Shown here: positions 1-64,000 of the stretch, piece after piece | How the letters are laid out: the number at the start of each line of letters is the position of its first letter | Position numbering within the stretch: position 1 is the stretch's first letter | Virus record (IMG/VR): IMGVR_UViG_3300037083_000054 | Span: 1-64,000 of that record | Length of the DNA: 64,000 bases | Strand: one strand, 5' to 3' | Source of the DNA: a virus | Program-made: the position numbers and the translations under genes | The notes under the pieces: generated by a model | The model's database searches: none | The model's input: only the letters and a program-made list of their open reading frames with translations | Told to the model about the DNA's origin: nothing

Positions 1-378
1 ATTGGCCAGTTCTGGATACGGTGCCCGATTGGCCAGTTCTGGAAACGATGCCCAATTGGCCAGTTCTGGAAACGATGCCCAATTGGCCAGTTCTGGAAAC
101 GGTGCCCAATTGGCCAGTTCTGGAAACGATGCCCGATTGGCCAGTTCTGGATACGATGCCCAATTGGCCAGTTCTGGATACGATGCCCAATTGGCCAGTT
201 CTGGATACGGTGCCCGATTGGCCAGTTCTGGATACGGTGCCCGATTGGCCAGTTCTGGAAACGATGCCCAATTGGCCAGTTCTGGATACGATGCCCGATT
301 GGCCAGTTCTGGATACGGTGCCCGATTGGCCAGTTCTGGAAACGATGCCCAATTGGCCAGTTCTGGATACGATGCCCG
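1..378 (+). repeat. 27-bp tandem repeat, 14 exact-length copies
   Basis: Fourteen 27-bp units run head to tail without length variation and encode the 9-residue unit LASSG(Y/N)(G/D)A(R/Q). A degenerate fifteenth unit follows at 379. Differences between units are confined to three codons, each with two states: TAC/AAC, GGT/GAT and CGA/CAA. The array is cut by the window edge, so its true copy number is unknown. There are no unique spacers, so it is a coding minisatellite and not a CRISPR array. Confidence 0.95.
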
Positions 379-583
379 ATTGGAAATGTCGGGAGAAAAT
401 AGCATTGGAGCCATCGCCGCAAAAAATGGTCGCATCAAGGTCGGCTCGAAAGGTGCATTCGCGATTTCTTTCTGGACAGACGCGGATGGATGGCGATTTT
501 TGACCGGAAAAGTTGGCGAGAATGGAATCCTTGCTGATACGTGGTATCAGGTGAAGGATGGTCAGTTGGCGAAGTGCGAATGA
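2..583 (+). CDS. DUF7666-like repeat protein, 5' end outside window
   Basis: The visible 193 residues are about 126 residues of 9-residue repeats followed by a C-terminal domain of about 65 residues (GENSIGAIAAKNG..., ending near WYQVKDGQLAKCE). That repeat plus C-terminal domain layout is known from phage and bacterial proteins carrying a DUF7666-type C-terminus; the function is unknown. The start lies upstream of the window. The TGA stop overlaps the next ATG (TGATG), so it is probably translationally coupled to the following small genes. The repeats also stay open in a second frame (21-503), which I treat as a by-product of repetition. Confidence 0.75.
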   Translation: MASSGYGARLASSGNDAQLASSGNDAQLASSGNGAQLASSGNDARLASSGYDAQLASSGYDAQLASSGYGARLASSGYGARLASSGNDAQLASSGYDARLASSGYGARLASSGNDAQLASSGYDARLEMSGENSIGAIAAKNGRIKVGSKGAFAISFWTDADGWRFLTGKVGENGILADTWYQVKDGQLAKCE

Positions 584-807
584 TGAGGACGAATGAAATG
601 CCACAAGACATTGAATTGCAATCCGGCGGATTCGAAATCGCGGCTCTCCGGCTGGCGTCGGCTCTAGAAGACTTCTCTGCCAAGATGGACGTTCAGATCA
701 AGCTTCAGACGCTCCTCATTGAACGCATGGAGCGAGTGTCCGACGCCTTCGTGAGAAGTTCTCTCCGAATTGAATCCGCAATAGGAAGGGGATCGCATGT
801 CGATTGA
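583..807 (+). CDS. hypothetical small protein (74 aa)
   Basis: The start ATG at 583 overlaps the previous stop. The middle of the protein (ALEDFSAKMDVQIKLQTLLI) looks helical, possibly a short coiled coil. I recognise no family. It is the first of a chain of small overlapping genes (583-1652), a pattern typical of phage early operons. An internal ATG at 598 is an alternative start. Confidence 0.6.
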   Translation: MRTNEMPQDIELQSGGFEIAALRLASALEDFSAKMDVQIKLQTLLIERMERVSDAFVRSSLRIESAIGRGSHVD

Positions 808-1000
808 ACTCTCGAAAATCAAGATCGGTGATCCAGTCGCATTCCAAGAAGACAATGGCGAAATCGTTCGCGGGATTGTCGAGCGAGCATTTCCTGATCG
901 AGGCTGGCGAATTCTCGTGAAGTGGGATGACGGCCATGCATCGAGTGCCGTCTCATTGGATTCGGCGAGCCTAATTTCTGTCGGGGAGCAAAAACGATGA
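797..1000 (+). CDS. hypothetical small protein (67 aa)
   Basis: Starts 11 bases inside the preceding gene and ends overlapping the next start. The sequence is rich in beta-type segments (KIGDPVAFQEDNGEIVRGIV, WRILVKWDDG), which would suit a small SH3- or Tudor-like barrel. That fold suggestion is inference; no family is recognised. Confidence 0.6.
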   Translation: MSIELSKIKIGDPVAFQEDNGEIVRGIVERAFPDRGWRILVKWDDGHASSAVSLDSASLISVGEQKR

Positions 1001-1197
1001 AACTGACACTCTGGTGTGATGCCACAACTGAAGACGGCACAATCATTCCAATGGATTCCAAAGTGGAATACCGTGGGCACGTGATTGGAGGAATGCTCTC
1101 TGTCCTGGCGGTGATTGATGGCAAGGAAATACGAGCGGTGATTCATCCGGAAAATACCGTGGAATTGAGAACGACCAAAAACAGGAAAAGGAATTGA
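997..1197 (+). CDS. hypothetical small protein (66 aa)
   Basis: ATG at 997 overlaps the previous TGA (ATGA coupling). Sixty-six residues with a basic tail (TTKNRKRN). No domain recognised. Likely real because of the tight overlap on both sides and the same codon character as its neighbours. Confidence 0.6.
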   Translation: MKLTLWCDATTEDGTIIPMDSKVEYRGHVIGGMLSVLAVIDGKEIRAVIHPENTVELRTTKNRKRN

Positions 1198-1515
1198 ATG
1201 ATGAAAGGTTATACGCCGGGTCCGTGGGAAACGAACGAAATTAAAATGCATCCCACAGGCAATCCGGATGTCGATCGACCGTGTGCGGTTTATACGAAAT
1301 CGCGTCCGCAAAAGTTCATTTGTACCACACTGGACGCGGATGTTCGCCCATTGATTGACGAACAAAGTGCGGCTGACTGCCGACTGCTTGCAGCGGCTCC
1401 TGAATTGTTCCAGTGCTTGCAAGATCTCGTAAACGCGGCTGATGAGAATGATGCTGTATTTTTCCGAATCCAAGCCCGCAAAATTCTTGCAAAGGCCAAA
1501 GGAGACTCCCCATGA
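1198..1515 (+). CDS. phage/bacterial protein with TPGPW...AAPEL motif (105 aa)
   Basis: Begins MMKGYTPGPWE and carries SAADCRLLAAAPELFQCL. The combination of an N-terminal TPGPW and an internal A-D-x-RL(I/L)AAAPEL(L/F) is a widespread signature of uncharacterised phage and prophage proteins of about 100 residues. Function unknown. It follows the previous stop directly and overlaps the next ATG. Confidence 0.75.
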   Translation: MMKGYTPGPWETNEIKMHPTGNPDVDRPCAVYTKSRPQKFICTTLDADVRPLIDEQSAADCRLLAAAPELFQCLQDLVNAADENDAVFFRIQARKILAKAKGDSP

Positions 1516-1652
1516 TCGAATTATCAATTCCGCAGCGAGTGCAAAATGGAATCGACTGGCTCGATTCGCAGATGGAGCGATTGGTTTGGTTCCCCACCCA
1601 ATCGGGGAGATATCTCGATGAGATTGATGAACTCAGTCGGAACTCTATTTAG
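1512..1652 (+). CDS. hypothetical 46-aa protein
   Basis: ATG at 1512 overlaps the previous stop, and a 46-codon frame runs to TAG at 1650. The product begins MIELSIPQRVQNGIDWLDSQ and looks helical. It is the last gene before an intrinsic terminator, which supports it being the end of a transcription unit. Confidence 0.5.
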   Translation: MIELSIPQRVQNGIDWLDSQMERLVWFPTQSGRYLDEIDELSRNSI

Positions 1653-1729
1653 GAAAGGGATTGATCATGATTACCAATCACGAATTCAACATTTAATTCG
1701 CAAAAGCTCCGGCCTCCGACAAATGATTT

Positions 1730-1768
1730 AACGCGGCGAACAGAAAATTGTTCGCCGCGTTCATTTTT
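1730..1768 (+). terminator. intrinsic terminator
   Basis: A perfect 12-bp stem (AACGCGGCGAAC / GTTCGCCGCGTT) with an 8-base loop is followed by CATTTTT. It closes the small-gene operon that ends at 1652 and separates it from the gene at 1838. Confidence 0.8.
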
Positions 1769-1837
1769 ACGTGAACCATTCCGATGAATCGTTCGTTGTA
1801 CTGAATACGAAGCCAAAAACAGCCGTAGGAGAAGTCC

Positions 1838-2176
1838 ATGTCGACGCAAATGATTGAGTCCAGCACGAATGCCGATATCATCATCACGATCACGCCAGAA
1901 ACGGTGGAAACGATCCGCACGAAAGCGAAGCTGGTGATGACGACTGCCCTGAAGGGAGTTGTCTGGGAAGATGGCGATGTCGTGGTCCGCGATGCTCATG
2001 AAACGATGTCGCCGTATGATTCGATGAAGACGCCGGAGCAATGGCATTGGACTGCCGGTGCAGAGATCGTGCAATACTTTGATTCATGTGCCATAAGAGG
2101 AGTGCTCATTTCCGATGCCGATTTGATAAAAGGTGTGGCTCGACTGATCTTTACTCATGATCCGGCAATGGTGTAA
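1838..2176 (+). CDS. hypothetical protein (112 aa)
   Basis: Starts after a good Shine-Dalgarno (TAGGAGAAGTCC) and ends just before the GNAT gene. The C-terminal half (EIVQYFDSCAIRGVLISDAD) looks folded, but I recognise no family. It opens the next plus-strand operon after the terminator at 1730-1768. Confidence 0.65.
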   Translation: MSTQMIESSTNADIIITITPETVETIRTKAKLVMTTALKGVVWEDGDVVVRDAHETMSPYDSMKTPEQWHWTAGAEIVQYFDSCAIRGVLISDADLIKGVARLIFTHDPAMV

Positions 2177-2178
2177 AC

Positions 2179-2664
2179 ATGCGACTTTTCGGCCAAAAAT
2201 CCATGACGACTCCAAGGGCTCACGTTCTCGTACGATGGGCAATCAGCCGTGATTTGCCGGAGATTCTGGAGATTGAGAACGAGTCGTTCGAATTTCCATG
2301 GACGCGAGAAGATTATCTGGGCACCCTGCGACGCCGAAACGTCATTGCTCTGGTTGCGGAAAGAAACGAATCCATTCTTGGATATGCAATCTATGAGTTA
2401 TTGAAAACTCAATTGCATCTGCTGAACTTCGCGGTTGCTCCGAAACATCGGCATACCGGTATCGGTTACTCGCTGGTCGAGAGGATGAAAAAGAAAATCC
2501 TGGAACAACGTCGAACGTCAATTGTGTTAGAGGTTCGCGAGACGAATCTCGACGCTCAGTTGTTCTTTCAGTCGCAAGGATTCGCGGCGACGAATGTATT
2601 GCGGAAGTATTATGACGACACAACTGATGATGCCTATCGAATGTGTTATGGAGTGGATGAATAA
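2179..2664 (+). CDS. GNAT N-acetyltransferase, RimI-like
   Basis: 161 residues spanning a complete GNAT fold. The acetyl-CoA loop is visible as APKHRHTGIGYSLVERM, matching the (Q/R)xxGxG/A motif A, and the C-terminal QLFFQSQGF is typical of RimI-type enzymes. Such enzymes transfer acetyl from acetyl-CoA to an N-terminal or side-chain amine; the substrate here cannot be told. Its TAA overlaps the ATG of the DUF3310 gene (TAATG). Confidence 0.85.
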   Translation: MRLFGQKSMTTPRAHVLVRWAISRDLPEILEIENESFEFPWTREDYLGTLRRRNVIALVAERNESILGYAIYELLKTQLHLLNFAVAPKHRHTGIGYSLVERMKKKILEQRRTSIVLEVRETNLDAQLFFQSQGFAATNVLRKYYDDTTDDAYRMCYGVDE

Positions 2665-2948
2665 TGGCAAAAATGCCGATCAAAGAAGCTGTGAATCATC
2701 CAGCTCATTATAATTCTGGAAACATTGAGGTCATCGAAGCGATCGAGGATTGGGGCCTCGGTTTCTGCGACGGAAACGTGGTTAAATATGTGGCCCGATT
2801 CCGACACAAGAATGGAATCGAAGATCTGAAGAAAGCCCAGTGGTATTTAAATCGTCTCATTCAAGAAGAGGAACAAAAGACATGCCCGAACAACGTGACA
2901 TCAATATCTTCAAAATCGCCCAAACCACAGTCGACCAAGCAGCCGTGA
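2664..2948 (+). CDS. DUF3310 (SaV-like) phage protein
   Basis: The N-terminal 70 residues carry the DUF3310 signature: VNHPAHYNSG, then EVIEAIEDWGL, then GNVVKYVARFRHKNG and LKKAQWYLNRLI. This family of about 60-70 residues is common in phage nucleotide and replication clusters and is thought to be a small nucleotide-binding or kinase-associated protein; the role is not established. The C-terminal 20 residues are low complexity and overlap the ThyX start. Confidence 0.9.
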   Translation: MAKMPIKEAVNHPAHYNSGNIEVIEAIEDWGLGFCDGNVVKYVARFRHKNGIEDLKKAQWYLNRLIQEEEQKTCPNNVTSISSKSPKPQSTKQP

Positions 2949-3706
2949 AACAGTGGCTCGATTCGTTGGGTGCAACCGAATTCGAAATTCCTGATTCAGA
3001 TTCTGTGAGCGATCCTGCATTGCTCGTCGCATTAGCTGGAAAGCGGTGTTACATGAGTTTCGAAGCGGGTCTTAATCCAAACGTCACGCAGATTCGCAGC
3101 GACTATGTGAAATACTTCGACAACATTCTCGCGAGCGGCCACGGGTCGGTCCTTGAACACTCAGTCTTCACGTTCGCGATTGAGAATGTATCGCGTGTCT
3201 TCACAGCGGAAATGAACAGGCATCGTGCGGGTTGGGCGATCAGCGAAGGTTCCCTGCGGTTCATTCGTTTTGATAAGACGATTCCGTTTTGGATGCCGAC
3301 ATCGCTGCAAGATCAAGAGGGAGATCCCGAAGAGATCCTCAACAAAAAATACAATAGCCGCGAATTGTTCATGCAAGCGTTTCGGCACCAAGAAATCATT
3401 TACGGAGAATTATTGAAGATCTGGGACATGGAATCGACTGACAAAAACTTCGCCTACAAAAAACTGGTGACGAGTTGTCTCCGAAGAATTGTGGGGCTTG
3501 GAGTTGCAACTGGCGGTGTGTGGACCGGGAATGTCCGTGCTCTCCGTCATGTGTTGACGATGCGTTGTTCGCCGGTCGCAGAAGAAGAAATTTTGCATGT
3601 GTTCAGTCGGATTGCTCAGATGATTGCCGTGGAACAGCCGTTAATGTTCGGCGACTTTGCGAAGAGCGATGATGGTTACTGGCGTCCGAAGTATGTCGGC
3701 GTGTGA
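2882..3706 (+). CDS. thyX: FAD-dependent thymidylate synthase
   Basis: About 274 residues from ATG 2882. The ThyX motif is seen as RHRAGWAISEGSLRF, a variant with one extra residue relative to the canonical RHRx7S spacing. GHGSVLEHSVFTF and a C-terminal NVRALRHVLTMRC (substrate-binding arginine region) also fit. ThyX makes dTMP from dUMP with methylene-tetrahydrofolate and NADPH, using FAD. Many phages carry it to raise the dTTP supply, which suits the neighbouring replication genes. The ATG lies inside the DUF3310 gene; an upstream in-frame GTG-type extension is less likely. Confidence 0.93.
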   Translation: MPEQRDINIFKIAQTTVDQAAVKQWLDSLGATEFEIPDSDSVSDPALLVALAGKRCYMSFEAGLNPNVTQIRSDYVKYFDNILASGHGSVLEHSVFTFAIENVSRVFTAEMNRHRAGWAISEGSLRFIRFDKTIPFWMPTSLQDQEGDPEEILNKKYNSRELFMQAFRHQEIIYGELLKIWDMESTDKNFAYKKLVTSCLRRIVGLGVATGGVWTGNVRALRHVLTMRCSPVAEEEILHVFSRIAQMIAVEQPLMFGDFAKSDDGYWRPKYVGV

Positions 3707-4554
3707 TTGAAAGCGAATTTAAAATGCCATACTCCGAATCATACCACGAAGAAACCGACAGTCTTAGCTGCACTCAGTTCAAGCTGTTCGTCCATTCGCC
3801 GCTTGAATATTACCATACGTTCATCACGAAAAAGCTGGCGAAGAAAGAGGCGACGCGATTTACGGAAGTCGGTAAAGTCGTTCATGCGATCACATTGGAG
3901 AAAAAGAGTCTCGACGATCTCGTGCGTGTCTATCCGTCAAGCTGCATGAACAAAAAAGATGGATTAATTGGAAGTGCAGCGGCAGAGTTCCGAGAGAAGA
4001 TTTTTCCTGTCGTCGCGATGAAGGAAGATCAGATTGAGCAGATTGAGAAAGTCGTCGCAGCCGTCTATTCCAGTGATCTCGGCCCGATCGTGAACTCGGG
4101 AGCGAAGTTCGAGGAGCGATTGGATGCAATCGTTGAAGGCGTGGCGTGTCGGTGCAAGATCGACATCCACTCAGTTTTCGAGGATATGGTGCGGATTTGG
4201 GATGTGAAAACCACCGAACGGATTGCCCCAGCGGATTGGAATCGAACTGCCAAACAGTTTGGTTATCCCATTCAGGATGCGTTCTACAGTCTGATTGCCG
4301 AGACGCATTATGGATTGCCTTCGGTCTTTCGATTCTGGGCCGTCGAAACCGTGAAGCTGTATCGCGTTGAGACGAGATGGTTTGATGAGCGGAGCCGCGA
4401 AATCGCCAAGGATTTCGTTCGCAAGAAATTGAAAGAATTCGCAGCCCGAAAAGAGTCAGGCAATTGGAATGACGGATGGGAACCGACGATGGTGGTTGGT
4501 CCATGGGACTTTAATGAAGGCAATGATGATGAAGTTGTGGAGTTCGAAGGATGA
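3703..4554 (+). CDS. PD-(D/E)XK exonuclease-like protein (DUF3799/RecE type)
   Basis: About 283 residues with LSCTQFKLFVHSPLEYYH near the N-terminus, EVGKVVHAIT, and the catalytic core GVACRCKIDIH...IWDVKTTE followed by QFGYPIQDAFYS. The D...DxK plus Q/Y pattern is that of phage RecB/Cas4-like PD-(D/E)XK nucleases related to RecE C-terminal domains. It probably processes DNA ends for recombination, working with SSB. GTG 3703 overlaps the ThyX stop; ATG 3724 is an alternative start giving a cleaner N-terminus (MPYSESYHEETDS). Confidence 0.85.
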   Translation: MIESEFKMPYSESYHEETDSLSCTQFKLFVHSPLEYYHTFITKKLAKKEATRFTEVGKVVHAITLEKKSLDDLVRVYPSSCMNKKDGLIGSAAAEFREKIFPVVAMKEDQIEQIEKVVAAVYSSDLGPIVNSGAKFEERLDAIVEGVACRCKIDIHSVFEDMVRIWDVKTTERIAPADWNRTAKQFGYPIQDAFYSLIAETHYGLPSVFRFWAVETVKLYRVETRWFDERSREIAKDFVRKKLKEFAARKESGNWNDGWEPTMVVGPWDFNEGNDDEVVEFEG

Positions 4555-4802
4555 AAAAACTATGGGGCGTTCACTGTGATACGGAAACATGGTTTTATGG
4601 TTCGGAACAACAGGCGATTGATCAAGCTAATCGACTGCGGTCGTTCATTCATGAAACGTCAAAAGTGGATGGCGTATGGGACGGATGGGATCGGCCTACT
4701 ATTGAATCTGTTTGCGTATTCCGGGTTATTTTTTCCATGCAAGCCGTTAATCCAGGCGCTCATTATTCGCAGGTTGATTATCAACTGACATCGTTGGAGT
4801 GA
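4551..4802 (+). CDS. hypothetical protein (83 aa)
   Basis: ATG overlaps the stop of the nuclease gene. The sequence (MKKLWGVHCDTETWFYGSEQQAIDQANRLRSF) is unrecognised. Its placement between nuclease and SSB genes suggests an accessory replication or recombination role, which is inference from context only. Confidence 0.6.
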   Translation: MKKLWGVHCDTETWFYGSEQQAIDQANRLRSFIHETSKVDGVWDGWDRPTIESVCVFRVIFSMQAVNPGAHYSQVDYQLTSLE

Positions 4803-4805
4803 ACG

Positions 4806-5084
4806 ATGACATTTTCGTTCAACTGCGGTGATTTTGAGGGACGAGCGGATACGATCGAAGAAATGCGATGGAAAATTCAGGCCAATGACGAACGCAGGCG
4901 AAATACTGACAGGATTGTGCAGTTGCGGGCGATTCGATGGGGCCATGAGTTCGGGCTGCGACGTGTGTGTGAATGTGGTTTGCGAGATGTTGATTTTCAT
5001 CTGAGCGATGAAGCGTTGCGGCGAATTTGTCCAGTAGCGGAACGAAAGTCGTTGGAGGCGAGATATGGCAAAAGCGAGCGATAA
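4806..5084 (+). CDS. hypothetical protein (92 aa)
   Basis: ATG 4806 lies just after the previous stop; the 3' end overlaps the next start by 20 bases. A Cys pair (RVCECGLRD) and His (DFHLSD) are present but do not form a clear zinc knuckle. Unrecognised. Confidence 0.55.
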   Translation: MTFSFNCGDFEGRADTIEEMRWKIQANDERRRNTDRIVQLRAIRWGHEFGLRRVCECGLRDVDFHLSDEALRRICPVAERKSLEARYGKSER

Positions 5085-5586
5085 GCCGAGCGAGGAAATG
5101 TTCTCCAAATATGATCTCGGTTCAGGATTTTTGCGGTCGTCGGATATGGTGCATAACCAATCGTTTCGATCATTTCTATTGACGATCGACAAGTTTCATC
5201 CGGCGATGTCGCTGGAAGGGGCCGATAAGAAGCCGATTAAGCATCCGTGCCTTGGTTTCAAGGAAACAACCAAGTTGCTCGTGCTGAATTCCACGTCGCA
5301 AGAAGTGCTGCATATGGTGACGGGCGAATCAGACGGATTCAAAACAATCGGCCATAAAGTGCGAATTGAGGCCCGCGAAATCGAAGCATTTGGCGAGCGA
5401 TGTTACGGTTTGCGTCTGATGCCTTCGCCGGGAACGTTGATGCGGCGGGGTGTTAAGAAATTCTTGGGGAAGCCAGCGGTATTTGTTTGTTCGTCGAAGT
5501 CGAAAGAAGAAGGTGCAACTGATGGGAATTCCCAAGCCGGAGCGACTGAGTCAGGAACAGCAGAGAAAAAAGGCGACGGAAACTGA
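5065..5586 (+). CDS. hypothetical phage protein (173 aa)
   Basis: A folded N-terminal portion of about 140 residues (YDLGSGFLRSSDMVHNQSF... RLMPSPGTLMRRGVKKFLG) and a charged, low-complexity tail (EGATDGNSQAGATESGTAEK) resemble the layout of small ssDNA- or tail-interacting phage proteins. No family is identified. It lies two genes upstream of SSB. Confidence 0.6.
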   Translation: MAKASDKPSEEMFSKYDLGSGFLRSSDMVHNQSFRSFLLTIDKFHPAMSLEGADKKPIKHPCLGFKETTKLLVLNSTSQEVLHMVTGESDGFKTIGHKVRIEAREIEAFGERCYGLRLMPSPGTLMRRGVKKFLGKPAVFVCSSKSKEEGATDGNSQAGATESGTAEKKGDGN

Positions 5587-5746
5587 AGAGCAACTGTGGC
5601 GAAACTATTTTCGATTGACTAAGGCGGAAGGCGATTCTGCGTGTTTGCTTCGTCGGGCGATTTTGAAGAGAATCCGCGACCGGGATTTTTCGGAAGCCTA
5701 TATTCAAACGTCTTTCGCAGCCGACCCGGATTTTGACGACGAATGA
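5522..5746 (+). CDS. hypothetical 74-aa protein overlapping the previous gene
   Basis: Starts at ATG 5522 and overlaps the low-complexity tail of the preceding gene by 65 bases in another frame. The product is basic at the N-terminus (MGIPKPERLSQEQQRKK) and acidic at the end (ADPDFDDE). The downstream non-overlapping part is good coding sequence, but the start is uncertain. Confidence 0.45.
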   Translation: MGIPKPERLSQEQQRKKATETEEQLWRNYFRLTKAEGDSACLLRRAILKRIRDRDFSEAYIQTSFAADPDFDDE

Positions 5747-5768
5747 CATTCAACCGTAAAGGAACTTC

Positions 5769-6212
5769 ATGGCCTCGTTTAATCAAGTGACATTGATCGG
5801 CAATCTTACCCGTGATCCGCAACAGAAATTCCTTCAGAGTGGAACGGCCGTTTGCGAATTCGGCCTCGCGGTGAATTCGAGTTATACGAACAAATCCGGC
5901 CAGAAAGTCGAGGAGTGCTCGTTTTTCGAGGTGACGTTCTTCGGAAAGATTGCGGAAGTCTGCGGTCAGTATTTGACGAAAGGCAAACAAATCCTCGTCT
6001 CGGGGAAACTTAAACAAGAGACATGGGACGATAAGGAAACGGGAGCCAAGCGATCGAAAGTGAAAGTGATCGGCGAGTCGATGGTGATGCTCGGCGGAAA
6101 GTCCGGCGAGAACGGGAATCGACGCTCGGAATCTACCGAGGAAGGTGGTTCGTCCGGCGGTTCCTCGGAACCGGCATCGGACTATTCGAACAGTGACGAC
6201 GTTCCATTTTAA
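5769..6212 (+). CDS. ssb: single-stranded DNA-binding protein
   Basis: 147 residues with the full OB-fold: NQVTLIGNLTRDP at the start, FGLAVNS, ECSFFEVTFFGKIAE, and GKQILVSGKLKQETW. A Ser/Gly-rich linker leads to an acidic tip DSNDDVPF-like end (residues SDDVPF), the usual docking peptide for partner proteins such as helicases and nucleases. RBS AAAGGAAC precedes the ATG. It coats ssDNA during phage replication and recombination. Confidence 0.95.
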   Translation: MASFNQVTLIGNLTRDPQQKFLQSGTAVCEFGLAVNSSYTNKSGQKVEECSFFEVTFFGKIAEVCGQYLTKGKQILVSGKLKQETWDDKETGAKRSKVKVIGESMVMLGGKSGENGNRRSESTEEGGSSGGSSEPASDYSNSDDVPF

Positions 6213-6222
6213 GGGATGATGA

Positions 6223-6471
6223 ATGCTGACGTATCGCGATATGCAAACCGAAGCCGAAGCGAAGCAGCGAGGTCGCGACCATGTGAATATCCGCTTCAGC
6301 AATGGGAAGGGGGCGGCATTCCGTGGTCTTGGTAAGACTCAGATTTATTTGATTCGCTGCCCGAAAGAGGATTGTGGCAGTGAGAACTATGCGTTGAACG
6401 TTTCCTCCGGCATCTGTTCAACATGCGGTTTCGATGTGTCGAAAGATGCCGAAAAAGAGACAGAATCATGA
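6223..6471 (+). CDS. zinc-ribbon small protein (82 aa)
   Basis: Two CxxC-type pairs are visible, CPKEDC and CSTCGF, forming a plausible zinc ribbon in the C-terminal half. The stop overlaps the next ATG. Function unknown; probably a nucleic-acid-binding accessory of the replication block. Confidence 0.6.
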   Translation: MLTYRDMQTEAEAKQRGRDHVNIRFSNGKGAAFRGLGKTQIYLIRCPKEDCGSENYALNVSSGICSTCGFDVSKDAEKETES

Positions 6472-6812
6472 GCATGAAATTGAGTGTCTATGTCGGCCCC
6501 TCTCTGGTGGCAGAGGACGTGTCGCAAGAACTGATCGAGTCGTTTGAGCACGTCATTCGTGACGGCGAAGGCGAAGCTCGTGATCATGATGATACGAGGC
6601 GGTATTTGACTCCCAATATCAAAGTACCTGGAATCACTCGGACGATGAGATTTGATGACTGCGATTATCCACGCCCGACAGATATCAGTATGGATCTCGT
6701 GCGACGGGAAACGGAAGCGTTTCGCAATATGACGTCGGCATTCCGAGACGCGATGTCGATTGTCGGCGGCGAATGCACAGTCGAATGGGGCATCGTCTGC
6801 GGGATTTTCTGA
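6468..6812 (+). CDS. hypothetical protein (114 aa)
   Basis: Start ATG 6468 overlaps the previous TGA. The sequence is acidic in the middle (EARDHDDTRRYLTPNI) with no recognised motif. The start was chosen because of the overlap; an upstream in-frame extension to 6423 would run deep into the zinc-ribbon gene. Confidence 0.55.
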   Translation: MSMKLSVYVGPSLVAEDVSQELIESFEHVIRDGEGEARDHDDTRRYLTPNIKVPGITRTMRFDDCDYPRPTDISMDLVRRETEAFRNMTSAFRDAMSIVGGECTVEWGIVCGIF

Positions 6813-6852
6813 GTGGGCGATTTGCCAAAAAACAACAACAAAGGAATTGGAA

Positions 6853-7884
6853 ATGGTTGAAGCGGAATTGATCGTCACGTCGACGCAGCGAAAAGCCCAC
6901 AAGGAATGCGAGTTAGCTTGGAAACAGGGACAGAAAGAGGCCACGGGCTGCATTCCGAAAATGGCCATCAATCTCTACAAAATCCGGGAGATGGGCACAT
7001 GGAGTTTGGGTGGCTATAAGTCAATGAATGAGTATTTGGAAGGCGAGGGGTTTTCCTTCAGCCAGCCGCGAGGCATTCAGTTAATGAACGCGGGCGAAGC
7101 CTTGATCAAAATGGGTCTGCTCGCCGAGGAACGGGGAATTGAGATTGTGTTGCCATTCTCAGATGCTCATGCCCAGATGCTGCGGAAGATTGGCGACGAT
7201 GAATCGCAGTGGCTCGATGTGTGGACCGAGGCTCTCAAACAATCGGGCGGCAAGACGGACTCCATTACCAAAAAGATCTTGGAAAAGATTGCCGATCAAA
7301 TCCTGCCGAGTCGAACGCAGCCCGCTCGCGGTCGTCCGCCGACGGGAGGAGGCGGAAAATCGGAACAAAAACGAGTGGCCGTCAAAAAAAACAGTGAGGA
7401 ATTGCCGGAAGATTCGGCTCCTATCGCTCCGTCGATTGCGGTGCCGACAGCGGTCCCTGAAACGGAATATACCGGCAAGCCGTCAGGCGGAACGACATTC
7501 AATCCTGGAGAATTCGATGCCTCACAATCGGTCGACACCACGAATGCTCCGGCCTGTTTGAAAGAGGTGATTCCATCCGCTCTTGTTGTTCTCGCCCTCC
7601 AAAAAGACGTTGCCGCTCTCAAGAAACGCATTTTGGAATTCTCTGAATCGCCGGGCGGTTTTTATTTCCACAAACAAGATGCCGAGCGTCTCTGCGATCA
7701 GATCCGGGAGAACTTGAAGGAAGCGGTCTATGAGCGGATTTGTGCTGGATGCAAGGGTGAGCCAGTTAAGTCGTGCAAGCACTGTCAAGGATGCGGCTTT
7801 ACTTCTCATGGACAGGGTCGGACGCTAACGAAAGAAGATAAGGCGTGGCTGGCCAAGCAACCCTTTGAAGGGGAATATCGGTGA
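6853..7884 (+). CDS. hypothetical DNA-metabolism protein with C-terminal zinc motif (343 aa)
   Basis: Chosen start ATG 6853 follows AAAGGAATTGG. The N-terminal 150 residues include WSLGGYKSMNEYLEGEG and SQPRGIQLMNAGEALI, resembling the helical modules of plasmid/phage replication-associated proteins. A low-complexity linker (about residues 180-250) is followed by a Cys-rich end: CAGCKGEPVKSCKHCQGCGF, a DnaJ-like zinc cluster with four CxxC or CxGC units. The stop overlaps the helicase start. Exact role unknown; a helicase partner or loader is a reasonable guess. Confidence 0.6.
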   Translation: MVEAELIVTSTQRKAHKECELAWKQGQKEATGCIPKMAINLYKIREMGTWSLGGYKSMNEYLEGEGFSFSQPRGIQLMNAGEALIKMGLLAEERGIEIVLPFSDAHAQMLRKIGDDESQWLDVWTEALKQSGGKTDSITKKILEKIADQILPSRTQPARGRPPTGGGGKSEQKRVAVKKNSEELPEDSAPIAPSIAVPTAVPETEYTGKPSGGTTFNPGEFDASQSVDTTNAPACLKEVIPSALVVLALQKDVAALKKRILEFSESPGGFYFHKQDAERLCDQIRENLKEAVYERICAGCKGEPVKSCKHCQGCGFTSHGQGRTLTKEDKAWLAKQPFEGEYR

Positions 7885-9806
7885 CCGACGATTCATGGAT
7901 TGAAGACGCCATCGGGTCGGCCATTGATTATTCGGAAGCGGATCTGAACCCCGAAGTGCCAGTTGTTCCGAAGTTGATTCCTATCGTTCCGAAACCCGGC
8001 GGCACGGGATTCTTTCAATTACGTCCCTATCAGGAAGAATGCGTCGACGCGGTTTATCGCACTTGGCAGACTTATCAGTCGTGCCTAATGATTGCCCCAA
8101 CCGGGACCGGCAAGACGTGCATGCTTGCCGAAGTCGTGTTGCGTTGGCCAGATGATATGGGTCGAGTTCTTGTTATTGCTCATACGGAAGAATTGATTGA
8201 TCAGGCTGCAGAAAAAATCGGGATTCATTTAGATGAAGCAACCGGCATTGAAATGGGAGAGAGGAAAGAGTCAATTCATCCAGGAATAATGGGGCACCGA
8301 CCCAAGGTCGTGGTGGCTTCGATTCAAACTCTCTCACGACCAAAGCGACGAGCAAAACTGGACGGTCAGGTCGGGCTAATTGTATATGACGAAGCACATC
8401 ATTCCGTTTCGAAATCGGCTCGGGCTGTGCTGACTTATTTTCTCTTGCAAAATCCGCAATTGAGAATTCTTGGGCCGACAGCAACTCCTCAACGCGGGGA
8501 TAAAAAAGCTCTCGGTGATGTGTACGAATCGGTCGCCTATGAAATGAATCTTGTCGATGCGATTGATGAAGGATGGCTCGTTCCTATTGAGCAAAAGATT
8601 GTTGTCATCGAAGGATTGGATTTCAGTAAGTGCCGTAGTTTTGGCGGTGATTTAAATCAAGACGATCTTGCGACGGTCATGATGGGCGGATCGTCTTCAG
8701 TCATCGAAGCAACGTCAGAATTGACGCCAGTCCAGATTGAGCAGATTCAGCAACAGGAAAAAATGATTCATGCGGTCGTGAAGCCAACGATCGAGGAATC
8801 TCATGGGCGTCCAACAGTCGTATTTTGCGTGACAAAAGCTCACGCGAGATTGATGTGCGAAATCTTCAATCGTTATTTGCCATTTTCAGCAGAAGTCATT
8901 ACAGACGACACGCCAAAAGAAGATCGTCATTTGATTTTGAGAAAGTTCCGATCGGGGCAATTCCAGTTTTTGCTCAATTGCTCCGTTCTCAGTGAAGGAT
9001 TTGATTCGTTAGTCGATGTGATCGTCAATGCGGCACCTACGAAGTCCATCAGTCGCTATATGCAACGTATCGGACGTGGGACTCGCCCGCTGCCGGGAAT
9101 TGTTGATAAATGGAACACGGCAGAAGAACGCAAATGGGCGATTTCTGTTTCTGCGAAACCGGCAATGTCCGTGTTAGATTTCACGGGCGATTCTGGCAAG
9201 CACAACCTCATTACAGCCGTGGACGTTTTGGGGGGGGAATACGAAGAAAATATTATCGAAGCGGCGAAGGCTCGCTTGCGAAATGGCGATACCGCCGATG
9301 TTCAAGATGTTCTCGAAGAAATTGAACAGGAGATTGAGGACGAAAAGAAAAAAGCCCAAATGGAGAAAGAGGAGCGGGAGCGACTCGCCAAGGAACGTGC
9401 AGAAGCCGAGCGAATCAAACACGCAGCCGAAGCCTCACGCCGGGCATCCGTGAAGGCGGAAGTCCAATATCGCACTCAGGCGGTTGGCTTGTCGGGAGCG
9501 GTGGTTCCGCAACAGATTGGCATCGGCATGCGTCGGGGTGGAGCGACGGATAGTCAGGTCAAGTTTCTGATCCGATTGGGGATTTCGCATGAAAAGGCGT
9601 GCGAGTTCACGAAGGGGCAGGCGGGGGCGGTGATTGACAAGTTAAGTCAGCAGACGGGATCGAAGTATATCTTTCGGTTTGGGAAATATTGCGGGAACGA
9701 AATCGGTAAGTGTCCGACCGGTTATTTGAGTTGGGCCGCAGAGAATTTGAACGACCCAGACTTTAAGCGGAATTATCAAATGATGGTCCAAGAAAAGGTG
9801 TCGTGA
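7881..9806 (+). CDS. DEAD/DEAH-box superfamily 2 helicase
   Basis: 641 residues. The Q-region RPYQEECVDAVY is followed by Walker A APTGTGKT (about 72-79), DEAH at about 170-173, GPTATPQRGD (motif III), the second RecA domain with VVFCVTKAHA, and motif VI QRIGRGTRP. A helical coiled segment rich in E/K/R lies near residues 475-530. The C-terminus holds two small modules: ATDSQVKFLIRLGISHEKA and FGKYCGNEIGKCPTGYLSWA, the latter like the exonuclease-X/quorum C-terminal motif. It unwinds duplex DNA or RNA with ATP. Start ATG/GTG overlap with the previous gene implies coupling. Confidence 0.92.
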   Translation: MTDDSWIEDAIGSAIDYSEADLNPEVPVVPKLIPIVPKPGGTGFFQLRPYQEECVDAVYRTWQTYQSCLMIAPTGTGKTCMLAEVVLRWPDDMGRVLVIAHTEELIDQAAEKIGIHLDEATGIEMGERKESIHPGIMGHRPKVVVASIQTLSRPKRRAKLDGQVGLIVYDEAHHSVSKSARAVLTYFLLQNPQLRILGPTATPQRGDKKALGDVYESVAYEMNLVDAIDEGWLVPIEQKIVVIEGLDFSKCRSFGGDLNQDDLATVMMGGSSSVIEATSELTPVQIEQIQQQEKMIHAVVKPTIEESHGRPTVVFCVTKAHARLMCEIFNRYLPFSAEVITDDTPKEDRHLILRKFRSGQFQFLLNCSVLSEGFDSLVDVIVNAAPTKSISRYMQRIGRGTRPLPGIVDKWNTAEERKWAISVSAKPAMSVLDFTGDSGKHNLITAVDVLGGEYEENIIEAAKARLRNGDTADVQDVLEEIEQEIEDEKKKAQMEKEERERLAKERAEAERIKHAAEASRRASVKAEVQYRTQAVGLSGAVVPQQIGIGMRRGGATDSQVKFLIRLGISHEKACEFTKGQAGAVIDKLSQQTGSKYIFRFGKYCGNEIGKCPTGYLSWAAENLNDPDFKRNYQMMVQEKVS

Positions 9807-9807
9807 T

Positions 9808-10221
9808 ATGGACAGTCATCAGGCTCTCGGCATCATCGCAATCGTCGCGTCCAAATCGAAGGATTTGAATCCTAACGACTTTCCGGGGATGTCGGATGAA
9901 ATCACTCTCGCGATGGCGAAGCCGCAGGAAGCGTTGAAATCGGCCTTGGAGACGGCGTTTCAGATCGACTGGGATATTCAACCGCTCTGGCCGTTTCTGA
10001 TTGCGAATGCGAAAGAACATTGTCGGAAACTGAAGTTGAAATCGTCGGTTCGCCAGATGAAGCTGGATATCGAATGGGCGTTGAAAGTTATGAACAATCA
10101 GGAAATTACAGACCTGCCTCAAACGACAATTGATAAGGCGAGCTTGATCTTGCAGCGAATGTGCGAAGTGGCAATGGGAGAGTTTCCAGTGATGAAGGAC
10201 GAACAGTGCGGAAGCCCCTGA
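9808..10221 (+). CDS. hypothetical protein (137 aa)
   Basis: Follows the helicase by one base. Mostly helical, with DWDIQPLWPFLIANAKEHC and a middle KLDIEWALKVMNNQ. No family recognised. The 3' end overlaps the DUF1064 gene. Confidence 0.6.
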   Translation: MDSHQALGIIAIVASKSKDLNPNDFPGMSDEITLAMAKPQEALKSALETAFQIDWDIQPLWPFLIANAKEHCRKLKLKSSVRQMKLDIEWALKVMNNQEITDLPQTTIDKASLILQRMCEVAMGEFPVMKDEQCGSP

Positions 10222-10724
10222 CAAAATGCGAAGTCACGCAGGATGAGATGAAGGCGATTCTGGCGAATCCGTCGCTGCTGAACCGTGTCGGAATAGCGAA
10301 AAATAAATCAGCGACTGATGTTCTCAAACAAGAGAAAATGAACCAAAGTGCTGCCAATCTTGAAGTCAAGGCATTATCGAAATCAGAAGGCCGTTACGGA
10401 AAACGGCACGTTGACGGGGAAATGAATCGGACGGAGGAATCGTATGCCGTTCGTCTAGAAGAACGTCGGTTGAAGGGTGAGATTCTTGGTTGGTGGTTCG
10501 AGGCAGTGACGTTTAAATTCGCGGAGGATGCTCGATTCAAAGGCGACTTTCTGGTACTTCTGGCCGATCTCACAATTGAAATCGTGGACGTAAAAGGAAG
10601 CGGCCCAATCAATGAGGCATCCACCGTGCGAGCGAAAGCGTGTGCGGATAAATTCTGGTTTCTGACGTTTGTTCAGGAAAAGAAACTGCCGAAAAATGCG
10701 GGTTGGGAACGAAAGGTATTTTGA
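10206..10724 (+). CDS. DUF1064-type PD-(D/E)XK nuclease-like protein
   Basis: About 172 residues from GTG 10206 (AAGGA lies 6-7 bases upstream); an alternative ATG at 10161 would overlap the previous gene by 61 bases. The core reads NRTEESYAVRLEERRLKGEI, then WFEAVTFKFAEDARFKGDFLVL, then EIVDVKGSGP, matching DUF1064 phage proteins whose E...D...(D/E)xK residues form a nuclease-like centre. These are proposed resolvase or repair nucleases. Placement beside the helicase fits a DNA-processing role. Confidence 0.8.
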   Translation: MRKPLTKCEVTQDEMKAILANPSLLNRVGIAKNKSATDVLKQEKMNQSAANLEVKALSKSEGRYGKRHVDGEMNRTEESYAVRLEERRLKGEILGWWFEAVTFKFAEDARFKGDFLVLLADLTIEIVDVKGSGPINEASTVRAKACADKFWFLTFVQEKKLPKNAGWERKVF

Positions 10725-10726
10725 TA

Positions 10727-10927
10727 ATGGAGATCCAAGATAATCAGAATCCGCCAATCCTGAATCGAATTTTCAAACAGCTTCGTGACGGGAAAACTCG
10801 TTCATGGCATATCAAAAATGATCTATGTCCGGAATGCGGTGGCGAACTTGATACTGGTTGGGAGTGTAATGATTGCGGATTTGACGCCATGCCAGAAGTG
10901 GAGCAAATGAGGAATGATCAACGATAA
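10727..10927 (+). CDS. zinc-ribbon small protein (66 aa)
   Basis: A two-knuckle zinc ribbon is plain: CPECGGELDTGWECNDCGF. The N-terminus is short and charged. Start ATG 10727 is 2 bases after the previous stop. It probably binds nucleic acid or is a protein-interaction module. The 3' end overlaps the next ATG by 14 bases. Confidence 0.65.
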   Translation: MEIQDNQNPPILNRIFKQLRDGKTRSWHIKNDLCPECGGELDTGWECNDCGFDAMPEVEQMRNDQR

Positions 10928-11177
10928 TAAAACACTTGGGGAACTGCTCTTCGACAGTTTGTACGGAGTCGACATCCTTGACCGTTCCATTGAACGCAAT
11001 GGATGGATCGGAACCTATGAGGACGATAAAGCGACATTCGAAGCCGCAGCGAAAACGATTCAAGAGCGAGTGATGGATCGGGTCTGGAAAGCGATCGGAA
11101 TCTGTTCGGATACTTTGGATGATGACGAAAGCGGAGCATGTCTAAGACGACTTCAGGAGGCATTAAAAGATGAGTGA
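10914..11177 (+). CDS. small phage protein, LGxxxF family (87 aa)
   Basis: Begins with KTLGELLFDSLYG and ends with RRLQEALKDE. The same plan, an N-terminal LG(E/Q)xxF motif followed by a variable segment and a helical ELx tail, recurs in the next gene, in 33055-33342, in 33862-34236 and in the gene split by element 1, so this is a paralogous phage family. Function unknown. Confidence 0.65.
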   Translation: MINDNKTLGELLFDSLYGVDILDRSIERNGWIGTYEDDKATFEAAAKTIQERVMDRVWKAIGICSDTLDDDESGACLRRLQEALKDE

Positions 11178-11430
11178 CAAGAAATCCCTGGGCCAGCTTG
11201 CTTTCGAAGCGTGGGCTGAATGGCACATTCGAGAAGATCGAGAATGGAGAGATCTTTCAAGCACTGAGGAAACGATTTGGGATTCGACAGCTGGTGCCGT
11301 CCAGGAGGCAGTAATCGAGTCAGTCATCGAGGAAATCATGTCTCTGCGACAGGAGTTTGCAGCGAACGGGTCCTTTGACGGTTGCGATGCATGCATGCGA
11401 CTGTTGCAAAAGATTCGCGATGAGAATTAA
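11170..11430 (+). CDS. small phage protein, LGxxxF family (86 aa)
   Basis: Begins with KSLGQLAFEAWAEWH and is a clear sister of the preceding gene, which it overlaps by 8 bases. DACMRLLQKIRDEN at the end mirrors GACLRRLQEALKDE in the neighbour, so the pair looks like a tandem duplication. RBS AGGAGG lies at 11155-11160. Confidence 0.7.
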   Translation: MSDKKSLGQLAFEAWAEWHIREDREWRDLSSTEETIWDSTAGAVQEAVIESVIEEIMSLRQEFAANGSFDGCDACMRLLQKIRDEN

Positions 11431-11465
11431 TTATTGTGGGAACATATTGAACAAGGGGCTATCAG

Positions 11466-11765
11466 ATGAATGAGTGTCGGCCACAGTCGGCTACGATATT
11501 GTGCGGGTGTATATGCGGCATGATATTAATTTTCCTGATTGCTTGGATTGATGCGTCAGTGAGTGGGTCTAGTATTGTGTGCGCCCAAGTCACACCGCTG
11601 AAATCCGATAGCCATACAAAATTATCTCGTTTCCGAGTGCGATCTCTCGGAAACGAATGGACGGCGGAAGATTGGAGTTTCGACAAAACCGGCGGATTTC
11701 TGGAATTCAAGTCGAGAGGGAAATGGGTCTATCTCCATGCGGATTTTGTCATTGAGGAGCAATGA
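11466..11765 (+). CDS. hypothetical membrane-anchored protein (99 aa)
   Basis: A hydrophobic stretch (CGCICGMILIFLIAWI) near the N-terminus suggests a membrane anchor or signal peptide. The rest (FDKTGGFLEFKSRGKWVYLH) is beta-rich and probably outside the cytoplasm. TGATG-type overlap with the next gene. Confidence 0.55.
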   Translation: MNECRPQSATILCGCICGMILIFLIAWIDASVSGSSIVCAQVTPLKSDSHTKLSRFRVRSLGNEWTAEDWSFDKTGGFLEFKSRGKWVYLHADFVIEEQ

Positions 11766-12118
11766 TGAAAGATCCCACATTTGCCCCGTCCTATTGCTGT
11801 CTCTATCCGAAACTAGCGGCGATTGCTCGATCGCATGGCTATGCCTTGGCGGTTCACGGATCATTACAACGTGATTTCGATCTCGTCGCTGTTCCTTGGA
11901 CGGAAACCGCTTTAGATGCCAGAACGCTCTACGAAGCGATTGCGAATGAATGCTCGCATGACGGGCCGAGCGAATCCGCCAAATTTGTGGATGGGCAATG
12001 GGTTTCCGTCGATCTGCGAGAACCGGAATTGAAACTGCACGGCCGATTGTGTTGGACGATTATTTTGCATCATACGGCCTTCATTGATCTATCGGTAATG
12101 CCGCGAGTTAGTCAATAA
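11762..12118 (+). CDS. nucleotidyltransferase-fold-like phage protein (118 aa)
   Basis: Contains HGYALAVHGSLQRDFDLVAVPW, where GS...RDfDLVAV resembles the GS-x-DxD core of small nucleotidyltransferases. The single D-x-D-type pair and short length match a recurrent but uncharacterised phage family (YPKL...AVHGSL.RD.DL.AVPW). Enzymatic activity is inference. Follows the membrane-anchored gene with an overlapping start. Confidence 0.65.
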   Translation: MMKDPTFAPSYCCLYPKLAAIARSHGYALAVHGSLQRDFDLVAVPWTETALDARTLYEAIANECSHDGPSESAKFVDGQWVSVDLREPELKLHGRLCWTIILHHTAFIDLSVMPRVSQ

Positions 12119-12126
12119 TTAGCCGC

Positions 12127-12426
12127 ATGAAACTCACTGAACTAGAGCCGCGATGGATTCATCCGAACTTGTTCGTTTTCCGATGTCCTCATTGCCAAAA
12201 TGTCTGGCTGACATGCAAGAATATCCCAATGACACGGCAGGAATCGTGGGAGATCCTGAAAGCTGGATTGGGAGACGACTGGAACGAAATCGTCGTTCCG
12301 CCAAAACCGGAGTTCGCTTGGTCGATTGACCGGCCAGACTTCGAGACAATGAACGTAACACCATCGATTGATGCGAGTGCGTCAGGTCACTGGCACGGAT
12401 TCATCAGAAATGGGGAGATTTGCTGA
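12127..12426 (+). CDS. DUF6527-like metal-binding protein (99 aa)
   Basis: FRCPHCQNVWLTC near residue 19 gives a zinc-type CxxC, and the C-terminus has VTPSIDASASGHWHGFIRNGEI, the SGHWHGFI.NG motif seen in DUF6527 proteins. Likely a small metal-binding domain; role unknown. This is the last gene of the long plus-strand operon that began at 1838. Confidence 0.65.
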   Translation: MKLTELEPRWIHPNLFVFRCPHCQNVWLTCKNIPMTRQESWEILKAGLGDDWNEIVVPPKPEFAWSIDRPDFETMNVTPSIDASASGHWHGFIRNGEIC

Positions 12427-12506
12427 AATCCTGAACCCCGATTGTTCATAATCCCATTTTTCAGTATGCTTTCGACACGAAACTCGGAGCGGCAATGACA
12501 GCCGCC

Positions 12507-12527
12507 ATAAATAAGCGACTTATTTAT
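12507..12527. promoter_or_regulatory. dispersed palindrome, copy 1
   Basis: Nine-base arms ATAAATAAG and CTTATTTAT flank CGA. It sits in the 143-bp gap between two operons, 43 bases before the ATG at 12570. Near-identical copies are at 27825, 36939 and 43851, all between gene clusters, so this is probably a repressor or activator site. It has no U-tract and weak GC content, so it is not a terminator. Confidence 0.7.
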
Positions 12528-12569
12528 CTCTGGATGAAGACATCCAATTTAGATGCGAGGGGATGGAGC

Positions 12570-13085
12570 ATGACGCGGAACAAGTTATTGTTGATTTCTC
12601 TGATCGGGGCTGCAATCTGTGGCTCGCTGCTATTCGTTATCTCGGACGCAACGGTCGTGCCGTTAGTGGCCAAAGGAGCCGGTCCGGGCGGCGTGCAGGT
12701 GACGACTCCGGGCTGGGCGTCATTTGTGGTGACACTGCTTGGGACGCTCGGTTTCACCAGTTCCAGTTTTATTCTGTGGATTGTGGGACACATCAAGTTT
12801 CCTGCTGGCGTCATCCCGTCGTCGGGACAGTCGGTCGCTCCAACGAGTTCTCCATTACCTGAATTGGCTCAATCGTTCGCGGCTTATATGGCGGACAAAA
12901 CGAATCGAGCGGCTCAGCGTCGATTTGTGTTCGCTCTGATTGACTCGGCCAGCCTGATTCAAGGCGTCACGACCTCGCACGAGAACGGCGTGATTGTGTT
13001 CAAATACAGCGGGTATGCCGATCCGACACCGCCTGCGGCTCCAGTTGCTCCGGCTGTTCCTGCTGCCCCAGTCGCGGGAGCATAA
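12570..13085 (+). CDS. two-TM membrane protein (171 aa)
   Basis: Start ATG 12570 follows GAGGGGATGGAGC; an upstream start at 12495 would swallow the palindrome. Two hydrophobic helices (LLLISLIGAAICGSLLFVIS and FVVTLLGTLGFTSSSFILWI) are followed by a soluble part and a Pro/Ala tail (PPAAPVAPAVPAAPV). First gene of the 12570-18861 block rich in membrane proteins. A holin or structural role is possible but unproven. Confidence 0.6.
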   Translation: MTRNKLLLISLIGAAICGSLLFVISDATVVPLVAKGAGPGGVQVTTPGWASFVVTLLGTLGFTSSSFILWIVGHIKFPAGVIPSSGQSVAPTSSPLPELAQSFAAYMADKTNRAAQRRFVFALIDSASLIQGVTTSHENGVIVFKYSGYADPTPPAAPVAPAVPAAPVAGA

Positions 13086-13088
13086 CCA

Positions 13089-13445
13089 ATGATTAAAAAG
13101 ACGTTTTTCGTTGTTCTGATCGCACTGCTCTTGTGCGGTTGCGGTCCGCTCTCGGTCCCGACCGGCGATACGAATCCATCGACTCCCATCGGCAAGGAAA
13201 CCGTCTGGTCTGATATTGCGAGCTATGTCGATGGCAAGGATCTGCAAGGCAACGCATTGTCGAATATGAAGGGCATTGATCTGATCCCCGATTCCGAATC
13301 GTTAGAACTGATCGTCAAGCGACTCCGGCAAGTCGGTGAAATCGACGACAATGGCAAGGATTCGTTTTACAAAGCGTTTCCGGGGATTGATACAAAAGTC
13401 AGGCCTCTGACGCCTGATGACGCAAAAACGTTGCGAGGAATGTGA
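13089..13445 (+). CDS. lipoprotein (118 aa)
   Basis: A classic lipoprotein signal peptide: KK, then a hydrophobic core FFVVLIALLL, then lipobox LLCGC. The mature part is soluble and acidic with a DxD-rich end (FPGIDTKVRPLTPDDAK). Phage lipoproteins can act in superinfection exclusion or lysis (spanin-like); which applies here cannot be told. Confidence 0.75.
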   Translation: MIKKTFFVVLIALLLCGCGPLSVPTGDTNPSTPIGKETVWSDIASYVDGKDLQGNALSNMKGIDLIPDSESLELIVKRLRQVGEIDDNGKDSFYKAFPGIDTKVRPLTPDDAKTLRGM

Positions 13446-13446
13446 C

Positions 13447-13575
13447 GTGCTTACCTACTCGGAAGTCCTCTGGAATGCGAATGCTGTTTCGTTGTTCTGT
13501 GCGATTGTCGGCGGCGTGATTTTGATTGTGGTCGCGGAATTGATTTTCGGTGCCAATGAGTGGCGGGATAAGTAA
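13447..13575 (+). CDS. single-TM small protein (42 aa)
   Basis: GTG start at 13447, one base after the lipoprotein stop, with a TAA at 13573. The product has one clear transmembrane helix (SLFCAIVGGVILIVVAELIF) between short soluble ends. The TAATG overlap with the next gene supports it. Confidence 0.55.
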   Translation: MLTYSEVLWNANAVSLFCAIVGGVILIVVAELIFGANEWRDK

Positions 13576-13799
13576 TGCTCCTACAATTGCATCGCCAAAA
13601 GCGAGCCGATCTGAACAAGACAGAAATTGTTGCTCAGTGCGATCCAAATCAGATTCCATTCGTGTCGAAGGAATGGAAGGCCAATACTCTCCATGAGTGG
13701 ATCAAGTCAGTTCAGTCTCGCCATGAAATAGCTGATGACGAAGTCTGGTTGTTGTGTGATGAGGATTCGCCGTACTTTGTTCGAGCGGCTGGAGAGTAA
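13575..13799 (+). CDS. hypothetical 74-aa protein
   Basis: Begins in the TAATG overlap. Charged, soluble, with WIKSVQSRHEIADDEVWLLC. No family recognised. It directly precedes the peptidase gene (3-base gap). Confidence 0.55.
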   Translation: MLLQLHRQKRADLNKTEIVAQCDPNQIPFVSKEWKANTLHEWIKSVQSRHEIADDEVWLLCDEDSPYFVRAAGE

Positions 13800-13802
13800 A
13801 CG

Positions 13803-15209
13803 ATGCCCACGAATTTTGGATGGACTTATTCTGCCACAAGAATTGACGATGCCAAAGGCCGCATTGCTGCTGCTGGTTTTCAGTTCTCTTATGCCGCTGA
13901 TCGTCCGTCGATGTTGGGCTATTGGAAGCGACGACAAGCGGCGGGGATTCACTGGATTGCGGCCCAAGATGATGAGATGAAACTGAATGGAAAATGGCGT
14001 GATCCGAACAATCAGGCACGCGGAACCTGCCATCCAGCGGGCGTTATGATTTTGATGGCGGACAAAACCGAGAAGCCCATCCAGGAAGTTGTGATCGGCG
14101 ATCGCGTTTTGAGTCATACCGACGAATCACGTCGAGTGTCTGATATTGGCGTGAGAAAATATAGCGGCGATTTACTTTCGTTTGATGCGGTTGAGTCTGG
14201 CAGATGCTGCATTGTGACTCCAGATCATTTAATCGCTCACTTTCCGGGGCTTGCCGGAGCATGGCTTCGTCCTGAATTTGCTCCGGCCTACAAAATCGAG
14301 ACCGGCAATCGAATCGGCACGTTAACAGCCAATAAATCGGAATCAAATCTGAGTCGATCGTTTGATCGAGTAAAAATGGCAAGCTTCGCGAGAGTGACGG
14401 GATGCAGTGTCCATAGTATCGAAGTGGAAGCGGATCACACTTACTATGCCAATGGAATGCTTGTTCATAATTGCGTGGGCCAAGGCTCGTCGCGTGCCAT
14501 TGAAGATGTGATTAACTCGCGAATCGTCGATGGCGAGATTATGGGCGAATCGCAATTGGTTGCGTTTGAGCCTATGTACGGTTTTGAGCGAAATACGCGA
14601 TGGCAAAAGACGCATCCATTTGGTTGTCGATGCGGCAATTGTCCAGATGGTTTGGCTGGAGCCGATGCCGCCGCATTTTATTCACAGCATGGATATCTGA
14701 AACGCGATGTCTACGGGTCTATTGATCTCAGCCAACCGCAAGAACATTTCGCCATTGACTGGAACAACTCTGGCGTTCCGGGTGATGTACTGAACGCATC
14801 GACAGGACATCAGGTTCAATGCCATTCCTCAGACTCGTGGGATGAATATGCGGATGCCATCGCCTCAAAGGATTGGGGACACATTTGCCTTCCAAAAGTC
14901 TTCGGCTATTCGCGAGTGATTGTCGGTCCCTATGGAACGGTTGAGCCGGATACCGATGCGGGCCATGATACGGAGTGCGTAGGATGCTGCACATTACCGA
15001 GCAACGAGACGGCCTTCCTGATTCAAAATTCGTGGGGACTGGGTGTCAAATATCCGCCATCAATTCAAGTGCTCAACGGCAATGGAGCGACTGTCAGCAA
15101 ACAAATGCGTCCTGGCTCCTACGCTGTTCGACAGAGCGTATTGGAAGGATTAGGCAATGCCGCTGAACGCATCAGTTGCGACATTCAAGGATCGAGTGTT
15201 TTTCGATAG
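13803..15209 (+). CDS. papain-like cysteine peptidase interrupted by an intein
   Basis: 468 residues before splicing, 320 after. The intein spans residues 76-223. Joining the flanks gives RGT-CVGQGSSRAIE, the nucleophile region of a papain-type (C1A-like) peptidase, with catalytic Cys224 being the +1 extein residue. The other catalytic residues are visible as AGHDTEC (His388) and IQNSWG (Asn409), the NSWG box of papain. Predicted to cleave peptide bonds; in this block of membrane and lipoprotein genes it could serve lysis, head maturation or host-protein cleavage. Activity would depend on splicing. Confidence 0.85.
   Translation: MPTNFGWTYSATRIDDAKGRIAAAGFQFSYAADRPSMLGYWKRRQAAGIHWIAAQDDEMKLNGKWRDPNNQARGTCHPAGVMILMADKTEKPIQEVVIGDRVLSHTDESRRVSDIGVRKYSGDLLSFDAVESGRCCIVTPDHLIAHFPGLAGAWLRPEFAPAYKIETGNRIGTLTANKSESNLSRSFDRVKMASFARVTGCSVHSIEVEADHTYYANGMLVHNCVGQGSSRAIEDVINSRIVDGEIMGESQLVAFEPMYGFERNTRWQKTHPFGCRCGNCPDGLAGADAAAFYSQHGYLKRDVYGSIDLSQPQEHFAIDWNNSGVPGDVLNASTGHQVQCHSSDSWDEYADAIASKDWGHICLPKVFGYSRVIVGPYGTVEPDTDAGHDTECVGCCTLPSNETAFLIQNSWGLGVKYPPSIQVLNGNGATVSKQMRPGSYAVRQSVLEGLGNAAERISCDIQGSSVFR
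14028..14471 (+). other. mini-intein (148 aa) in the peptidase
   Basis: Starts with Cys76 (CHPAGVMILMADKTEKPIQE...GDRV), has the block B TPDH motif (Thr139...His142), and ends YYANGMLVHN with the His-Asn pair before Cys224. Splicing blocks are present but there is no room for a homing endonuclease. Standard Cys/Asn/+1 Cys chemistry should be possible. Confidence 0.88.
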
Positions 15210-15229
15210 TCAAATTATAAGGACGTCAA

Positions 15230-17035
15230 ATGTCTTTCAAATTCTCCGATAAAGTCTGCTGGAAATGTCAGGATGCCGTCGTGCATGTGCATGGACCCAA
15301 TTGCAGTGAATGCGGTTCGTCGGTCCCGAAGCCGATGCTGACATGGCGATTGCTCGTTTTGATATTGGCAGTTCTTGGGTTTGTCCTACTGTCTGCGATC
15401 GCGATCTTTGCGGGACCGAAAGAACATGTTGCGATTGCCGAAGCGATTGTCTATGCCGCCAAACACAAGCGGCCTGCATTGCAATCGGACACCTTCCAAT
15501 CGAAACCATCTACGGAAGTGGGCGAAGTTCCGTTGCCGATTGATGAGATCCCGAGTCCTACGCCGATTGAAATAATTCAACCGGTTCCCGCCGAAGAACC
15601 AAATCCGCAGCATCCGATTGTTGCGGTTCTGCAAGATGAATTGGAGACGGCGAAAGAGAAATTGAATGCGGCGAATTATCGAATCATGGAATTGAAGCTG
15701 GCCAATTCCGATGCCGGGAAATTCGAACTGGTGACGCTGAATTTGTGCGATGGAAAAGTCTGCGTGGTGGTCGAAGGGGACATTGTCAAAAGGACCACTA
15801 AAACGACTCTGATCGCTATTCCGGAAGGCGTTCTCAAGGAAGTGACTGGCGTTCCGGTCATCACTGTTCAGAATGCCGGAGAAGCCTATCTCGCCCATCA
15901 AATCGAGTCGATGGACGGAATGGCATTGTTTCAAGTCGACGAGCCGATCGGGACACCAAAAGACACTTCCGGGACCGTGATCGCTCAGCAAAGGTCGTCC
16001 TCCCCTTTGTTGGGTTTGCCGTCCGGTCTCGGAAGTCTTTCGGCTCCGATGCGATTAGAGATTCCGGCGATGGTTGCACAGCCGATTACTCATACGGCCA
16101 TCGAAGCGACGACCTATGTGAGTGAAGGATGTGCTCCGTGTCATTGGATGCAAAAAGCGAATGGTCCGGGAGATAGTCGCGTTCATTTCACCTATTCGAA
16201 TGCGGCCCCTCCGAAGATCTTCGTTCAGCGAGGTCGACGATATGTGCCCGAAGATATCGGCATCAACCCCGTGACATTCTGGCAAGACGGTGACGGAGGA
16301 TTGCGATATCACGTTGGCTTGGCGACGACCGATGAAATCTATGCGAAGATCTGCGATGGTCGGAATTCGCCGCCTGCCGAAGTGCATCAAGGCTATGCGG
16401 CGACGGGAGGAGCGGGAGCGATTCACGCTCGGAATGGCATTCAAAAGTTCGCAGCGATTTTGCGACAGCGAATCGGCGAAGGGAATCACATCGCGGGATT
16501 GTGGGATCGGTCCGAAGCGAAACTGAATCTGTTCGCGGCAAAAGACTTCGGATTGAAAGACTGGATCGGGCGTCAAGGGCGATTGCAGATTGACGCCCCG
16601 AATGCGATTGGACTACCGGTCAAGACAATGGCAATTAGCTATGACATCGTTGGAGATCGCATCTTTCTCGATGCGGAACGATTCGGATTGGAATTAAGCC
16701 TGTTGACTCCGAAGCAAGGCTATGGAGCGGCCCCGGCTCAATTCGTGGTTCTCGACGATGCTCTATTCATCTATTCGGTCGTGCAATTGATGGAGGCGAT
16801 TTGGGGGCTTTTGCATCCGAGTGCCGATATTATTTTGCCCGATCAGATTTCGTGGGATTGTGTGCTGAATGGCGACACGATCACAATCACATTTGATAAG
16901 TCTCCGAGTATTTGTCTCAAATGGCTCATGACGTTCAATCTGGCAGTGAAAAAGGTCGTGATTACGGATTCGAATATCCACGTCGAGTTTAGTGGTTCTC
17001 GTTGGATCAAGAGCCGCGATTTTGATGTGAAATAA
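15230..17035 (+). CDS. zinc-ribbon, single-TM protein with thioredoxin-like CxxC domain (601 aa)
   Basis: Domain order: an N-terminal zinc ribbon (CWKCQD...CSECG), a TM helix at about 39-62 (LLVLILAVLGFVLLSAIAIF), a long Pro-rich and helical linker, then YVSEGCAPCHWMQKAN with a CxxC typical of thioredoxin-fold proteins, followed by KIFVQRG...VTFWQDGDGGLRYHVGL. The remaining 200 residues are beta-rich and unrecognised. The catalytic domain would sit on the trans side of the membrane. A disulfide-exchange role is inference from the CxxC. The zinc-ribbon plus TM start is shared with three proteins in the transposon regions. Confidence 0.65.
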   Translation: MSFKFSDKVCWKCQDAVVHVHGPNCSECGSSVPKPMLTWRLLVLILAVLGFVLLSAIAIFAGPKEHVAIAEAIVYAAKHKRPALQSDTFQSKPSTEVGEVPLPIDEIPSPTPIEIIQPVPAEEPNPQHPIVAVLQDELETAKEKLNAANYRIMELKLANSDAGKFELVTLNLCDGKVCVVVEGDIVKRTTKTTLIAIPEGVLKEVTGVPVITVQNAGEAYLAHQIESMDGMALFQVDEPIGTPKDTSGTVIAQQRSSSPLLGLPSGLGSLSAPMRLEIPAMVAQPITHTAIEATTYVSEGCAPCHWMQKANGPGDSRVHFTYSNAAPPKIFVQRGRRYVPEDIGINPVTFWQDGDGGLRYHVGLATTDEIYAKICDGRNSPPAEVHQGYAATGGAGAIHARNGIQKFAAILRQRIGEGNHIAGLWDRSEAKLNLFAAKDFGLKDWIGRQGRLQIDAPNAIGLPVKTMAISYDIVGDRIFLDAERFGLELSLLTPKQGYGAAPAQFVVLDDALFIYSVVQLMEAIWGLLHPSADIILPDQISWDCVLNGDTITITFDKSPSICLKWLMTFNLAVKKVVITDSNIHVEFSGSRWIKSRDFDVK

Positions 17036-17048
17036 TAGGACGGTGGAA

Positions 17049-17375
17049 ATGTCTCTTTCTATTTCTGAATATTCTAAGCAGTCGATGGATTGGGTTTATC
17101 TCGGCGATAATGCGGACGGCAACGGTATCTGCTGGCGAATCACCATTCGCGACAATCGGTATTTCATCCATGATGCCGATGACAATCTGATTGTTGGTGA
17201 TGGAAAATTGCCGTCGAACGATTCGATGTCGCTGAAAATGACATGGGTTGCTTATATGGCCCGCATGGTCTTCGACGAATTTGAAATGTTCCGCACAAAC
17301 CCCGAACCACAAGGCGAGTTTCGTTTCGGGAGGATCTATGAGGGCTCGCTGGAATCTGTCGCAATGGATCATTAG
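17049..17375 (+). CDS. hypothetical protein (108 aa)
   Basis: ATG 17049 has AGGA at 17038-17041; a GTG six bases earlier is too close to that RBS. Beta-rich start (WVYLGDNADGNGICWRITI). No family. Its end overlaps the next gene. Confidence 0.5.
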   Translation: MSLSISEYSKQSMDWVYLGDNADGNGICWRITIRDNRYFIHDADDNLIVGDGKLPSNDSMSLKMTWVAYMARMVFDEFEMFRTNPEPQGEFRFGRIYEGSLESVAMDH

Positions 17376-17568
17376 TATGTCGCGGCCACATCGCCCCGGA
17401 TATCCGTTGCTCGTCGTGTTTTGGTTTGCTTGTGCATTGTTGACCGTGTCTGTGTTCTTTATTCGAATCACTTACCGAAATCACAGAGGAGAAAATCATG
17501 GGAATTTTGACCAGCCTATCCACCGAGATCGAGAAATTGAACCCGGCGAATATGGTGGCGGAAATTGA
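17338..17568 (+). CDS. single-TM small protein (76 aa)
   Basis: ATG 17338 is preceded by GGGAGGATCT, a strong RBS. One TM helix (LLVVFWFACALLTVSVFFI) and a basic/acidic tail. It overlaps both neighbours (38 and 71 bases), which lowers certainty, but the RBS and the TM helix argue that it is real. Small overlapping membrane genes of this sort are common in phage lysis modules. Confidence 0.5.
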   Translation: MRARWNLSQWIISMSRPHRPGYPLLVVFWFACALLTVSVFFIRITYRNHRGENHGNFDQPIHRDREIEPGEYGGGN

Positions 17569-17782
17569 ATCGCTGCAAGCGGATTTGCAATCGGCCTTAA
17601 GTCGGGTGGCCACGCTGGAATCGAGTGTCGCCTCCACGGCGGCAACAGTTGGTCCGATGCTTCTCTCGATCGAATCCGCGATTCCGGGAGTGCCTGCGGA
17701 AGTGGGAACGGTCTTGACGACGGTACTGGCGGCATTGAAGGCACTGACTCCTGCGGTTCCCGCAGCAGTCGCAACGAAGTAA
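17498..17782 (+). CDS. coiled-coil small protein (94 aa)
   Basis: RBS AGAGGAGAAAATC precedes the ATG. The sequence has a heptad-rich segment (AEIESLQADLQSALSRVATL) and an Ala/Val-rich tail. The following gene has the same plan. Possible tail-fibre chaperone or structural coiled coil. Confidence 0.6.
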   Translation: MGILTSLSTEIEKLNPANMVAEIESLQADLQSALSRVATLESSVASTAATVGPMLLSIESAIPGVPAEVGTVLTTVLAALKALTPAVPAAVATK

Positions 17783-17830
17783 TCATGACCGATCATTCCT
17801 CGTTTACACACAGGAAGGCGGTGATCCTAA

Positions 17831-18223
17831 GTGACGCAACAGGGCAGTCTCTCGCAATGGGCGATCGACTGGATTAATTGGTTAGTCGGCGAAGACAAGT
17901 CCTTACAAAGTCAATTGACTGCATTCGGAACTCGAATCGCCGCATTGGAGACGAAGCAAATGGCGACAGATCAGTTTGTGACCGATTTAACGACGGCTTA
18001 TGCAACCTTGTCCGCAGGCATTACGGCCTACCAAACGGCGGCGACCGCCTCGATTACGGCCCTGCAAAGCCAATTGACGGCCTTGACGGCTCAGATCGAC
18101 AATATCCCCGGCGATACGACCGCCGTGGAGTCGATCGTCAGCGAAATGAACGCCTCGGCAGCGACCTTGGCCACGGCAACTGCGGCCTTGACGCCTGCCC
18201 CGGCTCCGGTTCCCTCCGCCTAA
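17831..18223 (+). CDS. coiled-coil small protein (130 aa)
   Basis: GTG start at 17831. An amphipathic start (SLSQWAIDWINWLVGEDKSL) leads to a long Ala/Thr/Gln coiled coil (TAAIT-type repeats, ITALQSQLTALTAQIDNI) and a Pro/Ala tail. Layout is similar to the previous gene. Confidence 0.6.
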   Translation: MTQQGSLSQWAIDWINWLVGEDKSLQSQLTAFGTRIAALETKQMATDQFVTDLTTAYATLSAGITAYQTAATASITALQSQLTALTAQIDNIPGDTTAVESIVSEMNASAATLATATAALTPAPAPVPSA

Positions 18224-18231
18224 CGAGACGA

Positions 18232-18247
18232 TCCCTTGGCCAAGGGA
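18232..18247. repeat. 16-bp perfect palindrome
   Basis: TCCCTTGGCCAAGGGA, immediately after the stop at 18223 and before the next gene. It could be a protein-binding site or part of a weak hairpin; no U-tract follows. Confidence 0.4.
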
Positions 18248-18336
18248 CGATCCAAGGATGGATGAACCTGATCGGCGAAGAAGAAGTCGCACGCGCTACG
18301 GTCAGGTTTTTTCGTTTTCCGAGAGAAAATAATCCA

Positions 18337-18861
18337 ATGACGACTATCGAATTGATCTTGGGAGTTATCCCCAAAAGCCGTATCATCCGACCCATTGCGA
18401 AGAAGATTCACAGGGACGTGAACGATATGGGAACTCATGGCATGGAAGCGTTGCTTATCACTCTCGTCACGCTCGCGAGCGGATCGCAGATTTTAGCATC
18501 AATTACGCCCGGTGATCCGGATTTCGTCGCATCCACAATCTGCGGCGGCGGTGGTGTCTTGGGCGTCTTGATCGGCCTCAGTTGCTCATGGCCGAAAAAC
18601 GGTCAGGCAATGGCTCAAGAGATCTTCGGGAATTTGTCGTGTGCGATTGCCTTTGGCCCTTTATCGGCGCCTTGGTTCGCGGCGAGATTCAGTGTGGAGT
18701 CGCCGACATTTCAATGGTTTGTGGCCGTGGGTGCGGCATGGGGAATTATTGGACTGGCGATTGTTCGCGGCTTGCGATCGGACGCGGTCAGTCAGGCGAA
18801 ATGTGCGATTGCGGCTCAGTTCGGACTGCAAAAAGCGAAAGATGATGTTCCGCCGTCATAA
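18337..18861 (+). CDS. multi-pass membrane protein (174 aa)
   Basis: Four hydrophobic segments (LLITLVTLASGSQILASI; STICGGGGVLGVLIGLSC; NLSCAIAFGPLSAPWFAA; WFVAVGAAWGIIGLAIVRGL). Holin-like size, but no holin family is recognised. ATG 18337 has only a weak GAGAG upstream; ATG 18262 in the same frame is an alternative and would add 25 residues. Confidence 0.6.
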   Translation: MTTIELILGVIPKSRIIRPIAKKIHRDVNDMGTHGMEALLITLVTLASGSQILASITPGDPDFVASTICGGGGVLGVLIGLSCSWPKNGQAMAQEIFGNLSCAIAFGPLSAPWFAARFSVESPTFQWFVAVGAAWGIIGLAIVRGLRSDAVSQAKCAIAAQFGLQKAKDDVPPS

Positions 18862-18902
18862 ATCGGCATGATGCCATCAGTAGAAAATCAGGATGATGAT
18901 CC

Positions 18903-19397
18903 ATGGACGGACCAGCACTCAAATCTCTTATTGATGCCAATGCGTCATTTTTCACGCCCGCTGGTGCTGACGACATCCAGGCGGATGGATACGTCTCCAC
19001 GCAGCATTTGATCAATCTGTTGACAGGCTCTTATGGAACGGTTCCGAATTCGGTTCCGCAAGGCACGATCCCGGCTCCTGTCACGATTCTTCAGTTGATG
19101 CAGGCGGCTCCGACAACGCTGGTCGCTCTCGATAGCACAACGCTGATTGAGATTGCCGATTGCGTGAAGAGTCAAGATATTGCGGCCTTGACGACTTGGT
19201 CTCAGATCTTGGTCGCGAAGACGATCATGTCTTCTGCCGAGCATACCGCCGTGACAACATTGTTGTCTCAGACGGTGCCTGATCCGAATTGGTCGCCGAC
19301 GATGCCTGCTCCCTCGTTTCTGGCAGCGAATGGATATGGGACGGATTATTCGGGTGTGCGAGCCTTACTGCTTTCAGCACTTGGGAGAACAGCATGA
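18903..19397 (+). CDS. hypothetical structural-type protein (164 aa)
   Basis: Ala/Thr-rich, helical sequence (LVALDSTTLIEIADCVKSQD... GVRALLLSALGRTA). It is the first of four consecutive overlapping genes ending in the giant tail protein, so a tail or virion role is likely by context. No family recognised. Confidence 0.6.
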   Translation: MDGPALKSLIDANASFFTPAGADDIQADGYVSTQHLINLLTGSYGTVPNSVPQGTIPAPVTILQLMQAAPTTLVALDSTTLIEIADCVKSQDIAALTTWSQILVAKTIMSSAEHTAVTTLLSQTVPDPNWSPTMPAPSFLAANGYGTDYSGVRALLLSALGRTA

Positions 19398-19846
19398 CTC
19401 AACCAACAGTCTTAGTCCTCGCCGGGTCGAGCTACTCCATGCAGACGACCGAGATGAACTCGCTCGCCAATGGTAGCGGCGTGATTTCCTCTGTCGGCGG
19501 TTCGTCCGGACTCTTCAGTTCAACGCAGACTCAAAACTATCAATTCATGGACTTGTCGTTGAAGCTGCCGACCATGACAGCGATGACGGCTAATAACATA
19601 ATTTCAATTTGGTTTGTGCGAGAAGTGGACGGAACGAATGTGGAAAACGGAACTCCACCTAATCGTGCTCCCGATGCGATTTTAGTTTGTACGGCAACAA
19701 CAACCGCGTTTCTTCAGGCGATTGGCGTACCAACTCCGCCTGAATCGTTCAAAGTCTATTTGTTAAATAACAGCGGACAGTCATTTGTTTCCAGCGGATG
19801 CATTCTGACGGCCCTTCCTTGGACTTATACGATTCCAACACAATGA
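19394..19846 (+). CDS. hypothetical structural-type protein (150 aa)
   Basis: ATG overlaps the previous stop. Beta-rich, Ser/Thr/Asn-rich (SSYSMQTTEMNSLANGSG), as in virion-surface proteins. The next ATG overlaps its stop. Unrecognised. Confidence 0.6.
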   Translation: MTQPTVLVLAGSSYSMQTTEMNSLANGSGVISSVGGSSGLFSSTQTQNYQFMDLSLKLPTMTAMTANNIISIWFVREVDGTNVENGTPPNRAPDAILVCTATTTAFLQAIGVPTPPESFKVYLLNNSGQSFVSSGCILTALPWTYTIPTQ

Positions 19847-20634
19847 CAGTTACTTATTCACAAGCGTTGCAGAAATCTTGGCGATACCCCAATCTGTGGA
19901 ATGGGCGTGTATGGTCTGTATGTCCAACTTTACAAGGTGGAGGAAAAACTTTAATTGACTTTGCTGGCAATAATGCTGGCAATATGTCTTTAAATAATAT
20001 GAGTTGGAATCAATTCTATAACACAATAAATCCAACCGCTGCTACTTCTACTGCAATTGGATATGTTGGTGGTCCAGTTGGAAATTACGCCGCTCCATTT
20101 AGTATAGCATGTTGGTTTTATGTTTCAACACTTACACCTAGCGGCTATTTAATGATGTTAAATAACGCAGGAGTTACTACTGGTGCCAATTGGTTTGGCA
20201 TTTATACTAATTCTTCAAATGTTATTACGATTGGTATTGGAGTCGGCAGCGTTTACAGTGTAACTGGCGCAACGCTAACGGCAAATACATGGTATTGCGT
20301 AGTTGCAACCTTCAGTGCTACTAATGTAATGACTATGTATGTGAATGCAAATTCTGGCGGTACCGGTGGTGGCTCGCTTGTAGCTTCAACAGGAAATCTT
20401 AATCGTATATCGCTAGGCTGTTGGGGCGGGTACGGACTGCACGCTTATACAGGCGCATTATTTACAGATGCAGCAGTATGGAATCGAGTATTGTCTGCTG
20501 GCGAGGCACGTCAATTATATAGGCTTGGACCAACAGGCTCATATGCGCAACGGCCTCAACCATACAACTACGCGGCGGCAGTGGCATCTACCGGGGATTT
20601 ACTGTCCCTCAGACGCAGGAGAGTGCTCGCATGA
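19843..20634 (+). CDS. LamG/concanavalin A-like lectin domain protein (263 aa)
   Basis: Residues about 75-225 form a LamG-like jelly roll: FSIACWFYVSTLTPSGYL, TANTWYCVVATFSATNVMTMYVN, ISLGCWGGYG and LFTDAAVWNRVLSAGEARQLY. Such domains bind carbohydrate and are common on phage tails and fibres. The first 600 bases are visibly more AT-rich and use other codons than the flanking genes, suggesting recent acquisition. It overlaps both neighbours. Confidence 0.85.
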   Translation: MTVTYSQALQKSWRYPNLWNGRVWSVCPTLQGGGKTLIDFAGNNAGNMSLNNMSWNQFYNTINPTAATSTAIGYVGGPVGNYAAPFSIACWFYVSTLTPSGYLMMLNNAGVTTGANWFGIYTNSSNVITIGIGVGSVYSVTGATLTANTWYCVVATFSATNVMTMYVNANSGGTGGGSLVASTGNLNRISLGCWGGYGLHAYTGALFTDAAVWNRVLSAGEARQLYRLGPTGSYAQRPQPYNYAAAVASTGDLLSLRRRRVLA

Positions 20635-23600
20635 TCGTCGCAGCCGGATCAAATCCTTCGATTGACATTCAAATCGTGAACGATAGCGGTATTGCCGTTA
20701 CCGGACTCGTTGCGGCGACGATTACCGCAACCGTGAATTACGTCATCAACGGCCTCACAGCACAGGTCTCGATCTCACTTTCCGATCTCAGCACGATTAC
20801 GTCAGCTTATTCATCGGGCGGCATTAAAGAACGCTCCGGTGGTCATTATCGACTGGATCTTCCGGCTTTGGCTGTTGCGACGGCGGGAACGAGCGTTGAA
20901 GTCTACGGCGAAACAACCGGCCAGCATATTATTTGCCCCGCGATTGATGTCGGACCGCTTGTTGTGAATGTCTCTCAAATCAATGCAGTCTCCACGTCGA
21001 GCGTGACGACGGTGAACGCGAATATCGGCACGACGCAAGCCATCGCCTTTGATGCGAATAACTATCAAAAGGTTGATCTTGTCGATGTCTTAGGAACTGC
21101 GGCGACTGCCGCGACGGCTGGCATTTTGGATGTCAACACGAAGAATCTGAATAATGTCAGCACATCCTCGGTCACAACGATTAATGCGAATCAGGGAACA
21201 ACGCAGCCGGTGAATTACACGGGAACCGGTTCATCAGCATTGGTAAAATCGGACATGCAGGATATTGCGGGCTCGGCGGTGAATGCTGCATCCGCTCAGA
21301 TCGGAGTGAACATTGTTCAAATCAATGCTCAGACCGCCTCGGCGTCGGGGGCGGTGACATTTCCAAATGCGACTTTGGCCAGCACGGCGAATATCACGAC
21401 GGTCGGAGCCGTCTCGTCGCCGGTGCAGGTCGACAATATTGGTTCCAGTTCCGCCGCATTGAATGTCGTTGCCTCATCATTCACGCAAACAACCGGAACA
21501 GTCACGAGCGGAACTTATACGAATACGTTTACGCTCGACGGTTCGTTCCATGTGACGGCTGCTGCGGCGGGAACGCTCGACGAATACTACGTTTTCAATG
21601 TCGGAACGACAGGGCAGATTGCAACGGGATTCCAATTCAACGGCTATTTGGCTGGAGCAGCGAATACGCTGAACGTCTTCGCTTATAACTGGACTTCTTC
21701 CGCGTGGGATCAGATCGGAACACTGGTGGGCGTGGCAGGAACGCCAACACTGCCGAACGAAACACAGCAAGAATACGACCTCATCAATAATCACACGAAT
21801 ACGAGCACGGGCAATGTCCAGATCCGATTCCAAGCGACGGGATTGACGCTGGCGAGTCTCTATGCCGATCGTTTGTTGACGGGCTATACCACGATCTTCA
21901 GCTTTCCTACCAACTTTGCCTCACAGTCCATTGACTCGTCGGGCCGCGTTCTCCTTCAGCCATCGCAGCCGAGCGTTGTGATTCCGACGGTGACGACGGT
22001 GACGAATCAACTCACTGCGGCTCAAATCGCAACAGGAGTTTTCCAAGATACGACTTCGGGCGACTTTACAGTGTCTGGTTCCATCGGAAAATCGCTCTTT
22101 ACATCGGGTAATGCTCCAGGGGCATCGAGTGGCCTCGCATTGGTCGGGTCCAACATGGGGACGGTCACGGGCGGCACGATTACGACAGTGACGAATCTGA
22201 CAAACGCCCCAACGAGCGGCGATCTGACGGCCACAATGAAAGCGAGTGTCACAACCGCCGCGACAGCGTCAACGCCGACAGTGACCGTCAGTATGGGGAC
22301 GGGAACGGGCCAAATCAATTTGAATGCGGGAAATGTCCCGATTGATATGACTGTCGCTCTGCCCACGGCTCCGGTGGCGAACACCATTGGGGAGGCCCTG
22401 TTCATCGCGGATATTCTCGGCGGTCGAATCAATACGGCCCAAGCGGGAGCCTCGACAACCATCACTCTGGACTCGGGAGCTTCATCCGACGCAACGGCCT
22501 ATGTCGGCGATGACATCTATCTCTATGGCGGCATGGGGGGCGGTGTCCGCGGGACAGGGCAACGTCGAACGATTGTCGCTTATAATACGAGTACAAAAGT
22601 CGCGACGGTCAATCGAGCTTGGGATACGAATCCGGACAACACGACGAAGTTTATTACACTGCCAACCGCCCAATCGAACCTTGGCATGATTCAAGGGGTC
22701 CAAATCACGACTCCCGCGACAGCAGGGGTTCTCGACGTCAATGCGAAGAACGTGAACAACGTTTCAACCGGATCAGTCACCACGATTGATGCGGTCATTG
22801 GAACGCCGACTGTCGGCTCGACGGCAGCGGCTCTCAGTACCGCTCAAACAAGTCTCAATACTTTGGTGACAGGCGTCGTCGTCACGACCAACAATGACAA
22901 AACGGGTTATTCGCTCACCGTCACTCCTCCCACGGCTTCGACAATTGCTTCCACGGTCTGGCAGGATGCGACCGGCGGGGATTTCACTGTCTCGGGTTCC
23001 ATTGGAAAGAGTCTCTTTACGGTGGGGGACGCTCCCGGAACGGCGGGCGGTCTAGCGATTGTCGGATCGAATATGGGAAATGTGGTCAATGTCACAGGGT
23101 CCGTGAATGGCCAGTTGACTGGTCCGCAAACGGCCACAGCGATTTGGCAGGATGCGACCGGGACAGACTTCACGACTGCGGGTTCCATTGGCAAGAGCTT
23201 GTTCACAACGGGCAACTTCCCTGGTACAGCGGGAGGGATGGCCCTTGCTGTCGATTCGTCAGGCCGTGTCAATTCGTTCATGGTTGGAATTTTGACAACG
23301 CTTTTGACGGAAACGACGGTCGGATGGCTTGCCGCCGCCTTTAAGAAGTTCTTCAATCTTGGCTCACCGACCTCGACGATGAACGAAATCACCTTGGTCG
23401 ATACCACCACAAATCTGACGAACGCAGCGTCAAATGGCGACTTCACAGCGACCATGAAAACCAGCATCACGGAGGTGGTTCCTTCGGTGGTTTCGATTCA
23501 ATCGGGTCTGGCGACTGCGAGTCAGATTCCGGCCCATTTCACAAATGGGACGTTTGCGTCCGATGGCGTGTTTTCTGTGGCGGCTTTGGCGAATGCTCCG

Positions 23601-24425
23601 ACGGGCAGCGATGCGACTCCTTCGCAAATTGCGACTGCCGTCTGGCAGGATAATACAAGCGGTGATTTCACTGTCGCTGGCTCCATCGGGAAAAGCCTGT
23701 TCACAAATGGGGATGTTCCTGGTGCAGCGGGCGGAATCGCGATCGTCGGTTCCAACATGGGCACCGTATCCAGTGTCACGGGCAGTGTGAATTCTGTTTC
23801 TAGCCCGGTGACTGTGACGGGGACGCCATCCGTGAATGTCACAGAAATCAGCGGAAGTGCCGTCAATCCATCGGCGGCTCAAATTGGCGTCAATGTTGTC
23901 GATATCGGAGGAAGTGCCAGCCAAGGGGCAGCGGGCTATGTCGGTGTCGATTGGGCGAAAGTGGACAATCCGACTGCGACCGTGGGATTGACGAATACGA
24001 CGATCAGCACGAGTCAAGTCGTTTCCGTCGATACGGATGCGATTGCTGCTGCTGTCGCTGCCGCATTGGGAGCGGCGGATATCAGCGTGGTCAGCCCGCT
24101 ATCACAAGACGGAACCGTCTTGATTCTGGTGAACGGCGATTCCTACTCGGTTGCCAATGGACGATCGTTGATTTTCAATATCACGGATCAACCCGGCTTG
24201 GTCGGATCGACTCCGCATTTGCGAGTGACGGGTCTGACGCCTGATTTGGCCGTCGCTCCGGCAATTCTCAGTGCGACACAGACAATCACCTTTAACGACG
24301 TTCTGACGGCCGTGACGCAGCAATTGCCGATCGGCCAGTCGATTCCCTATCAAATCCACTTTATTGATGGCATTGATGTGGCCACTCCACTTCAAGGTTT
24401 GGCTTCAATTTCTCGATACGTTTGA
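20631..24425 (+). CDS. giant repetitive tail/fibre protein (1264 aa)
   Basis: Begins with a BppU/baseplate-like beta domain (SIDIQIVNDSGIAVTGL... SGGHYRLDLP), followed by long Ser/Thr/Ala/Val repeats. One unit, (V/I)(W/F)QD-TSGDFTV-GSIGKSLF plus a following VGSNMG, recurs about four times (near 22030, 22955, 23140 and 23645); another, DVNTKNLNNVSTSSVTTI, recurs near 21130 and 22735. A beta-rich C-terminus ends the protein. Proposed role: adsorption fibre or baseplate-fibre connector. Confidence 0.8.
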   Translation: MIVAAGSNPSIDIQIVNDSGIAVTGLVAATITATVNYVINGLTAQVSISLSDLSTITSAYSSGGIKERSGGHYRLDLPALAVATAGTSVEVYGETTGQHIICPAIDVGPLVVNVSQINAVSTSSVTTVNANIGTTQAIAFDANNYQKVDLVDVLGTAATAATAGILDVNTKNLNNVSTSSVTTINANQGTTQPVNYTGTGSSALVKSDMQDIAGSAVNAASAQIGVNIVQINAQTASASGAVTFPNATLASTANITTVGAVSSPVQVDNIGSSSAALNVVASSFTQTTGTVTSGTYTNTFTLDGSFHVTAAAAGTLDEYYVFNVGTTGQIATGFQFNGYLAGAANTLNVFAYNWTSSAWDQIGTLVGVAGTPTLPNETQQEYDLINNHTNTSTGNVQIRFQATGLTLASLYADRLLTGYTTIFSFPTNFASQSIDSSGRVLLQPSQPSVVIPTVTTVTNQLTAAQIATGVFQDTTSGDFTVSGSIGKSLFTSGNAPGASSGLALVGSNMGTVTGGTITTVTNLTNAPTSGDLTATMKASVTTAATASTPTVTVSMGTGTGQINLNAGNVPIDMTVALPTAPVANTIGEALFIADILGGRINTAQAGASTTITLDSGASSDATAYVGDDIYLYGGMGGGVRGTGQRRTIVAYNTSTKVATVNRAWDTNPDNTTKFITLPTAQSNLGMIQGVQITTPATAGVLDVNAKNVNNVSTGSVTTIDAVIGTPTVGSTAAALSTAQTSLNTLVTGVVVTTNNDKTGYSLTVTPPTASTIASTVWQDATGGDFTVSGSIGKSLFTVGDAPGTAGGLAIVGSNMGNVVNVTGSVNGQLTGPQTATAIWQDATGTDFTTAGSIGKSLFTTGNFPGTAGGMALAVDSSGRVNSFMVGILTTLLTETTVGWLAAAFKKFFNLGSPTSTMNEITLVDTTTNLTNAASNGDFTATMKTSITEVVPSVVSIQSGLATASQIPAHFTNGTFASDGVFSVAALANAPTGSDATPSQIATAVWQDNTSGDFTVAGSIGKSLFTNGDVPGAAGGIAIVGSNMGTVSSVTGSVNSVSSPVTVTGTPSVNVTEISGSAVNPSAAQIGVNVVDIGGSASQGAAGYVGVDWAKVDNPTATVGLTNTTISTSQVVSVDTDAIAAAVAAALGAADISVVSPLSQDGTVLILVNGDSYSVANGRSLIFNITDQPGLVGSTPHLRVTGLTPDLAVAPAILSATQTITFNDVLTAVTQQLPIGQSIPYQIHFIDGIDVATPLQGLASISRYV

Positions 24426-24436
24426 AAGGACAAAAT

Positions 24437-24604
24437 ATGGCGGAATCTAAGTTTGACAAAGTGGCAAAGTCGATCGAACGTAAGGAAGGCTATTCGCCTG
24501 CCGCCGCCAAGGCGACAGCCGCGAAGATTGGCCGGGAGTCGATGGGCAAGACGGCGTTTCAAGCGAAAGCGGCGGCGGGTCGTCGAGCGGCCAACAAAAA
24601 GTAA
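24437..24604 (+). CDS. small basic phage protein (55 aa)
   Basis: RBS GAAAGGAC precedes ATG 24437. The sequence (KFDKVAKSIERKEGYSPAAAKATAAKIG, ending in RRAANKK) matches a recurrent family of very small basic phage proteins found near structural genes. Function unknown. Confidence 0.75.
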   Translation: MAESKFDKVAKSIERKEGYSPAAAKATAAKIGRESMGKTAFQAKAAAGRRAANKK

Positions 24605-24607
24605 TTC

Positions 24608-24736
24608 TCACTTTTTTGTCAACTCATGGGCGGATTGCGGCGGCTTTTCTTGTCGCACAATCCGCTCCACTTCTTTATAGCCGAGCAGTCGGATGAAGTA
24701 TCGAATTCCTAGTAGGGCAATTTCTCGGGCCGTCAT
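24608..24736 (-). CDS. hypothetical 42-aa protein
   Basis: Minus-strand frame with ATG at 24736 and an excellent RBS (GAGGAGATACAACG). Product MTAREIALLGIRYFIRLLGY..., helical and basic. It is convergent with the gene ending at 24604. Overlooked easily because of its size; the RBS is the main evidence. Confidence 0.5.
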   Translation of the reverse strand: MTAREIALLGIRYFIRLLGYKEVERIVRQEKPPQSAHELTKK

Positions 24737-24916
24737 CGTTGTATCTCCTCTTGCCTCTAACGCGAATTTCATTGGATTGGCTCAAATCGCAGTCATACAA
24801 TTCCTATTTCTGAGAAACATACTACAATTGTGATATTTATCATAGCGGAATGCCGATTCTTCCATTAGATTCTGCGAGCCTCGCATGTCACTATTCCTCT
24901 GGAGGGAGAATCAATC
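24737..24916. promoter_or_regulatory. divergent intergenic region upstream of the sigma gene
   Basis: 180 bp, clearly more AT-rich than the genes on either side (for example ACAATTGTGATATTTATCAT at about 24832). It must hold the promoter for the sigma-factor gene and that of the small minus gene. I can see no clear -35/-10 pair. Confidence 0.4.
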
Positions 24917-25531
24917 ATGGATGACGAGTTGATGCTGTCGATTGCTGCCGGGGACGCATCCGCGTTCGATGCTCTGCATCAGCGATGGAATCGGCGATTG
25001 ATGACTCGCTTGTGCGTCGGATCGAGTCGCCGCGACCTTCAGACTCGCGAGGATATCGTTCAGGAAACCTGGATTCGCGTGTGGAAATTCGCATCCCAAT
25101 ACCGACCCAACGGTCATTTTGATTCGTGGCTCTTTCGCATTGCCGATTCGTGCCGAATTGACATGCATCGTCGAGGGAAGGTCAGTCGGCTTGCGTTGCC
25201 GATCCCCGAAGATCAATGTCTCGAAACACTTCTCGAAGACAAATGGTCCGCACTCATTGGGAGCGTTGATCGCATGATTTCGGACGAGGAACAATCGCAG
25301 ATTCTCGATGCGATGGAAACGATTCCTTCTGAGCAAGCGGACGTCTTATCGCTCGTGATTTTCTGCGGGATGACTCATCCGGAAATTGCCGAGAGACTGA
25401 ATATTCTCGTGGCCACATCCAAATCTCGCTACCGTCTGGCAAAAGAAAAGATCTGTGAAGCGTTGGGTTTGACGACCGTCGCCGCATCGAATGCAGCGGC
25501 AGTGTTGGAACGATCTCTGGTTGTGGCGTAA
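24917..25531 (+). CDS. ECF-type sigma-70 family RNA polymerase sigma factor
   Basis: 204 residues with both ECF regions. Sigma-2 is seen as FDALHQRWNRRLM, LQTREDIVQETWIRVWKFAS and FDSWLFRIADSCRIDMHRR; sigma-4 as EQADVLSLVIFCGMTHPEIA and SKSRYRLAKEKICEAL. RBS GGAGGGAG precedes ATG 24917. It would redirect host RNA polymerase, plausibly to late phage promoters. No anti-sigma gene is adjacent. The stop overlaps the next ATG. Confidence 0.9.
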   Translation: MDDELMLSIAAGDASAFDALHQRWNRRLMTRLCVGSSRRDLQTREDIVQETWIRVWKFASQYRPNGHFDSWLFRIADSCRIDMHRRGKVSRLALPIPEDQCLETLLEDKWSALIGSVDRMISDEEQSQILDAMETIPSEQADVLSLVIFCGMTHPEIAERLNILVATSKSRYRLAKEKICEALGLTTVAASNAAAVLERSLVVA

Positions 25532-26034
25532 TGATGCCAAAAGTCTCGGCCTATTATGCGAAAAAGCAACGAGACGGCTATCGCAAGTCCGTTTCGACCG
25601 TGGACGAGGTTTGGTCGGTTCTTTCGCAGTATCCCCATGCCAACACATGGCTGGGTCCGCGTTCTCCGTTCGGGTCGACGAGCGTTCATCACATCATGGG
25701 TCGAGGTCCGAATCCGCGATTCCACTGGTTCTGCAATCTGGTTGTCTGCTCCGATCTCTGTCATGCCTATGGGCACGACCAGCGACCGTACGTGCTGGAA
25801 TTGTGTTGCTTGCATGCGAAGATGCGGCAAGAAAAGATCTTGCTCGCAGAAGATGGACTGAGATCGTCAGAGTGTTCAGAATGGATTTGGCATCCGACCG
25901 CAATGGCCGAGAATATCCATCGTCCGACCCTCTCGCATCGAATTGAAGAATTGCTCATCAAAACCGCCTATTTACCGGATAGCGGCATTTTACAGACGTT
26001 CGGATGCGAGATTCTCGACTTTCTGAACGAATGA
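25531..26034 (+). CDS. HNH-like nuclease domain protein (167 aa)
   Basis: The core SVHHIMGRG...FHWFCNLVVCSDLCHAYGHD matches the HH...N...H layout of small phage HNH proteins, with a CxxxCH near the metal site. It may be a DNA-nicking or packaging-associated nuclease. Translationally coupled to the sigma gene. Confidence 0.7.
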   Translation: MMPKVSAYYAKKQRDGYRKSVSTVDEVWSVLSQYPHANTWLGPRSPFGSTSVHHIMGRGPNPRFHWFCNLVVCSDLCHAYGHDQRPYVLELCCLHAKMRQEKILLAEDGLRSSECSEWIWHPTAMAENIHRPTLSHRIEELLIKTAYLPDSGILQTFGCEILDFLNE

Positions 26035-26087
26035 TTTCCTGTTAGGATTGTCACCAATACGAACCATCCTTGCAGGACGACTCTCCG

Positions 26088-26372
26088 ATGCAAATCTGCG
26101 GCCCCCTCATCTCCGGCAGTAATTCCACGATCAATGCGACGACTCCGACGGCGTTGACGTCCACGTTCACTCCGGTGGTAGGTGGAATTATCATTCAGGC
26201 CCCCGCAGGCAACAGCCAGATCATCTATCTTGGCGGCTCGAACGTCACGTCCGCAAATGGCTTTGCTCTCGCTGCCGGAGGCAGTTCGCCGCTTCTCCAT
26301 ATCAACGATGTCAGTAAACTCTATGCGATTTCCGCGACCGGGACGCAGGCCGTCAACTGGATCGGTGGTTAG
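26088..26372 (+). CDS. small head/structural-type protein (94 aa)
   Basis: Beta-rich protein with repeated STPTALTS-type stretches, IIIQAPAGNSQIIYLGGSNVT and a C-terminus NDVSKLYAISATGTQAVNW. This layout, a short beta protein describing a 'value per position', is common for phage head-decoration or similar small virion proteins. Confidence in the exact role is low. Confidence 0.55.
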   Translation: MQICGPLISGSNSTINATTPTALTSTFTPVVGGIIIQAPAGNSQIIYLGGSNVTSANGFALAAGGSSPLLHINDVSKLYAISATGTQAVNWIGG

Positions 26373-26447
26373 TAAGTCGTTGCATTCGAATCCGAATTCG
26401 TTAATCTATTCTCAGTCATGGATTTACTGACTCCGAATGGATTCGAT

Positions 26448-26684
26448 ATGTCAACACGCGATGGCCGCAAGGATTGCCGCCCCGGACCGCCCGCTCTCGA
26501 CACCAATCAATCTGCCGAAAATCTCAAAAAGGCGATTGGTGATTTCTACGAGCGAGTGCAAGAACGTCTCAACTCCCCTGGATATCAGGGCGAGATTTCT
26601 CTTTCAGTAATGCTATTCGATGGCATTCCCCAACAACACACTGTCACTGAATCTCAGCGGCACAAGCACAAGGATGTGAAATGA
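26448..26684 (+). CDS. hypothetical protein (78 aa)
   Basis: ATG 26448 chosen; an upstream in-frame ATG at 26418 would add 10 residues. Contains FYERVQERLNSPGYQGEISL and a His/Lys-rich tail (SQRHKHKDVK). The TGA overlaps the next ATG. Confidence 0.5.
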   Translation: MSTRDGRKDCRPGPPALDTNQSAENLKKAIGDFYERVQERLNSPGYQGEISLSVMLFDGIPQQHTVTESQRHKHKDVK

Positions 26685-27748
26685 GTTACGTCGATCGCCA
26701 GTCAGAAATTGTGAATGCTGTCAACGAATCCGTCCGTTTGACGGCCAATTGGATTCGGGAATTGCGGAAGAATGACACGCTGAAACCCACCGAATTCATC
26801 ATGCTCGCATGGCGGAATATGATCCTCGCCTGTTCCGGAGATATTCCGGAAGCCTCGCGGTCGATCTGCGTGGCTGTCTCGGTCTTTCAGGAAGAGTTCC
26901 GACAGTATAGCCAAAGCTACGACGGGAAAGTGAACCCGAACGGTTCGCCGGTGGGTTCGTTCTGGGCCGCATTGGCCAAAGTGCAAGAACGCGTGATGAA
27001 ATCGGACACCGTCTACGTGGAAGAACTCGAATCTATTAAGGAACTGCGATCGCAACGAGTTTCGGATGATCAGATTGCCTTTCATATCTATGGCAACCGA
27101 GGAAAAGAGGGGCCGTTTATCACGAAGCATGGGACCGTGAATAAGCGATTGCTGGATCTCGCCGCAGAATCGCGGGATGCTCAAGACAAGATTCTGCGAG
27201 ATGCGGGATGGCCCGAACAAGACGGCATCTTTTACCCGCCGTGGAAAGCCCAATCGAGCACGAGCAAGAACAAGGAAGATCAGGAACGATTCGAGGCGTT
27301 CAAAGCCTTGCAGGAAGGCCCGAAAGCCTACGAAGACCCGTCCTCGATCGAAGATATGTTGTACGATGGCTGTTATGTGCAGCAGATTCAACGCGGCAAA
27401 CATTGTACTCGCGAAGAAGTACTGAACGCGGCGATTGCCTTGGGAATCGACGTGAAGGATGAGCCTGGTTTCAATCCGCGTCTGAATCAAGCGATCACGC
27501 GGAAGGTCGAGCCCGTCGTGCCGGAGCATATGAAGCAGCATCTCGCGGGTGAAGCGGCAGAAGGCGATATTGACCCCGCTGGGACGCTCAGGCCGCATGT
27601 GGAAGTCATTGCGAATGGAAATCCGACATTTGGAGCGGCGGAGATTGTCGAAGACCTGCGAGTGAGCGGCATTTCGGCCACAGCGAGACAGGTGAGCGGT
27701 ATTCTGCGAAGCCTGAAGTCTGCGGCGAAACGTCAGACGGTCCAATAA
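26681..27748 (+). CDS. large DNA-binding-type protein (355 aa)
   Basis: Helical N-terminus (VNAVNESVRLTANWIRELRK, MILACSGDIPEAS) and a helix-turn-helix-like end (GAAEIVEDLRVSGISATARQVSGILRSLKSA). Middle region is charged. No family recognised. It is followed by a strong terminator, so it ends the block 24917-27748. A transcriptional or packaging role is possible. Confidence 0.6.
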   Translation: MSYVDRQSEIVNAVNESVRLTANWIRELRKNDTLKPTEFIMLAWRNMILACSGDIPEASRSICVAVSVFQEEFRQYSQSYDGKVNPNGSPVGSFWAALAKVQERVMKSDTVYVEELESIKELRSQRVSDDQIAFHIYGNRGKEGPFITKHGTVNKRLLDLAAESRDAQDKILRDAGWPEQDGIFYPPWKAQSSTSKNKEDQERFEAFKALQEGPKAYEDPSSIEDMLYDGCYVQQIQRGKHCTREEVLNAAIALGIDVKDEPGFNPRLNQAITRKVEPVVPEHMKQHLAGEAAEGDIDPAGTLRPHVEVIANGNPTFGAAEIVEDLRVSGISATARQVSGILRSLKSAAKRQTVQ

Positions 27749-27761
27749 ATTCAATTGATTC

Positions 27762-27797
27762 AACAGCCCAGCGGGAAATTCCTTCTGGGCTGTTTTC
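27762..27797 (+). terminator. intrinsic terminator
   Basis: Stem AACAGCCCAG / CTGGGCTGTT with TTTTCC following. Directly after the 26681-27748 gene. Confidence 0.85.
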
Positions 27798-27824
27798 CAA
27801 AATCTGCCATAGCATTCGAAAAAA

Positions 27825-27845
27825 ATAAATAAGCCGCTTATTTAT
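27825..27845. promoter_or_regulatory. dispersed palindrome, copy 2
   Basis: Arms ATAAATAAG and CTTATTTAT flank CCG, between the terminator and the ATG at 27884, 39 bases upstream of it. Same element as at 12507. Confidence 0.7.
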
Positions 27846-27883
27846 CGGACAGTGGATATACAGTGCCGTGAGACGACAATGCA

Positions 27884-28276
27884 ATGACGCAAGAATTGAG
27901 AGTCACGATTCACGCGATGGAGCGATTCGTCCAGCGGACTCGCAAGCAATTTCGGCATATCGACGACTGCCTCGCTCGCGGATGCCAGAAATGCGATCGA
28001 CTGAAAGAGATCATTCGCCAAGAAGTCTTTCAGCACTCTGCCGAGATTTCGAAAGAATTGTTGATTCGCTTCGGGCGAGCGAAAGAATATACCCCCGTTC
28101 GCCATACGTCTCTCAAAGGAAAAACCTCCCGCTATTTCTTGCTGGGAGAATTCGAATTCATTGTCGATGATTCGGTCGAACCGGCGGTTTTGATTACCTT
28201 CGCGAAACGGCATCAAGAAACCGTCTGGCGAAAGATCGCAAAAAACTCCCGCACAGGGAATCGGAAAGAACACTAA
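27884..28276 (+). CDS. hypothetical protein (130 aa)
   Basis: Begins TQELRVTIHAMERFVQRTRK, where HAxxRFxxR is reminiscent of small RNase/toxin-like folds, and includes CLARGCQKCDRLKEI. No firm family. TAATG overlap with the gene fragment that element 1 interrupts. Confidence 0.55.
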   Translation: MTQELRVTIHAMERFVQRTRKQFRHIDDCLARGCQKCDRLKEIIRQEVFQHSAEISKELLIRFGRAKEYTPVRHTSLKGKTSRYFLLGEFEFIVDDSVEPAVLITFAKRHQETVWRKIAKNSRTGNRKEH

Positions 28277-28300
28277 TGGACGGTGAAAGAACGCTCGGGC
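28276..28300 (+). pseudogene. 5' fragment of LGxxxF family gene split by element 1
   Basis: ATG overlaps the previous TAA. The first eight codons read MDGERTLG and then the element begins. The continuation is at 32718-32929, in frame when the element and one copy of the 9-bp target duplication are removed. The restored protein is 78 residues (MDGERTLGQQFHDAYWQPD... ERAAQDLIRPYLRKIAELEK) and fits the LGxxxF family. Confidence 0.85.
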
Positions 28301-28374
28301 GGCTTTGCAACGCAATTGGCCAAAACGACTTAAATGCGTTTCAGGATGAATAAATACGTTTCAAGGAACTGAAA

Positions 28375-28602
28375 ATGAGCGATTTGAACGAAAAAAGACC
28401 GGAACTGAAGATCTATGTTGTTGGCGAGACTTCCGGGAATCCAGAAGACTGGTCGGAGTTTGGGAGCCGAAAAATCGTGATTGCGGAGTCGCCAGAGCAG
28501 GCATTGGATCTCTCTGATGCAACTCGTCGGGGCTGCGTGTGCCTATTGAATGCAAGTTTTCCAATGGTGGTGATGAGCGAGGAATTTACAGGGACCACCT
28601 AA
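28375..28602 (+). CDS. hypothetical cargo protein (75 aa)
   Basis: First cargo gene of element 1. Sequence ELKIYVVGETSGNPEDWSEFGSRKIVIAESPEQAL suggests a small alpha/beta fold; proteins of this pattern turn up in phages and planctomycetes without known function. Ends convergently with the MltR-like gene (4-base overlap). Confidence 0.55.
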   Translation: MSDLNEKRPELKIYVVGETSGNPEDWSEFGSRKIVIAESPEQALDLSDATRRGCVCLLNASFPMVVMSEEFTGTT

Positions 28603-29171
28603 TCCCATTGATCCTTCAGGCGGTTCACTTTTTTTACGTCCCACGATTTGAGGATCAAGTCAGTGCCGACTGTGGCAACGATCATTGAAAATCGACCGCG
28701 ATTCGTTGATGAGTCAAGGTGTTGATTCACGAAGTCGATCATATCGTCCATGTCGCGGATGTCCGATTCTCGCGGAAGATTGAGATGAAGCTTCGACGGC
28801 ATTGTGAGTTTCTTACAATCTGACGCAACTGATTCGTGATCGAATGACAGCACATCCAGCTTGTGAGCAAAGCGATTCCTTATCTCGGCCAGTAATGCAA
28901 GATTGTTGAAGCAGCCTTTTGATATAATCCCAAGGCAATATGCACACTTCGCCTTATTCAAAAACGACCCGATAGGGCCGGACGAATCAAGCATCGCATT
29001 CGCGGTTTCTCCCTCAATAAAATGCAGTCCTAGGAGCGATCCAAGGCAATGGTCCACATAAGCGATTCCGACGATCGCACAAACTGAATCTGTTTGATGA
29101 GTGAGTGCATCGAATAAACCTTGCCATTTTGCTCGCAGATCTTCTGGACTCAGTTGTTTTGGTTTCGCCAT
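28599..29171 (-). CDS. MltR-like/HEPN-fold protein (190 aa)
   Basis: Pattern AIVGIAYVDHCLGSLLGLHF, GPIGSFLNKAKCAYCLGIIS and AEIRNRFAHKLD is that of the MltR (mannitol operon repressor-like) family. IRNRFAH provides an R-x4-H motif as in HEPN domains, which in other families form RNases or partner-binding toxins. Here it is transposon cargo, so a defence or addiction role is possible. That is inference; a classical transcriptional role is not indicated by context. Confidence 0.65.
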   Translation of the reverse strand: MAKPKQLSPEDLRAKWQGLFDALTHQTDSVCAIVGIAYVDHCLGSLLGLHFIEGETANAMLDSSGPIGSFLNKAKCAYCLGIISKGCFNNLALLAEIRNRFAHKLDVLSFDHESVASDCKKLTMPSKLHLNLPRESDIRDMDDMIDFVNQHLDSSTNRGRFSMIVATVGTDLILKSWDVKKVNRLKDQWD

Positions 29172-29205
29172 TTCACTCCTGATAATGTTTGATTTGATTA
29201 AAATA

Positions 29206-29247
29206 AAAAACCCGCATCTGACACCAAAAGGCTACCGATGTGGGTTT
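29206..29247 (-). terminator. intrinsic terminator of transposase 1
   Basis: On the minus strand, GAAACCCACATCGG...GATGCGGGTTTTTTATTTT. It lies 3' of the transposase gene and separates it from the MltR-like gene. Confidence 0.8.
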
Positions 29248-29269
29248 CTCTCATTCAAGCGAATCGCAT

Positions 29270-30577
29270 TTACTGTGATGCCAATTCTTTTTCCATTTCC
29301 TCAATTTCAAGATCTGCGACCCAAGCGTCGCGAGCGTAAGACACCGGTTTTGTTGGTTCGATCGTTTTGTTGTCGCCCCAGAAAATTGGCTCGATCCCAA
29401 GTTCGCATTGTTCTTGAATCAGGCAACAGAGATTGTGAGCGATCAGCTTGCACAAAACCTCATTGGTCATGGCGACCAAGTTTTTGCTGCGAACAGCGTC
29501 GCCGAACTTTCTTTTGACCATGCTGAACGTACTTTCGACGTTTGATCGACGATGATAGTGAGCGAGGTATTCATCCTTTTTGAATTCGAAATAGTGCAGC
29601 ATCTTCTTGAATAGACCACCGACTGATCCAGTCGCATTGTCCTTGAACGCGATGAATGCTATCCCACCGAGATTAGCGACAGTTTCGAAGTTCTCCAGGC
29701 TACTGTATGCCTTGTCCGCCGAGACTTCTTCAATCATGAACGTCTTGCCAGTCTCTTTCACGAGTGGTTCAAACTGCGGGCAATCTGCCGAGTTCTGATC
29801 CATGATCCGAACTGCTGTCACGCAATTCGTTTTGATTCCGCAGGCGATGTGACATTTGATCCAGACGTGCTTCAGTTTCGTCACCCCATACTTCGCGTCA
29901 TACCAGCGTTCGAACTTATTTGTCGAGAATCCGCTGCTGTCGATCGCAAATCGAGTCTCGACCACTTTCAATGGTGCGGCACTCTTGCCGACCAGGGCCG
30001 TGAGAAATGGCGTCAACGCGGGGTTCTCCATGAATGCTGTCGTTTTCACGCCAGGAATCGGTCGCGAGATAAATCCTCGTGCTTGTGCTTCTCGCAAGTC
30101 GGACGAAAACCGTCGACTGCTGAGCGTGGTATAGACCTTGAAGACACAGGCGAAAATCGAATCACGAACTGTGTGCGGTTTCGGCCCTTTTCTCCAGAGT
30201 TCGCGTTCTGGTTCTTTTAATCCCCTGCACAGATCGTGCAGCAATTCCTGTACTCGGTCCTTTTCCATGCTCTGAGCCTTATTGTAAGCCGCCCAGTTTT
30301 GCTTGTAGGTTGTTTTCTTGGTCAGCGTGATGCTCTCGGTCTCTGTCACGCTCCCATCGGGATTAAACTCGCGTTTGGCAGTAATTTCGACGGCATATTG
30401 ATGCTTGCACTTGAAACCGTTCTCCGAATGGTCCGGACATGTGCAGGTCTTTTTGACAGGATCGACGCGGTAAATCGTATTGGCATTTGATTGTGAAGGA
30501 ACCAGCCAAACATTCGACATTCGGTTCAATTTGCACACGGCAGCGATGATCAATCCGCGTTGTTCTCTGGCATCCAT
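29270..30577 (-). CDS. SWIM-finger DDE transposase 1 (435 aa)
   Basis: N-terminal SWIM zinc finger at about 50-75 (CTCPDHSENGFKCKHQYAVE, CxCxnCxH). The catalytic triad candidates are FAIDSSGFS (Asp), VSADKAYSS (Asp) and the conserved end RSNVESTFSMVKRKFGD (Glu), as in IS4/IS5-type DDE_Tnp_1 enzymes. It would bind the terminal repeats and catalyse cut-and-paste. The start MDAREQRGLI is preceded by a short hairpin and an antisense RNA region, so expression is probably tightly controlled. Confidence 0.88.
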   Translation of the reverse strand: MDAREQRGLIIAAVCKLNRMSNVWLVPSQSNANTIYRVDPVKKTCTCPDHSENGFKCKHQYAVEITAKREFNPDGSVTETESITLTKKTTYKQNWAAYNKAQSMEKDRVQELLHDLCRGLKEPERELWRKGPKPHTVRDSIFACVFKVYTTLSSRRFSSDLREAQARGFISRPIPGVKTTAFMENPALTPFLTALVGKSAAPLKVVETRFAIDSSGFSTNKFERWYDAKYGVTKLKHVWIKCHIACGIKTNCVTAVRIMDQNSADCPQFEPLVKETGKTFMIEEVSADKAYSSLENFETVANLGGIAFIAFKDNATGSVGGLFKKMLHYFEFKKDEYLAHYHRRSNVESTFSMVKRKFGDAVRSKNLVAMTNEVLCKLIAHNLCCLIQEQCELGIEPIFWGDNKTIEPTKPVSYARDAWVADLEIEEMEKELASQ

Positions 30578-30581
30578 CTGA

Positions 30582-30703
30582 TAACCCCTTTTAATCAGGG
30601 GCGTTCCCGATAGAATGTTCGATGGTTGGTCGCATTCTGGTGGAAACGCCGGTTTGTGATTCCGTCCCTGATTCGATTCACAGTCGAGTCAGGGATTTTT
30701 TAT
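30582..30703 (+). ncRNA. predicted antisense RNA over transposase 1 leader
   Basis: Plus-strand sequence with a long hairpin, GGCGTTCCCGATAGAATG (from 30600) pairing with CATTCTGGTGGAAACGCC (to 30650), then a terminator hairpin TCCCTGA...TCAGGGA followed by TTTTTT (30665-30701). Complementary to the 5' leader of the transposase mRNA. Similar structures are at 50444 and 52322. It recalls the RNA-OUT antisense control of IS10. The 5' end is not defined. Confidence 0.65.
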
Positions 30704-30724
30704 TGGCCAGTGCCAACACGAGCT

Positions 30725-30759
30725 AGCATACAAAAATAAAAACGATTGTCAAGTATGCT
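30725..30759. promoter_or_regulatory. divergent operator and transposase promoter, element 1
   Basis: Arms AGCATAC (30725-30731) and GTATGCT (30753-30759) enclose a minus-strand -35 TTGACA, a 16-base spacer and a -10 TATGCT made by the arm. Likely binding site of a regulator controlling both divergent genes. Confidence 0.6.
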
Positions 30760-30897
30760 TGCTCGGAATTGAATGTTGTGTTACGATTCTTCTGCTACGC
30801 ATGCTTGCCACGTCAATAGTGCAGGCGCAATGGTTTTCGGCAGGTGTCACGAAAACACGCAGATCGTACGGAAAACAGCAGGTGAAGGAGTCGAATC

Positions 30898-31962
30898 ATG
30901 AAGAAGAAAGAAGCGAGCGAGCACGCAAGGGCCTTGTCGTCTCTTGGAGCGTCCAAAGGTGGAAAGGCAAGGATGGCGAGTCTGACAGAGGAGCAGCGCA
31001 AAGAAATCGCCTCGAATGCCGCTAAGGCTCGGTGGGGAGAAAAGCTGCCGGAAGTGACGCATGGCGATCCAGGGCATCCATTGAAGATCGGTGATATCGA
31101 AATTCCCTGTTACGTCCTGAATGATGGAACCCGTGTTTTGCATCAAAGAGGGATGGTTGATGCACTCGGAATGGCTCGCGGAAGCAGTGGAGGAATTGGC
31201 GGTGACCGACTGGCTAAATTTGTGGCTGGAGAACGATTGAAACCCTACGTTTCAGCCGATTTGCTAGCGGTGACCGAATCACCAATTAAATTCAAGGCTC
31301 CAAATGGCCATGTAGCCTATGGGTATGATGCGAATGTCCTTGCAGAACTGTGCGATGCCGTCATTGCCGCAAGGAATGCCGGAAAGCTGCAAAAGCAGCA
31401 AGCCCACATTGCAGAGCAGTGCGAAACTCTGAAGTCTGGGTTTGCCAGAGTCGGTATCATTGCGTTGGTCGATGAAGCGACCGGATATCAATATGACCGT
31501 GCCCGTACCGCATTGGCAGATATCCTAGAAGCGTTTCTGAAGGGAGCACTGGGTGCGTGGGCCAAGCGATTCGATGATGACTTCTACAAGGAATTGTGCC
31601 GCCTTCGAGATATCCCGTGGCCACCAATCAAAAATCTTCCATCGTATTTTGGCCATCTTGTTAACGATGTAGTCTATGACAGACTGGCTCCAGGATTGAA
31701 GTCTGAGCTTCAGGCGAGGAGCCCGAAGACTCCACGCGGCAATCGTAAGAACAAAATGCATCAGTGGCTGACGGACGATATCGGTCATCCAAAACTGAAA
31801 GAACATATCATCGCGGTAAAGGCATTAATGCGTTCTTGTGACGATTGGGAAGATTTTCATCGTCGGCTAGATAGGGCCTTTCCAAAATTCGATTTGTCAT
31901 CATTGGATTTACCGGAAAATGTCATCATGATTGAAGCCGAAAATAAGCCTGAAGACTCGTGA
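30898..31962 (+). CDS. P63C-domain protein (354 aa)
   Basis: RBS GGTGAAGGAGTCG lies upstream. N-terminal region has a Gly/Lys-rich GASKGGKARMASLTEEQRKEIA, then DGTRVLHQRGMVDALG and the P63C-type core (LAELCDAVIAARNAGKLQKQQ, DEATGYQYDRARTALADILEAF, RDIPWPPIKNLPSYFGHLVND). P63C proteins are found in phages and mobile elements, often beside antirepressors. Here it is in the regulator position of the element, divergent to the transposase. Confidence 0.85.
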   Translation: MKKKEASEHARALSSLGASKGGKARMASLTEEQRKEIASNAAKARWGEKLPEVTHGDPGHPLKIGDIEIPCYVLNDGTRVLHQRGMVDALGMARGSSGGIGGDRLAKFVAGERLKPYVSADLLAVTESPIKFKAPNGHVAYGYDANVLAELCDAVIAARNAGKLQKQQAHIAEQCETLKSGFARVGIIALVDEATGYQYDRARTALADILEAFLKGALGAWAKRFDDDFYKELCRLRDIPWPPIKNLPSYFGHLVNDVVYDRLAPGLKSELQARSPKTPRGNRKNKMHQWLTDDIGHPKLKEHIIAVKALMRSCDDWEDFHRRLDRAFPKFDLSSLDLPENVIMIEAENKPEDS

Positions 31963-31987
31963 TCGTTGCATTTCGGGAGAAAACTGA

Positions 31988-32632
31988 ATGGCATCAGTGC
32001 CTATTGTCTGTCCGCATTGCTCACGGTCATACAGAGTAGGCGACACGGCCATCGGAAGAAAAGTGTCCTGCATGAATAAGCAGTGCGGGAAGGCATTTGT
32101 CGCCACGACCTCAATCCGATCCGCTCAGTTTGATTTTGAAACGGCAAAAACAGAAACGCCAGTTGAGATCACGTTTAAGTCGATTGACGAGGAAAAAACC
32201 GAGAAGCAAGCACAAGAATTTGGATTGCCAAAATTTGTGCCTTCCGCTGCGGCACCGCCGCTATCTCCCCCGCCAGTGACACCAGCCTTTTCTTTTGTGG
32301 ATGATGATCGAGAGCCATCTCCGTCGCGTAGTACGAACTCTCGATATCCCAACTTGATGCTCAATCTCGAATGGCTGGAAAACGCCGCAAAACGTCAATT
32401 AATGATCGCAAGGATAATTGCTCTTTTACTAGCAGTTCTTTCAGTGATCGGCGCAATCGGCGTGATGGTTCAGGTAGGGGATTTCACTACCGGAATCGTT
32501 GGAATCGGTCTTTTCCCACCGCTCATCTTGTTTCTGATCATTTCTCCAGCATGGATTCTCTATGTTCTTATGATGGCGACAGTTGAATTCATTCGCGTCA
32601 TTATGGACATCGAAAGAAATACCAGAAAATAA
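31988..32632 (+). CDS. zinc-ribbon membrane protein (214 aa)
   Basis: N-terminal zinc ribbon (CPHCSRSYRVGDTAIGRKVSC...CGKAF, MJ0042-like), a Pro/Glu linker and two hydrophobic helices at the C-terminus (ARIIALLLAVLSVIGAIGVMV; LFPPLILFLIISPAWILYVL). This plan is common in planctomycetes. It ends 6 bases before the right-end subterminal repeats of element 1. Confidence 0.75.
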   Translation: MASVPIVCPHCSRSYRVGDTAIGRKVSCMNKQCGKAFVATTSIRSAQFDFETAKTETPVEITFKSIDEEKTEKQAQEFGLPKFVPSAAAPPLSPPPVTPAFSFVDDDREPSPSRSTNSRYPNLMLNLEWLENAAKRQLMIARIIALLLAVLSVIGAIGVMVQVGDFTTGIVGIGLFPPLILFLIISPAWILYVLMMATVEFIRVIMDIERNTRK

Positions 32633-32717
32633 TCAGACAATTCCGAAACGTCTTAATGCGTTTCAACTTGCGGAAATGCGTTGCGCCTGCCAATTGCGTT
32701 GCAAAGCCCGCTCGGGC

Positions 32718-32929
32718 AACAGTTTCATGATGCCTATTGGCAGCCCGATTCTCTCGGCAATCTTCCTCGTGGAATGTGTTGGTTCCGACCGTGGAGCGAG
32801 CAATCCAGCGGCACAAAATCGGCCTGCGAACGAGCGGCCCAAGATCTGATTCGCCCCTATCTGCGGAAGATTGCGGAACTGGAAAAACAGATTTCTTGTC
32901 AGAATCTGGCAGAAAATTTCGCGGAATAG
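32718..32929 (+). pseudogene. 3' part of LGxxxF family gene split by element 1
   Basis: In-frame continuation of the 28276-28300 fragment. Encodes QQFHDAYWQPDSLGNLPRG... and AELEKQISCQNLAENFAE. Without the start codon, which is 4.4 kb away, it is not expected to be translated unless a non-standard start is used. Confidence 0.8.
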
Positions 32930-33058
32930 TGAACTGAAACCGCATTTCGTGCGTTCTGTGAAGAAGAATGCGGGGAGTGGCTCGTCAGTAAAGAAGAGAA
33001 GTGTTCATGGAGAGTGTGTTGTTGCAATGAATGTGCTGATGAGGAAGGAGAATCATGA
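32929..33058 (+). pseudogene. Cys-rich small gene with a +1 frameshift near its start
   Basis: A GTG in the TAGTG overlap of the previous gene reads GTG AAC TGA, but removing one T gives an open frame MNETAFRAFCEEECGEWLVS... ending NECADEEGES right before the next ATG. The Cys-rich end (CSWRVCCCNEC) looks like a metal-binding motif. Either a frameshifted gene or a sequencing error. Confidence 0.35.
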
Positions 33059-33342
33059 GCGACAGTATTCCTGCGGCTGTTCCAAATCCGACGCTGGGCG
33101 AAGTTGCCTTCGTCGCAATAAAAACTCGTGATTATTCCGACTACGGCGACGCCAGCTACTGGTCTGAAAAATATCGAAACCACACTCACGCCAGAGCAAA
33201 ACTCGATTATGAGTTTCAGGCCCAAGCCGTCCGTTCTGCCGTGCTGAAGGAAGTGAGAGAGAAGCTGATTGCGTTCGAACACAATCGCTGTAACAAAGAA
33301 CTGAAAATGAGCGAACTTTTGCAGGAGCTTGGCGATGAGTGA
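33055..33342 (+). CDS. LGxxxF family phage protein (95 aa)
   Basis: Contains TLGEVAFVAIKTRDYSD and the helical AVRSAVLKEVREKLIAFEHN, ending KMSELLQELGDE. Same plan as 10914-11430. RBS GGAAGGAGAATC precedes it. Confidence 0.65.
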   Translation: MSDSIPAAVPNPTLGEVAFVAIKTRDYSDYGDASYWSEKYRNHTHARAKLDYEFQAQAVRSAVLKEVREKLIAFEHNRCNKELKMSELLQELGDE

Positions 33343-33862
33343 AAAAGACTTGATCGTCGATCGCAAAGAGGACATGTCGCCAGAAGGGAAGCTTCGCATT
33401 TTAATGCAGGACGACGGCGACATGATCGTCGAATGCCTTGAGTGGAACGATAGAACAAAGCTGATCGAGAGAACTGCGGCGGTTGAGTTTTGTACACATG
33501 CTGGCGGTGGTCGCAGTCCAAAAACACGCATGGCATTGTTGCAATTGGCTCATGCGATGGCTGAGGAGAATAAGGCTGATCCCGATAGTGCTGGTGACTG
33601 GCTTGGTGAAGCGTTTCTTGATTGGATATATGACGATGCAACAGCCCCACTTCACGCCAGAATCGCGGAGTTGGAGAAACGAAATTCAGAGATTGAAAAT
33701 CGGCTTGATGTTATTGGCTGTCGGATTGAAAAAGTTCGTGACCTAGCGGCGGAACAGCAAGGCTGGCGATGGGAAGCCGTGGCTAAGACGGTTAATGAGA
33801 TTGAACGAATTTACTGCGGCGAGTTGATTGATCCAGTTCTCGACGGAAAGGACGGTGGGTGA
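33335..33862 (+). CDS. hypothetical phage protein with LGxxF segment (175 aa)
   Basis: ATG 33335 overlaps the previous gene by 8 bases. An N-terminal EGKLRILMQDDGDMIVECLEW part is followed by DWLGEAFLDWIYDD and a helical IAELEKRNSEIENRLDVIG, so the LGxxxF helical module seems fused to another domain here. Ends DPVLDGKDGG, a motif shared with the next gene (DRVLDGKGGE). Confidence 0.6.
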   Translation: MSEKDLIVDRKEDMSPEGKLRILMQDDGDMIVECLEWNDRTKLIERTAAVEFCTHAGGGRSPKTRMALLQLAHAMAEENKADPDSAGDWLGEAFLDWIYDDATAPLHARIAELEKRNSEIENRLDVIGCRIEKVRDLAAEQQGWRWEAVAKTVNEIERIYCGELIDPVLDGKDGG

Positions 33863-34236
33863 TGAGTGAGAAATCCGACGGACAGGTAGCGTATGAAACA
33901 ATGTCAGCCGAATACCCGGAAGCACAGTTTGTTCCGTGGTTTCGATTGAGCATTGGGCAGCAGTCAGCATGGAACAAGGTCGTCATTGCGACAAATACAC
34001 ATCTTCACGCCAGAATCGCGGAACTCAACACGGACGTTTCCAATCTTGAAATGGCGGTTGATCATGCGGAAGCGATTGCCAAACAGGAGAAGAAAGAAGT
34101 GTTGTCGCTTCATGCCAGAATCGAGGAGTTGGGGACAGTTCTATGTTCCATCAAAACAGATTTGCACGGGAGTTGTACACCAGCGATGCGAGGAATAATC
34201 GACCGAGTTCTCGACGGAAAGGGTGGTGAAGTGTGA
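33862..34236 (+). CDS. LGxxxF-like family protein, coiled coil (124 aa)
   Basis: DGQVAYETMSAEYPEAQF near the N-terminus is a diverged form of the LGxxxF motif. The rest is coiled coil (HARIAELNTDVSNLEMAVDH) and ends IIDRVLDGKGGEV like its neighbour. Starts in a GTGATG overlap. Confidence 0.6.
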   Translation: MSEKSDGQVAYETMSAEYPEAQFVPWFRLSIGQQSAWNKVVIATNTHLHARIAELNTDVSNLEMAVDHAEAIAKQEKKEVLSLHARIEELGTVLCSIKTDLHGSCTPAMRGIIDRVLDGKGGEV

Positions 34237-34490
34237 GAGATCTTACCTACGACGATATCGAGGATGTGATTGAGTTGGTACGAGATAATGCTCCAGCCAG
34301 TCGTCAGCTTAATACGATCATCATTTTGGCATATCAGCGAGATGATCAAATTGCTGAGATCGTCCGACTTCGTGTCGCGTTGGAGAATATTCTATCTGTT
34401 ACCAAAAATAATCGACTATCTCTTGGTGAAGCGTTCAGTGAAATGTCAATTATTGCCAGCGAAGCTCTGTCGGGAAAGGGGGAGATGTAA
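34233..34490 (+). CDS. hypothetical protein (85 aa)
   Basis: ATG/GTG overlap at 34233. Helical, charged; ends EALSGKGEM, again like the two previous genes. Its stop overlaps the next ATG. Confidence 0.55.
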   Translation: MRDLTYDDIEDVIELVRDNAPASRQLNTIIILAYQRDDQIAEIVRLRVALENILSVTKNNRLSLGEAFSEMSIIASEALSGKGEM

Positions 34491-34669
34491 TGATGATAAA
34501 AATTCTGTTGAGTGAGGGTGAGGCAAATTTGATTTTAGAGGTTGCTAAATCTTGTAGTGTTCCTGACTTGTCAGTCCCAAAGTGTCGGATCGGCAATAGC
34601 GTAACGGCAGACTATTGGAGGGGGATTGCCGAGAAAATTGAGCATCTACTGAAGCGGGAGGGGAAGTAG
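34490..34669 (+). CDS. hypothetical 59-aa protein
   Basis: TAATG overlap at 34490; 59 codons to TAG at 34667. Product MMIKILLSEGEANLILEVAK... ending KIEHLLKREGK. Fits the run of overlapping small genes; the stop overlaps the next GTG. Confidence 0.55.
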   Translation: MMIKILLSEGEANLILEVAKSCSVPDLSVPKCRIGNSVTADYWRGIAEKIEHLLKREGK

Positions 34670-34980
34670 TGAACGGAATTGATTTAATCAAGCAAGAACG
34701 TGGACGGCAGATATCAATCGAAGGTTACCGAGACGTACACGATGATATGCACGTCAGTGGTGAACTTGTACGAGCCGCAGAAGCATATTGTCATGCGATT
34801 GAATGGGTTGATGATCAGATAGTTGCGCGAACACTAAGGCCATCATTTCCATGGCCGTGGGAGAAGAAATGGTGGAAACCGTCAACCGACAATATTAAAA
34901 ACCTCACGAAAGCCGGGGCATTGATCGCGGCTGAAATCGACAGGCTTTTACGTCTTCAGGAAAGGAAGTCAGCGAAGTGA
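34669..34980 (+). CDS. conserved phage protein, WPWxxKWWKPS family (103 aa)
   Basis: GTG start in the TAGTG overlap. Carries DLIKQERGRQISIEGY, HVSGELVRAAEAYCHA, then FPWPWEKKWWKPST and LTKAGALIAAEIDRLLR. This combination is a widespread but uncharacterised phage family. Confidence 0.85.
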   Translation: MNGIDLIKQERGRQISIEGYRDVHDDMHVSGELVRAAEAYCHAIEWVDDQIVARTLRPSFPWPWEKKWWKPSTDNIKNLTKAGALIAAEIDRLLRLQERKSAK

Positions 34981-35365
34981 AAACCATCGACGAAATGATC
35001 GCAGTGATGCAGGCCGCAAAATTAGAAAACGGCAAAAACATTCAAATCAGCGATAAGAGCGTTGAACGCTGGTCTGACTGCTACGGAATGCCCGGTTGGA
35101 ACTGGGGGGAATTCGACTACCGCATCGTCCCTCCCCCCCCCCAGTAGAGAAGTGGGTGCATTGGACGATTGAGGAGTGGGAACAAAAAATTCCAATCGCC
35201 GTTCGCCAAAAGAGCACGGGAATCCTTGCGACAGCTTGCGTTTCGGAGAGAGGCAAGATTTGCGTTATTGGTTTGGAGGGGCCGAATTGGAGGACTCTTG
35301 AGCAAGCCTTGAAAGAGTTGACGCTATTTGATGGCAGTCCTTGTGGGAAGTTGGTGACGGAATGA
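34977..35365 (+). pseudogene. small protein gene interrupted at a C10 homopolymer
   Basis: GTG 34977 reads VKTIDEMIAVMQAAKLENGK... FDYRIVPPPPQ and stops at 35145, just after ten C residues (35133-35142). The sequence resumes coding in another frame as VEKWVHWTIEEWEQKIPIAV... to 35365. Eleven or eight C residues would fuse them into one protein of about 130 residues. Either slipped-strand phase variation, programmed slippage or a homopolymer read error. Confidence 0.7.
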
Positions 35366-35490
35366 TTAGTATTAAGCCTGCGACAGTTAATATGCCTCCA
35401 CGAATTGCTTTGTGCAGACGGTGCGGAAAGCCTTTATGTCGTAGTTCATGTCGTGGAGAAGTCTGTCCAAAGTGCCTGAAGATAAAGTGA
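35362..35490 (+). CDS. Cys-rich zinc-ribbon peptide (42 aa)
   Basis: ATG overlaps the previous stop. Six cysteines in CRRCGKPLCRSSCRGEVCPKC give a zinc-ribbon-like core. Short but well placed in the operon. Confidence 0.55.
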   Translation: MISIKPATVNMPPRIALCRRCGKPLCRSSCRGEVCPKCLKIK

Positions 35491-35497
35491 AAGACAA

Positions 35498-35698
35498 ATG
35501 ACTCTATCCCCATCCCAACTAGAAGCAGCGGCAAGAGAGTTGTGTAGGCTGAGAGGGAACGAGACGGACGATGAACAGCAGATGTTCCTGAATATCAGGT
35601 GGGCCATTCGAGAAATCAATTTAGCGTTATCAATTGACCCAGACATCCTCGCAGCCATCGAACACGGAAGGAAATCAAAACGACAACGTCAACAGTGA
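35498..35698 (+). CDS. hypothetical 66-aa protein
   Basis: Starts 7 bases after the previous stop. Helical (PSQLEAAARELCRLRGNE; RWAIREINLALSIDPDI), basic tail. Unrecognised. Confidence 0.55.
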   Translation: MTLSPSQLEAAARELCRLRGNETDDEQQMFLNIRWAIREINLALSIDPDILAAIEHGRKSKRQRQQ

Positions 35699-35700
35699 TC

Positions 35701-35868
35701 ATGGTGAAATGTGACGGTCCTGATTGTCTGCGAAAACACACGGTGGAGACTGGCAGCACGAATCGCTCGGCTGTCGTTGGAAATCGAACTTGGGCGGACA
35801 CAGATGAATGTTCGAAGATAGTCCCGCATTTGCAGGCATTCGTTAATAGAGGGGAGTTGGGGGAATGA
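35701..35868 (+). CDS. hypothetical 55-aa protein
   Basis: ATG 35701 to TGA 35866. Starts MVKCDGPDCLRKHTVET with a CxxxxC pair. The stop overlaps the next ATG, as for its neighbours. Confidence 0.5.
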   Translation: MVKCDGPDCLRKHTVETGSTNRSAVVGNRTWADTDECSKIVPHLQAFVNRGELGE

Positions 35869-36206
35869 ATTTTAAGGTAACGCGAACTACTGGGGACATT
35901 GGCAATATCGGAGAAGTTCTCATTGAGGACTGGAAGAACGATCTGCAATGGCAAGGAAAGATCGTGGAGAGTCGGAGCACTCCATGACGATTCTTCGCGG
36001 CTCAGAACGAATATGTCTGCATTAACGCAGGCGTCGTACCGGACTGGGGACTTCAGGGCGATCTGAACGAGGCCGTTCAGGATTTTATTTCCAAGGAAGT
36101 CTGCGTCGAATGTAAAGGGCCAACCAATTTGTCTGGCGATGACTGCCCCTTGAACGACGACAGTAAGGCACTCTGCATTGAATGCTTCAATAAGATGTCG
36201 ACATAA
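35865..36206 (+). pseudogene. 113-codon gene with an internal in-frame TGA
   Basis: ATG 35865 reads MNFKVTRTTGDIGNIGEVLI... ESRSTP and meets TGA at 35985-35987; the same frame then continues open as RFFAAQNEYVCINAGVVPDW... to TAA at 36204. The end is Cys-rich (CVECKG...DCPLNDD...CIEC), a zinc-ribbon-like motif. A Trp codon mutated to TGA is the simplest reading; the following base is C, a context known to favour read-through. Confidence 0.65.
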
Positions 36207-36314
36207 CCGGCGGAGACCGGTCGTACAATCAGATTGTTTTCTCGAAATCAATCTGTGATAATAATTTGCACAAATTGACTCCCAACGAACCGCAAGATCA
36301 AGGATGGTTTTGAA

Positions 36315-36941
36315 ATGGCAGGAAAGCCAAGGCGGGCAAAGCCTTACAACGCGAAGCCCAAGAGTCAACAGAAGCCGTGGGAGCCGACCGCGACCCAGCA
36401 AGAGTGGTATCGCAAGTGGGTCATCGAGGGGTGGGGTCCATTGCAGATTGCCCAGAACGAGAACCCGCCGGTGCATGCTCAGAACGTCTGCACGATGCTG
36501 TGGAAGATCGACAAATGGATGCGAGCGATGACACAGGATCAATTGGCGTCCTATCGGCATCGGCAGGTCCAGCAGTGCGAGATGGTGATGGCGGAAGCAT
36601 TGGCGTCATGGCGGAAGTCCCATGGGAAGATCATTAAAATCACAACGATGGACAATGATAACGGAATATCGACAAAAGAGACAGTCGAGATGAGCCATGG
36701 GAATCCAGCCTATCTCATGGTTTACCTTGCGGCCCAGAAAGCGATTGCGAATATCCTCGGCCTCGAAGCGGCCAAGCAGTCGGAAATGAAGATCCTGCAT
36801 GCGGAAGAAATCGAGGGATTGCCAGGAATGCAAGGATATGCGAATCGGTCAGAAGCATTGCTGGCTCAAGCGGATGCCATTCGGACACTCGCTTTGACAT
36901 ATCAGCCGACCGAGGACGAGGCCATTCGGACGCTCGATTAA
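36315..36941 (+). CDS. terminase small subunit-like DNA-binding protein (208 aa)
   Basis: Basic N-terminus, then a helix-turn-helix region (TATQQEWYRKWVIEGWGPLQIAQ), then helical segments (HRQVQQCEMVMAEALASWRKS; YLMVYLAAQKAIANILGLEAAK). The order of HTH plus oligomerisation helices resembles small terminases that select DNA for TerL. TerL is 7 kb away on the other strand, so the assignment rests on fold pattern only. Its stop lies within palindrome copy 3. Confidence 0.6.
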   Translation: MAGKPRRAKPYNAKPKSQQKPWEPTATQQEWYRKWVIEGWGPLQIAQNENPPVHAQNVCTMLWKIDKWMRAMTQDQLASYRHRQVQQCEMVMAEALASWRKSHGKIIKITTMDNDNGISTKETVEMSHGNPAYLMVYLAAQKAIANILGLEAAKQSEMKILHAEEIEGLPGMQGYANRSEALLAQADAIRTLALTYQPTEDEAIRTLD

Positions 36942-36957
36942 ATAAGCGGCTTATTTA
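36939..36957. promoter_or_regulatory. dispersed palindrome, copy 3
   Basis: TAAATAAG CGG CTTATTTA, a perfect inverted repeat that contains the stop codon of the preceding gene. It lies 140 bases upstream of ATG 37098. Confidence 0.7.
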
Positions 36958-37015
36958 TTTCAGTCTATTTTTCTCGATGTTTTTGAAAAGTGAGGAAGAA
37001 ATCTGGAGATTTGCC

Positions 37016-37043
37016 TTGACGCTGTCGATATCATTATTATGAT
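37016..37043 (+). promoter_or_regulatory. sigma-70-like promoter
   Basis: TTGACG, a 16-base spacer and TATGAT, upstream of the gene at 37098. Confidence 0.5.
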
Positions 37044-37097
37044 ATAGTGAGTATTGGCCATCCATTCGAGAACAATTCAGACGCGGAGTGAAAACCC

Positions 37098-37490
37098 ATG
37101 CAAACTGAAACAATGACTCTTCCTGAAACTGTGAGCATTCCAGAACAGAATTTATTCCGCTTGCAGGAAGCGATTGCGAAGCTTCAGCGGCGTGCGGAGA
37201 CTCGGAAAGTTCTCGTCTATCGATTTCATGCCGAGAATGTGAGACCGGTAGCTTTGGAAGCGTCAGTGCGGATTGTCTTATCTCATATTCATAGGTATGG
37301 CGGCAAAGTGATTGCTGCTCAACTCGTCATCGAGATTGATCGAATCCGGAACCGATTTGAAGTGACAGCCTATTACGAAGGCGATATTCCTCCCATCAAT
37401 CGGCAGCGGGTCGAATCTTACATGAATCCAAAATCATGGGGCCAGTCGTGGTCGACTGAGGAGTTGAGAAATCAACGGCGACCTGTTTGA
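37098..37490 (+). CDS. hypothetical protein (130 aa)
   Basis: RBS-like GGAGTG upstream. Central part (TRKVLVYRFHAENVRPVALEA; GKVIAAQLVIEIDRI) looks like a compact alpha/beta fold. No family. It is convergent with the minus-strand operon ending at 37472. Confidence 0.55.
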   Translation: MQTETMTLPETVSIPEQNLFRLQEAIAKLQRRAETRKVLVYRFHAENVRPVALEASVRIVLSHIHRYGGKVIAAQLVIEIDRIRNRFEVTAYYEGDIPPINRQRVESYMNPKSWGQSWSTEELRNQRRPV

Positions 37491-38344
37491 CGCAGTTTCA
37501 GGTTACTCCGGTTCTCCCATCCGGGAATATTCGATCGTCCGCCCGATCTGACTTTTCGTTCTGGAAGCGATGATCTCTGGCCGTTGAGCGTGCGGGGAAT
37601 GAAGAACTCGCCCTGGAGACCGCGTTTCAAACCGGCGAGTCTTGGAACTGCTGGCAAATCACCGATATCAATGATTGCGACATTTGTTTGATGGCCCGAA
37701 ACAGTATGGCGAATCCGGAAATTATCCCAAACGAATTTTCCGGCAGACGCTGCATGTTTGAATTCCGTGAAGAGGGAATACGAAACTGGCCAATATTTGT
37801 AAGAAGCGCCCGGACCTGCTCGATGCTTCGAATCTCCCGCAAGAAATCGAACGACGATTGCCCCGGTTCCGCTTGTGTCGCCATTCGTCGGGAACAGAAA
37901 CGCAATTGAAAATACATTAGATGAGCCATTCACCAGAATCGGCCCTTCCATGACCGGTTCTGTGTTGCGATGCCCCAATCGGTAATCGTCATCGTCTGGC
38001 GGCTGATTCGTTCTGACTTGATAATGCGGTCGTGCGGAAGGGATGTTCAATCCGCTATTTCCCGCAGCTTGCGGCAGTTCCAATTCATTCATCAATTGTT
38101 GAGCAGCTTCAATCTCCGCTCGCGAGAGTGAAGAGGACTGCTTACTGAACGGTTTGAAGAGTGCCGCAAGCAATTGGCCAGTCGCTCCGAGGCTTTTCTC
38201 GCCAGCGGTCGAAATTTGCTTGCTAAGCCATTGGCGAAGGCCCCCGGTCGTTTTCCCCGCCGATCCCGCTTTGGCTTGAATCTCGGCGGCAATTTGGTCC
38301 TGCTTGCGTTTGTTATTGAATGAGGGGAATAGGGGACTAGCCAC
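37472..38344 (-). CDS. KTSC-like domain protein (290 aa)
   Basis: A disordered N-terminal half (Gln/Ser-rich) is followed by VVRFLAGDSKHRAGPGASYKYWPVSYSLFTEFKHAASAGKFVWDNFRIR. The Y-x-Y...VP-like/V..F..A.S.G..F...IR pattern resembles KTSC domains found in phage head and tail proteins. It is the last gene of the minus operon. Confidence 0.6.
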   Translation of the reverse strand: MASPLFPSFNNKRKQDQIAAEIQAKAGSAGKTTGGLRQWLSKQISTAGEKSLGATGQLLAALFKPFSKQSSSLSRAEIEAAQQLMNELELPQAAGNSGLNIPSARPHYQVRTNQPPDDDDYRLGHRNTEPVMEGPILVNGSSNVFSIAFLFPTNGDTSGTGAIVVRFLAGDSKHRAGPGASYKYWPVSYSLFTEFKHAASAGKFVWDNFRIRHTVSGHQTNVAIIDIGDLPAVPRLAGLKRGLQGEFFIPRTLNGQRSSLPERKVRSGGRSNIPGWENRSNLKLRQTGRR

Positions 38345-38549
38345 TGAGAGACTCCTTCCGAGGCGTTTCGGCTTTCCAAATTAGAGTCTTTTTGCCATCT
38401 TCGACAACGGCGATGAATCCGCCGGTCGATTGTGGTGTCAAAAGCTCATAGATCCGCGTGAGTAGCAATTCATCGGAGAACGAATCGGCACGCAACAGGA
38501 TTCTCTGGACCCGCTTTGTTTGCTTCGCTGTTTCGCCGGTCAATCGCAT
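38337..38549 (-). CDS. hypothetical 70-aa protein
   Basis: Starts MRLTGETAKQTKRVQRILLR and has a beta-type end (GGFIAVVEDGKKTLIW). Overlaps the KTSC-like gene by 8 bases. Unrecognised. Confidence 0.5.
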   Translation of the reverse strand: MRLTGETAKQTKRVQRILLRADSFSDELLLTRIYELLTPQSTGGFIAVVEDGKKTLIWKAETPRKESLSG

Positions 38550-38588
38550 GATGCCGCATTGTCATGTTTTTGCGGCATCCGGTCCAGA

Positions 38589-39269
38589 TCAAAGGCTCTG
38601 CGGGAACTCCGCAATCCGACTTTCCCACTGCTTATAGAACTCGCTTCGGAGCCGACCGTTTTTGTCGCAGAAGTCCCAGAGTTCTCGCGAGAAATAGATG
38701 CCTGTCGGGATTGTTTCGCCTTGATGATATTCGCCGCTCTGTGGGAATTCAGAGCGACGACTGGACCAGAGCCGATAAAACACAATCCCGCATCGGCTAT
38801 TGTCCCGATCGCGGCAAAAGTCCTCCAGGTCGCTCGACCAATAAACGCCGTGTGGAATCGGATCTTTCTCGCTTTTAATAAAATCAGTCGCCGATTTCTC
38901 TGGTGGATTCGCGAGCGTCATTCCGGGCGGCAGAAGGATCGCTTTCAGTCCCGCAGATTCGAATTCTTTCCTGATGAATGCATCCTTGTGCTGATTGCCC
39001 CATGCAGTTTGGTCGCATTGGATAATGATGAACTGTTGATTGTTCGTCGTTTGAGGAAGCAGAATGGGATTGCCCATTGAACCGCTGTTCTTGGCGATCA
39101 CTTCCCGCAGAAGTTCAATGGCCTCTGATGTTGGCTTGGCAAACAAGCATTTCTTCTCCGCTGCTGCCTGATGGTAAGCATTGTGAATGTCGACTTGTGA
39201 TTGTGCTTGTCGAAAAAGACGATCTATGGTTGCATCGTCGAATTCATCGGGCAACAGATTGTCTGTCAT
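38589..39269 (-). CDS. hypothetical protein with internal duplication (226 aa)
   Basis: The C-terminal third contains two similar units: GVYWSSDLEDFCRDRDNSRC... and GIYFSRELWDFCDKNGRLRS..., each ending (R/A)EFPQS. The N-terminus is helical (FRQAQSQVDIHNAYHQAAAE). Function unknown. Confidence 0.6.
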   Translation of the reverse strand: MTDNLLPDEFDDATIDRLFRQAQSQVDIHNAYHQAAAEKKCLFAKPTSEAIELLREVIAKNSGSMGNPILLPQTTNNQQFIIIQCDQTAWGNQHKDAFIRKEFESAGLKAILLPPGMTLANPPEKSATDFIKSEKDPIPHGVYWSSDLEDFCRDRDNSRCGIVFYRLWSSRRSEFPQSGEYHQGETIPTGIYFSRELWDFCDKNGRLRSEFYKQWESRIAEFPQSL

Positions 39270-39595
39270 AGTTCATCGAATTCCTTTCTCAATGCGGCAA
39301 TCTCGGCATCGCAAATGGCCAGCAACTTCAATTTGATCTCACTCATCAATTCTGAGACGACGATTGCTGAGGCGGAAAATTGATAGCCTATTGGAGTGTA
39401 TGGGCCATCCTCGGAATACTGAATTCTGCCGCCAATGTCATTGAATCCATGCGTGATTTGAAAGACACGACTTTTCTCGACCGATTGTCGAACAACAATC
39501 GCTCGACCAATTTGATGCTGAAGTGCATGGCCTCGATCAATCCGAGCGGCTTGACTGATCAGTTCTTCCGATTTCATGATTGCTTCCTCGCCCAT
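39266..39595 (-). CDS. hypothetical protein (109 aa)
   Basis: Helical ends around a Gly-rich middle (HGFNDIGGRIQYSEDGPYTP). Overlaps both neighbours. Unrecognised. Confidence 0.55.
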   Translation of the reverse strand: MGEEAIMKSEELISQAARIDRGHALQHQIGRAIVVRQSVEKSRVFQITHGFNDIGGRIQYSEDGPYTPIGYQFSASAIVVSELMSEIKLKLLAICDAEIAALRKEFDEL

Positions 39596-39927
39596 TCAAG
39601 ACATTGGATCATTCGGTCAATATAACGCAAATGTGACACCAGTTTCGGAGAGGCTTTGCCGAATTCAGTCTCGTACTTCCGAGCGGCCTCGGCAATCTGT
39701 TCAGGTTCCAAGCAGGATGATTTCCAGTAGGCAATCTGATATTCATGCAAGCATTTCGTGATACCAGCAAACTGGTTGAAGAACTCGACTTCATAAGCAC
39801 CAGTCTGGTAGCAGTGGACGATCACTCCTGCCGTTCCCGCCGGGATCGTTCGATATTCGGTGCCGATTCCATTTCCGACAGTGAAGTCTCTGGTTGTGAC
39901 GATGCAATCGTGTTCTTCGAATCTCAT
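39574..39927 (-). CDS. DUF4926-like protein (117 aa)
   Basis: Start MRFEEHDCIVTTRDF at 39927 chosen for overlap with the next gene and domain start. YRTIPAGTAGVIVHCYQTGAYEVEFF is the DUF4926 pattern, a small SH3-like domain in toxin-antitoxin and phage settings. A helical extension follows. Confidence 0.75.
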   Translation of the reverse strand: MRFEEHDCIVTTRDFTVGNGIGTEYRTIPAGTAGVIVHCYQTGAYEVEFFNQFAGITKCLHEYQIAYWKSSCLEPEQIAEAARKYETEFGKASPKLVSHLRYIDRMIQCLEWARKQS

Positions 39928-40181
39928 CTGACAATCCTCGCCATCGACTTCAATCGTTTCTTCCAGTATTCCGGATCGTCTTCCATATGCTCCAAAAGAC
40001 GATTCAGGCATCCTCGCCGCACTTCTCCATCTATCCCTGCGTCTTCGACATCCTCGATGGTTTCGAGTTTCACCCCGAGCATTGCTGCAAACAATGGTTG
40101 CGACCATCCAAGCTTCTCTCGGACTTGCTTGACTCCGAGTCCATTATAAATCGGAGGTTCGTCGATGATGGGATCAGTCAT
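39924..40181 (-). CDS. XRE-type helix-turn-helix protein (85 aa)
   Basis: Start MTDPIIDEPPIYNG at 40181. VKQVREKLGWSQPLFAAMLGVKLETIEDVE is a Cro/CI-type HTH. Probably a regulator or antitoxin-like protein of this operon. Confidence 0.75.
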   Translation of the reverse strand: MTDPIIDEPPIYNGLGVKQVREKLGWSQPLFAAMLGVKLETIEDVEDAGIDGEVRRGCLNRLLEHMEDDPEYWKKRLKSMARIVR

Positions 40182-40734
40182 GATTTTGAGCCATTGTATG
40201 ATGGTCCACGGCCTCAAATGTCTTCGTCGCCATCTTCGCGGCCACTTCGTCATAGCTCACGGGATAGAAGTCCCATGGATCGACACCGACATCAAATGAG
40301 CGATGATTCAGTTCGGGAAGCGATCCATGCGAATGAGCATGGAGGCTCCAAGACCCATAATGCATGCAATTCCAAGTTCTCAGAGCATAATGAAACAAGT
40401 AAATCTTCTGCGTGCCGACTTTCAATCCAAAATAATCCTTGATCCAAACAAACCGATCGACGCACAGCTTATGCTCTGCAACGCTCTCATGGTTCCCTCG
40501 GATCAAATAAATCTGGCCGTTGAGTCGATTCAGAATCTTCCGGGCTTCAGAAGGCGTTCCGAGTGCGACGTCGCCGAGATGGTAAACCCGGTCGGATTTG
40601 CTGATTCGTTCGTTCCATCTCTCGATGATCGTCTCGTTCATTTCTTCCAATGACGAGAAGTGATTATTGCGGAAGAGTTCTTGGCACTTCCGATGATTGA
40701 AATGCGTGTCGGCGGTGAAGAAGACGTTGTTCAT
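40174..40734 (-). CDS. metallophosphoesterase (186 aa)
   Basis: All motifs are present: TADTHFNH, HLGDVALG, LIRGNHE, LFHYAL and HAHSHG, giving the two-metal centre of calcineurin-like phosphoesterases. Size and motif spacing match the small phage/bacterial phosphohydrolase group. Substrate unknown; nucleotide or RNA end processing is plausible. Confidence 0.92.
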   Translation of the reverse strand: MNNVFFTADTHFNHRKCQELFRNNHFSSLEEMNETIIERWNERISKSDRVYHLGDVALGTPSEARKILNRLNGQIYLIRGNHESVAEHKLCVDRFVWIKDYFGLKVGTQKIYLFHYALRTWNCMHYGSWSLHAHSHGSLPELNHRSFDVGVDPWDFYPVSYDEVAAKMATKTFEAVDHHTMAQNHD

Positions 40735-40847
40735 GATTCCCAGTGAAGGAAGAGCCTAACGATTTCACGAAAGACATAGACAAGCGACCAGACACCAATA
40801 GCGAACAGAACGAGGTCAGCGAGCAATTTCACGGGCTTTTTCATCAT
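40731..40847 (-). CDS. single-TM peptide (38 aa)
   Basis: ATG 40847 after GGAGGA; product MMKKPVKLLADLVLFAIGVW..., one TM helix. Ends overlapping the phosphoesterase start. Confidence 0.5.
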   Translation of the reverse strand: MMKKPVKLLADLVLFAIGVWSLVYVFREIVRLFLHWES

Positions 40848-41053
40848 TCCTCCGCAATCATCAAAGCACGTCTCAAATCCACCAAATTAAAGAATTCGAT
40901 CGGCAACGATTCCGAATTGTGCGACGGAAACCATCGGATCTGAAATGCATCCCACATCACGCCAAACCGATCAATCCGTCTATCTCGACTGGCCAGATAT
41001 CGCATTAATGGAACGTCGTCTTGAGCCAGTAATCCTACTCGCAAATTCTTCAC
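40844..41053 (-). CDS. hypothetical 69-aa protein
   Basis: GTG at 41053 overlaps the TGA of the gene upstream. Product starts VKNLRVGLLAQDDVPLMRYL and ends FFNLVDLRRALMIAEE. Unrecognised. Confidence 0.5.
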   Translation of the reverse strand: MKNLRVGLLAQDDVPLMRYLASRDRRIDRFGVMWDAFQIRWFPSHNSESLPIEFFNLVDLRRALMIAEE

Positions 41054-41175
41054 AGAAAACTTCCTTGTTTGATTTCGATGGTTTGTGCCCAGGGGATAAA
41101 CATTGCAATGCCGACTGCGGTCGCCATGAACATCACGGCGACGAGGAACGAAAAGAGATCCCGATGCCGTTTCAT
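41050..41175 (-). CDS. single-TM peptide (41 aa)
   Basis: ATG 41175; basic start KRHRDLFSF followed by a TM helix (LVAVMFMATAVGIAMFIPW). Overlaps both neighbours by a few bases. Confidence 0.5.
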   Translation of the reverse strand: MKRHRDLFSFLVAVMFMATAVGIAMFIPWAQTIEIKQGSFL

Positions 41176-41522
41176 GCTTCCGACTCCGCTTCCAATATTG
41201 GCACGAAATCGTCGTCATCAACCATGTGTTCAAGCATGCTTGGTTTGCGACGGAAACTTTGAAACAGCAGCGGCGAATCTGGCGAACATGGAATCGGATG
41301 TCCGGGGATTACAAGATCGAACGACGGATGCCAGATCGTCGCCGTCAGCGTGCGATTCCATTGGCAGACATCCAAGGAAACGATATCGCATCCTTCTGGG
41401 ATCTCCTCCGTCACTGGCAATCCGTAGAACTCGTTCGGCTTATTGAACGAATTCAAAAGATTAATGAGGACGGAATAGCTGATGGCAATCTGTTTATAGC
41501 GTGGCTCACGTTCATACGACAT
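41172..41522 (-). CDS. hypothetical protein (116 aa)
   Basis: Mixed sequence with a beta-rich middle (TATIWHPSFDLVIPGHPIPC) and acidic end (DDDDFVPILEAESEA). Coupled to its neighbours. Confidence 0.55.
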   Translation of the reverse strand: MSYEREPRYKQIAISYSVLINLLNSFNKPNEFYGLPVTEEIPEGCDIVSLDVCQWNRTLTATIWHPSFDLVIPGHPIPCSPDSPLLFQSFRRKPSMLEHMVDDDDFVPILEAESEA

Positions 41523-41537
41523 TGAGGCATTCCTTTG

Positions 41538-41789
41538 CTATTTTCGAGTGATGATCAATCGACCTGATGCGTCATATAACCTGACCACATTACCGGATTG
41601 ATTGGCATGACCAGTTTGGATGCCGCGTGCATTGTAGAATCGCGTGACGTTGCCGGATGTTGTCGAGCGACCGATAGGGATTCCAGATTGGGAATAGTAT
41701 CGGACCGTCTGCGATGGCTTGTCGGCAGCATCCACCGAATCCGCCGACAAAATGCACAATGAAATGATAGCCGCGAGCTGATAAATCAT
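41538..41789 (-). CDS. secreted YD-like repeat protein (83 aa)
   Basis: N-terminal signal peptide (AAIISLCILSADSVDAAD). The mature part is three repeats of about 18 residues: YYSQSGIPIGRS, FYNARGIQTGHA and LYDASGRLI, as in small periplasmic repeat proteins. Perhaps an envelope-acting phage factor. Confidence 0.6.
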   Translation of the reverse strand: MIYQLAAIISLCILSADSVDAADKPSQTVRYYSQSGIPIGRSTTSGNVTRFYNARGIQTGHANQSGNVVRLYDASGRLIITRK

Positions 41790-42340
41790 GGTGCGGGCGT
41801 CCAGATTGGTGGAGTTGTGTCATCGGGCCAAAACGGAAGAATAAATGTCCCGACCGTCTTCCCTTTGACTTCCAAGTCCCGGATATCGGTCGATGGATTG
41901 GCGAGGGATGGATAACGGCAAATCAACTGAACGCGATTTTTGCGGCCCCATTCAGCGAAGTCACCCGCGAACGATGGTTGCTCCTGAATGAAGGAATAGA
42001 CCGTCTGTTCGACGAACTGCGAGATGGCTTGTCGGCGTTCCCGCATCTCATTCACGACCTCATCGCGAATCGCCGTCTCCCGTGCTTTCTCTGGAGCGAC
42101 TTTCTCCACGGCTTGCGAGAACACTTCGTCATACAGCGGCTCGGTATCGCGACAACGGTCCATCCAGCCGGATTCGACGTCGTATTGAACTTGCTCGCCG
42201 TGGCATTCGTAGGTCAGGAGGAATCCGGATTTTCCATCCCGAGTGACCGGAACAGTAAACGCTTTCGCAACCTTTACGCCGCACTTCCCGCAGCGAGGGA
42301 GAGCTTTGCAGTGTTGGACTTTCAGGACTTCGGGCATCAT
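41786..42340 (-). CDS. hypothetical protein with zinc-type cysteines (184 aa)
   Basis: An N-terminal HCKALPRCGKCGVKVAKAF and CHGEQVQYD give a possible zinc-binding CxxC...C/H set. The C-terminal half is helical then beta. No family. Confidence 0.55.
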   Translation of the reverse strand: MMPEVLKVQHCKALPRCGKCGVKVAKAFTVPVTRDGKSGFLLTYECHGEQVQYDVESGWMDRCRDTEPLYDEVFSQAVEKVAPEKARETAIRDEVVNEMRERRQAISQFVEQTVYSFIQEQPSFAGDFAEWGRKNRVQLICRYPSLANPSTDIRDLEVKGKTVGTFILPFWPDDTTPPIWTPAP

Positions 42341-42606
42341 TGTTCCTTGCTATCGAGGAGTTCTTGCAGTTTCCGAATCTCAGTGTTTTTCTCGCTGATC
42401 GTATCTTCGAGTTCAGCAACTTTGTCTTCCAGATGACATTTGTCCGAATCGAGAACCTCTTCCCGAGCTTCCGATTCTTCAAGCTTTGTCTCAAGAGTCT
42501 CGATTTCGTCTTCGAGATCCACGACATCTGATTGCAAACCGGAAATTCTCGCATTCTCAGCGGAGTCGTCTTCATAGTCCGCGATCAATCGCCGGACGAC
42601 TTCCAC
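42337..42606 (-). CDS. coiled-coil protein (89 aa)
   Basis: Almost all heptad repeat (VVDLEDEIETLETKLEESEA; KVAELEDTISEKNTEIRKLQ), so a coiled coil. Overlaps the neighbouring start and the gene upstream. Confidence 0.65.
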   Translation of the reverse strand: MEVVRRLIADYEDDSAENARISGLQSDVVDLEDEIETLETKLEESEAREEVLDSDKCHLEDKVAELEDTISEKNTEIRKLQELLDSKEQ

Positions 42607-42698
42607 CGAATCGGTCGATCATGATTCAGATCGTCGTCGATTCCCATTCTCTCGAATTCGGAGAGCTGGCGAGATCGGACGGAATAGTCAACGCTCAT
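42585..42698 (-). CDS. hypothetical 37-aa protein
   Basis: ATG 42698 behind GAAGGAATCTCCG. Product MSVDYSVRSRQLSEFERMGI..., ends in the coiled-coil gene. RBS and spacing are the main support. Confidence 0.4.
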   Translation of the reverse strand: MSVDYSVRSRQLSEFERMGIDDDLNHDRPIRWKSSGD

Positions 42699-42709
42699 CG
42701 GAGATTCCT

Positions 42710-43036
42710 TCAGTTAAGAGTCGCACGTCGTTTCATGAGTCCATCCGCAATATGTAACGCGATGAACTCGTGGGTCAATTTAATGAGCGGCTGAGAGAAA
42801 TCCGCCTTGCAATATTGGATTTTCTCGGCATCCGTCATGCCTGCACATTCTCGGATCAATGTCGCGAGATAGAACTCGACGAAGACGGTTGCGAGGACTC
42901 CCGCCATGATCGGTTCGACATTGGCATGGAAATTCGCGACTGTGACGGAAATCGACGATTTGAGCTTGTCGACTTGATCCGTGGCTTGTTCGACCAATTG
43001 CGGGTTGGTTTCGTTCAGATAGTGAATGAATGACAC
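42710..43036 (-). CDS. hypothetical helical protein (108 aa)
   Basis: Long amphipathic and hydrophobic helices (MAGVLATVFVEFYLATLIRE). Possibly membrane-associated. Unrecognised. Confidence 0.55.
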   Translation of the reverse strand: MSFIHYLNETNPQLVEQATDQVDKLKSSISVTVANFHANVEPIMAGVLATVFVEFYLATLIRECAGMTDAEKIQYCKADFSQPLIKLTHEFIALHIADGLMKRRATLN

Positions 43037-43038
43037 GA

Positions 43039-43368
43039 TTATTCCTGTTTCTGAATCTCTTCAGTATGCCACCACTCTCGAATCAATTGATCGCCGCTTC
43101 GACGGACAACATAGAATCCTTTTGTCGAATTGTAGGGTCCGACAATCAAACCTTTGATTCCGGTCAGATGCGTGACTTCGCCTTCGATTCGATGATAGGA
43201 CGATTCATTCCAAGTTTCCGGAGAAGGATCAATCAATCGAATTTCTTGAACCACAGGTGAAGTCAACTGAATCTCTCCCGAGAAGAGATACCAGATGCCT
43301 AAACCGATGATGGCAAGCGAAAAACCGATTTCAGCATTGCTGGGCGAAGTTCTCATCTCGGATTCCAA
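43039..43368 (-). CDS. single-TM protein (109 aa)
   Basis: One TM helix near the N-terminus (GFSLAIIGLGIWYLF) and a beta-rich exterior domain (HRIEGEVTHLTGIKGLIVGP). Overlapping neighbours. Confidence 0.6.
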   Translation of the reverse strand: MESEMRTSPSNAEIGFSLAIIGLGIWYLFSGEIQLTSPVVQEIRLIDPSPETWNESSYHRIEGEVTHLTGIKGLIVGPYNSTKGFYVVRRSGDQLIREWWHTEEIQKQE

Positions 43369-43467
43369 TCAGTTTGAAGCCGCTCGCCGTTTGTCAATAA
43401 ACGCATCAATCGCAGCCGTTGCTGCATCCCAAATGCGACCGACGATTTCCACTCGCTGTTTGCTCAT
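43369..43467 (-). CDS. possible 32-aa peptide
   Basis: ATG 43467, product MSKQRVEIVGRIWDAATAAI.... It overlaps the gene at 43406-43663 by 62 bases in another frame, so one of the two may not be real in that stretch. Confidence 0.3.
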   Translation of the reverse strand: MSKQRVEIVGRIWDAATAAIDAFIDKRRAASN

Positions 43468-43663
43468 CGCCCAACCACTGAAGTTCCTCGGGCGTGATTT
43501 CCAGCCGCATCATTAAGATCTCTTGGAGAGCGAGATCACTCAAGACGATCGCCGTGCAGTGATTGCAGAGGTCGTGTACTTCGACGAGTTCTCGAATATC
43601 TTCTGCCAACGCCTCCATGTTGATGGCGTTTTCTTCGCTGTTTTCGTGGTTGTGACTTTCCAT
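43406..43663 (-). CDS. hypothetical acidic protein (85 aa), first gene of the minus operon
   Basis: RBS GGGTGAGGATGA precedes ATG 43663. Acidic N-terminus (EENAINMEALAEDIRELVEV) and CNHC near the middle. The last 20 residues look less natural, consistent with overlap by the small peptide gene. The gap upstream holds palindrome copy 4. Confidence 0.5.
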   Translation of the reverse strand: MESHNHENSEENAINMEALAEDIRELVEVHDLCNHCTAIVLSDLALQEILMMRLEITPEELQWLGDEQTASGNRRSHLGCSNGCD

Positions 43664-43850
43664 TCATCCTCACCCATTATCGCCGGAGATTCGTTGACTA
43701 TTCGGATAACGCGAGAACATCATCGTCAGATCATGATTTTTATCGGAATTCTGGCAAAAAACAGGAAATCGCATCCATTCAGATCACGACCATCTCTCGC
43801 GGGCGACGGATGCCGTTTTTCGCGAAAATCATCTATGCCCCTCGAAAAAA

Positions 43851-43869
43851 TAAATAAGCCGCTTATTTA
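43851..43869. promoter_or_regulatory. dispersed palindrome, copy 4
   Basis: TAAATAAG CCG CTTATTTA, between TerL's 3' end and the first gene of the minus operon (188 bases upstream of its start). Confidence 0.7.
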
Positions 43870-43890
43870 GTTGTCCAGTTGTTTGTCCAC

Positions 43891-45852
43891 CTATCGTCGG
43901 CTTCCTGGAATATTGTCGCGACCGCCTCGAACCCGACGTTTTGGCTGATTGAACTTATTGCTCTCGATTTGAACGCTGCCTTTTGAGTGCTGATGGGCCA
44001 TGGTTGACGGCGTCAGACCTCGCGTGCTGGCTTCGGAGAAAAGCCCGTATCGCATGCAATCGACCGCGTCATCGTCAATTTTGACGGGATCAGCACGGAC
44101 GGCTGGCGAGTTCACGTTGGTTGTCAGTTGTTTGTGTCGATGGTAATTCACAAAGTTCCGGCAGAGATTCGGACACTTCTCGCGGACGACTTTCAGGCGA
44201 GATTCGACCGGGAGATCGGGAGCCAGTTGAAATGTCGGCTTCAGTAGATAGCGAACATATTCGATCCCCTCCTCGACATTGTCCTTTTTCGCAAGCTGGA
44301 GACTTGGAGCGTCGTATTCGCCATCAGGGAATTCTTCGCTGACCGTGTACTCGTTGACTTTGCCGAGCGTTCGAACCGCATCCAAATCATGGTCGCACCA
44401 TGTCACGCCGTAGTTTGGATTCCCTTCCGGCCACCAATGCATATCCGCGATTTCCTTCCAATGGTCAATCACGGTCTTCGAGGCATCGTTCGAATAGTAT
44501 TCGTCGTAGATCCACACGCGACCTCGTTGATCGAAGCAGAAGAATAAGCAGACGAAAGCGTGATCAATCGAGAATCCGAAGTCGATCGCTCGCACATGGA
44601 ATAGACCTGATGGCGGCTCCCATCCTTCCGGTGTGCAGTGAATGTTCGGGTTCCATTCGGGATAGACCGCTCCTTCGAAGTTGCCCCATAAGCCTTGTTC
44701 GCGGACAGGCTTCATTGAGTCGGGGACCATGCCGAAAAACTGGTGATACCATTGTTCTGAGATATGGCCCGCTTCCATTGCACAGCGGGTATTGCAGCGG
44801 AAGATGGCCGAGTCGGCGGGGATGTCGCCTTTTTCTTCCATTTCTCGCAATGGCATTGAAAGCGATGGGTCGACCGGCGTGAACTCGACAAGCTTGTTGC
44901 CGGTGAATGAATACTCGCGACAACCTCGCATGACTTCTTCGAGAATGCCCCACGGGAACTGTTCAACGAACAGGAAGCCGCCGATTGATTCGGCCTGCAT
45001 ACTCGCTCGGCCTTGCTCGTAAGACTTGAAGCAAAGCAGCCAGTTCTTGCCGGGTCGATTTGGCCATGACTTCAATGGAACGCTGTAGGGCCAATCCATG
45101 TTTGGCTTGTACCACTGGATACGTGGCCAGTCGATGTCGTTCGGATGGATGTGCCCTTTCTGATGAAGCTTTTCTTTCCAACATGCATTCATCACCATTG
45201 AATAGCTTTGGCTGATGAGCCAAAACGGCGTGTCTCGGCGTGGTGGTGGAGTCTTGTTGATAAACCGCATCATTTTCGCCAGACCGAGCGTCGTCGTCCC
45301 TGAATTGTGGTGATAGATGCCTTCCATCCAGTAGTTTTCATAGATCGGGACGTGAAAGTCCCAATAAACATCCCTACGAACAAAGCAATGAGCTTCGACG
45401 TAAGCGACTTTACCATCGGCCTGAATTAGTCTCACATCGCCATCCGCAACCACATCCCGCATCGTCATCCAGCCATATTCGGTGAAGACTCGATGATCGA
45501 GAGTGACGCAAAAAACATTTCCGTCTGAATCGCCAGAAAGCAGAAACTCGCAGAGATCTTCCGTTCCACAGGCATGCGGCTGTTCGGCTAATGCGATGAC
45601 GCGATTGCCAGTGAATTCGTCGATCGACCAGACGTGGAATGGGCCGGGGATCGAGTCTATGCGGCGAGAGACGTCCAGAATCGGATCATAGATTTCTTGC
45701 TCGGCAGCCGCGCATCCGTTGCCGCCAAGGCAGTACTGGATACCAGATAATTCAGACTCATAGAACGCCGTCTGCATATCATTTCGTTCAGGCTGATCAG
45801 GCCGAGGCTTGAAATGAAAGCATTCGAGTTCTTGAATTCTGGAGAGCGACAT
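43891..45852 (-). CDS. terminase large subunit with intein in the P-loop
   Basis: 653 residues before splicing, 516 after. Flanks join to YCLGGNG-SGTTTLGLAKM, the Walker A site of the packaging ATPase; notably the usual Lys of GK(T/S) is replaced by Thr. A deviant lysine position, as known in other terminases, may serve. The RNase H-like nuclease is visible at the C-terminus: RAIDFGFSIDHAF, WCDHDLDAV and IDDDAVDCMRYGL. It cuts and pumps phage DNA into heads. Portal and small terminase candidates are elsewhere in the window. Confidence 0.92.
   Translation of the reverse strand: MSLSRIQELECFHFKPRPDQPERNDMQTAFYESELSGIQYCLGGNGCAAAEQEIYDPILDVSRRIDSIPGPFHVWSIDEFTGNRVIALAEQPHACGTEDLCEFLLSGDSDGNVFCVTLDHRVFTEYGWMTMRDVVADGDVRLIQADGKVAYVEAHCFVRRDVYWDFHVPIYENYWMEGIYHHNSGTTTLGLAKMMRFINKTPPPRRDTPFWLISQSYSMVMNACWKEKLHQKGHIHPNDIDWPRIQWYKPNMDWPYSVPLKSWPNRPGKNWLLCFKSYEQGRASMQAESIGGFLFVEQFPWGILEEVMRGCREYSFTGNKLVEFTPVDPSLSMPLREMEEKGDIPADSAIFRCNTRCAMEAGHISEQWYHQFFGMVPDSMKPVREQGLWGNFEGAVYPEWNPNIHCTPEGWEPPSGLFHVRAIDFGFSIDHAFVCLFFCFDQRGRVWIYDEYYSNDASKTVIDHWKEIADMHWWPEGNPNYGVTWCDHDLDAVRTLGKVNEYTVSEEFPDGEYDAPSLQLAKKDNVEEGIEYVRYLLKPTFQLAPDLPVESRLKVVREKCPNLCRNFVNYHRHKQLTTNVNSPAVRADPVKIDDDAVDCMRYGLFSEASTRGLTPSTMAHQHSKGSVQIESNKFNQPKRRVRGGRDNIPGSRR
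45304..45714 (-). other. mini-intein (137 aa) in TerL
   Basis: Starts at Cys47 (CAAAEQEIYDPILDVSRRI), carries block B as VTLDHRVF (Thr117...His120) with GWMTMRDV, and ends EGIYHHN before Ser184. No homing endonuclease domain fits. +1 residue is Ser. It interrupts the P-loop between GGNG and SGTTT. Confidence 0.88.
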
Positions 45853-45934
45853 CCGTGTCCATTCGGTGAGTTGGCGTCATTGCCACTATTTACTTTAACG
45901 ACGGCACTTCTGTTTAGCCATCACTATCAAAGCA

Positions 45935-45967
45935 AAAGCGACAGTAGAGGGGAATCTCTGTCGCTTT
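45935..45967 (-). terminator. intrinsic terminator
   Basis: Stem AAAGCGACAG / CTGTCGCTTT with T/A-rich flanks, between the 45991 gene and TerL. It would terminate transcripts of 46869-45991, yet TerL then needs its own promoter in the remaining 80 bp or read-through. Confidence 0.6.
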
Positions 45968-45990
45968 CACGGAACGGCTCAACGCCGATT

Positions 45991-46869
45991 TTATGCCTGC
46001 GGGATGTCTTCGATGATCACTCCGCTCCATCCGCATGCGACTTCCACTTCGAACTGATCGAAGACGGCGATGTTCTCGCCATCAATCTCGACACGAAGAT
46101 CATTCGCTTTGTTGATGCGAAGTGCAATCGTTGACCGCGTTGACTTATCAGTTTCTGACGGAGTTTGTCGGCAGAGAACCGCAACTGCATTCGTCGGGAA
46201 TGTAAACTCGGCCTTCATTCCAGTCAGAGGAGACTGGCTCACAGTGATCGAGTCTTCAATCACCACGGGCGAATCGTCAATCATTGTGGGGCAGTCGTAT
46301 TGCTCATCGCGTGGATAGATACCGACAGTCCACGGGCATTCGCCAATCCGCTTGGCCATTCCCGGACTCACGATCACCGTCAGGTCTGGCAATTCGATTC
46401 CAACCTTCTTTGCAACACTCTTTCGATCATGCTGCTTTGAAATCCGCGAAATCTGGCGGCGAATCTGTTCGAACAAAGTATTCGCGGGGACTTCCTCCCA
46501 TGCCGCCAATGACAGTCGAGAAATCGCGGGATCGCTTTTCAGTTTCTCAATCACGGCTGATGTTCGGACTGACATCGCGAGTTGAGCCAATGCTCGCACA
46601 CGCCTCTCGATCTCGTCGGGATCTTTCGATTTGCAGATATCGGTATGCTTCCGCAGAATTCCGCCGCTCTCGATCGGGACAATTTCCACATAACGATTCA
46701 GGGGGAAGTCTTCCGTGTTTCGACTGAAGTCTTTCAGCAGATGCTGCGTTAGTGCATCGTCTCGGAACGACACATTCGAAAGCGTGTTTGCCGTGGCATT
46801 CCGCTGGACAATCCAGCCAAGTCCAAGCCATCCAAAAACAGTCGTCAAAATTGCAGTGCGTCGGTTCAT
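45991..46869 (-). CDS. hypothetical protein with N-terminal signal/TM (292 aa)
   Basis: N-terminal hydrophobic AILTTVFGWLGLGWIVQ, a helical middle (ERRVRALAQLAMSVRTSAVI) and a beta-rich end (GIELPDLTVIVSPGMAKRIG; LRINKANDLRVEIDGENIAV). Looks like a virion or envelope protein; no family. Confidence 0.55.
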   Translation of the reverse strand: MNRRTAILTTVFGWLGLGWIVQRNATANTLSNVSFRDDALTQHLLKDFSRNTEDFPLNRYVEIVPIESGGILRKHTDICKSKDPDEIERRVRALAQLAMSVRTSAVIEKLKSDPAISRLSLAAWEEVPANTLFEQIRRQISRISKQHDRKSVAKKVGIELPDLTVIVSPGMAKRIGECPWTVGIYPRDEQYDCPTMIDDSPVVIEDSITVSQSPLTGMKAEFTFPTNAVAVLCRQTPSETDKSTRSTIALRINKANDLRVEIDGENIAVFDQFEVEVACGWSGVIIEDIPQA

Positions 46870-47078
46870 GTTCGATTCGCTCCATTTCGTTCAGATTCGG
46901 AAATCGCATCAATCCACTTCATATCATAATCCCATTCCTCGCACAAATAATCAACGGAATTCAAGAGAACCGGATCGAGGGTGCCGCGAGGAAGGCGGAT
47001 GATTCCGCCATGATAATCCACATGATTCTTGATCAGGATCTCAATTGCTTCGGCATCGGATTCAAAAGGCTGGCTCAT
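46866..47078 (-). CDS. hypothetical 70-aa protein
   Basis: Start at 47078, overlapping the HTH gene. Acidic alpha-helical (SDAEAIEILIKNHVDYHGGI). Unrecognised; between the HTH gene and the 45991 gene. Confidence 0.5.
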   Translation of the reverse strand: MSQPFESDAEAIEILIKNHVDYHGGIIRLPRGTLDPVLLNSVDYLCEEWDYDMKWIDAISESERNGANRT

Positions 47079-47341
47079 GACTTCTCCCTGAATTCCACAA
47101 TCAAATCCTTTCCCAATCCAAACGCGATTTTCTTCAGCGTCAGCAATGTTTGCGTGTTCGACTTTGCGTCTTCCAGCGAGGAAATTGTTTGTTGACGCAC
47201 GCCACCAAGTTCCGCGAATTGCGTTTGATTCAAGCCACTGGCATCTCTCAGAGCCATGACTTGACGTGCGATATTGGCGTCGATGGCAGCGAAGAAAGCT
47301 TCGCGAGCAGTCGCTTCGGGATCTTCCATGATCACTTTCAT
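47075..47341 (-). CDS. XRE-type HTH protein, antitoxin-like (88 aa)
   Basis: ALRDASGLNQTQFAELGGVRQQTISSLEDAKS is a Cro/CI HTH; the acidic C-terminal strand-like end is typical of HigA/XRE antitoxins. No RelE-type toxin is next to it, so a repressor role is equally possible. Confidence 0.8.
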   Translation of the reverse strand: MKVIMEDPEATAREAFFAAIDANIARQVMALRDASGLNQTQFAELGGVRQQTISSLEDAKSNTQTLLTLKKIAFGLGKDLIVEFREKS

Positions 47342-47431
47342 TCAAAAACAGGACTGCCGATCGGGATTCCACCGATCACCAACAATTTTTGTAGCTGGCA
47401 GTCCATTTACGGCCCGGCAGTCCCGTATATG

Positions 47432-47713
47432 TCACACAATCACAATCTCTCTTGTCGGCGTCGGAAGCCCGCGAGGATCTCCATCGTCAGCCGCAAACCA
47501 TCTCAAATACCATATATTTCCGCGTCTCGATTTCCACATCTTTCCGGGATAGACGCCAGATGGTGTCGATGTGGAATACTCAGCGAGGTTTTTGAATAGT
47601 TGTTCGGTCATCATTGCACAGTTATCGTCGATAAGAACCTGTCTTGAATCCGGTTGACGCCATCCGCGTCCAAGAGGATCTGTAATGGGCGGAATAATAT
47701 TTTCGTGATTCAT
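47432..47713 (-). CDS. conserved phage protein, ITDPLGRxWxQP family (93 aa)
   Basis: Starts MNHENIIPPITDPLGRGWRQ and contains LAEYSTSTPSGVYPGKMWKS and a WYLRWF end. This order is a recurrent uncharacterised phage family. Coupled to the fragment 47710-47889. Confidence 0.8.
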   Translation of the reverse strand: MNHENIIPPITDPLGRGWRQPDSRQVLIDDNCAMMTEQLFKNLAEYSTSTPSGVYPGKMWKSRRGNIWYLRWFAADDGDPRGLPTPTREIVIV

Positions 47714-47877
47714 GACAACAACGCTTCCGCCAGAGGATCATTCGTCTCGTCAATCTCATTCATCACAGCCCAAGCCGATACGCCGAATGGCACTAGGATA
47801 AGGGAACTGCTCCCGAAGCAAGCTTTCGATGGTACGTATTTCGTGGCCGCGACATCATATCTTTCCAGCCTTCGCGT
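47710..47877 (-). pseudogene. phage gene truncated at its 5' end by element 2
   Basis: Reading on the minus strand, the frame runs RYDVAATKYVPSKACFGSSS, LILVPFGVSAWAVMNEIDE..., ending LAEALLS at 47710. The natural N-terminus is missing: upstream in frame is the terminal repeat of element 2 and then a stop. So the insertion or a deletion removed the start. Confidence 0.65.
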
Positions 47878-47974
47878 GGCTTTGCACGTTTAATCCCGAA
47901 TAAAAGTGCAGACGGACCCGAACGGCGAATTAAACGTGCATGCCAAAGGATCTGACAATTGGCGATTATCCGGA

Positions 47975-48193
47975 TTATTTCATTGAAGTTTCTGAATTTG
48001 CAACAGACGTTTTCGCTGCGGCCTTCGCGGCTTTCATGGCTTTAATCTTTTCTCGATACCAGTCAGGTATCTTGTGCGTCGTCACAGGCGGAAAGGGAAT
48101 CGTTTCTTTTGAGCAGATGCTTTCTGAGACTGGAAATTCTTCGAAAACGAGCTCCAAACTCCCATTCACCAGTTTTAATGTCCAGTGCGACAT
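47975..48193 (-). CDS. hypothetical cargo protein (72 aa), overlapping frame
   Basis: Overlaps the 3' end of the gene 48063-48467 by 131 bases in another frame. The part downstream of the overlap (PFPPVTTHKIPDWYREKIKA, Lys/Ala-rich tail) looks like real coding sequence. It could be a separate gene or the true end of the upstream gene after a frameshift. Confidence 0.4.
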   Translation of the reverse strand: MSHWTLKLVNGSLELVFEEFPVSESICSKETIPFPPVTTHKIPDWYREKIKAMKAAKAAAKTSVANSETSMK

Positions 48194-48467
48194 AATTCAT
48201 CTCTTCGGTTTCGCAGTGATCAAAATATCGGAGCAGTTCGTCTAAGTCCTTGATGGCAGCAGGTTCATATGTGCCGACAGTTGTCCATTCGTCACGCTCG
48301 GCGATGAATTGCTTTGCTGCCATCTCGCTGGAAAACAATGGAGCGGCATTTTGGATCTCTTCTGGCGAGAGAACAGCCAATATCCCCCTCCATCCCGCGA
48401 CAATATCGACAGGAATCCAAATAGGATACGTAATGTCGATATCATCGTTTTCATGGATTGATTCCAT
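48063..48467 (-). CDS. hypothetical cargo protein (134 aa)
   Basis: Start MESIHENDDIDITYPIWIPV at 48467, directly behind the structured leader 48468-48582, whose last hairpin carries the RBS GGGAG. The first 100 residues read well (AKQFIAERDEWTTVGTYEPA); the last 40 overlap the alternative frame of 47975-48193. Confidence 0.55.
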   Translation of the reverse strand: MESIHENDDIDITYPIWIPVDIVAGWRGILAVLSPEEIQNAAPLFSSEMAAKQFIAERDEWTTVGTYEPAAIKDLDELLRYFDHCETEEMNYVALDIKTGEWEFGARFRRISSLRKHLLKRNDSLSACDDAQDT

Positions 48468-48582
48468 TATGCGAACTCCCGATTGACTACGTACCGGGAG
48501 TTGCTACCATGCCATCGCCATAACCGCATGGTTCTCCCAGAGAACAAAAGAACGCCAGCAATCCCCATTGCTGGCGTTTATC
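48468..48582 (-). ncRNA. structured leader RNA, copy A
   Basis: Minus strand. Four hairpins in order: ACGCCAGCAA/TTGCTGGCGT followed by a T-run; GTTCTC/GAGAAC; CCATGC/GCATGG; ACTCCCG/CGGGAGT, the last arm holding the RBS just before ATG 48467. Copy B is at 56006-56121 with the same order, conserved loop words and compatible pair changes. Hairpin 1 could also be the terminator of the zinc-ribbon gene upstream. Confidence 0.7.
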
Positions 48583-48618
48583 ATTTTCCAAGATTCATTC
48601 TGAACTGCAATGGCAGAT

Positions 48619-49125
48619 TCAGATTGATCTCTCGGTCTCAATTTTGACTGTCGACATCGTTGCCCAGACCATCAACAAGATCCATACGATGCCGGTCCAC
48701 GCCAAACAGAAGTTCAGAATCAGGATCGGAACCAGATTCCGATGTGCTCGTAAATAGGCGATTATGGACGGCAAGAAATGCAACAAGATTAAAGCAACAA
48801 TGGCAACTGATCCAAATGCCGCGAAAAACACGGCGCGAATTTTGTCGTCGGCCAATGTCTTATTGTTCGCAAAAATCCCCACGCACATTACGACAAACAA
48901 GAGTGCAGTAAGAATCGCAGAGCCAATGACGATAATTTTCCCTTGTCCGTTCTTCGTCCAATAAACTGAAGAATGATCCGATTTCTGGATGATAATTGGT
49001 TCTTCTTTGTCGGCATCACACCTTGGACACACGGTCATTTTCGATGTGTTTGCCGTTGCCGGTATTGCGTAAACTTTACCGCACGACGGACAGGTCCATT
49101 TTTGACGTGACGCACCTGAAGACAT
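48619..49125 (-). CDS. zinc-ribbon membrane protein (168 aa)
   Basis: WTCPSCGKVYAIPATA...CPRCDAD is an N-terminal zinc ribbon; three TM helices follow (IIVIGSAILTALLFVVMCVG; FFAAFGSVAIVALILLHFL; ILILNFCLAWTGIVWILLMV). Same plan as 31988 and 54432, all next to transposons. Role unknown. Confidence 0.75.
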   Translation of the reverse strand: MSSGASRQKWTCPSCGKVYAIPATANTSKMTVCPRCDADKEEPIIIQKSDHSSVYWTKNGQGKIIVIGSAILTALLFVVMCVGIFANNKTLADDKIRAVFFAAFGSVAIVALILLHFLPSIIAYLRAHRNLVPILILNFCLAWTGIVWILLMVWATMSTVKIETERSI

Positions 49126-49150
49126 GATCTCTCTTTCGTCGTGTTGAGTG

Positions 49151-49199
49151 TTGAGCAGAAAAGACGCATCGGATGCTTGTAAGACTACCGATGCGTCTT
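49151..49199 (-). terminator. intrinsic terminator of transposase 2
   Basis: Minus strand: AAGACGCATCGG, loop, CCGATGCGTCTTTT. It lies 3' of the transposase 2 gene and 5' of the zinc-ribbon gene. Confidence 0.8.
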
Positions 49200-49220
49200 G
49201 CTGAGATTCAAGCGATGCGT

Positions 49221-50438
49221 TTACTTCGCGAATGCAGGTTCGATACCTAGTTCGTAAAACTCACTGATTAGGCAGCAGATGTTATGTGCCAAAACCTTAC
49301 ACAGAACTTCGTTTTTCATGGCGATTTCGGTCTTGCTGCGAACTGAATCTCCGAACTTGCGTTTTACCATTGAGAATGTGGATTCAATGTTACTCCGCTT
49401 GTGATACGACTGAAGAAACTCCTCACGGTACAAGCTGAAGAAATGAAATGCCTTGCCAAACAATCCACCGATGCCGCCTGTAGTTCCCGAACGAAACGTG
49501 ATGTATGGCTCGGCCCCGAGAGCATTGATGGCTCGGAAGTTCGATTCGCTCGCATACTGAGTGTCGGCACTCACTTCCTTAACGTCGAAATTCTTTGCGG
49601 TTGTCTGCATGAGTGCTGGCAGAAGTGGTGAATCATTCGCGTTGCGGTCAAGGATTTCCACAGCCGTGATGACATTCGTTTTCACCCCGCACACGGCATG
49701 CAGCTTGACCCAAGTATGCTCAGTCCTGACTTTTCCATATTTATGATCGAACCATCTAATGAACTTCGACGATGTGAAACCTGATGAATCAACCGCAAAA
49801 TCGGTTTCAACGCTTTTGAGCGGCAAACTGGATGTCTGGATCAATTGAACAAGATGTTCCGTCATTTCTTCATCTTCTAGCGCAGTGCTGATCGCATTGA
49901 AATGCGGTGTTCGTTCGATATACCCCTTGTACTTCGCATCGTCCAGATCGCACATAAATCTTCTCTGGCTGACAGTGCTGTAAACCTTGAAACAGGCCAT
50001 GAATATGCAGTCAGACATGGGAATTCGTGGGCGACCGCGTCCAGGCGTCGCTAAGGGTGCCTTGACGTTGTCGCACAGCGATCGCAATAGCGACTGAAAG
50101 TGATCTTTCTCGCTCGTCTGCGCCTGATTGTATTCCGCCCACATTTGAGGATATGTCGGACGTTTGACGGTCGTAGAAATAGTCACTTCCTCAGTCGTTG
50201 TCTCAGTGCCGTCCGCGTTCTGCTCGCGTTTGATGACATATCGGACGGCGTAAATGTGCTTGCACTCTTGACCACGTTTTTCGAAGTCCGGGCAATTGCA
50301 ATAGGGCGTTTGCTCATCTGCCACGACGGTGTATTTGCCTTCGCCTGTCTGACTGGGGACGATCCACACTTGTCCTTTTTGCACAATTCGACTTCCGGCA
50401 GCGATCGTAGCACCACGTTGTTCTCTTGCTTCGCACAT
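49221..50438 (-). CDS. SWIM-finger DDE transposase 2 (405 aa)
   Basis: Start MCEAREQRGATI at 50438; the frame is open far upstream but that part is leader and operator. SWIM finger YCNCPDFEKRGQECKHIYAV, acidic residues in FAVDSSGFTSSKF, VSADTQYAS and RSNIESTFSMVKRKFGDS. Clear homologue of transposase 1, with similar motif order and end (LCKVLAHNICCLI). Expression probably controlled by the RHH operator and the antisense RNA. Confidence 0.88.
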   Translation of the reverse strand: MCEAREQRGATIAAGSRIVQKGQVWIVPSQTGEGKYTVVADEQTPYCNCPDFEKRGQECKHIYAVRYVIKREQNADGTETTTEEVTISTTVKRPTYPQMWAEYNQAQTSEKDHFQSLLRSLCDNVKAPLATPGRGRPRIPMSDCIFMACFKVYSTVSQRRFMCDLDDAKYKGYIERTPHFNAISTALEDEEMTEHLVQLIQTSSLPLKSVETDFAVDSSGFTSSKFIRWFDHKYGKVRTEHTWVKLHAVCGVKTNVITAVEILDRNANDSPLLPALMQTTAKNFDVKEVSADTQYASESNFRAINALGAEPYITFRSGTTGGIGGLFGKAFHFFSLYREEFLQSYHKRSNIESTFSMVKRKFGDSVRSKTEIAMKNEVLCKVLAHNICCLISEFYELGIEPAFAK

Positions 50439-50443
50439 GACTT

Positions 50444-50560
50444 GCCTCTTTTTCTGTTGAGGCATTCCCGATAGAATCGCAATTGCTATGTCGCGGATTG
50501 GCGGGAACGCCAGTTTGTGATTCGCCCCGGTTTCGATTCGCAGTCGATTCCGGGTTTTCC
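50444..50560 (+). ncRNA. predicted antisense RNA over transposase 2 leader
   Basis: Hairpin GGCATTCCCG...AATC with GATTGGCGGGAACGCC (50461-50511), then a terminator hairpin CCCGG/CCGGG and TTTT (50526-50558). Same arrangement as at 30582 and 52322. Confidence 0.65.
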
Positions 50561-50574
50561 TTACGCATAGTATT

Positions 50575-50640
50575 GTACGGACATAATTATCGGAAGTCAA
50601 TAAGAAACCATTGACAAAAATAATTTTGTCCGTACACTTC
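50575..50640. promoter_or_regulatory. divergent promoters and RHH operator, element 2
   Basis: Arms GTACGGACA (50575-50583) and TGTCCGTAC (50627-50635). Plus strand: -35 TTGACA (50611-50616), 16 bases, -10 TACACT, giving a nearly leaderless RHH mRNA (ATG 50645). Minus strand: -35 TTGACT, 17 bases, -10 TACAAT for the transposase. Each -10 overlaps an arm, so one protein could shut off both. Confidence 0.7.
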
Positions 50641-50644
50641 CAGC

Positions 50645-50902
50645 ATGCACGAAAAACGACCAGGAAGACCGCCAAAGTCAGGCGTCGCATTCGGAGTTCG
50701 CATCGAGATTCGAGCGACGGACGAAGAGCGAGACCGCATCGACAAGGCGGCGAGCATTGCCGGTAAAGAGCGATCCGAGTGGATTCGTAGCACGCTGCAA
50801 TTAGCGGCGAATCAGACAATTGAAGAACATGATTCACAACCAGTGTTGAAAATGACGAAGAGATCTGTAAAATCAAAGAAGACCGGCCATGCTGGAACAT
50901 GA
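50645..50902 (+). CDS. ribbon-helix-helix regulator (85 aa)
   Basis: Basic start RPGRPPKSG, then the RHH pattern VRIEIRATDEERDRIDKAAS and SEWIRSTLQLAAN, as in CopG/MetJ-like proteins. Probably represses itself and transposase 2 through the inverted-repeat operator. No Shine-Dalgarno, consistent with leaderless translation. Similar to 52552 and 63806. Confidence 0.78.
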   Translation: MHEKRPGRPPKSGVAFGVRIEIRATDEERDRIDKAASIAGKERSEWIRSTLQLAANQTIEEHDSQPVLKMTKRSVKSKKTGHAGT

Positions 50903-51154
50903 CCGGCTTCGAGAGAAAAACGCCAATCTTCGGGATTGGCACCGATGGCATCCTGCCATCACCTGCTATCCGTCGAGGAACAGCCTGTCATTGCGGCAAA
51001 TTGCCGTCTTGTCAGATCGAACCAAAACGGAAGCAGGCCATGAAGCCATATGGCTTGCATGGCAGTCCTCCTGAAAACCGAGCGATTGGATTATCTTGGG
51101 TTCTAAGTCAAAGTACCCAATCCTCGGTCACTGAGGCACCACTATCCACAGTGG

Positions 51155-51190
51155 CCCGGATGTCGCCTCGTTTGGCATCCGGGTTATTTC
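51155..51190 (+). terminator. intrinsic terminator
   Basis: CCCGGATG / CATCCGGG with TTATTTCTT after it. It ends the RHH transcription unit. The 250 bp between 50903 and here contains no convincing gene on either strand. Confidence 0.75.
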
Positions 51191-51534
51191 TTCGCTTCCT
51201 CTCCACTCCATTTCCCGTCCGGGAGCTTTCTGAAGTTTTTGTCGTTCAGCGTGGTATTGACAGTTCCCTGCGGAATTCCTGATTTGGCGATAACGTCACG
51301 ACGCAACATCGGCCCCTCTTTAATCAAAAACTCTCTCAATTCTTGAACCCTAGTCTTTCCCGCAGTAGTGGCATTGCCTGCTGGCGTTTTATTGCCTCCG
51401 CCTGCCGGAGTTTTCTGATTCGACCGGGGCGGTTTTGAAGTAATTCGCTCAATTGCTTCTGCACCGAGCATTAATTCCTCCACTGTCGTTCCGATTGCAA
51501 TCCAGCCATTTTCTGTTTTTTGAATTGATGCCAT
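51184..51534 (-). CDS. winged-helix-like cargo protein (116 aa)
   Basis: Start at 51534 (GGGGAC upstream); an upstream in-frame ATG at 51642 would add a hydrophobic segment. The Gly/Asn-rich linker (KTPAGGGNKTPAGNATTAGK) leads to a wHTH: RVQELREFLIKEGPMLRRDV, SGIPQGTVNTTLNDKNFRKL, GKWS. DNA-binding regulator or antitoxin-like. Confidence 0.65.
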   Translation of the reverse strand: MASIQKTENGWIAIGTTVEELMLGAEAIERITSKPPRSNQKTPAGGGNKTPAGNATTAGKTRVQELREFLIKEGPMLRRDVIAKSGIPQGTVNTTLNDKNFRKLPDGKWSGEEAKK

Positions 51535-51657
51535 ACAAGTCCCCGCGATTCTGTTCCAGACGTCGATAATGACAATACTTATGAATGGTATCGACCATAA
51601 CGTAAAAAGCAATAGCGCAGGGAACGACCATAATTTGGTCATGCGTCCATATTGCCT

Positions 51658-51695
51658 GAAAACGAAAAAGGCCCGGAGATCCGCAGATCACCGAG
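51658..51695 (-). terminator. intrinsic terminator
   Basis: Minus strand AGGCTCGG...CCGGGCCTTTTTCG. Lies between the right end of element 2 and the winged-helix gene. Confidence 0.6.
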
Positions 51696-51783
51696 CCTTG
51701 ATAAGTTTGAGAAAGCCCCCGTCAGTTGATTAAAAGTGCAGAACTGCGATTATTCGTGCAAGTGCCATTAAACGTGCAAAGCC

Positions 51784-52316
51784 ACCGCACCAGTGGCAAA
51801 AGAAATCAGAGCGACTGCCCGCATGATGGGGAATCCGAGGCCCGCGACGGTGGTTTTGACTCGTGGGAATTCCAATTGGTTCTCAGCAGTATCCGGCATT
51901 GAGAGTGTCGTACCGTCAGCCAGGAACAGTTCACGGCCTCGCCAGTGCCAAGCATTGTCGGCAGTACCGTGAACGCTGCATCCGATTTCCTTCGCAAGTC
52001 GCGACATCACTTGAAGAGGGAAGCGACTGCGGGCGTCGGCATAGCTAGCGGATGACGCTGAACAGGCAGGAAGTCCATTCGCCACGCGATGAGCCAGAAT
52101 CCGGCTCACAGCTTCATTGAGCGATTTATCTTGACTGAGACACTGAGACAGCCACGCCCATAGAGTGACCAGCGGGCAAAACACTCGTTGACGATATTCG
52201 TGCCCTTCATCTTCGAGAACACCGACAACATGGTCGCGTTTGAGAAGTCGTCCAAATGGAAGCCCGTCATCATTTGCAAATGTGTCACGAACTAAGCGGA
52301 AGTCTTTTCTGCTCAT
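51784..52316 (-). pseudogene. IS4-family transposase, 3' part lost at element 2
   Basis: Start MSRKDFRLVRDTFANDDGLP at 52316. The N-terminal part of an IS4-type enzyme is intact (FCPLVTLWAWLSQCLSQDKS; LADGTTLSMPDTAENQLEFP; TVAGLGFPIMRAVALISF) with the first catalytic Asp, but the frame runs into the element 2 end after about 177 of an expected 400+ residues. Not functional. Confidence 0.88.
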
Positions 52317-52321
52317 CTGAT

Positions 52322-52440
52322 TCGCCTTTTCTTCAGGGCGAACCGTGATAGAATGCTGTTGTGATACGGGGCATTCTGGCGGATTCGCTGGTTTGAACTG
52401 GACCCGGTTTCGACGCCAATTGAAGCCGGGTTTTTCTTTT
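52322..52440 (+). ncRNA. predicted antisense RNA over the IS4 transposase leader
   Basis: Hairpin GCGAACC...AGAATGC with GCATTCTGGCGGATTCGC (52338-52388), then terminator CCCGG/CCGGG and TTTTT (52403-52436). Same plan as 30582 and 50444 although the transposase belongs to another branch. Confidence 0.62.
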
Positions 52441-52490
52441 GTCAGGTCGCCAAACCCAACGCATGAAATAATATCAATCCTCTGATTTAT

Positions 52491-52545
52491 TGTCCAGACA
52501 AAAAAACATTCGAATTGACAAATTTTTGTCTGGACGTAATATGTC
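52491..52545. promoter_or_regulatory. RHH promoter and operator
   Basis: Arms GTCCAGACA (52492-52500) and TGTCTGGAC (52527-52535) surround TTGACA (52515-52520); TAATAT (52537-52542) follows at 16 bases. The RHH ATG at 52552 would be leaderless or nearly so. Confidence 0.68.
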
Positions 52546-52551
52546 GGAATC

Positions 52552-52749
52552 ATGAAGCACAAAACTGATCCACTGAAGCGGGGTCGATCGTCGACCGGGC
52601 AAATGCCGATGAAGTATTTCAGGATTGCGGACGAAGACTGGCAACAGATCGAATCTGCGGCCAGTGCGTCCGATGAAACGACTTCTGAATACATTCGCCG
52701 AGTCCTGTTGAAAGACTCGGCCCGCATTCTCAAGAAAAAAGATGCCTAG
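52552..52749 (+). CDS. ribbon-helix-helix regulator (65 aa)
   Basis: RHH pattern MKYFRIADEDWQQIESAASA and SEYIRRVLLKDSA. Promoter and operator are directly upstream; it faces away from the IS4 transposase remnant. Probably the former regulator of that element. Confidence 0.75.
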   Translation: MKHKTDPLKRGRSSTGQMPMKYFRIADEDWQQIESAASASDETTSEYIRRVLLKDSARILKKKDA

Positions 52750-52797
52750 ACTTCACCGCCCTGGAGATTTAATCTATGCAACCGATCAGGATGCCTG

Positions 52798-52931
52798 TTA
52801 TTGCTCGGTATTGCAGACGTGACAGATATTCCCAGAACCAGTAAACATACCGCGATCCTTGCAGAGCAGACATTTCTGTCCCTTCCTTGTTTTGCTTGTT
52901 TGTGGAGTGTCAGTAGAGCGTCAAACCACAT
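52798..52931 (-). pseudogene. possible broken zinc-knuckle gene
   Basis: One minus-strand frame ends CLLCKDRGMFTGSGNICHVC..., a good two-knuckle zinc motif, but has no start; the only ATG upstream (52931, MWFDALLTLHKQAKQG) is in another frame. One frameshift would join them. Weak. Confidence 0.25.
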
Positions 52932-52965
52932 CCGAGCGAGTTGCTGGGGATAAAACGTAAGAGAC

Positions 52966-53001
52966 AGTCATCAGGCCCCAACCTGATGACTTCTTTTTTT
53001 G
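52966..53001 (+). terminator. intrinsic terminator
   Basis: AGTCATCAGG / CCTGATGACT with TCTTTTTTT. Ends the RHH transcript. Confidence 0.85.
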
Positions 53002-53127
53002 GAGGACTCCAAAAACTCAATGGACGATTTCATATACAGGACCGTTTTCAAAAGCGAAAAAGATTCTTTCAATCTCACTTATCCGCCCATTCAACCTACG
53101 CAAATCCAAAAGCAGAAAAGAGACAAG

Positions 53128-53163
53128 GCCCCGCCAAGTTATCGATACTTGACGGGGCTCATT
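53128..53163. terminator. bidirectional terminator
   Basis: GCCCCGCCAAGT / ACTTGACGGGGC long stem. On the minus strand it is downstream of the 53259-53957 gene. Confidence 0.7.
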
Positions 53164-53206
53164 GTTTCAGAGTTATTCAGATGAGCAATCGCAGTTGCCA
53201 TGTGTG

Positions 53207-53255
53207 TTCGCGCGAACACTTTCTTGCGCGCGAACACTTTGTTCGCGTTTTGTTC
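53207..53255. repeat. TTCGCG/CGCGAA cluster
   Basis: Within 50 bases: GTTCGCGCGAAC (perfect palindrome), GCGCGCGAAC, GTTCGCG and GTTCGCG. Lies between the terminator and the stop of the minus-strand gene at 53259. Possibly a binding array; nothing known matches. Confidence 0.5.
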
Positions 53256-53258
53256 GCG

Positions 53259-53957
53259 CTATGGGTTGTATCGACCGCGTGCTTTGAGCATGCGAAGGCT
53301 CGCCAGTAGTCGCTTGGCTTTAGTGTCGCTTCCTAATGTTTCTCCCGTAAATTCACGAGCGGTTTGATTTTGGCTTTTGCCGCTTCCCTTGTCAGAGTTC
53401 AATCGAATGGCGAGATCGCGAATATCAGGATTATCAGGAATTCCTTTCGGGAACATTTTGTGAGTGTTCGCGTCGATGGCGATCTTTTGTGCAGCCAACT
53501 CAATGCCAGCATTCAGAATGTCATCAATTGCTGAGGACGGAATTGGATGAAATGTATATCCATACCGATGAATGCGATGAGATTCGTAACATGCGACTGA
53601 TGACCGCACGACATGGCTGACCCAAGGTAATTTCAGAAGTTTGCGGAACAAATGCGCGAGACGTGACGTAGGATAGGAAACTATGATTTGCGAATGGATT
53701 GATCGCAGCAGACTCGCCATTGTCTGCAATGCGGGTATGTTCGCAATTGCTTCGGCAAGACTCGGCTCAGGATTTGTATTCAGAAGCCCTGAAAACAGAG
53801 ACGATTCCCCGGCAGTAGAATCCGCATCCAATTCTCGTTCGTCGTCCACGGTAAACAACCATTCTGCCATTTCTGGTGGATTGCCTTGTGGATGAAAATA
53901 CTGCCTTAGGTGAACGGCCAATTGATGCAACTCTCCGACCAGAATATCTGCCGTCAT
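53259..53957 (-). CDS. hypothetical protein (232 aa)
   Basis: Helical with Leu/Ile-rich stretches (ALQTMASLLRSIHSQIIVSY; LFRKLLKLPWVSHVV). No family. Genes beside it (RHH, zinc-ribbon TM) suggest cargo of the degraded third element. Confidence 0.55.
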   Translation of the reverse strand: MTADILVGELHQLAVHLRQYFHPQGNPPEMAEWLFTVDDERELDADSTAGESSLFSGLLNTNPEPSLAEAIANIPALQTMASLLRSIHSQIIVSYPTSRLAHLFRKLLKLPWVSHVVRSSVACYESHRIHRYGYTFHPIPSSAIDDILNAGIELAAQKIAIDANTHKMFPKGIPDNPDIRDLAIRLNSDKGSGKSQNQTAREFTGETLGSDTKAKRLLASLRMLKARGRYNP

Positions 53958-54431
53958 TGCGCTGCCCGATCATGCCTCAACCTTGATAATAAGCCATATG
54001 GAAAATCTTCATTATCAATATTGTGATTTGAATTAGACTGCGAAAGCAAACGATCGTCTCTCTGTCGAAAGCATTGTTTCCCAAGATTGAGAATATCACA
54101 TTGTGATTTATCTCGGTCTCGTCGTCATCGCCTTGAATCCTGCTCCGCCGAAGCGGTAGTCTGCTGTCGATTGAGAGAGTTCGTTTAGTGATTAGGAGTT
54201 TTGACGTGTGGCCGATTTGGTCACTAATGACATTGTGAATTGACGCGTGTGCGTCTCTGCTTCGCCGAAAATCCGCCAACTTGGACCGCCTATGGTTCTT
54301 GAAATGGAAGCAGTGCTTCGACCGCGCTCCCGCAAGGGAGCGTCGGCGTGGTGCTGTTCCGTTTCATCCCTTGGCGGGGATTCGGCGAGCGGTCCTGTCG
54401 ACGCTCTTTTTCGTTTTCGGGGGCCAGATCA
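53958..54431. other. 474-bp gene-poor region
   Basis: No convincing gene. An AT-rich part (53985-54115) has repeated TTGTGAT words, including ATCACATTGTGAT near 54097. Near the end is a GC hairpin, CGCTCCC GCAA GGGAGCG (54325-54342). Probably holds promoters for the divergent genes 53957 and 54432. Confidence 0.5.
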
Positions 54432-55952
54432 ATGCAACGATTTGAATGGACCTGTCCAGGATGCCAGAAGAAATTCAGTGTTCCCACACTTGAAGGGTTG
54501 ACCCTGTGTCCTGCCTGTCAGCCGTTCAAGCTTGATACGTCTCAGTCGCCACCGAGCATTAAGCGTGTTCAGAAAAAACAAACCACTTCCCTGCTTGCTT
54601 TGACTTCCTGTGTGATTTTAATCCCTGTCATTATTTGGCAATGGCATCACCTGATTTCATCAGGGAAACTCGCTGAGATTGCTGCGATTTTCCCCGCAGA
54701 AGACATCGGGAAATCTCCGGTTCGAAAATGGCTGAAAGACAATCTCGATGATGGGTCTTGGGAAGAAGTGAAATGGTGGCCAACGATTCCCACTCAAACA
54801 CTCTATAACGCCAATGCTCTGCGACTGCTGGAACATATCGAGGAACAAAAGAGTCGATTCGAGAGAGGTCTTCCAACAAAGCATGACGCTCTTGCCCATT
54901 GCAAAGCTCAATTAGACGCATTTCAAGTAGCTGGAGTTCGTCATTTTTGTGCCATCAAATTTCGAACAAAAAGCCCCTTTGGAGGAATGGTTCTTCAGAC
55001 GCGAACATTTGAAATTCGTGAAAGAGAGGCCATCCCACTGAAAGCCGATCGGATTGTGGAGCAGGATATTCGCGATGCGGAAGTCATCACTCATGATGTT
55101 TGGGATTTTCTCAATAACTCTGAATACGACCCTTCGCCGCAGCCGTTCCCCTTGAAAATCACTGAACGGATTCGCACGGCCCTTGTCTGGAAGAAGCCGA
55201 AAAAGAAAGAAGCAAAAGAGGAAAATCCGGAGCCAATCGTTCAGCAGGAGCGAAACATTCGCCCGCGCCCGATGCAAGTCCAAATGCCAGTTGAACAAAT
55301 TGAAATTCCTGAACGGAAGCCACATCAAATCGTCAAAAACGACCCGCCAATGGAGAAGCCACCGGAACTACAAAGTGGTGTTCCGAAGAAGGTTCGCGAA
55401 TATTTCGAACGAAGCAATGAATTGAAAAACAAACAAAAAGAATTGGAGTCTCAGAGCGACAAACTGGAGTCCGCAATCAAAGGGGCAGCACCCGCGAGCA
55501 AAAATATTTTGCGTGACAAGCTGACGACAGTCAATAAATCATTAGTGGAACTCAAAAAGTTGAAGTTCATACCATTCATGCCGTCGTCGCCGGAATTCGG
55601 CGATATTGGTTCGTTCAGGGCAATTGAAGTGCGGGCAATCTTTAACGATGAAACCGCCATTATCGCATGGTCCCCGAACGGATATTCACCAAATGGCGAA
55701 TTATTGAATCCGATCTATCACTTGGTTGTCACACCAATTGACGCGAAGCAGGCGAAAGTTGGTAAATCGGCTGTGAATACCGATCTCTTCCGAATCACGG
55801 CAAGTCGCGAAGTTCCTCTGCCTATTATGAATGATGACATGGTTAAAGCCGTCTATGATGCGCCTCTCATGTTCGTGGCCGAACCGGTCAAGAAATACGA
55901 GATCGAACAATATCGCGAACAGTACCAAAAAGAAAACACTAAAAAGAAATAG
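54432..55952 (+). CDS. zinc-ribbon, single-TM, coiled-coil protein (506 aa)
   Basis: ATG 54432 with GGGGG upstream (an upstream ATG/GTG frame also exists). WTCPGCQKKFSVPTLEGLTL..CPAC zinc ribbon, one TM helix (LLALTSCVILIPVIIWQWH), a long soluble part, a Pro/Lys-rich segment and a coiled coil (SNELKNKQKELESQSDKLES). Followed by leader copy B. Role unknown. Confidence 0.68.
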   Translation: MQRFEWTCPGCQKKFSVPTLEGLTLCPACQPFKLDTSQSPPSIKRVQKKQTTSLLALTSCVILIPVIIWQWHHLISSGKLAEIAAIFPAEDIGKSPVRKWLKDNLDDGSWEEVKWWPTIPTQTLYNANALRLLEHIEEQKSRFERGLPTKHDALAHCKAQLDAFQVAGVRHFCAIKFRTKSPFGGMVLQTRTFEIREREAIPLKADRIVEQDIRDAEVITHDVWDFLNNSEYDPSPQPFPLKITERIRTALVWKKPKKKEAKEENPEPIVQQERNIRPRPMQVQMPVEQIEIPERKPHQIVKNDPPMEKPPELQSGVPKKVREYFERSNELKNKQKELESQSDKLESAIKGAAPASKNILRDKLTTVNKSLVELKKLKFIPFMPSSPEFGDIGSFRAIEVRAIFNDETAIIAWSPNGYSPNGELLNPIYHLVVTPIDAKQAKVGKSAVNTDLFRITASREVPLPIMNDDMVKAVYDAPLMFVAEPVKKYEIEQYREQYQKENTKKK

Positions 55953-56005
55953 CACGTTTGTGATATTGGCAAGAGATTGCAAGTTTTCCGAAATGATTCA
56001 CAATG

Positions 56006-56121
56006 CAAAACGCCAGCAACGGAAATTGCTGGCGTTGTTTGTTCTCGTTGGGAGAACCGTGCCGAAATGGTGTCAGCATGGTAACGACTCCCGATTTGTT
56101 TTCAAGATGGGAGTCGCATCA
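56006..56121 (+). ncRNA. structured leader RNA, copy B
   Basis: ACGCCAGCAA/TTGCTGGCGT with T-run, GTTCTC/GAGAAC, CCGTGC/GCATGG (one G-U pair instead of C-G/A-U), ACTCCCG...GGGAGT just upstream of ATG 56122. Same order and spacing as copy A; words such as GGGAGAACC, TGC, ATGG and GCATGGTA are shared. It follows a zinc-ribbon TM gene in both copies. Confidence 0.7.
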
Positions 56122-56475
56122 ATGTTTCTGGTCATCGACAAAAACGATCACTTCATATTCCTTCAAGCCGACCCGAGCATGGAGGAGAATTTTCATCTGA
56201 CTGTCGTGAAAGATGTAGAAATTAGGTGGGATATGAAACCATACGGAAATGGATTGTGGCCAGACTCTACCGAACGATCAGTTCGAATGGGAGAAACCGG
56301 ACAGAATCCCAACAATCGAAAGCAATATCGTTATTTCAAGTGTCGCGATGATTTAATTGCGGCTGGATATGAAATGGTTGATAAAACTCACGCGATCAAG
56401 GAACCTCCACGTGAAGCGGCTTCGTGGTCGGAATATCTGAAACAATGCGAACAGCGGGGTGAGTCCACCACATAA
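56122..56475 (+). CDS. hypothetical protein behind leader B (117 aa)
   Basis: Start MFLVIDKNDHFIFLQADPSM at 56122. Beta-rich, then basic (RKQYRYFKCRDDLIAAGYEM). Not related by eye to the gene behind leader A, so the leader, not the gene, is the conserved unit. Confidence 0.6.
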   Translation: MFLVIDKNDHFIFLQADPSMEENFHLTVVKDVEIRWDMKPYGNGLWPDSTERSVRMGETGQNPNNRKQYRYFKCRDDLIAAGYEMVDKTHAIKEPPREAASWSEYLKQCEQRGESTT

Positions 56476-56650
56476 TTGTGACTTCAGTTCCGTCTCGCTC
56501 AAAAACGAACCCCCAATCGGCAATTTTTTTTGGTGACCCGTGAGCATTAATAGCGGTAAGTTGCACGCGGTCGTCTGCGAACAGGTCGACGAGACTCTGA
56601 ATCAGTTCCATAACTTTCGGCTTATTCCGATTGACGCCTGTTTCACCCAT
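56396..56650 (-). CDS. hypothetical protein (84 aa)
   Basis: Minus strand, convergent with the previous gene (80-base overlap). Contains KVMELIQSLVDLFADDRVQL and DWGFVFERDGTEVTIMWW. Coding character is fair; overlap lowers confidence. Confidence 0.45.
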   Translation of the reverse strand: MGETGVNRNKPKVMELIQSLVDLFADDRVQLTAINAHGSPKKIADWGFVFERDGTEVTIMWWTHPAVRIVSDIPTTKPLHVEVP

Positions 56651-56711
56651 GACATTTCATTCCTTTTTCAAATCGTATATATCATAAAATCGCCATTTTT
56701 CAGGCCCAATT

Positions 56712-56730
56712 CCTTATCCTAGTGCCATTC
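56712..56730. repeat. 19-bp repeat shared with 47785-47803
   Basis: CCTTATCCTAGTGCCATTC here; the reverse complement is at 47785-47803 inside the truncated phage gene. It overlaps the 3' end of the tRNA-Leu-like gene, so it may be an old att or recombination site. Confidence 0.45.
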
Positions 56731-56806
56731 TAGATTCGAACTACCATGAATCTTTCGATCCGCAGAATTTTAAGTTCTGTGCGTTTGCCAGTTTCGCCAC
56801 GCATTC
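56723..56806 (-). tRNA. tRNA-Leu(UAA)-like, acceptor stem degenerate
   Basis: D-arm TGGCGAAACTGGCAAACGC, anticodon stem-loop CAGAA CTTAAAA TTCTG (anticodon TAA) and variable arm GGATC GAAA GATTC are excellent for tRNA-Leu. The T-arm is weak (two mismatches), and the 5' GAATGCG has no CGCATTC partner at the 3' end. So either a broken tRNA or one with a replaced 3' end. Confidence 0.6.
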
Positions 56807-56810
56807 AAAA

Positions 56811-56879
56811 TGGATGATGTAGGATTCGAACCCACGCCGCAGGATTTACATCCCCGTTCTACCGCTGAACTAATCATCC
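56811..56879 (-). tRNA. short tRNA (possible anticodon GTA)
   Basis: Acceptor GGATGAT/ATCATCC with A discriminator, D-arm GTTC...GAAC, and T-arm GTGGG TTCGAAT CCTAC are all good. The anticodon arm is one base short; the best fold gives loop ATGTAAA (anticodon GTA). 69 nt, class I size. Confidence 0.65.
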
Positions 56880-56974
56880 GTCGGCAGTTCTCTCAATCAT
56901 CATCTCGAAGGCAAATGACAACGCCAGATACACACTGCCAATCTCTCTGGCTCTCTCACGGTTTGTTCAATTCA

Positions 56975-57131
56975 GTTGTCACGGCAGGATTCGAACCTGC
57001 ATCACGCTTAGTCCACGGTCCGCATACGCGGTTACGCTGCTGCTCTCGCTGTGATTTAGGCAGGTCCGCCTTGGATTGAGCATCACCAAAGTTATCCCGC
57101 CGCGTCTCTACCAGTTCCGCCACATGACAAC
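56975..57131 (-). tRNA. tRNA-like gene with about 70-nt insertion
   Basis: GTTGTCATG at the 5' end pairs over 9 bp with CGTGACAAC at the 3' end, a Leu/Ser-type D-arm follows (TGGCGGAACTGGTAGAG) and a good T-arm precedes the end (GCAGG TTCGAAT CCTGC). Total length is 157 nt, so an intron-like insertion of about 70 nt or a fusion of two tRNAs is present. The anticodon cannot be assigned. Confidence 0.5.
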
Positions 57132-57165
57132 GGATGCCGTTTTCCATCGACTCATTTTCCGGCTG

Positions 57166-57441
57166 TCACAACAGTTGACGATTGCCCACTTCAATGACTT
57201 GTTCAGCGATCGCCTTACCGCCGCCAAATACGAAGCCCCCAAGTTCTCTGCCAGCATCGGGCCGACTATTGAAGACACGACTGAGAATGATTCCGCACAA
57301 TTCGAGTAATTCATGACAAGCCCGCAATTCCGTGGCACTGAGCGGGACATGATCGTCTTGAGCGATGAGATGTTCAATGACGTCATCGCATTCGCGAAGC
57401 TTACTAAGCGTTCCGCGAAATCGCCAGTTGTCATGATGCAT
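57166..57441 (-). CDS. hypothetical protein (91 aa)
   Basis: Start 57441 behind AAAGGAGACTCAG. Helical start (TLSKLRECDDVIEHLIAQDD) and a Gly-rich end (GRELGGFVFGGGKAIAEQVI). Unrecognised; coupled to the regulator gene upstream. Confidence 0.6.
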   Translation of the reverse strand: MHHDNWRFRGTLSKLRECDDVIEHLIAQDDHVPLSATELRACHELLELCGIILSRVFNSRPDAGRELGGFVFGGGKAIAEQVIEVGNRQLL

Positions 57442-57757
57442 TCTGAGTCTCCTTTGGGGCAGGCGATCCCGGCTTCTCTCGCGGCGAAATGCCGAGTCTC
57501 CGCAGCCGATCATTCAATGTTCTCGGAGCAATCGCCAATTGACGACACATTTCCATTCGATTCCCGCCGCACCGATGATATGCCGATCGAATCGCGGCAT
57601 CTTCGAGTTCCTGCAATGTTGCGGTCGGATTTCCGAGCATCGCTTGATCCTGAAGGAACTCAATCTCTCGCAGTAAATCCAAGATAGTCAACGACTTCGT
57701 ATCACTTGAAGCACTATGCGTGAATCGAATATGCTCGATTATTTCCTTTGTCATCAT
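57431..57757 (-). CDS. Fis/NtrC C-terminal-type HTH protein (108 aa)
   Basis: Start at 57757 after GGGAGGAACAACGCG. The end LEDAAIRSAYHRCGGNRMEM, CRQLAIAPRTLNDRLRRLGI is the HTH_8 (Fis-like) domain of NtrC-type activators, here without any AAA+ domain. Likely a stand-alone DNA-binding regulator. Confidence 0.8.
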   Translation of the reverse strand: MMTKEIIEHIRFTHSASSDTKSLTILDLLREIEFLQDQAMLGNPTATLQELEDAAIRSAYHRCGGNRMEMCRQLAIAPRTLNDRLRRLGISPREKPGSPAPKETQNAS

Positions 57758-57935
57758 CGCGTTGTTCCTCCCTGAAACGTGAAAGTTGAATAATATCCGG
57801 GTTCTCGCCGTTAATGGGGGCAAAGTCCTCCACGACCGGCAGGTTCACCACCGCTATCATCAGCCAAAGACACCCGAACATTGCAATGAACACAACGACG
57901 GAAAGCAGGATTTCGGCAGTCATTATGCCAAACAT
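57714..57935 (-). CDS. single-TM small protein (73 aa)
   Basis: One TM helix (EILLSVVVFIAMFGCLWLMI), acidic soluble tail. It overlaps the HTH gene by 44 bases. Palindrome 57959-57979 is just upstream. Confidence 0.55.
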   Translation of the reverse strand: MFGIMTAEILLSVVVFIAMFGCLWLMIAVVNLPVVEDFAPINGENPDIIQLSRFREEQRDDDKGNNRAYSIHA

Positions 57936-57958
57936 TTTGGACTCCTTTGCGAGTGAGA

Positions 57959-57979
57959 ATAAATCAATGGTTGATTTAT
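57959..57979. promoter_or_regulatory. ATAAATCAA-TGG-TTGATTTAT palindrome
   Basis: Same outer arms (ATAAAT/ATTTAT) and length as the dispersed palindrome but a different inner part. Lies 24 bases before the minus gene start 57935, so it may be an operator of this divergent region. Confidence 0.5.
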
Positions 57980-58215
57980 CGGCGATTCAGTCATTCCGCA
58001 TCAGGCATTTCCTTCTGACGGGCAACCCAACTGGGAATCTCGCCCAAACTGGGCATGCATTAATTTAAACGACCGAAACCGCTTAGCGGATCATGAAAAT
58101 CTCTCATCTTTCGCAAAGTTTTTGTTTCTTGTATGCTTCATAGTTCTTATCGGCCCAGTGAAAACGAGTCGCGAATATGCCTTCTGGTGTGCTTGCGACT
58201 TTCGCCTTTTAATGG

Positions 58216-59904
58216 ATGCATGAAATGGATCTGGCCTCGAACCCGTATCTGTCTGGAATCAAAGTGCTCCAACGGAATTCCGATGGCGGAAACGATTGGG
58301 TCGCACCAAATTCGGGTCGATATCCGGTTTCGCACGTCACTACGTTTATGAATCAATACACCTCTCTCGCCCATGTTTACAGGGATTATGATGAAAGTTT
58401 GATCGATAGTCGTGAAAATGCCCGCTTCATGATGTTAAATTTGGGCATAAGGGAATGCCTCGACTCGAGGCGTCGTAGTGTCGCCCTTCTCAATTACCAC
58501 ATTGCTCCTGAAGACGACAAATCACCGCATCAAATCGAGTTTTGCCAACTCCTCGAAAAAGTCGTGAACAGGATCAAGAATTTTCAACAATATCGCGAGA
58601 GCATGCAGTTCGGAATTTGGTTCGGAAAACAAGGTTGCTGGCATCGCTTTTTGCCGCAAGTGTTTAATGGGAAAAGCATTTATGTGCCAAAAGGCCTCCA
58701 TCCAGACGACAATGGTTGGCGACCGCTTCATGGCGACAAGATTGTGTTTCGTCAATCGCGTCCTCTTATGGTCCCCGGTGCGTATGAAGGACAAATGGGG
58801 GTCCGTGTTGGATGGCTAGGCCATCAGCCTGGACAGGTTGTTAACCAACGATGGCGACTCGAAGCGACCGATTACGGTCTTGCCTATTTCCTTAATCCTG
58901 CCGAACGTCGATTGATGCTCATACATAAGCATCACCCATATGATGCCTCATTCGAAGACGGCTTACGAGCCGGGTCAATTCATGGCCTCGGAATTCGTTC
59001 GATTGTTTATTGGGAGTGGAAGCAAGCGACAGAAATTCAAGCGTTTCTTGTGGAATATCTTGAACGAATGGCGGGCGGCATTCAGATTTGGAAGTATCCA
59101 ATGGGGAATCGCCAAGCCGAAGCGAAAGCTCGGGAGGCGGCTGAGAACTATAACAGCGGACACGAACACATCATGCTTGTCCCAGTGCCCATCGGTGAAG
59201 CGGGCAATCAGTATGGTGTCGATGTCGTCGAGCCTGGATTCCAAGGCATTGAGACGATCCAGCACTTGATCAAGGATTACTTCAACGATCGCGTCAAGCG
59301 GTACATCTTGGGCCAGAAACTGAGTTCCGAAGCCGAAGCAACGGGCATGGGTTCCGGCGTCGCCGAGCTGCATATGGACACGCTGTTGCAGATCATCAAG
59401 AGCGATGCGACGGCCCATGAAGAAACGCTGACCGACGAATTGCTCGGGGCGATTATCAAGGTCAATGTCGACAAAAAGGTCTGGCATGATCCGGGATTCC
59501 GACCGCGATTCGTGTGCGAGACGGAAGAATCGGACATTGACAAGAAGTCGGAAGTCGTCTTGGCGTTCATGGGGCAGGGGATTAAGTTCCGCCTGCCTGA
59601 TATTTACGATTTGGTAGGGATGGCTCAGCCAGGACCGGACGACGAAGTCAATCCTGATGCTCCGCAGGGAGCGAAACCGGGTGAAGCGGGCTTGCCAAAA
59701 CCCGATGCGAAAACGAAAGAATCGGGTGATCCAAAGTCGCCTTCCGAGCGTTCTGAAAGCATAAAGGACGGCGAGGACTCGACCGCTCGTGACGATAATG
59801 CGGCGAATAACGGACATGCCGCGTCGCATATCCAAAGGTATAGTCGTCGGTTGCCGTTCTCCGTTCCGTCTGGTTGGAAACGACGACCGAAAACAGGGAA
59901 ATAA
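58216..59904 (+). CDS. portal protein, DUF935 (Mu gp29-like)
   Basis: 562 residues. KRYILGQKLSSEAEATGMGS, GVAELHMDTLLQIIKSDATA and the preceding IEYLE-like segment YWEWKQATEIQAFLVEYLERMA are hallmarks of DUF935 portals. The C-terminal 90 residues are low complexity and charged. The portal forms the dodecameric DNA gate to which TerL docks. The 280-bp upstream gap has no other gene; ATG 58225 is an alternative start. Confidence 0.92.
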   Translation: MHEMDLASNPYLSGIKVLQRNSDGGNDWVAPNSGRYPVSHVTTFMNQYTSLAHVYRDYDESLIDSRENARFMMLNLGIRECLDSRRRSVALLNYHIAPEDDKSPHQIEFCQLLEKVVNRIKNFQQYRESMQFGIWFGKQGCWHRFLPQVFNGKSIYVPKGLHPDDNGWRPLHGDKIVFRQSRPLMVPGAYEGQMGVRVGWLGHQPGQVVNQRWRLEATDYGLAYFLNPAERRLMLIHKHHPYDASFEDGLRAGSIHGLGIRSIVYWEWKQATEIQAFLVEYLERMAGGIQIWKYPMGNRQAEAKAREAAENYNSGHEHIMLVPVPIGEAGNQYGVDVVEPGFQGIETIQHLIKDYFNDRVKRYILGQKLSSEAEATGMGSGVAELHMDTLLQIIKSDATAHEETLTDELLGAIIKVNVDKKVWHDPGFRPRFVCETEESDIDKKSEVVLAFMGQGIKFRLPDIYDLVGMAQPGPDDEVNPDAPQGAKPGEAGLPKPDAKTKESGDPKSPSERSESIKDGEDSTARDDNAANNGHAASHIQRYSRRLPFSVPSGWKRRPKTGK

Positions 59905-59906
59905 TC

Positions 59907-60377
59907 ATGGATTTGATCGACCGCATTAGCCGAGCTAAATCAAACGACGATGTCGATCGCTATTCATTTGAGGAATCGAAACATCCTCGCGGCGACGGCG
60001 GAAAGTGGTCTGGAGTCGATCATGCCGCAAAAGCGGTCGAACACTCCAAGTCGGCAATGGATCGTCCGGCGAACTCAAAAGGCGACCCGAAGATTGTTGC
60101 GGGCTGGGCACACGAAGCGTCTGAGGATGCTCACGAGGCCACAAAATCGGCCACAGATGCCAAGTCCCATGAGAAAGCGGCAGCGGCTCACAAGTCAGCC
60201 GCGAGACTCCATGCTTCGAACGCCAAGTTTCATTATTACCATACAAATCCGATGTTGCATGAGGCTGCCGAAGATCACGAGAAGGCGGCTGACATCCATA
60301 GGACACTTCAGCAAAAGCACTCGGAAATGGCTGGCGGTCCGAAGATGGACAAGTTCGCAAACCGGACACTTTCATAG
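59907..60377 (+). CDS. post-portal structural-type protein, paralog 1 (156 aa)
   Basis: Starts MDLIDRISRAKSNDDVDRYS and has SKHPRGDGGKWS, a motif common in phage head-maturation/minor head proteins. Ala/His/Lys-rich helical remainder (ATKSATDAKSHEKAAAAHKS). The next two genes start in the same way. Confidence 0.65.
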   Translation: MDLIDRISRAKSNDDVDRYSFEESKHPRGDGGKWSGVDHAAKAVEHSKSAMDRPANSKGDPKIVAGWAHEASEDAHEATKSATDAKSHEKAAAAHKSAARLHASNAKFHYYHTNPMLHEAAEDHEKAADIHRTLQQKHSEMAGGPKMDKFANRTLS

Positions 60378-60396
60378 TCGATAAGGAATGTGAATC

Positions 60397-60918
60397 ATGG
60401 AACTGACAGACCGCATCAATCAAGCTCGATCGCAGTACGAAGTCGATCGCTATTCCTTCAACCCTGATCAGAAGCGGGACGAATCCGGGAAATGGTCAAA
60501 ATCCGAAGATGAATCGAACAGCGATTATCACAAAGCTCGCGACGAGGCAACTGAAGCCACTCGTGTATCTCATGTGCAGACGAAGGACGCCGTTACCTAT
60601 GCTCCGTGGCGATTCACAACCAAAGTTCTGTCGCCATCTATGCAAGAGGCTCTCGAAAAGCAGCGGTCAAACAAACCTGCCTATGAGTTTTCCTCGAACG
60701 CAATTGAAATGGCAAAGCGTGGTTATCACGGAATCGCGAGCGAGTTTCATCAAGCCGCCGCAGAAGACCATCAAAAAGCGATTGATGAACATCCTTGGGG
60801 CCGCGAGAAAGAACGCCATCATCTTGCGAAAAATGGCCATCTCGAAGCGTCCGAACTTCATCTCAAAGCACACGCCTTGCAGAAAAAGCGTGCGGCGGAC
60901 GATCGGCCTTCCGAGTAA
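60397..60918 (+). CDS. post-portal structural-type protein, paralog 2 (173 aa)
   Basis: Starts MELTDRINQARSQYEVDRYS and NPDQKRDESGKWSKSEDE, then a helical His/Glu-rich end (GIASEFHQAAAEDHQKAIDE). Sister of 59907-60377. Confidence 0.65.
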   Translation: MELTDRINQARSQYEVDRYSFNPDQKRDESGKWSKSEDESNSDYHKARDEATEATRVSHVQTKDAVTYAPWRFTTKVLSPSMQEALEKQRSNKPAYEFSSNAIEMAKRGYHGIASEFHQAAAEDHQKAIDEHPWGREKERHHLAKNGHLEASELHLKAHALQKKRAADDRPSE

Positions 60919-60945
60919 TAAATTTCGCCTGATTGGTATGTCTGG

Positions 60946-60964
60946 AAAATAACACGCTTATTTA
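60946..60964. promoter_or_regulatory. degenerate copy of the dispersed palindrome
   Basis: AAAATAAC ACG CTTATTTA: the right arm is exact, the left matches 6 of 8. 23 bases before ATG 60988. Confidence 0.4.
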
Positions 60965-60987
60965 TTTCGTTCAGGAATTTACGGCAA

Positions 60988-62838
60988 ATGAGCACAATCC
61001 GAGAGCGAATTCGTGGTGCGGTTGACTTGTATTCTTTTAATACAAACGAGAAGCGTGATGCTGATGGAAGATGGGCTTCCAGCGGCGATGCTCATTCGGA
61101 AGCCGAGCGAGCGAATTCCGTGTTCAGGAAGCATGAGCAACCGACCGCTTCTGCGTCCGTTGACGAGGATGGTTCGTACAAGGTCGAGCATCCCACGCAT
61201 GGGGAATTGACTTCGAACGAGATTGATAACCTGCATTCCGCCGCATCGGATGTCGATCGAGCCAACAAAGTGCTCTCGAAGCACGGCCATGAACCTCTGG
61301 CGACAATCGGCGACGACATGCAGACAACGCACGATCCTGACAACCTCGAAGATGCGAGCGATGAGGTCAAGCGAGCCAATAAGGTCTTCGAAAAGCACGG
61401 ACTGCCGGATCGAGCGAATCTGGAAAATGTGAGTGGTATGTTCGGCGATTACAACTCGTCAGTGGACGCCGACGAACTTGAGCAAGCCGACGCGGATCAC
61501 GAGAAGGTCAAGAGGATCTTCGAAAAGCACGGGATTGACCCAAAGCATTCCAGCATCACAAACGCGAACGGTTCGTGGGAGTCAAAACACAATCTCGACG
61601 ATATTGAGTCCCTGCATCAGGACATTTCGCGGGCCAACAAACGATTGGAAGCGATTGGGTTGAAACCGAATCTGAAGATGGCGATTCAGTTGGGGGAAGC
61701 TTACTCGCCGCATGATCTGGATGAAATCAATGACGCGATCGACGTTCTGAAGAAGTTCCGAGACAAGGAACGATATTCACGCCGCGAGGATCTATCGTCG
61801 ATTGTGCGGGCCAAATACGTTCTGCGGGATTTCGCGATTGACCGCTATGCCGAAGGTCACTGGATTACAGTTGAGCCATCTGGGACGCATATTGAGCTTG
61901 ATGGCAAAGGAAACGTTCTCAAAGGTCCGAACATCAATAAAAGTCCACACGGAACGCTTCCGCCTCCTGCTAAACCAAAAGTTAAGACTCCTATTCAAGA
62001 TCCAATGTTGCGAGGAACAACGCCGCTTCCGCCTCCTGCTAATAAGAAATTGCCGCCAGTTCCCGGACAAGAACCGCCATCCGCTCCATCATGGTTCAAA
62101 GGCGGCAAGAAAAGCGAAGTTTCCGCTCCCGGAAGCATGACTCATCGTTTGCGATCGGCAATGGAAAATCATGTTCACTCAGTTGTCCAGCCGAAGAAGG
62201 ATGAACACTTTGCGGAACATGCCCCCGAAGAAAAGGCAGCCTCCCAAATGACTCCCGATGAGCATCTCCGCAAAACCGTGGAAGACATCAAAAAGCGACT
62301 TGCCGCAAGCGTGAAGCAAGCGGTTGCCTCGCCATCAGCCGAGAAGCCCAAGCCGAAAAAGCTGACGGCCCAGATTGATCCGGAAACGACGAAAGCGGCC
62401 TTTGCTCCGAAAGCCAAACCGGAAAAGAAACCGGAGATGCCGAAACCGCAGTCGGTCGCTCCTGCCGCTCCAACTCCGCATACCGATTTCTCGCAAGATC
62501 GACTCGCTGTCAATCGAGCGAAATCAACAGGCGATACAGAACAAGCGAAACAACTTCAGTCCGTCTTGACGAACAAAATCGCAGCGGCAATGGGAATCGT
62601 TCAGACGTCAGCGAGTGCCATCAATGACTTTGAAGCACGGCTGCGGAATGGGGTCGCGAACTACGCGAAACGCAAGTCAGCGGTTGGCCAATTGGATCTG
62701 TTTTCCGGCGAGACTCGATCATCATCCAAAACACAATCGCACTTGGATTGGGACGAGAGTAAGCATCATCGGGGGCTTTGCCCATTTAATGGCACTTGCC
62801 CGAATAATGAAAGGTCTGCCCGTTTAATCGGTGCATGA
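60988..62838 (+). CDS. post-portal structural-type protein, paralog 3, 3' end replaced by element 3
   Basis: Starts IRERIRGAVDLYSFNTNEKR, DADGRWASSGD, like the two genes before. Repeats of KRANKVFEKHGL-type follow (four units), then RYAEGHWITVEPSGTHIELD, a Pro-rich region and a DWDESKHHRG near the end. That last motif should continue as in SKHPRGDGGKWS, but the element 3 end starts at 62774, so the final 20 residues come from the transposon. The genuine gene continues beyond. Confidence 0.75.
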   Translation: MSTIRERIRGAVDLYSFNTNEKRDADGRWASSGDAHSEAERANSVFRKHEQPTASASVDEDGSYKVEHPTHGELTSNEIDNLHSAASDVDRANKVLSKHGHEPLATIGDDMQTTHDPDNLEDASDEVKRANKVFEKHGLPDRANLENVSGMFGDYNSSVDADELEQADADHEKVKRIFEKHGIDPKHSSITNANGSWESKHNLDDIESLHQDISRANKRLEAIGLKPNLKMAIQLGEAYSPHDLDEINDAIDVLKKFRDKERYSRREDLSSIVRAKYVLRDFAIDRYAEGHWITVEPSGTHIELDGKGNVLKGPNINKSPHGTLPPPAKPKVKTPIQDPMLRGTTPLPPPANKKLPPVPGQEPPSAPSWFKGGKKSEVSAPGSMTHRLRSAMENHVHSVVQPKKDEHFAEHAPEEKAASQMTPDEHLRKTVEDIKKRLAASVKQAVASPSAEKPKPKKLTAQIDPETTKAAFAPKAKPEKKPEMPKPQSVAPAAPTPHTDFSQDRLAVNRAKSTGDTEQAKQLQSVLTNKIAAAMGIVQTSASAINDFEARLRNGVANYAKRKSAVGQLDLFSGETRSSSKTQSHLDWDESKHHRGLCPFNGTCPNNERSARLIGA

Positions 62839-62847
62839 AAAATTATC

Positions 62848-63183
62848 ATGGCCATGAAGCCTGAAGAACTATTCAATTTAGCCGTCACAGACAAGTTTCC
62901 CGACTATTTCCATCCAGGGCAAGGCGATTTGGTGCCAGACGATCTTCTGTCGGCCATGATTGTCCGCTGTGGCGCTCCAGATCTGGGCGGAAAAACGAAC
63001 AGTGCGCTTGAGGGTGGTGGGCTGGTGATCGATTACATTCCAAAAGGAATGCTTGGCGTCAAGCGGCTTGTGCTGAGTTTAAATGATTTGGGAATCAATG
63101 TTGTTATGTGTGATCACCTTCCAGAAGATAATGAGACCATTGTGGATTCAGTTCCACTAAATACCGCCGAACAGCATTCTTGA
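62848..63183 (+). CDS. hypothetical cargo protein (111 aa)
   Basis: ATG 62848 or 62854. PEELFNLAVTDKFPDYFHPG and GGLVIDYIPKGMLGVKRLVL suggest a mixed fold; unrecognised. Convergent with the next gene. Confidence 0.55.
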   Translation: MAMKPEELFNLAVTDKFPDYFHPGQGDLVPDDLLSAMIVRCGAPDLGGKTNSALEGGGLVIDYIPKGMLGVKRLVLSLNDLGINVVMCDHLPEDNETIVDSVPLNTAEQHS

Positions 63184-63721
63184 CGTGCGTCAGTTCATGA
63201 ATGTGGAAAGCCTGCTCGATTGGCGTTCCTTCGTGGTGATATCTCCATTTGGAGAATACTTCTGAGCAGTCGTTCAAAATCTGATCAATTGTCGCTTTCT
63301 GTTTTGGTTGTGTTGTATCTGAACAAAACTGAATGCGAACAAGATCTTTTGAACTATTCTCTTCATATAAAGCAGCAATCTTCTTCTGGCTGTTGGCTGT
63401 CATTTTCTGAAACAATTCGTTCAGTGGGTGTATTCGCTTGATAGATGTGTTTTCGCATTTGAGAACGGACTTGAAATACAACTCAACACAGAAAGCTGTT
63501 GCGACAACGAATGCTTTTAGAGTGGGAAGCCGTGTTTCAACTGTTGATCTTGGGTTTTTCTGATGTTCAACCCTCGCTGCTTCGAGACGATTCAGCGAGT
63601 CAGCGGCGAGAACCTCAGACGAATAGTCCCAATTGACCGCATTGGCAAATAACCCAATTCCAGTGTCGTATGGTTCTGTGTCGAGGGCCACATGGTAAAT
63701 CGTCATATTCGTTGAATCCAT
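63104..63721 (-). CDS. HEPN-like cargo protein (205 aa)
   Basis: Pattern ATAFCVELYFKSVLKCENTS...IHPLNELFQKMTANSQKKIA and SEVFSKWRYHHEG resembles HEPN-domain proteins that pair with nucleotidyltransferases or act as RNases. No R-x4-6-H motif as clean as in the 28599 gene. Cargo of element 3. Overlaps the convergent 62848 gene by 80 bases. Confidence 0.55.
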   Translation of the reverse strand: MDSTNMTIYHVALDTEPYDTGIGLFANAVNWDYSSEVLAADSLNRLEAARVEHQKNPRSTVETRLPTLKAFVVATAFCVELYFKSVLKCENTSIKRIHPLNELFQKMTANSQKKIAALYEENSSKDLVRIQFCSDTTQPKQKATIDQILNDCSEVFSKWRYHHEGTPIEQAFHIHELTHVKNAVRRYLVELNPQWSHYLLEGDHT

Positions 63722-63805
63722 AATTCGCGCGAACCATGTCCGATGTCATGACGTCTTAAGAATATCATGATTCAACATTTGACTCTCTTCGCCCCCACGC
63801 TCTAA

Positions 63806-63997
63806 TCACGACTTCTTTCGTGATTGCTCACGCCGAGCTTCTTCCAGCAGAATTTCCCTGGCCCAGGTAGATGTGTGACCATCTGCCGCCGCGTCGAGAA
63901 CTGTTCGCTCCTCTTTCGTGAGGCGAATACGCAGTTCTGCACTCTTGCGTGCCGCATCGGATTTGAAGGGCCGTCCCCGTTCTCGTTTGGTTTCCAT
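63806..63997 (-). CDS. ribbon-helix-helix regulator (63 aa)
   Basis: Basic start RERGRPFKSDAARKSAELRI followed by RLTKEERTVLDAAADGH and TSTWAREILLEEAR, an RHH pattern as in 50645 and 52552. Start at the window edge. Expected divergent transposase would be just outside. Confidence 0.75.
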   Translation of the reverse strand: METKRERGRPFKSDAARKSAELRIRLTKEERTVLDAAADGHTSTWAREILLEEARREQSRKKS

Positions 63998-64000
63998 ATT

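What the first reader, a model, noticed from the sequence alone, without database searches (positions are those of the whole stretch)
13803..15209. Mini-intein at the catalytic cysteine of a papain-like peptidase
The +1 extein residue Cys224 is the predicted nucleophile, so the peptidase cannot work before splicing. This would be a built-in activation switch. The intein has splicing blocks but no endonuclease.
Basis: partly seen in the sequence, partly recalled or inferred. Interest (0 to 1): 0.77.

Follow-up and report, generated by a model that had tools for sequence, protein, structure and literature searches.

The report
Intein splitting phage papain-like protease active-site
A phage gene for a papain-type protease is interrupted, exactly at its catalytic cysteine, by a small self-splicing protein element that must cut itself out before the protease can be built; the site is hit repeatedly in related phages, so it looks like a favoured landing spot for a genetic parasite rather than a proven control switch.

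Summary
ORF 13803-15209 (468 aa), in a 122.8-kb tailed-phage record, carries a 148-aa class-1 mini-intein (residues 76-223). It has Cys1, block B TPDH, block F/G HTYYANGMLVHN and Cys+1, and there is no room for an endonuclease. Splicing would leave a 320-aa protein. The exteins belong to a widespread phage family: 112 distinct intein-free relatives keep a contiguous Q-x4-C motif plus His and Asn at 99-100%. A model of one relative matches papain-family structures (xylellain, Z 18.5), so Cys224 (+1) is the predicted nucleophile.

Fourteen other phage contigs carry inteins at exactly this site, most with LAGLIDADG endonucleases and one more mini-intein. Four contigs carry another intein just after the catalytic Asn. 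The same phage has a second mini-intein whose +1 Cys is the third Cys of a radical-SAM CxxxCxxC.

Intein insertion at active sites is a documented rule, as is invasion of proteases. 'Inactive until spliced' is very likely but unmeasured. 'Activation switch', meaning evolved regulation, has no positive evidence; a homing parasite that lost its endonuclease explains everything seen. This is a new, well-supported member of a known kind, and no earlier report of an intein at a papain-type nucleophile was found.

The parts
13803..14027 (+). N-extein, residues 1-75; holds the predicted oxyanion-hole Gln71 (14013-14015)
   Evidence: Aligned with intein-free and intein-bearing relatives; Gln conserved 99%
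14028..14471 (+). mini-intein, residues 76-223, 148 aa, class 1, no endonuclease
   Evidence: TIGR01443 above cut-off, Hint families, Hint-fold structure matches, alignment with other inteins
14028..14066 (+). block A, CHPAGVMILMADK, splicing nucleophile Cys76 (intein Cys1)
   Evidence: Sequence; alignment
14217..14228 (+). block B TPDH, residues 139-142 (T-x-x-H)
   Evidence: Sequence and position; alignment
14409..14471 (+). blocks F and G, VHSIEVEADHTYYANGMLVHN, residues 203-223; penultimate His222 and terminal Asn223; the usual block F Asp is Ser205 here
   Evidence: TIGR01443 match 205-224; alignment
14472..15209 (+). C-extein, residues 224-468 and stop; papain-like catalytic domain
   Evidence: Family alignment; fold of the family
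14472..14474 (+). Cys224: +1 splicing residue and predicted catalytic nucleophile (Cys76 of the spliced protein)
   Evidence: Cys conserved 100% in 112 intein-free relatives
14964..14966 (+). His388, predicted catalytic His (240 after splicing)
   Evidence: Conserved 100%
15027..15029 (+). Asn409 of FLIQNSWG, predicted catalytic Asn (261 after splicing)
   Evidence: Conserved 99%

Best explanation
The gene encodes a phage papain-like (C1A-type) cysteine peptidase invaded at the codon of its catalytic cysteine by a class-1 intein that has since lost its homing endonuclease. After translation the Hint fold forms. Cys76 attacks the Thr75 carbonyl, the chain is passed to Cys224, Asn223 cyclises, and an S-to-N shift joins Thr75 to Cys224. 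This regenerates the motif Q-A-R-G-T-C at the head of the catalytic helix and a 320-aa enzyme. The same cysteine therefore acts twice: once as the +1 splicing nucleophile and then as the protease nucleophile. Before splicing the Gln/Cys loop is split and the peptidase should be inactive. The intein is kept because its site is so conserved that only exact loss is tolerated; control of the enzyme by splicing is not needed to explain it. Shown here: the intein and its boundaries, the empty site in relatives, the conserved tetrad, the fold, repeated invasion of the site. Inferred: that it splices, that the precursor is inactive, that it began as a homing element.
For: Intein motifs and family hits; Hint-fold matches of the precursor model. 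Intein-free relatives with a contiguous motif and Q/C/H/N at 99-100% in 112 distinct sequences. Papain fold: Foldseek best hit xylellain 3ois E 9e-9, then cathepsins; VIA Z 18.5 over 237 residues, rmsd 3.5; PF00112 in 14 of 38 relatives. Fourteen contigs with an intein at the same junction, most 321-379 aa with LAGLIDADG-like motifs, one a second mini-intein of 170 aa (L203). A further intein 3 residues after the catalytic Asn in L106/L110/L122/L126. Second mini-intein of the same phage at the third Cys of CxxxCxxC, with empty-site relatives. Intein GC 48% against 51% for the exteins, no sign of recent arrival. Literature: native sites lie on average 8.3 A from active-site residues (PMC3359363); phage TerL inteins sit between the P-loop Lys and the nucleophilic Thr (PMC5050341).
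Against: No splicing or activity data exist. Block F Asp is replaced by Ser205, so the first step may be slow. The window extein is only about 27-29% identical to its relatives and matches no Pfam model on its own. The relative's model has modest confidence (pLDDT 63, pTM 0.73), and the extein part of the precursor model is poor (pTM 0.37).
Confidence: 0.87

Rival explanations
1. Regulated activation switch: splicing is slow or conditional (redox, metal, host state), so the intein delays an enzyme that would be harmful early, like a zymogen pro-domain.
For: Insertion makes activity depend on splicing; two endonuclease-free inteins persist at this site (window, L203); block F Asp missing and extra Cys135/136/201 could make splicing tunable. 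A MoaA intein is redox-gated and phage inteins can have tuned rates (PMC10663303; PMC5050341).
Against: More than 100 relatives lack it; same-site inteins elsewhere carry homing endonucleases; no conserved regulatory feature shared by the same-site inteins.
Confidence: 0.1
2. The Hint domain is a degenerate or cleaving (BIL-like) domain that does not ligate; the two halves are released or the gene is dead.
For: Block F Asp is Ser; phmmer against PDB best matches a BIL domain (E 0.0013), and Foldseek ranks a BIL domain first.
Against: All splicing nucleophiles are present (Cys1, block B His, His-Asn, Cys+1); insertion is exactly in frame at a conserved site; peptidase tetrad intact, not decaying.
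Confidence: 0.05
3. The extein is not an active peptidase but a structural or pseudo-enzyme member of the papain fold, so insertion at the Cys has no catalytic meaning.
For: Neighbouring paralogs in related phages lack the Cys (L055:5184-6785, L172:5867-7483); no substrate known; window extein outside Pfam C1.
Against: Gln, Cys, His and Asn are kept at 99-100% in 112 sequences and in the window.
Confidence: 0.1

Closest known systems
Phage active-site inteins (mycobacteriophage TerL P-loop inteins, RecB-like PD-(D/E)XK, TOPRIM; PMC5050341)
   Same: In-frame intein in a catalytic motif of a phage enzyme; for TerL the +1 residue is itself a catalytic Thr
   Different: Host protein is a cysteine peptidase and the +1 residue is its covalent nucleophile
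Protease inteins: ClpP of green-algal chloroplasts and bacteria (PMC5784728)
   Same: Intein inside a protease
   Different: ClpP is a serine peptidase of another fold; position relative to its catalytic residue was not compared here
Pyrococcus abyssi MoaA intein, redox-trapped (PMC10663303)
   Same: Intein in an oxidoreductase of the radical-SAM type (the superfamily of MoaA is from my own knowledge); nearest kind to the second intein of this phage; shows that conditional splicing exists
   Different: Conditional behaviour there is experimental; here nothing comparable is shown
Vibrio phage K389 helicase mini-intein (L196)
   Same: About 31% identity over the intein; sits at DE|C..HN|CHH, so +1 Cys again lies in a catalytic motif
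   Different: Host protein is a helicase
Xylellain and papain-family (C1A) peptidases
   Same: Predicted fold and Gln/Cys/His/Asn set of the family
   Different: Oxyanion Gln stands 5 rather than 6 residues before Cys (papain spacing from my own knowledge); no recognised pro-domain; sequence identity about 15%

Membership tests
Class 1 intein | Nucleophile at intein position 1 (Cys1) | tested here: met
   Cys76, block A aligned with other inteins
Class 1 intein | Block B T-x-x-H | tested here: met
   TPDH 139-142
Class 1 intein | Block G His-Asn followed by Cys/Ser/Thr +1 | tested here: met
   His222-Asn223-Cys224; TIGR01443 above cut-off
Class 1 intein | Block F Asp (present in about 60% of inteins, PMC7765530) | tested here: not met
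   Ser205 at that position; Asn or Cys in most of the inteins compared here; not an obligatory feature
Class 1 intein | Hint fold | tested here: met
   Foldseek against PDB, inteins and related Hint domains at E 1e-8 to 1e-5, model of middling confidence
Class 1 intein | Empty site in homologues | tested here: met
   112 distinct uninterrupted relatives
Class 1 intein | Splices | not testable with these tools
   Needs expression
Mini-intein | No homing endonuclease | tested here: met
   148 aa in all; no LAGLIDADG match, unlike L003
Papain-family peptidase C1A | Papain fold | tested here: met
   Model of relative L104, Z 18.5 to 3ois over 237 residues; tested on a relative, not on the window extein itself
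Papain-family peptidase C1A | Catalytic Cys, His, Asn and oxyanion Gln in that order | tested here: met
   Gln71, Cys224, His388, Asn409; 99-100% conserved
Papain-family peptidase C1A | Match to Pfam PF00112 | tested here: inconclusive
   14 of 38 relatives match, best E 1.9e-4; window protein none
Papain-family peptidase C1A | Peptidase activity | not testable with these tools
   Needs assay
Conditional (regulatory) intein | Splicing rate responds to a signal | not testable with these tools
   No data; no conserved sensor feature seen in same-site inteins

The most novel reading that the evidence does not exclude
A splicing-gated protease: the endonuclease-free intein has been kept as a one-shot, possibly redox- or metal-sensitive zymogen device in which the splicing nucleophile becomes the protease nucleophile, timing a membrane- or lysis-associated phage protease.
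Probability: 0.1. Interest if true: 0.75.

Novelty: new member of a known kind. Interest (0 to 1): 0.42.

Why it matters
It gives a clean natural case in which one cysteine serves protein splicing and then catalysis, with intein-free relatives, same-site full-length inteins and a second mini-intein available for comparison. It also identifies a family of phage papain-like peptidases whose two catalytic loops (Cys and Asn) are both intein sites, which bears on why inteins choose active sites and on whether endonuclease-free copies are kept for regulation.

Tried and rejected
Independent origin of the window intein against the other same-site inteins: the free tree puts it with off-site inteins, but support is weak, its branch is long and the AU test does not reject one origin (p 0.34); left open. 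Precursor model: alignments that mixed whole intein-free proteins misaligned the intein, so partial rows were used (A8); even so the extein half is unreliable, and no geometry of the unspliced active site is claimed. Profile search against PDB sequences found no papain relative with A1 and only a weak cathsilicatein hit with A4 (E 0.44); the fold comparison was needed. No relative of L009 in 50,697 phage records, and the window's own hits there are to the intein only. The one genome-contig scan gave one locus, in a Flavobacteriales MAG. Paper searches with 'intein' plus papain, cysteine protease or zymogen found no native intein in a papain-type peptidase; the library is open-access only. Lysis role: the small one-TM proteins beside the gene are suggestive but no holin or endolysin was identified; not claimed.

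Full report
What is there. The window is part of a 122,834-base virus record with terminase and portal genes, i.e. a tailed phage. The ORF 13803-15209 is open for 468 codons. Residues 76-223 are a 148-aa intein: block A CHPAGVMILMADK, block B TPDH, block F/G VHSIEVEADHTYYANGMLVHN, then Cys224. TIGR01443 scores above its cut-off; Hint and intein families match below theirs. The modelled precursor gives solved inteins and other Hint-fold domains as its best structural matches.

The host protein. A search with the whole protein found two kinds of relatives: inteins in other proteins, and peptidase relatives. Widening it gave 112 distinct intein-free phage proteins of about 310 residues. In these the motif is continuous, for example ERQTTGDCVSHATRNA, and the four residues expected of a papain-type enzyme (Gln, Cys, His, Asn) are kept in 99-100%; the window has all four: Gln71, Cys224, His388, Asn409. 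A model of the relative L104 from 38 sequences (pLDDT 63, pTM 0.73) has xylellain and cathepsins as best hits (E 9e-9; Z 18.5 over 237 residues, rmsd 3.5), and 14 of 38 members match PF00112. So 'papain-like' stands, by fold and residues, although the window sequence itself is too divergent for Pfam. The +1 residue of the intein is the predicted nucleophile.

The site is a repeated target. L003/L004 carry a 379-aa intein with LAGLIDADG (Pfam) between TGD and CVSH. L143, L141, L139 and L103 do the same. A DNA-pattern scan for an intein end (HN or NN) directly before CVSH-x-TRN gave 14 contigs, all peptidases with an intein at this point wherever the N-junction is held. Of the distinct ones measured, the large ones are 321-379 aa with endonuclease motifs and one (L203) is a second mini-intein of 170 aa. 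Four contigs have a different intein just after QNSWG, the catalytic Asn loop, ending CGN|S. Whether the window intein shares an origin with the other same-site inteins is open (AU p 0.34); its best pairwise match in the set is the Vibrio phage helicase mini-intein (31%).

The same phage does it twice. A search of the record with an intein profile finds exactly two inteins. The second, at 109417 onward, interrupts a radical-SAM/SPASM protein as CNAKCPW|intein|CFYVSSEYK; relatives read CNAKCPWCFY. Its +1 Cys is the third cysteine of the [4Fe-4S] motif. L005 has an intein at the second cysteine of the same motif in another phage, and the Vibrio phage helicase intein sits in DE|CHH.

How it works. 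Established intein chemistry (class 1) applied to the residues present gives ligation of Thr75 to Cys224. Cys224 is first the acceptor of the N-extein thioester and then the protease nucleophile. In the precursor the Gln71-Cys224 loop is broken by a folded domain, and Cys224 is preceded by Asn223 of the intein, so peptidase activity before splicing is very unlikely (inference). The block F Asp is Ser205, which may slow the first step (inference; PMC7765530 describes the role of this Asp).

Switch or parasite. That activity requires splicing follows from the position and applies to most inteins at active sites. That splicing is used to control activity has no support here: the element is absent from most relatives, its siblings at the site carry endonuclease motifs, and inteins near active sites are the rule (mean 8.3 A, PMC3359363; P-loop and other active-centre sites in phages, PMC5050341). 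Conditional splicing does exist (MoaA, PMC10663303), so it is worth testing, at about 10%.

Novelty. Inteins in active sites and in proteases (ClpP, PMC5784728) are known. No report of a native intein at the nucleophile of a papain-type peptidase was found in the open library, which does not prove absence. I file it as a new member of a known kind.

Noticed in passing
G000 record position 109417-109872 (L002:1504-1944), outside the window: Second mini-intein (147 aa) of this phage, in a radical-SAM/SPASM protein, +1 Cys being the third Cys of CxxxCxxC; intein-free relatives L191 and L193 show the empty site.
   Followed up: yes
L106:1927-3870, L122:6-1952, L110, L126: A different, 339-aa intein in the same peptidase family directly after QNSWG (catalytic Asn loop), with Gly-Asn instead of His-Asn at its end.
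   Followed up: partly
L203 (contig IMGVR_UViG_3300002231_003017): A second endonuclease-free intein (170 aa) at the catalytic-Cys site in another phage.
   Followed up: partly
L055:5184-6785, L172:5867-7483, L154:3733-5067: Paralogs near the peptidase in related phages that lack the catalytic Cys (IKSGTSHA instead of TTGDCVSHA); L055 and L172 keep the His and NSWG: possible pseudo-peptidase partners.
   Followed up: no
L196 (Vibrio phage K389, OZ196347.1): Mini-intein inside a protein annotated only as DNA helicase, splitting what reads as a DECH box so that +1 is its Cys.
   Followed up: partly
window 12495-17035: The peptidase lies among small proteins with one predicted membrane segment or a lipoprotein-like start; intein-free relatives (L009, L102, L103, L104) have the same kind of neighbours, so a membrane or lysis role is possible.
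   Followed up: partly
window 15230-17035: 601-aa protein with an N-terminal CxxC-type zinc-ribbon-like start, a membrane segment and a CxxC (EGCAPCHWM) stretch; no confident family.
   Followed up: no
window 29273-30577 (-) and 49224-50951 (-): Two transposase-like genes (phrog_2262) inside the phage record.
   Followed up: no
L016, L018, L021: Roughly 1370-aa phage proteins ending in a Hint domain with HN followed by Lys or Arg rather than a nucleophile (BIL-like, probably cleaving).
   Followed up: no
window residues 275-280 of the ORF (CRCGNC): A Cys-rich insertion of the C-extein that the intein-free relatives lack; possible metal site or disulfides.
   Followed up: no

What the first reader, a model, noticed from the sequence alone, without database searches (positions are those of the whole stretch)
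28276..32929. Cargo transposon with perfect TIR, 9-bp target duplication and precise gene disruption
GGCTTTGCAACGCAATTGGC ends point inward from 28301 and 32708, flanked by CGCTCGGGC on both sides. Deleting 28301-32717 (element plus one TSD copy) joins MDGERTLG to QQFHDAYW... in frame, giving a 78-aa gene of a family with intact copies elsewhere in the window. The element holds a SWIM-DDE transposase plus four cargo genes, including a MltR/HEPN-like and a P63C protein. Cargo-bearing simple transposons inside a phage genome are unusual.
Basis: seen in the sequence. Interest (0 to 1): 0.87.

Follow-up and report, generated by a model that had tools for sequence, protein, structure and literature searches.

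The report
Cargo transposon with shared RNA leader
A jumping gene that carries extra genes has cut a small gene in a bacterial virus; it belongs to an apparently undescribed family, and its transposase message begins with a folded RNA that also heads the transposases of three unrelated jumping-gene families in planctomycete bacteria, suggesting one shared way to hold transposition in check.

Summary
The transposon is real. Window 28301-32708 (4408 bp) has 20/20 perfect terminal repeats and a 9-bp duplication (CGCTCGGGC), and it interrupts a 78-codon phage ORF. The transposase is SWIM zinc finger plus DDE_Tnp_1. The claim of intact family copies of that ORF failed.

The virus holds three such transposases; 32 related loci lie in other phages and in Planctomycetota, Verrucomicrobiota and Alphaproteobacteria. 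Thirteen other intact elements have exact 9- or 10-bp duplications, so cargo (R-M, toxin-antitoxin, others) is a family trait. The ends are a fixed ruler: an element-specific 10-mer repeated directly at +23/+43 at one end and inverted at +33/+53 at the other (62 sites seen, 1.6 expected). IS903 shares GGCTTTG and 9-bp duplications but lacks the ruler, SWIM and cargo.

The transposase mRNA begins with a ~123-nt structured leader (window 30575-30700). A covariance model found it outside its training set directly before transposases of IS1, IS4 and IS1595 type: 27 of 28 downstream proteins tested. Covariation is strong (0/500 shuffles). A second, mutually exclusive helix covers the ribosome-binding site (p=0.0002). 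No Rfam match. Shown: anatomy, family, RNA conservation. Inferred: transposition, translational switching.

The parts
28301..32708 (.). Cargo transposon, 4408 bp (element 1)
   Evidence: TIR and TSD
28292..28300 (.). Target-site duplication, left copy CGCTCGGGC
32709..32717 (.). Target-site duplication, right copy CGCTCGGGC
28301..28320 (+). Left terminal inverted repeat; 'B' end (site 28306-28315, inverted repeats of it near 28334-28343 and 28354-28363)
32689..32708 (-). Right terminal inverted repeat; 'A' end (site 32694-32703, direct repeats of it near 32676-32685 and 32656-32665)
28276..28300 (+). 5' part of the interrupted 78-codon phage ORF, overlapping the upstream stop codon (TAATG)
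32718..32929 (+). 3' part of the interrupted ORF
28375..28602 (+). Cargo ORF, 75 aa, no family match
28599..29171 (-). Cargo: MtlR-like protein, 190 aa
   Evidence: PF05068 25.6 bits (cutoff 25.2)
29270..30577 (-). Transposase, 435 aa: SWIM finger (C45, C47, C57, H59) plus DDE (D213, D288, E348), all invariant in 18 relatives
30575..30700 (-). Structured leader RNA of the transposase mRNA: three hairpins, alternative helix over the ribosome-binding site
30898..31962 (+). Cargo: P63C-domain protein, 354 aa, with near full-length relatives in phages
   Evidence: PF10546 96.6 bits; phrog_2384 375 bits
31988..32632 (+). Cargo: zinc-ribbon protein with hydrophobic C-terminal segments, 214 aa
   Evidence: sequence; weak MJ0042 zinc-finger match
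47878..51783 (.). Element 2 of the same family (TIR GGCTTTGCACGTTTAAT both ends; no TSD)
49221..50438 (-). Element 2 transposase, 49% identical to element 1's
50436..50560 (-). Leader RNA of element 2 transposase
50645..50902 (+). Short (85 aa) protein divergent from element 2 transposase; ribbon-helix-helix type by eye, candidate repressor
52314..52436 (-). Leader RNA of a truncated IS4-type transposase
62774..64000 (.). Start of elements 3/4: 'A' end at 62774; transposase and leader lie beyond the window (virus positions 64195-65463 and 64077-64197)

Best explanation
Element 1 is a cut-and-paste-type DDE transposon of a so far unnamed family, distantly allied to IS5/IS903, that normally carries passenger genes. 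Its transposase (SWIM finger, helical region, RNase-H DDE core) binds three copies of an element-specific 10-bp site at each end, laid out asymmetrically (direct +23/+43 at one end, inverted +33/+53 at the other), pairs the ends, and inserts with a 9-10 bp staggered cut. It moved once into a small phage gene. Transposase output is held low at the RNA level: the mRNA begins with a ~123-nt leader in which the 3' strand of a long hairpin can instead pair with the ribosome-binding site, so that translation toggles between an open and a closed state. The same leader serves transposases of four IS families. Shown: anatomy, family-wide ends, duplications, empty site in a relative, leader conservation and covariation. 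Inferred: binding by the transposase, cut-and-paste, activity today, and the translational switch.
For: TIR/TSD and join. Relatives with GGCTTTG ends and 13 exact 9- or 10-bp duplications besides the window's. End ruler 62 sites vs 1.6 expected. End motif tracks transposase sequence, Mantel r=0.54, p=0.0002, strongest for residues 71-205. Invariant SWIM and DDE residues; RNase-H-type DDE model, top PDB match ISCth4 transposase. Empty sites with a single target copy in Bradyrhizobium. Leader: independent hits at 38-78 bits; downstream proteins 22 IS1, 4 IS4, 1 IS1595 of 28; covariation 155 double-change cells vs 43 in shuffles, slid controls at most 0.073 vs 0.446; alternative helix own 14.25 vs cross 11.03, p=0.0002, unrelated-strand controls p=0.97 and 0.49.
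Against: No experiment; no empty-site relative of this phage. Elements 2 and 3/4 lack duplications. The transposase scores 103 bits on NCBIfam IS5_2, below its 140 cutoff. Only about a third of the SWIM transposases examined carry the leader. The alternative helix beats the cross-sequence mean in only 22 of 32 leaders; in this element's own leader it is weak and the MFE mainly shows the three hairpins. Alignment A8 was fitted to the model, which inflates pair counts for the main structure.
Confidence: 0.82

Rival explanations
1. An ordinary IS5-family insertion sequence that happens to have captured four genes once; no distinct family.
For: IS903 shares GGCTTTG and a 9-bp duplication; best NCBIfam match is IS5_2.
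Against: All intact relatives are 2-8 kb with cargo and share SWIM and the end ruler; IS903B is 1057 bp with none of these.
Confidence: 0.08
2. The leader is not an RNA but a DNA feature, such as a transposase-binding palindrome or att-like repeat that travels with IS elements.
For: Mobile repeats near transposases are known candidates for DNA-level function (PMC11109978).
Against: Always sense-oriented with its last three bases as the start codon (27 of 28); inside the element, not at its ends; G-U pairs kept; serves four transposase families.
Confidence: 0.12
3. The leader is a fixed insulator against read-through from outside promoters (as described for IS10/IS50), with a static hairpin over the ribosome-binding site and no switching.
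For: Ribosome-binding-site occlusion is a known theme in transposons (own knowledge; IS10 translational control, PMC5006887 abstract); closed state is predicted 4-8 kcal/mol more stable.
Against: The open-state helix II is the better conserved one (89% of cells paired) and competes for the same strand; loops are conserved in sequence (CCAGAATGC...CATTCTA), which a plain insulator does not need.
Confidence: 0.35
4. The interrupted 78-codon ORF is not a gene and the insertion is in non-coding DNA.
For: No homologue found.
Against: ORF restored exactly in frame across the element and overlapping the upstream stop codon.
Confidence: 0.15

Closest known systems
IS5 family, IS903 group
   Same: Ends begin GGCTTTG; 9-bp duplication; DDE_Tnp_1-type core
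   Different: IS903B: 1057 bp, no cargo, no subterminal site array; its transposase gene is 969 bp against 1308 bp here. The transposase here is below the IS5_2 cutoff and has an N-terminal SWIM finger
Transporter IS (tIS), passenger-carrying insertion sequences
   Same: Passenger genes between single TIRs with one transposase
   Different: Here passengers are the rule and differ in nearly every copy
Tn7-like transposons (PMC8649781)
   Same: Works like: arrays of repeated sites at asymmetric ends; cargo rich in defence and toxin-antitoxin genes
   Different: Single DDE_Tnp_1-type transposase here, no other transposition gene recognised; 9-10 bp rather than 5-bp duplication and GGC rather than TGT ends (Tn7 values from own knowledge)
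Mutator/MULE transposons of eukaryotes
   Same: SWIM finger with a DDE transposase; about 9-bp duplication (own knowledge)
   Different: SWIM is N-terminal; Pfam assigns DDE_Tnp_1, not a MULE domain
IS10/IS50 transposase leaders
   Same: Transposase translation limited at the ribosome-binding site (own knowledge; PMC5006887 abstract)
   Different: Here a conserved, covarying leader shared by four IS families
'Transposase-resistance' and 'Rhodopirellula-1' candidate RNA motifs (PMC2864571)
   Same: Candidate cis-regulatory motifs, one named for transposases, one listed for Planctomycetes
   Different: Listed without an Rfam number; sequences not available here, so identity could not be tested

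Membership tests
IS5 family / IS903 group | Transposase passes the IS5-family model | tested here: not met
   NF033579 103 bits, cutoff 140
IS5 family / IS903 group | GGCTTTG termini and 9-bp duplication | tested here: met
   IS903B control
IS5 family / IS903 group | Compact element holding only the transposase | tested here: not met
   4408 bp with four cargo ORFs
Transporter IS (tIS) | Passenger genes inside one pair of IS ends | tested here: met
Tn7-like | TnsA/B/C core and 5-bp duplication | tested here: not met
   no such domains in element 1 proteins; 9-bp TSD
Tn7-like | Arrays of transposase-binding sites at the ends | tested here: inconclusive
   arrays of repeated sites present; binding not testable here
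Composite transposon | Two IS copies flanking the cargo | tested here: not met
   one transposase, single 20-bp TIRs
MULE | MULE-type transposase domain | tested here: not met
   Pfam significant matches are DDE_Tnp_1 and SWIM, none to a MULE model
Any Rfam 15 RNA family (leader) | Match at gathering score | tested here: not met
Transposase-resistance motif (2010 candidate) | Same consensus sequence and structure | not testable with these tools
   only the table entry could be read
Cis-regulatory RNA (general) | Covarying structure at a fixed place before one gene class | tested here: met

The most novel reading that the evidence does not exclude
The leader is a signal-responsive RNA switch (to a metabolite, protein, stress or phage infection) that has been passed between unrelated transposases, so that one host cue releases transposition of four IS families at once in planctomycetes and their phages.
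Probability: 0.3. Interest if true: 0.92.

Novelty: new variant of a known kind. Interest (0 to 1): 0.74.

Why it matters
The transposon family adds a SWIM-finger, multi-site-end design to bacterial DDE elements and carries restriction-modification and toxin-antitoxin genes in bacteria and phages, with several copies in single phage genomes. The leader matters more: a conserved, covarying RNA in front of transposases of four unrelated families means that control of transposition can be a swappable RNA module. That makes a long-standing question, how IS elements sense when to jump, open to simple reporter and structure-probing tests.

Tried and rejected
Portal and neighbouring-gene scans for related phages with an empty site found none. 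Family membership of the 78-aa ORF product: rejected for lack of significant hits. No relative in INPHARED phages or PLSDB plasmids beyond distant IS5-like transposases at about 23-25% identity. Pairing elements 2, 3/4 or the orphan end at 115557 into TSD-bearing elements failed. SWIM as the sole determinant of the end motif: partial correlation is near zero for SWIM (0.07) and highest for residues 71-205 (0.33). Ends of the SWIM-IS1595 element not found. Rfam low-threshold hits on the leader are on the opposite strand or far below gathering scores.
Full report
THE OBSERVATION. The sequence at 28276-32929 is as described: 20-nt perfect inverted repeats at 28301-28320 and 32689-32708, flanked on both sides by CGCTCGGGC. 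Leaving out 28301-32717 joins an ORF of 78 codons. Its ATG overlaps the stop of the preceding gene (TAATG at 28274-28278), typical of coupled phage genes. The added claim that this ORF belongs to a family with intact copies in the window is not supported (best E about 0.5).

THE VIRUS. The window is bases 1-64000 of an IMG/VR record of 122,834 bp. It encodes a terminase large subunit, a portal protein and a helicase, so it is a tailed phage. A host is not shown; the nearest relatives of the transposase outside viral contigs are in Planctomycetota MAGs (up to 68% identity).

THE ELEMENT. The transposase has an N-terminal SWIM finger and a DDE_Tnp_1 core; C45, C47, C57, H59 and D213, D288, E348 are invariant in 18 relatives. 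AlphaFold gives a mean pLDDT of 81 and an RNase-H-type core; the top PDB match is ISCth4 transposase. Cargo: a 75-aa ORF, an MtlR-like protein, a P63C protein whose relatives span diverse phages, and a zinc-ribbon protein with a hydrophobic C-terminal part. Three related transposases sit in this one virus: element 2 at 47878-51783 and elements 3/4 at 62774-68132 are without duplications.

THE FAMILY. Scans found seven loci in viral contigs and 25 in genome contigs; five of the eight virus records tested hold a terminase. In the taxonomic family of Zavarzinella, 51 of 95 genomes had some match at E<=0.001, but many are short SWIM-only or fragment matches, so this is not a count of elements. Ends starting GGCTTTG flank the transposase with exact 9-bp duplications in L004, L014, L022, L023, L024, L025, L027 and L039 and exact 10-bp ones in L017, L018, L019 and L026; L075 adds CCTGGCTAC. 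With the window's copy that is 14. For L025 the empty site with one target copy is seen in other Bradyrhizobium genomes. Intact elements are 2.0-8.0 kb and their cargo differs: N-6 DNA methylases in L004, L027 and L039, a Panacea antitoxin in L023, IrrE plus HTH in L020, Bro-N in L022, and short ribbon-helix-helix-like proteins divergent from the transposase in several.

THE ENDS. The ten bases after GGCTT differ between elements but recur inside each end at fixed places: direct at +23 and +43 at the 'A' end, inverted at +33 and +53 at the 'B' end; 62 sites against 1.6 expected in shuffled ends, and the same typing was recovered on further loci. A few ends depart from the ruler (for example the left end of element 2 has its first inverted copy at +23). 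The transposase is read towards the B end in every element inspected. The motif follows transposase sequence (Mantel r=0.54, p=0.0002), most for residues 71-205; shared ancestry alone could produce part of this. IS903B as control has GGCTTTG ends and a 9-bp duplication but no site array.

THE LEADER RNA. Upstream of the transposases of elements 1, 2 and 3, and of a truncated IS4-type transposase at 52.3 kb, lies a similar ~123-nt stretch with three hairpins. A covariance model from these four found it outside training in L072 (95 bits), L022 (42 bits) and five genomes of the Zavarzinella family, before IS1-like and IS1595-like transposases. A second model from eleven sequences found 28 places in 23 of 298 genomes of the class, and further cases including an IS4-type one in phage G025. 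Of 28 downstream proteins that start on the model's last codon, 22 match IS1, 4 IS4 and 1 IS1595 models, and one (L136) none. The IS1595-type protein (L125) also carries a SWIM finger like the one here. On 32 leaders, 88% of pair cells are paired, 26 of 28 pairs show changes on both sides, and no shuffle of 500 reaches this; slid structures fall to a score of 0.073 or less against 0.446. That alignment was fitted to the model, but helix 1 pairs in 94% of cells with varied sequence.

THE SWITCH. In many leaders the 3' strand of the long hairpin can pair instead with the bases just before the start codon, covering the ribosome-binding site. Across 32 leaders, complementarity within the same leader (14.25) exceeds that between different leaders (11.03), p=0.0002 by permutation; two unrelated strand pairs show no effect (p=0.97, 0.49). 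Folding places the closed state 4-8 kcal/mol below the open one. A bistable translational switch is therefore the best reading, but it is inferred; what would tip it is unknown. No Rfam family matches. A 2010 candidate motif called Transposase-resistance exists (PMC2864571) and could not be compared.

VERDICT. The transposon is a solid member of an apparently undescribed, cargo-rich transposon family allied to IS5/IS903; the literature searches made here found no description of it, but ISfinder could not be searched. The leader RNA shared by four IS families is the more surprising part and directly testable.

Noticed in passing
L074 4359-4367 and 8714-8722 (G002:C41 59358 and 63713): Tandem array in a Gemmataceae MAG: consecutive elements with near-identical ends, each separated by the same 9 bp CTTCCTTGT, but with different cargo. 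Cassette-like stacking at one target.
   Followed up: partly
L125 773-1972: IS1595-type transposase fused to a SWIM finger like that of the IS5-like family, with the same leader RNA: domain swapping between transposase families.
   Followed up: partly
L136 1501-1619: Strong leader RNA hit (61 bits) before a non-transposase protein of 176 aa; by eye it recalls phage RecT-type proteins (untested).
   Followed up: no
L014 5875-7889: A phage holds a 2015-bp element with perfect TSD whose transposase is reduced to an 82-aa remnant beside a 201-aa cargo ORF (SecB-like by eye): probably non-autonomous. Another intact transposase lies in the same phage, but with a different end motif.
   Followed up: partly
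virus position 115557 (L007 15557): Orphan 'B' end (GGCTTTGCCCGTTTAAT...) without partner or transposase nearby.
   Followed up: no
window 51784-52316: Truncated IS4-type transposase directly beside element 2, with its own leader RNA and a short RHH-like protein upstream (52552-52749).
   Followed up: partly
L025 5653 and L039 5114: Two Bradyrhizobium insertions both lie inside CCCTCCCC...GGGGAGGG inverted repeats, hinting at a preference for hairpin or terminator targets.
   Followed up: no
window 1-383: 27-bp tandem repeat, 14.2 copies, 94% matches, at the start of the virus record.
   Followed up: no
window 56811-56879: Single tRNA-Tyr (GTA) gene in the virus record.
   Followed up: no

What the first reader, a model, noticed from the sequence alone, without database searches (positions are those of the whole stretch)
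43891..45852. TerL with intein in the P-loop and no Walker A lysine
Intein Cys47-Asn183 splits GGNG|SGTTT. The rejoined P-loop lacks the usual GK(T/S) lysine. Two mini-inteins in one phage, both in active sites, suggest selection for these sites or common regulation of splicing.
Basis: seen in the sequence. Interest (0 to 1): 0.7.

Follow-up and report, generated by a model that had tools for sequence, protein, structure and literature searches.

The report
Lysine-free phage packaging motor with intein
This phage DNA-packaging enzyme belongs to a family in which the lysine thought essential for gripping ATP is replaced by threonine, and in this phage the same ATP-binding loop is also split by a self-splicing protein insert, so it can test how ATP motors work without that lysine.

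Summary
The minus-strand ORF 43891-45852 is a terminase large subunit (TerL) with a 137-aa mini-intein (Cys47-Asn183) splitting GGNG|SGTTT, and the rejoined P-loop has no lysine. In 31 non-redundant TerLs of one clade, 27 of them with an uninterrupted P-loop, the lysine position is Thr, written with all four ACN codons, and no Lys or Arg lies nearby. Other family members keep GKT. The whole family also lacks the Walker B Asp and P-loop Arg but keeps the catalytic Glu, and has gained an acid at the D6E Asn169 position and invariant basic residues R27, K66, K102, R186. ATPase-domain dN/dS is 0.01-0.20, so the domain is not decaying. The lysine loss is independent of the intein, which also interrupts a GKT relative. 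The P-loop intein is a recurrent allele found in five TerLs. The phage's two other inteins (148 aa; 147 aa at 109.5 kb) sit in active-site-like motifs but are not close kin, so shared regulation has no support. Best reading: a working packaging ATPase with a rebuilt, lysine-free site, a new variant of TerL. Activity is inferred, not shown.

The parts
43891..45852 (-). terL gene, intein-containing precursor of 653 aa (516 aa after splicing)
   Evidence: ORF; PHROG TerL families 5653 and 2; fold of relative L020 matches D6E TerL, Z 22.9
45715..45852 (-). N-extein, 46 aa: PRPD motif, adenine-side Gln27, first half of P-loop
45715..45726 (-). Walker A first half, GGNG (residues 43-46)
45304..45714 (-). 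Mini-intein, 137 aa (Cys47 to Asn183), no homing endonuclease; block B TLDH at 45493-45504, C-terminal YHHN at 45304-45315
   Evidence: 2in0 match, intein fold, same-site homologues in L057, L058, L060, L067
45289..45303 (-). Walker A second half, SGTTT (residues 184-188); Thr186 sits where the Lys is expected
45274..45276 (-). Lys193 (K66 of L020): invariant in the family, Glu in all 5 outgroup TerLs
45169..45171 (-). Lys228 (K102 of L020): invariant in the family, at the end of helix 91-104 of the model
44953..44976 (-). Walker B FLFVEQFP: Asp replaced by Val296, catalytic Glu297 kept, next Glu replaced by Gln298
44914..44928 (-). RGCRE loop after the Walker B helix; Arg312 (R186 of L020) invariant, same loop as the D6E trans-arginine R158
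44866..44892 (-). Coupling motif region LVEFTPVDP; Glu323 (E197 of L020) acidic in 40 of 40 family members, Thr in outgroup, aligned with D6E Asn169
44044..44598 (-). RNase H-like nuclease domain core with Asp424, Asp487 and Asp598

Best explanation
The gene makes a TerL precursor whose ATP-binding loop is interrupted by a mini-intein. The intein excises itself (inferred from intact motifs), restoring GGNGSGTTT. The mature enzyme belongs to a clade of phage TerLs, with members mostly in Planctomycetota bins where a host is named, in which the Walker A lysine is replaced by threonine. The enzyme most likely still binds and hydrolyses ATP. Backbone amides of the Gly-rich loop and Thr60 (the Mg-binding Thr of canonical P-loops) hold the phosphates and Mg, and the invariant Glu171 remains the catalytic base. 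An acidic residue in the coupling strand (Glu197, at the D6E Asn169 position) takes over the metal-side role of the lost Walker B Asp. The missing positive charge comes from family-invariant basic residues, in cis (K66 or R27) or from the neighbouring subunit (K102 or R186). Shown: sequence, conservation, order of losses on the tree, fold, purifying selection. Inferred: splicing, ATPase activity and the particular compensating residues.
For: Thr in 31 of 31 clade members with codons ACG, ACT, ACC and ACA, so it is not an error or a single-codon recoding event. 19 of the 31 do not have the exact GGNGSGTT string that one scan pattern required, so they came in through the other pattern. ATPase-domain dN/dS was 0.009-0.20 across six GT pairs, similar to or lower than in the nuclease domain. 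Glu171 and Thr199 are invariant in all 40 family members. K66, K102, R186, R27 and acidic 197 are invariant in all 40 and absent from the 5 outgroup TerLs. The L020 model is a full-length TerL fold. D6E Asn169 contacts both the P-loop Lys and an inner-shell Mg water (PMC5727402), and it aligns with the acidic 197. Only one TerL match was found in the 122,834-bp record. Other Planctomycetota TerLs keep GK[ST].
Against: No biochemical data. No coordinates were available, so no distance from K66, K102, R186 or E197 to the phosphates could be measured. The candidate basic residues are also present in the GKT members, so none appeared together with the lysine loss, and no well-aligned column co-varied cleanly with K/T. 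In other TerLs the Lys is essential: HK97 K60A abolishes packaging (PMC9410871).
Confidence: 0.6

Rival explanations
1. The ATPase domain has lost catalysis and is kept only as a scaffold or nucleotide sensor; another protein powers packaging.
For: P-loop Arg, Walker A Lys, Walker B Asp and the second acidic residue are all substituted, a pattern typical of pseudo-enzymes.
Against: Catalytic Glu171 and coupling Thr199 are invariant and Thr60 nearly so. dN/dS in the ATPase domain is very low. Some members nested among the GT members carry GKT. No second TerL was found in the record, though the record may be incomplete.
Confidence: 0.15
2. The lysine is simply relocated along the chain, as in lambda gpA or Mu gp28, giving a known deviant Walker A.
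For: Relocated lysines are known in TerLs (PMC7363723; PMC9410871).
Against: No Lys or Arg occurs at any position 48-65 in any of the 31 GT sequences, so there is no relocated lysine within or next to the P-loop. Only more distant candidates such as K66 or R27 remain.
Confidence: 0.15
3. The intein is a post-translational switch that keeps TerL inactive until a signal late in infection, and the inteins of this phage are regulated together.
For: Three inteins in one phage at active-site-like motifs; splicing is needed to rebuild the P-loop. A mycobacteriophage study argues that an intein would block the TerL ring (PMC5050341).
Against: Close relatives L020 and L031 lack it. The TerL intein is not detectably related to the papain-like one (22%, z 1.4). 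Sporadic distribution at conserved motifs is typical of mobile inteins or their remnants.
Confidence: 0.1
4. Sequencing error or recoding hides a normal GK.
For: None beyond the single window sequence.
Against: 31 sequences with four different Thr codons.
Confidence: 0.01

Closest known systems
Phage D6E large terminase (PDB 5OE8-5OEE; PMC5727402)
   Same: Best full-length fold match of relative L020 (Z 22.9); same order of ATPase and RNase H-like nuclease domains; catalytic Glu kept
   Different: D6E has P-loop Arg44, Lys47 and Walker B Asp142; this clade has Gly/Ala, Thr and Val/Ser/Ile/Thr/Cys, and Glu in place of Asn169
Deviant Walker A terminases (lambda gpA, Mu gp28; Mitchell and Rao 2004, as cited in PMC7363723)
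   Same: Classical Walker A Lys position not Lys
   Different: Those have a Lys elsewhere in or near the P-loop; here none in residues 48-65 in 31 sequences
HK97 TerL (PMC9410871)
   Same: Shows that TerLs can shift which basic residue does catalytic work (extra Lys57)
   Different: Retains and requires Lys60 at the classical position
Mycobacteriophage TerL1-a/b P-loop inteins (PMC5050341)
   Same: Inteins inside the TerL Walker A motif
   Different: TerL1-a lies between the Lys and Thr (b is one residue away); here the insertion is GGN[GA]|S, three residues upstream of the TerL1-a site
Mtu RecA mini-intein (PDB 2IN0)
   Same: Similar length (137 vs 139 aa), fold, Cys1, block B His, terminal His-Asn
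   Different: Host protein and insertion site; about 24% identity in the structural match

Membership tests
Phage terminase large subunit (TerL) | ATPase plus RNase H-like nuclease two-domain fold | tested here: met
   L020 model: D6E TerL Z 22.9, Sf6 gp2 17.7, HK97 17.0; PHROG TerL hits
Phage terminase large subunit (TerL) | Walker A with GK[ST] lysine | tested here: not met
   Thr in 31 of 31 GT-clade members; GKT kept in 9 family members. TerL is assigned here by fold and homology, not by this residue
Phage terminase large subunit (TerL) | Walker B Asp | tested here: not met
   V, I, S, T or C in GT, S/T in GK, N in basal members
Phage terminase large subunit (TerL) | Catalytic Glu after Walker B and T-P coupling motif | tested here: met
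   E171 and T199 in 40 of 40
Phage terminase large subunit (TerL) | Nuclease acidic triad | tested here: met
   D299 and D465 invariant, D365 in 39 of 40; window D424, D487, D598
Phage terminase large subunit (TerL) | ATP hydrolysis and DNA translocation | not testable with these tools
   Needs purified protein
Deviant Walker A with relocated lysine (lambda/Mu type) | Lys or Arg elsewhere within the P-loop | tested here: not met
   None in columns 48-65 of 31 sequences
Class 1 intein | Cys1, block B TxxH, C-terminal His-Asn, nucleophilic +1 residue | tested here: met
   C47, T117-H120, H182-N183, S184
Class 1 intein | Hint/intein fold | tested here: met
   pLDDT 94.6 and Foldseek hits to inteins
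Class 1 intein | Splicing activity | not testable with these tools
   Needs expression
TerL1-a intein allele | Insertion between Walker A Lys and Thr | tested here: not met
   Insertion is between positions 4 and 5 of the motif (site definition from PMC5050341)

The most novel reading that the evidence does not exclude
A whole lineage of DNA-packaging motors works with a rebuilt ATPase centre lacking the Walker A lysine, the P-loop arginine and the Walker B aspartate. The charge is supplied by other residues, possibly from the neighbouring subunit, so that the site is complete only in the assembled ring.
Probability: 0.5. Interest if true: 0.75.

Novelty: new variant of a known kind. Interest (0 to 1): 0.6.

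Why it matters
The Walker A lysine is regarded as near-indispensable in P-loop ATPases, and changing it is the standard way to kill one. A conserved family in which some lineages lost it while relatives keep GKT, and in which the Walker B Asp was lost earlier, gives a natural stepwise series for asking what the lysine does and what can replace it. Because GKT and GTT members are close relatives, the question can be tested directly by swapping one residue. The intein result shows that insertion into the P-loop and lysine loss are separate events.

Tried and rejected
Scanning viral contigs with the intein-bearing protein alone found nothing; a degenerate DNA pattern for the rejoined P-loop worked, though many of its hits were glycine-rich non-terminases. 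Sequencing error was rejected. A relocated lysine inside the P-loop was rejected. A search for one residue that changes together with K/T found no clean compensating residue. Host-wide loss was rejected: other Planctomycetota TerLs keep GK[ST]. Window TerL as a decaying copy was considered: it has 6 of 74 changes at near-invariant columns, second highest of 36, and a long branch, but an intact frame and intact motifs. Pfam found no family at E up to 1 for the window TerL and none for the second intein's host with the intein taken out. The 2004 deviant Walker A paper was not held. Atomic coordinates of the models were not available, so active-site distances could not be measured.

Full report
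Observation. The minus-strand ORF 43891-45852 encodes 653 aa. PHROG profiles name it a terminase large subunit. Residues 47-183 match the Mtu RecA mini-intein (2in0, E 0.0013). An AlphaFold2 model of the 137-aa segment, built with four same-site homologues, has pLDDT 94.6, and Foldseek's best matches are DnaB, RecA and DnaE inteins. Cys1, block B TLDH, C-terminal HHN and +1 Ser are all present. Joining the exteins gives GGNGSGTTT, with ACG at the lysine position.

Relatives. A degenerate DNA pattern for the rejoined P-loop in IMG/VR gave eight TerL loci with the uninterrupted motif and no lysine. Their alignment with the window extein was used for wider scans, which brought 57 loci, five of them from genome assemblies (Thermogutta, Pirellulales and another Planctomycetota bin, one labelled Saprospiraceae, and one distant Methylobacter hit). 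Without near-copies and fragments the set is 31 GT members (window included), 5 GK members, 4 basal GK members and 5 outgroup TerLs. One scan pattern contained GGNGSGTT and favours GT members, but the other (LEFKSYxQ type) does not, and 19 of the 31 GT members have Ala at position 4 or 5 of the motif and so could not match the first pattern. The GT/GK ratio should still not be read as a natural frequency.

Active-site residues (L020 numbering). P-loop Arg at position 56: Arg or Lys in outgroup, Gly or Ala in the whole family. Position 59: Lys in outgroup, basal and GK members, Thr in all 31 GT. Walker B Asp 170: Asp in outgroup, Asn in basal, Ser/Thr in GK, Val/Ile/Ser/Thr/Cys in GT. Glu171: invariant. 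Position 172: Glu in outgroup, mostly Glu in basal, Gln in GK and GT. Position 197: Thr in outgroup, Asp in basal, Glu in GK and GT. Position 66: Glu in outgroup, Lys in all 40 family members. R27, K102 and R186 are invariant in the family and absent from the outgroup. No Lys or Arg occurs anywhere in columns 48-65 of any GT member.

Tree. With the classical TerLs as outgroup, basal members branch first, then the GK pair L050/L060, then the GT members, with three GK members (L061, L063, L065) nested among GT (support 100/99 for the group that holds them). The label needs two changes, so either the lysine was lost once and regained once or it was lost more than once. In both cases the Walker B Asp was lost before the lysine.

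Function is under selection. dN/dS in the ATPase domain ranges from 0.009 to 0.20 in six GT pairs, similar to or below the nuclease domain. Thr59 is written with all four ACN codons. Only one TerL match was found in the record that holds the window. Other Planctomycetota TerLs found by the same profile have ordinary P-loops such as GARFGKS or NRGGGKT.

Structure. The L020 model (pLDDT 85.1) is a TerL over its full length; the best match is D6E TerL, Z 22.9, then the P74-26 ATPase domain, P22 nuclease domain, Sf6 and HK97. The high overall rmsd to D6E probably reflects domain orientation (my reading). Sequence alignment to D6E puts T59 on K47, G56 on R44, V170 on D142, E171 on E143 and E197 on N169, and places R186 two residues from the R158 column, in the same loop. 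In D6E, N169 bonds to the P-loop Lys in apo and ADP states and to a Mg-bound water with ATP-gamma-S, and R158 is a trans-arginine finger (PMC5727402). This is the basis for proposing that E197 took over a metal-side role and that R186 or K102 may act from the neighbouring subunit. These assignments are inference.

The intein. The same insertion point, GGN[GA]|S, is occupied in L057 (164 aa), L058 (136), L060 (134), L067 (325) and the window (137). The window intein is 43%, 36% and 38% identical to those of L057, L058 and L060 (z 16.6-17.1) and 26% to that of L067 (z 5.9), consistent with one allele. L060 has it in a GGNG|SGKT loop, so intein and lysine loss are independent. Two other TerL intein sites exist in the family: after DDH[SC] in the nuclease domain (L041, L055) and after ENDFV in L067. 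Thirteen of the 31 GT members have Ala at the +1 position and would lack the nucleophile needed to host this intein. Intein sites published for mycobacteriophage TerL are different (PMC5050341).

Other inteins of this phage. ORF 13803-15209 has a 148-aa intein ending LVHN before CVGQG, a papain-like catalytic motif by eye; Pfam recognises Hint and intein families weakly in the insert but gives no family for the host. At about 109.5 kb, outside the window, a 147-aa intein splits a radical SAM motif so that the third cluster Cys becomes the +1 residue (CNAKCPW|C); the host without the insert is a clear Radical_SAM plus SPASM protein. The TerL intein is not detectably related to the papain-like one and only weakly to the radical SAM one. 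This agrees with the general habit of inteins to sit in conserved motifs and gives no evidence for shared control.

Verdict. The sequence claim is confirmed and extends to a clade. The P-loop intein is a new site of a known kind of element. The lysine-free, Asp-free but selected ATPase centre is the part of real interest; whether and how it hydrolyses ATP is untested.

Noticed in passing
window 13803-15209 (+): A second mini-intein (148 aa, CHPAGV...MLVHN) interrupts a protein with a papain-like CVGQG motif so that the presumed catalytic Cys is the +1 residue; no Pfam family was found for the host.
   Followed up: partly
G000:C1 about 109.4-110.8 kb (locus L086:1246-2670): A third intein (147 aa) splits the CxxxCxxC motif of a radical SAM/SPASM protein; the third Cys of the motif is the +1 residue.
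   Followed up: partly
window 29270-30577 (-) and 49221-50951 (-): Two related transposases (DDE_Tnp_1 with a SWIM zinc finger) lie on either side of the region that holds terL; both are on the minus strand.
   Followed up: no
L041:3923-4870 and L055:3980-4360: A second TerL intein site in the nuclease active-site motif (DDH[SC]|CDALRY), 316 and 127 aa; not at the P-loop.
   Followed up: partly
L067:2612-3586 and L067:4379-5419: One TerL carries two inteins, 325 aa in the P-loop and 347 aa in the nuclease domain.
   Followed up: partly
window 43891-45852 (-), TerL columns E148, W222, I270, W300, R438, W439 in L020 numbering: The window TerL departs from near-invariant columns at six places (E148C, W222S, I270V, W300F, R438H, W439R) and sits on a long branch.
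   Followed up: partly
window 43891-45852 (-) and 58216-59904 (+): terL is on the opposite strand from the portal gene and about 12 kb away, an unusual arrangement for a packaging module.
   Followed up: no
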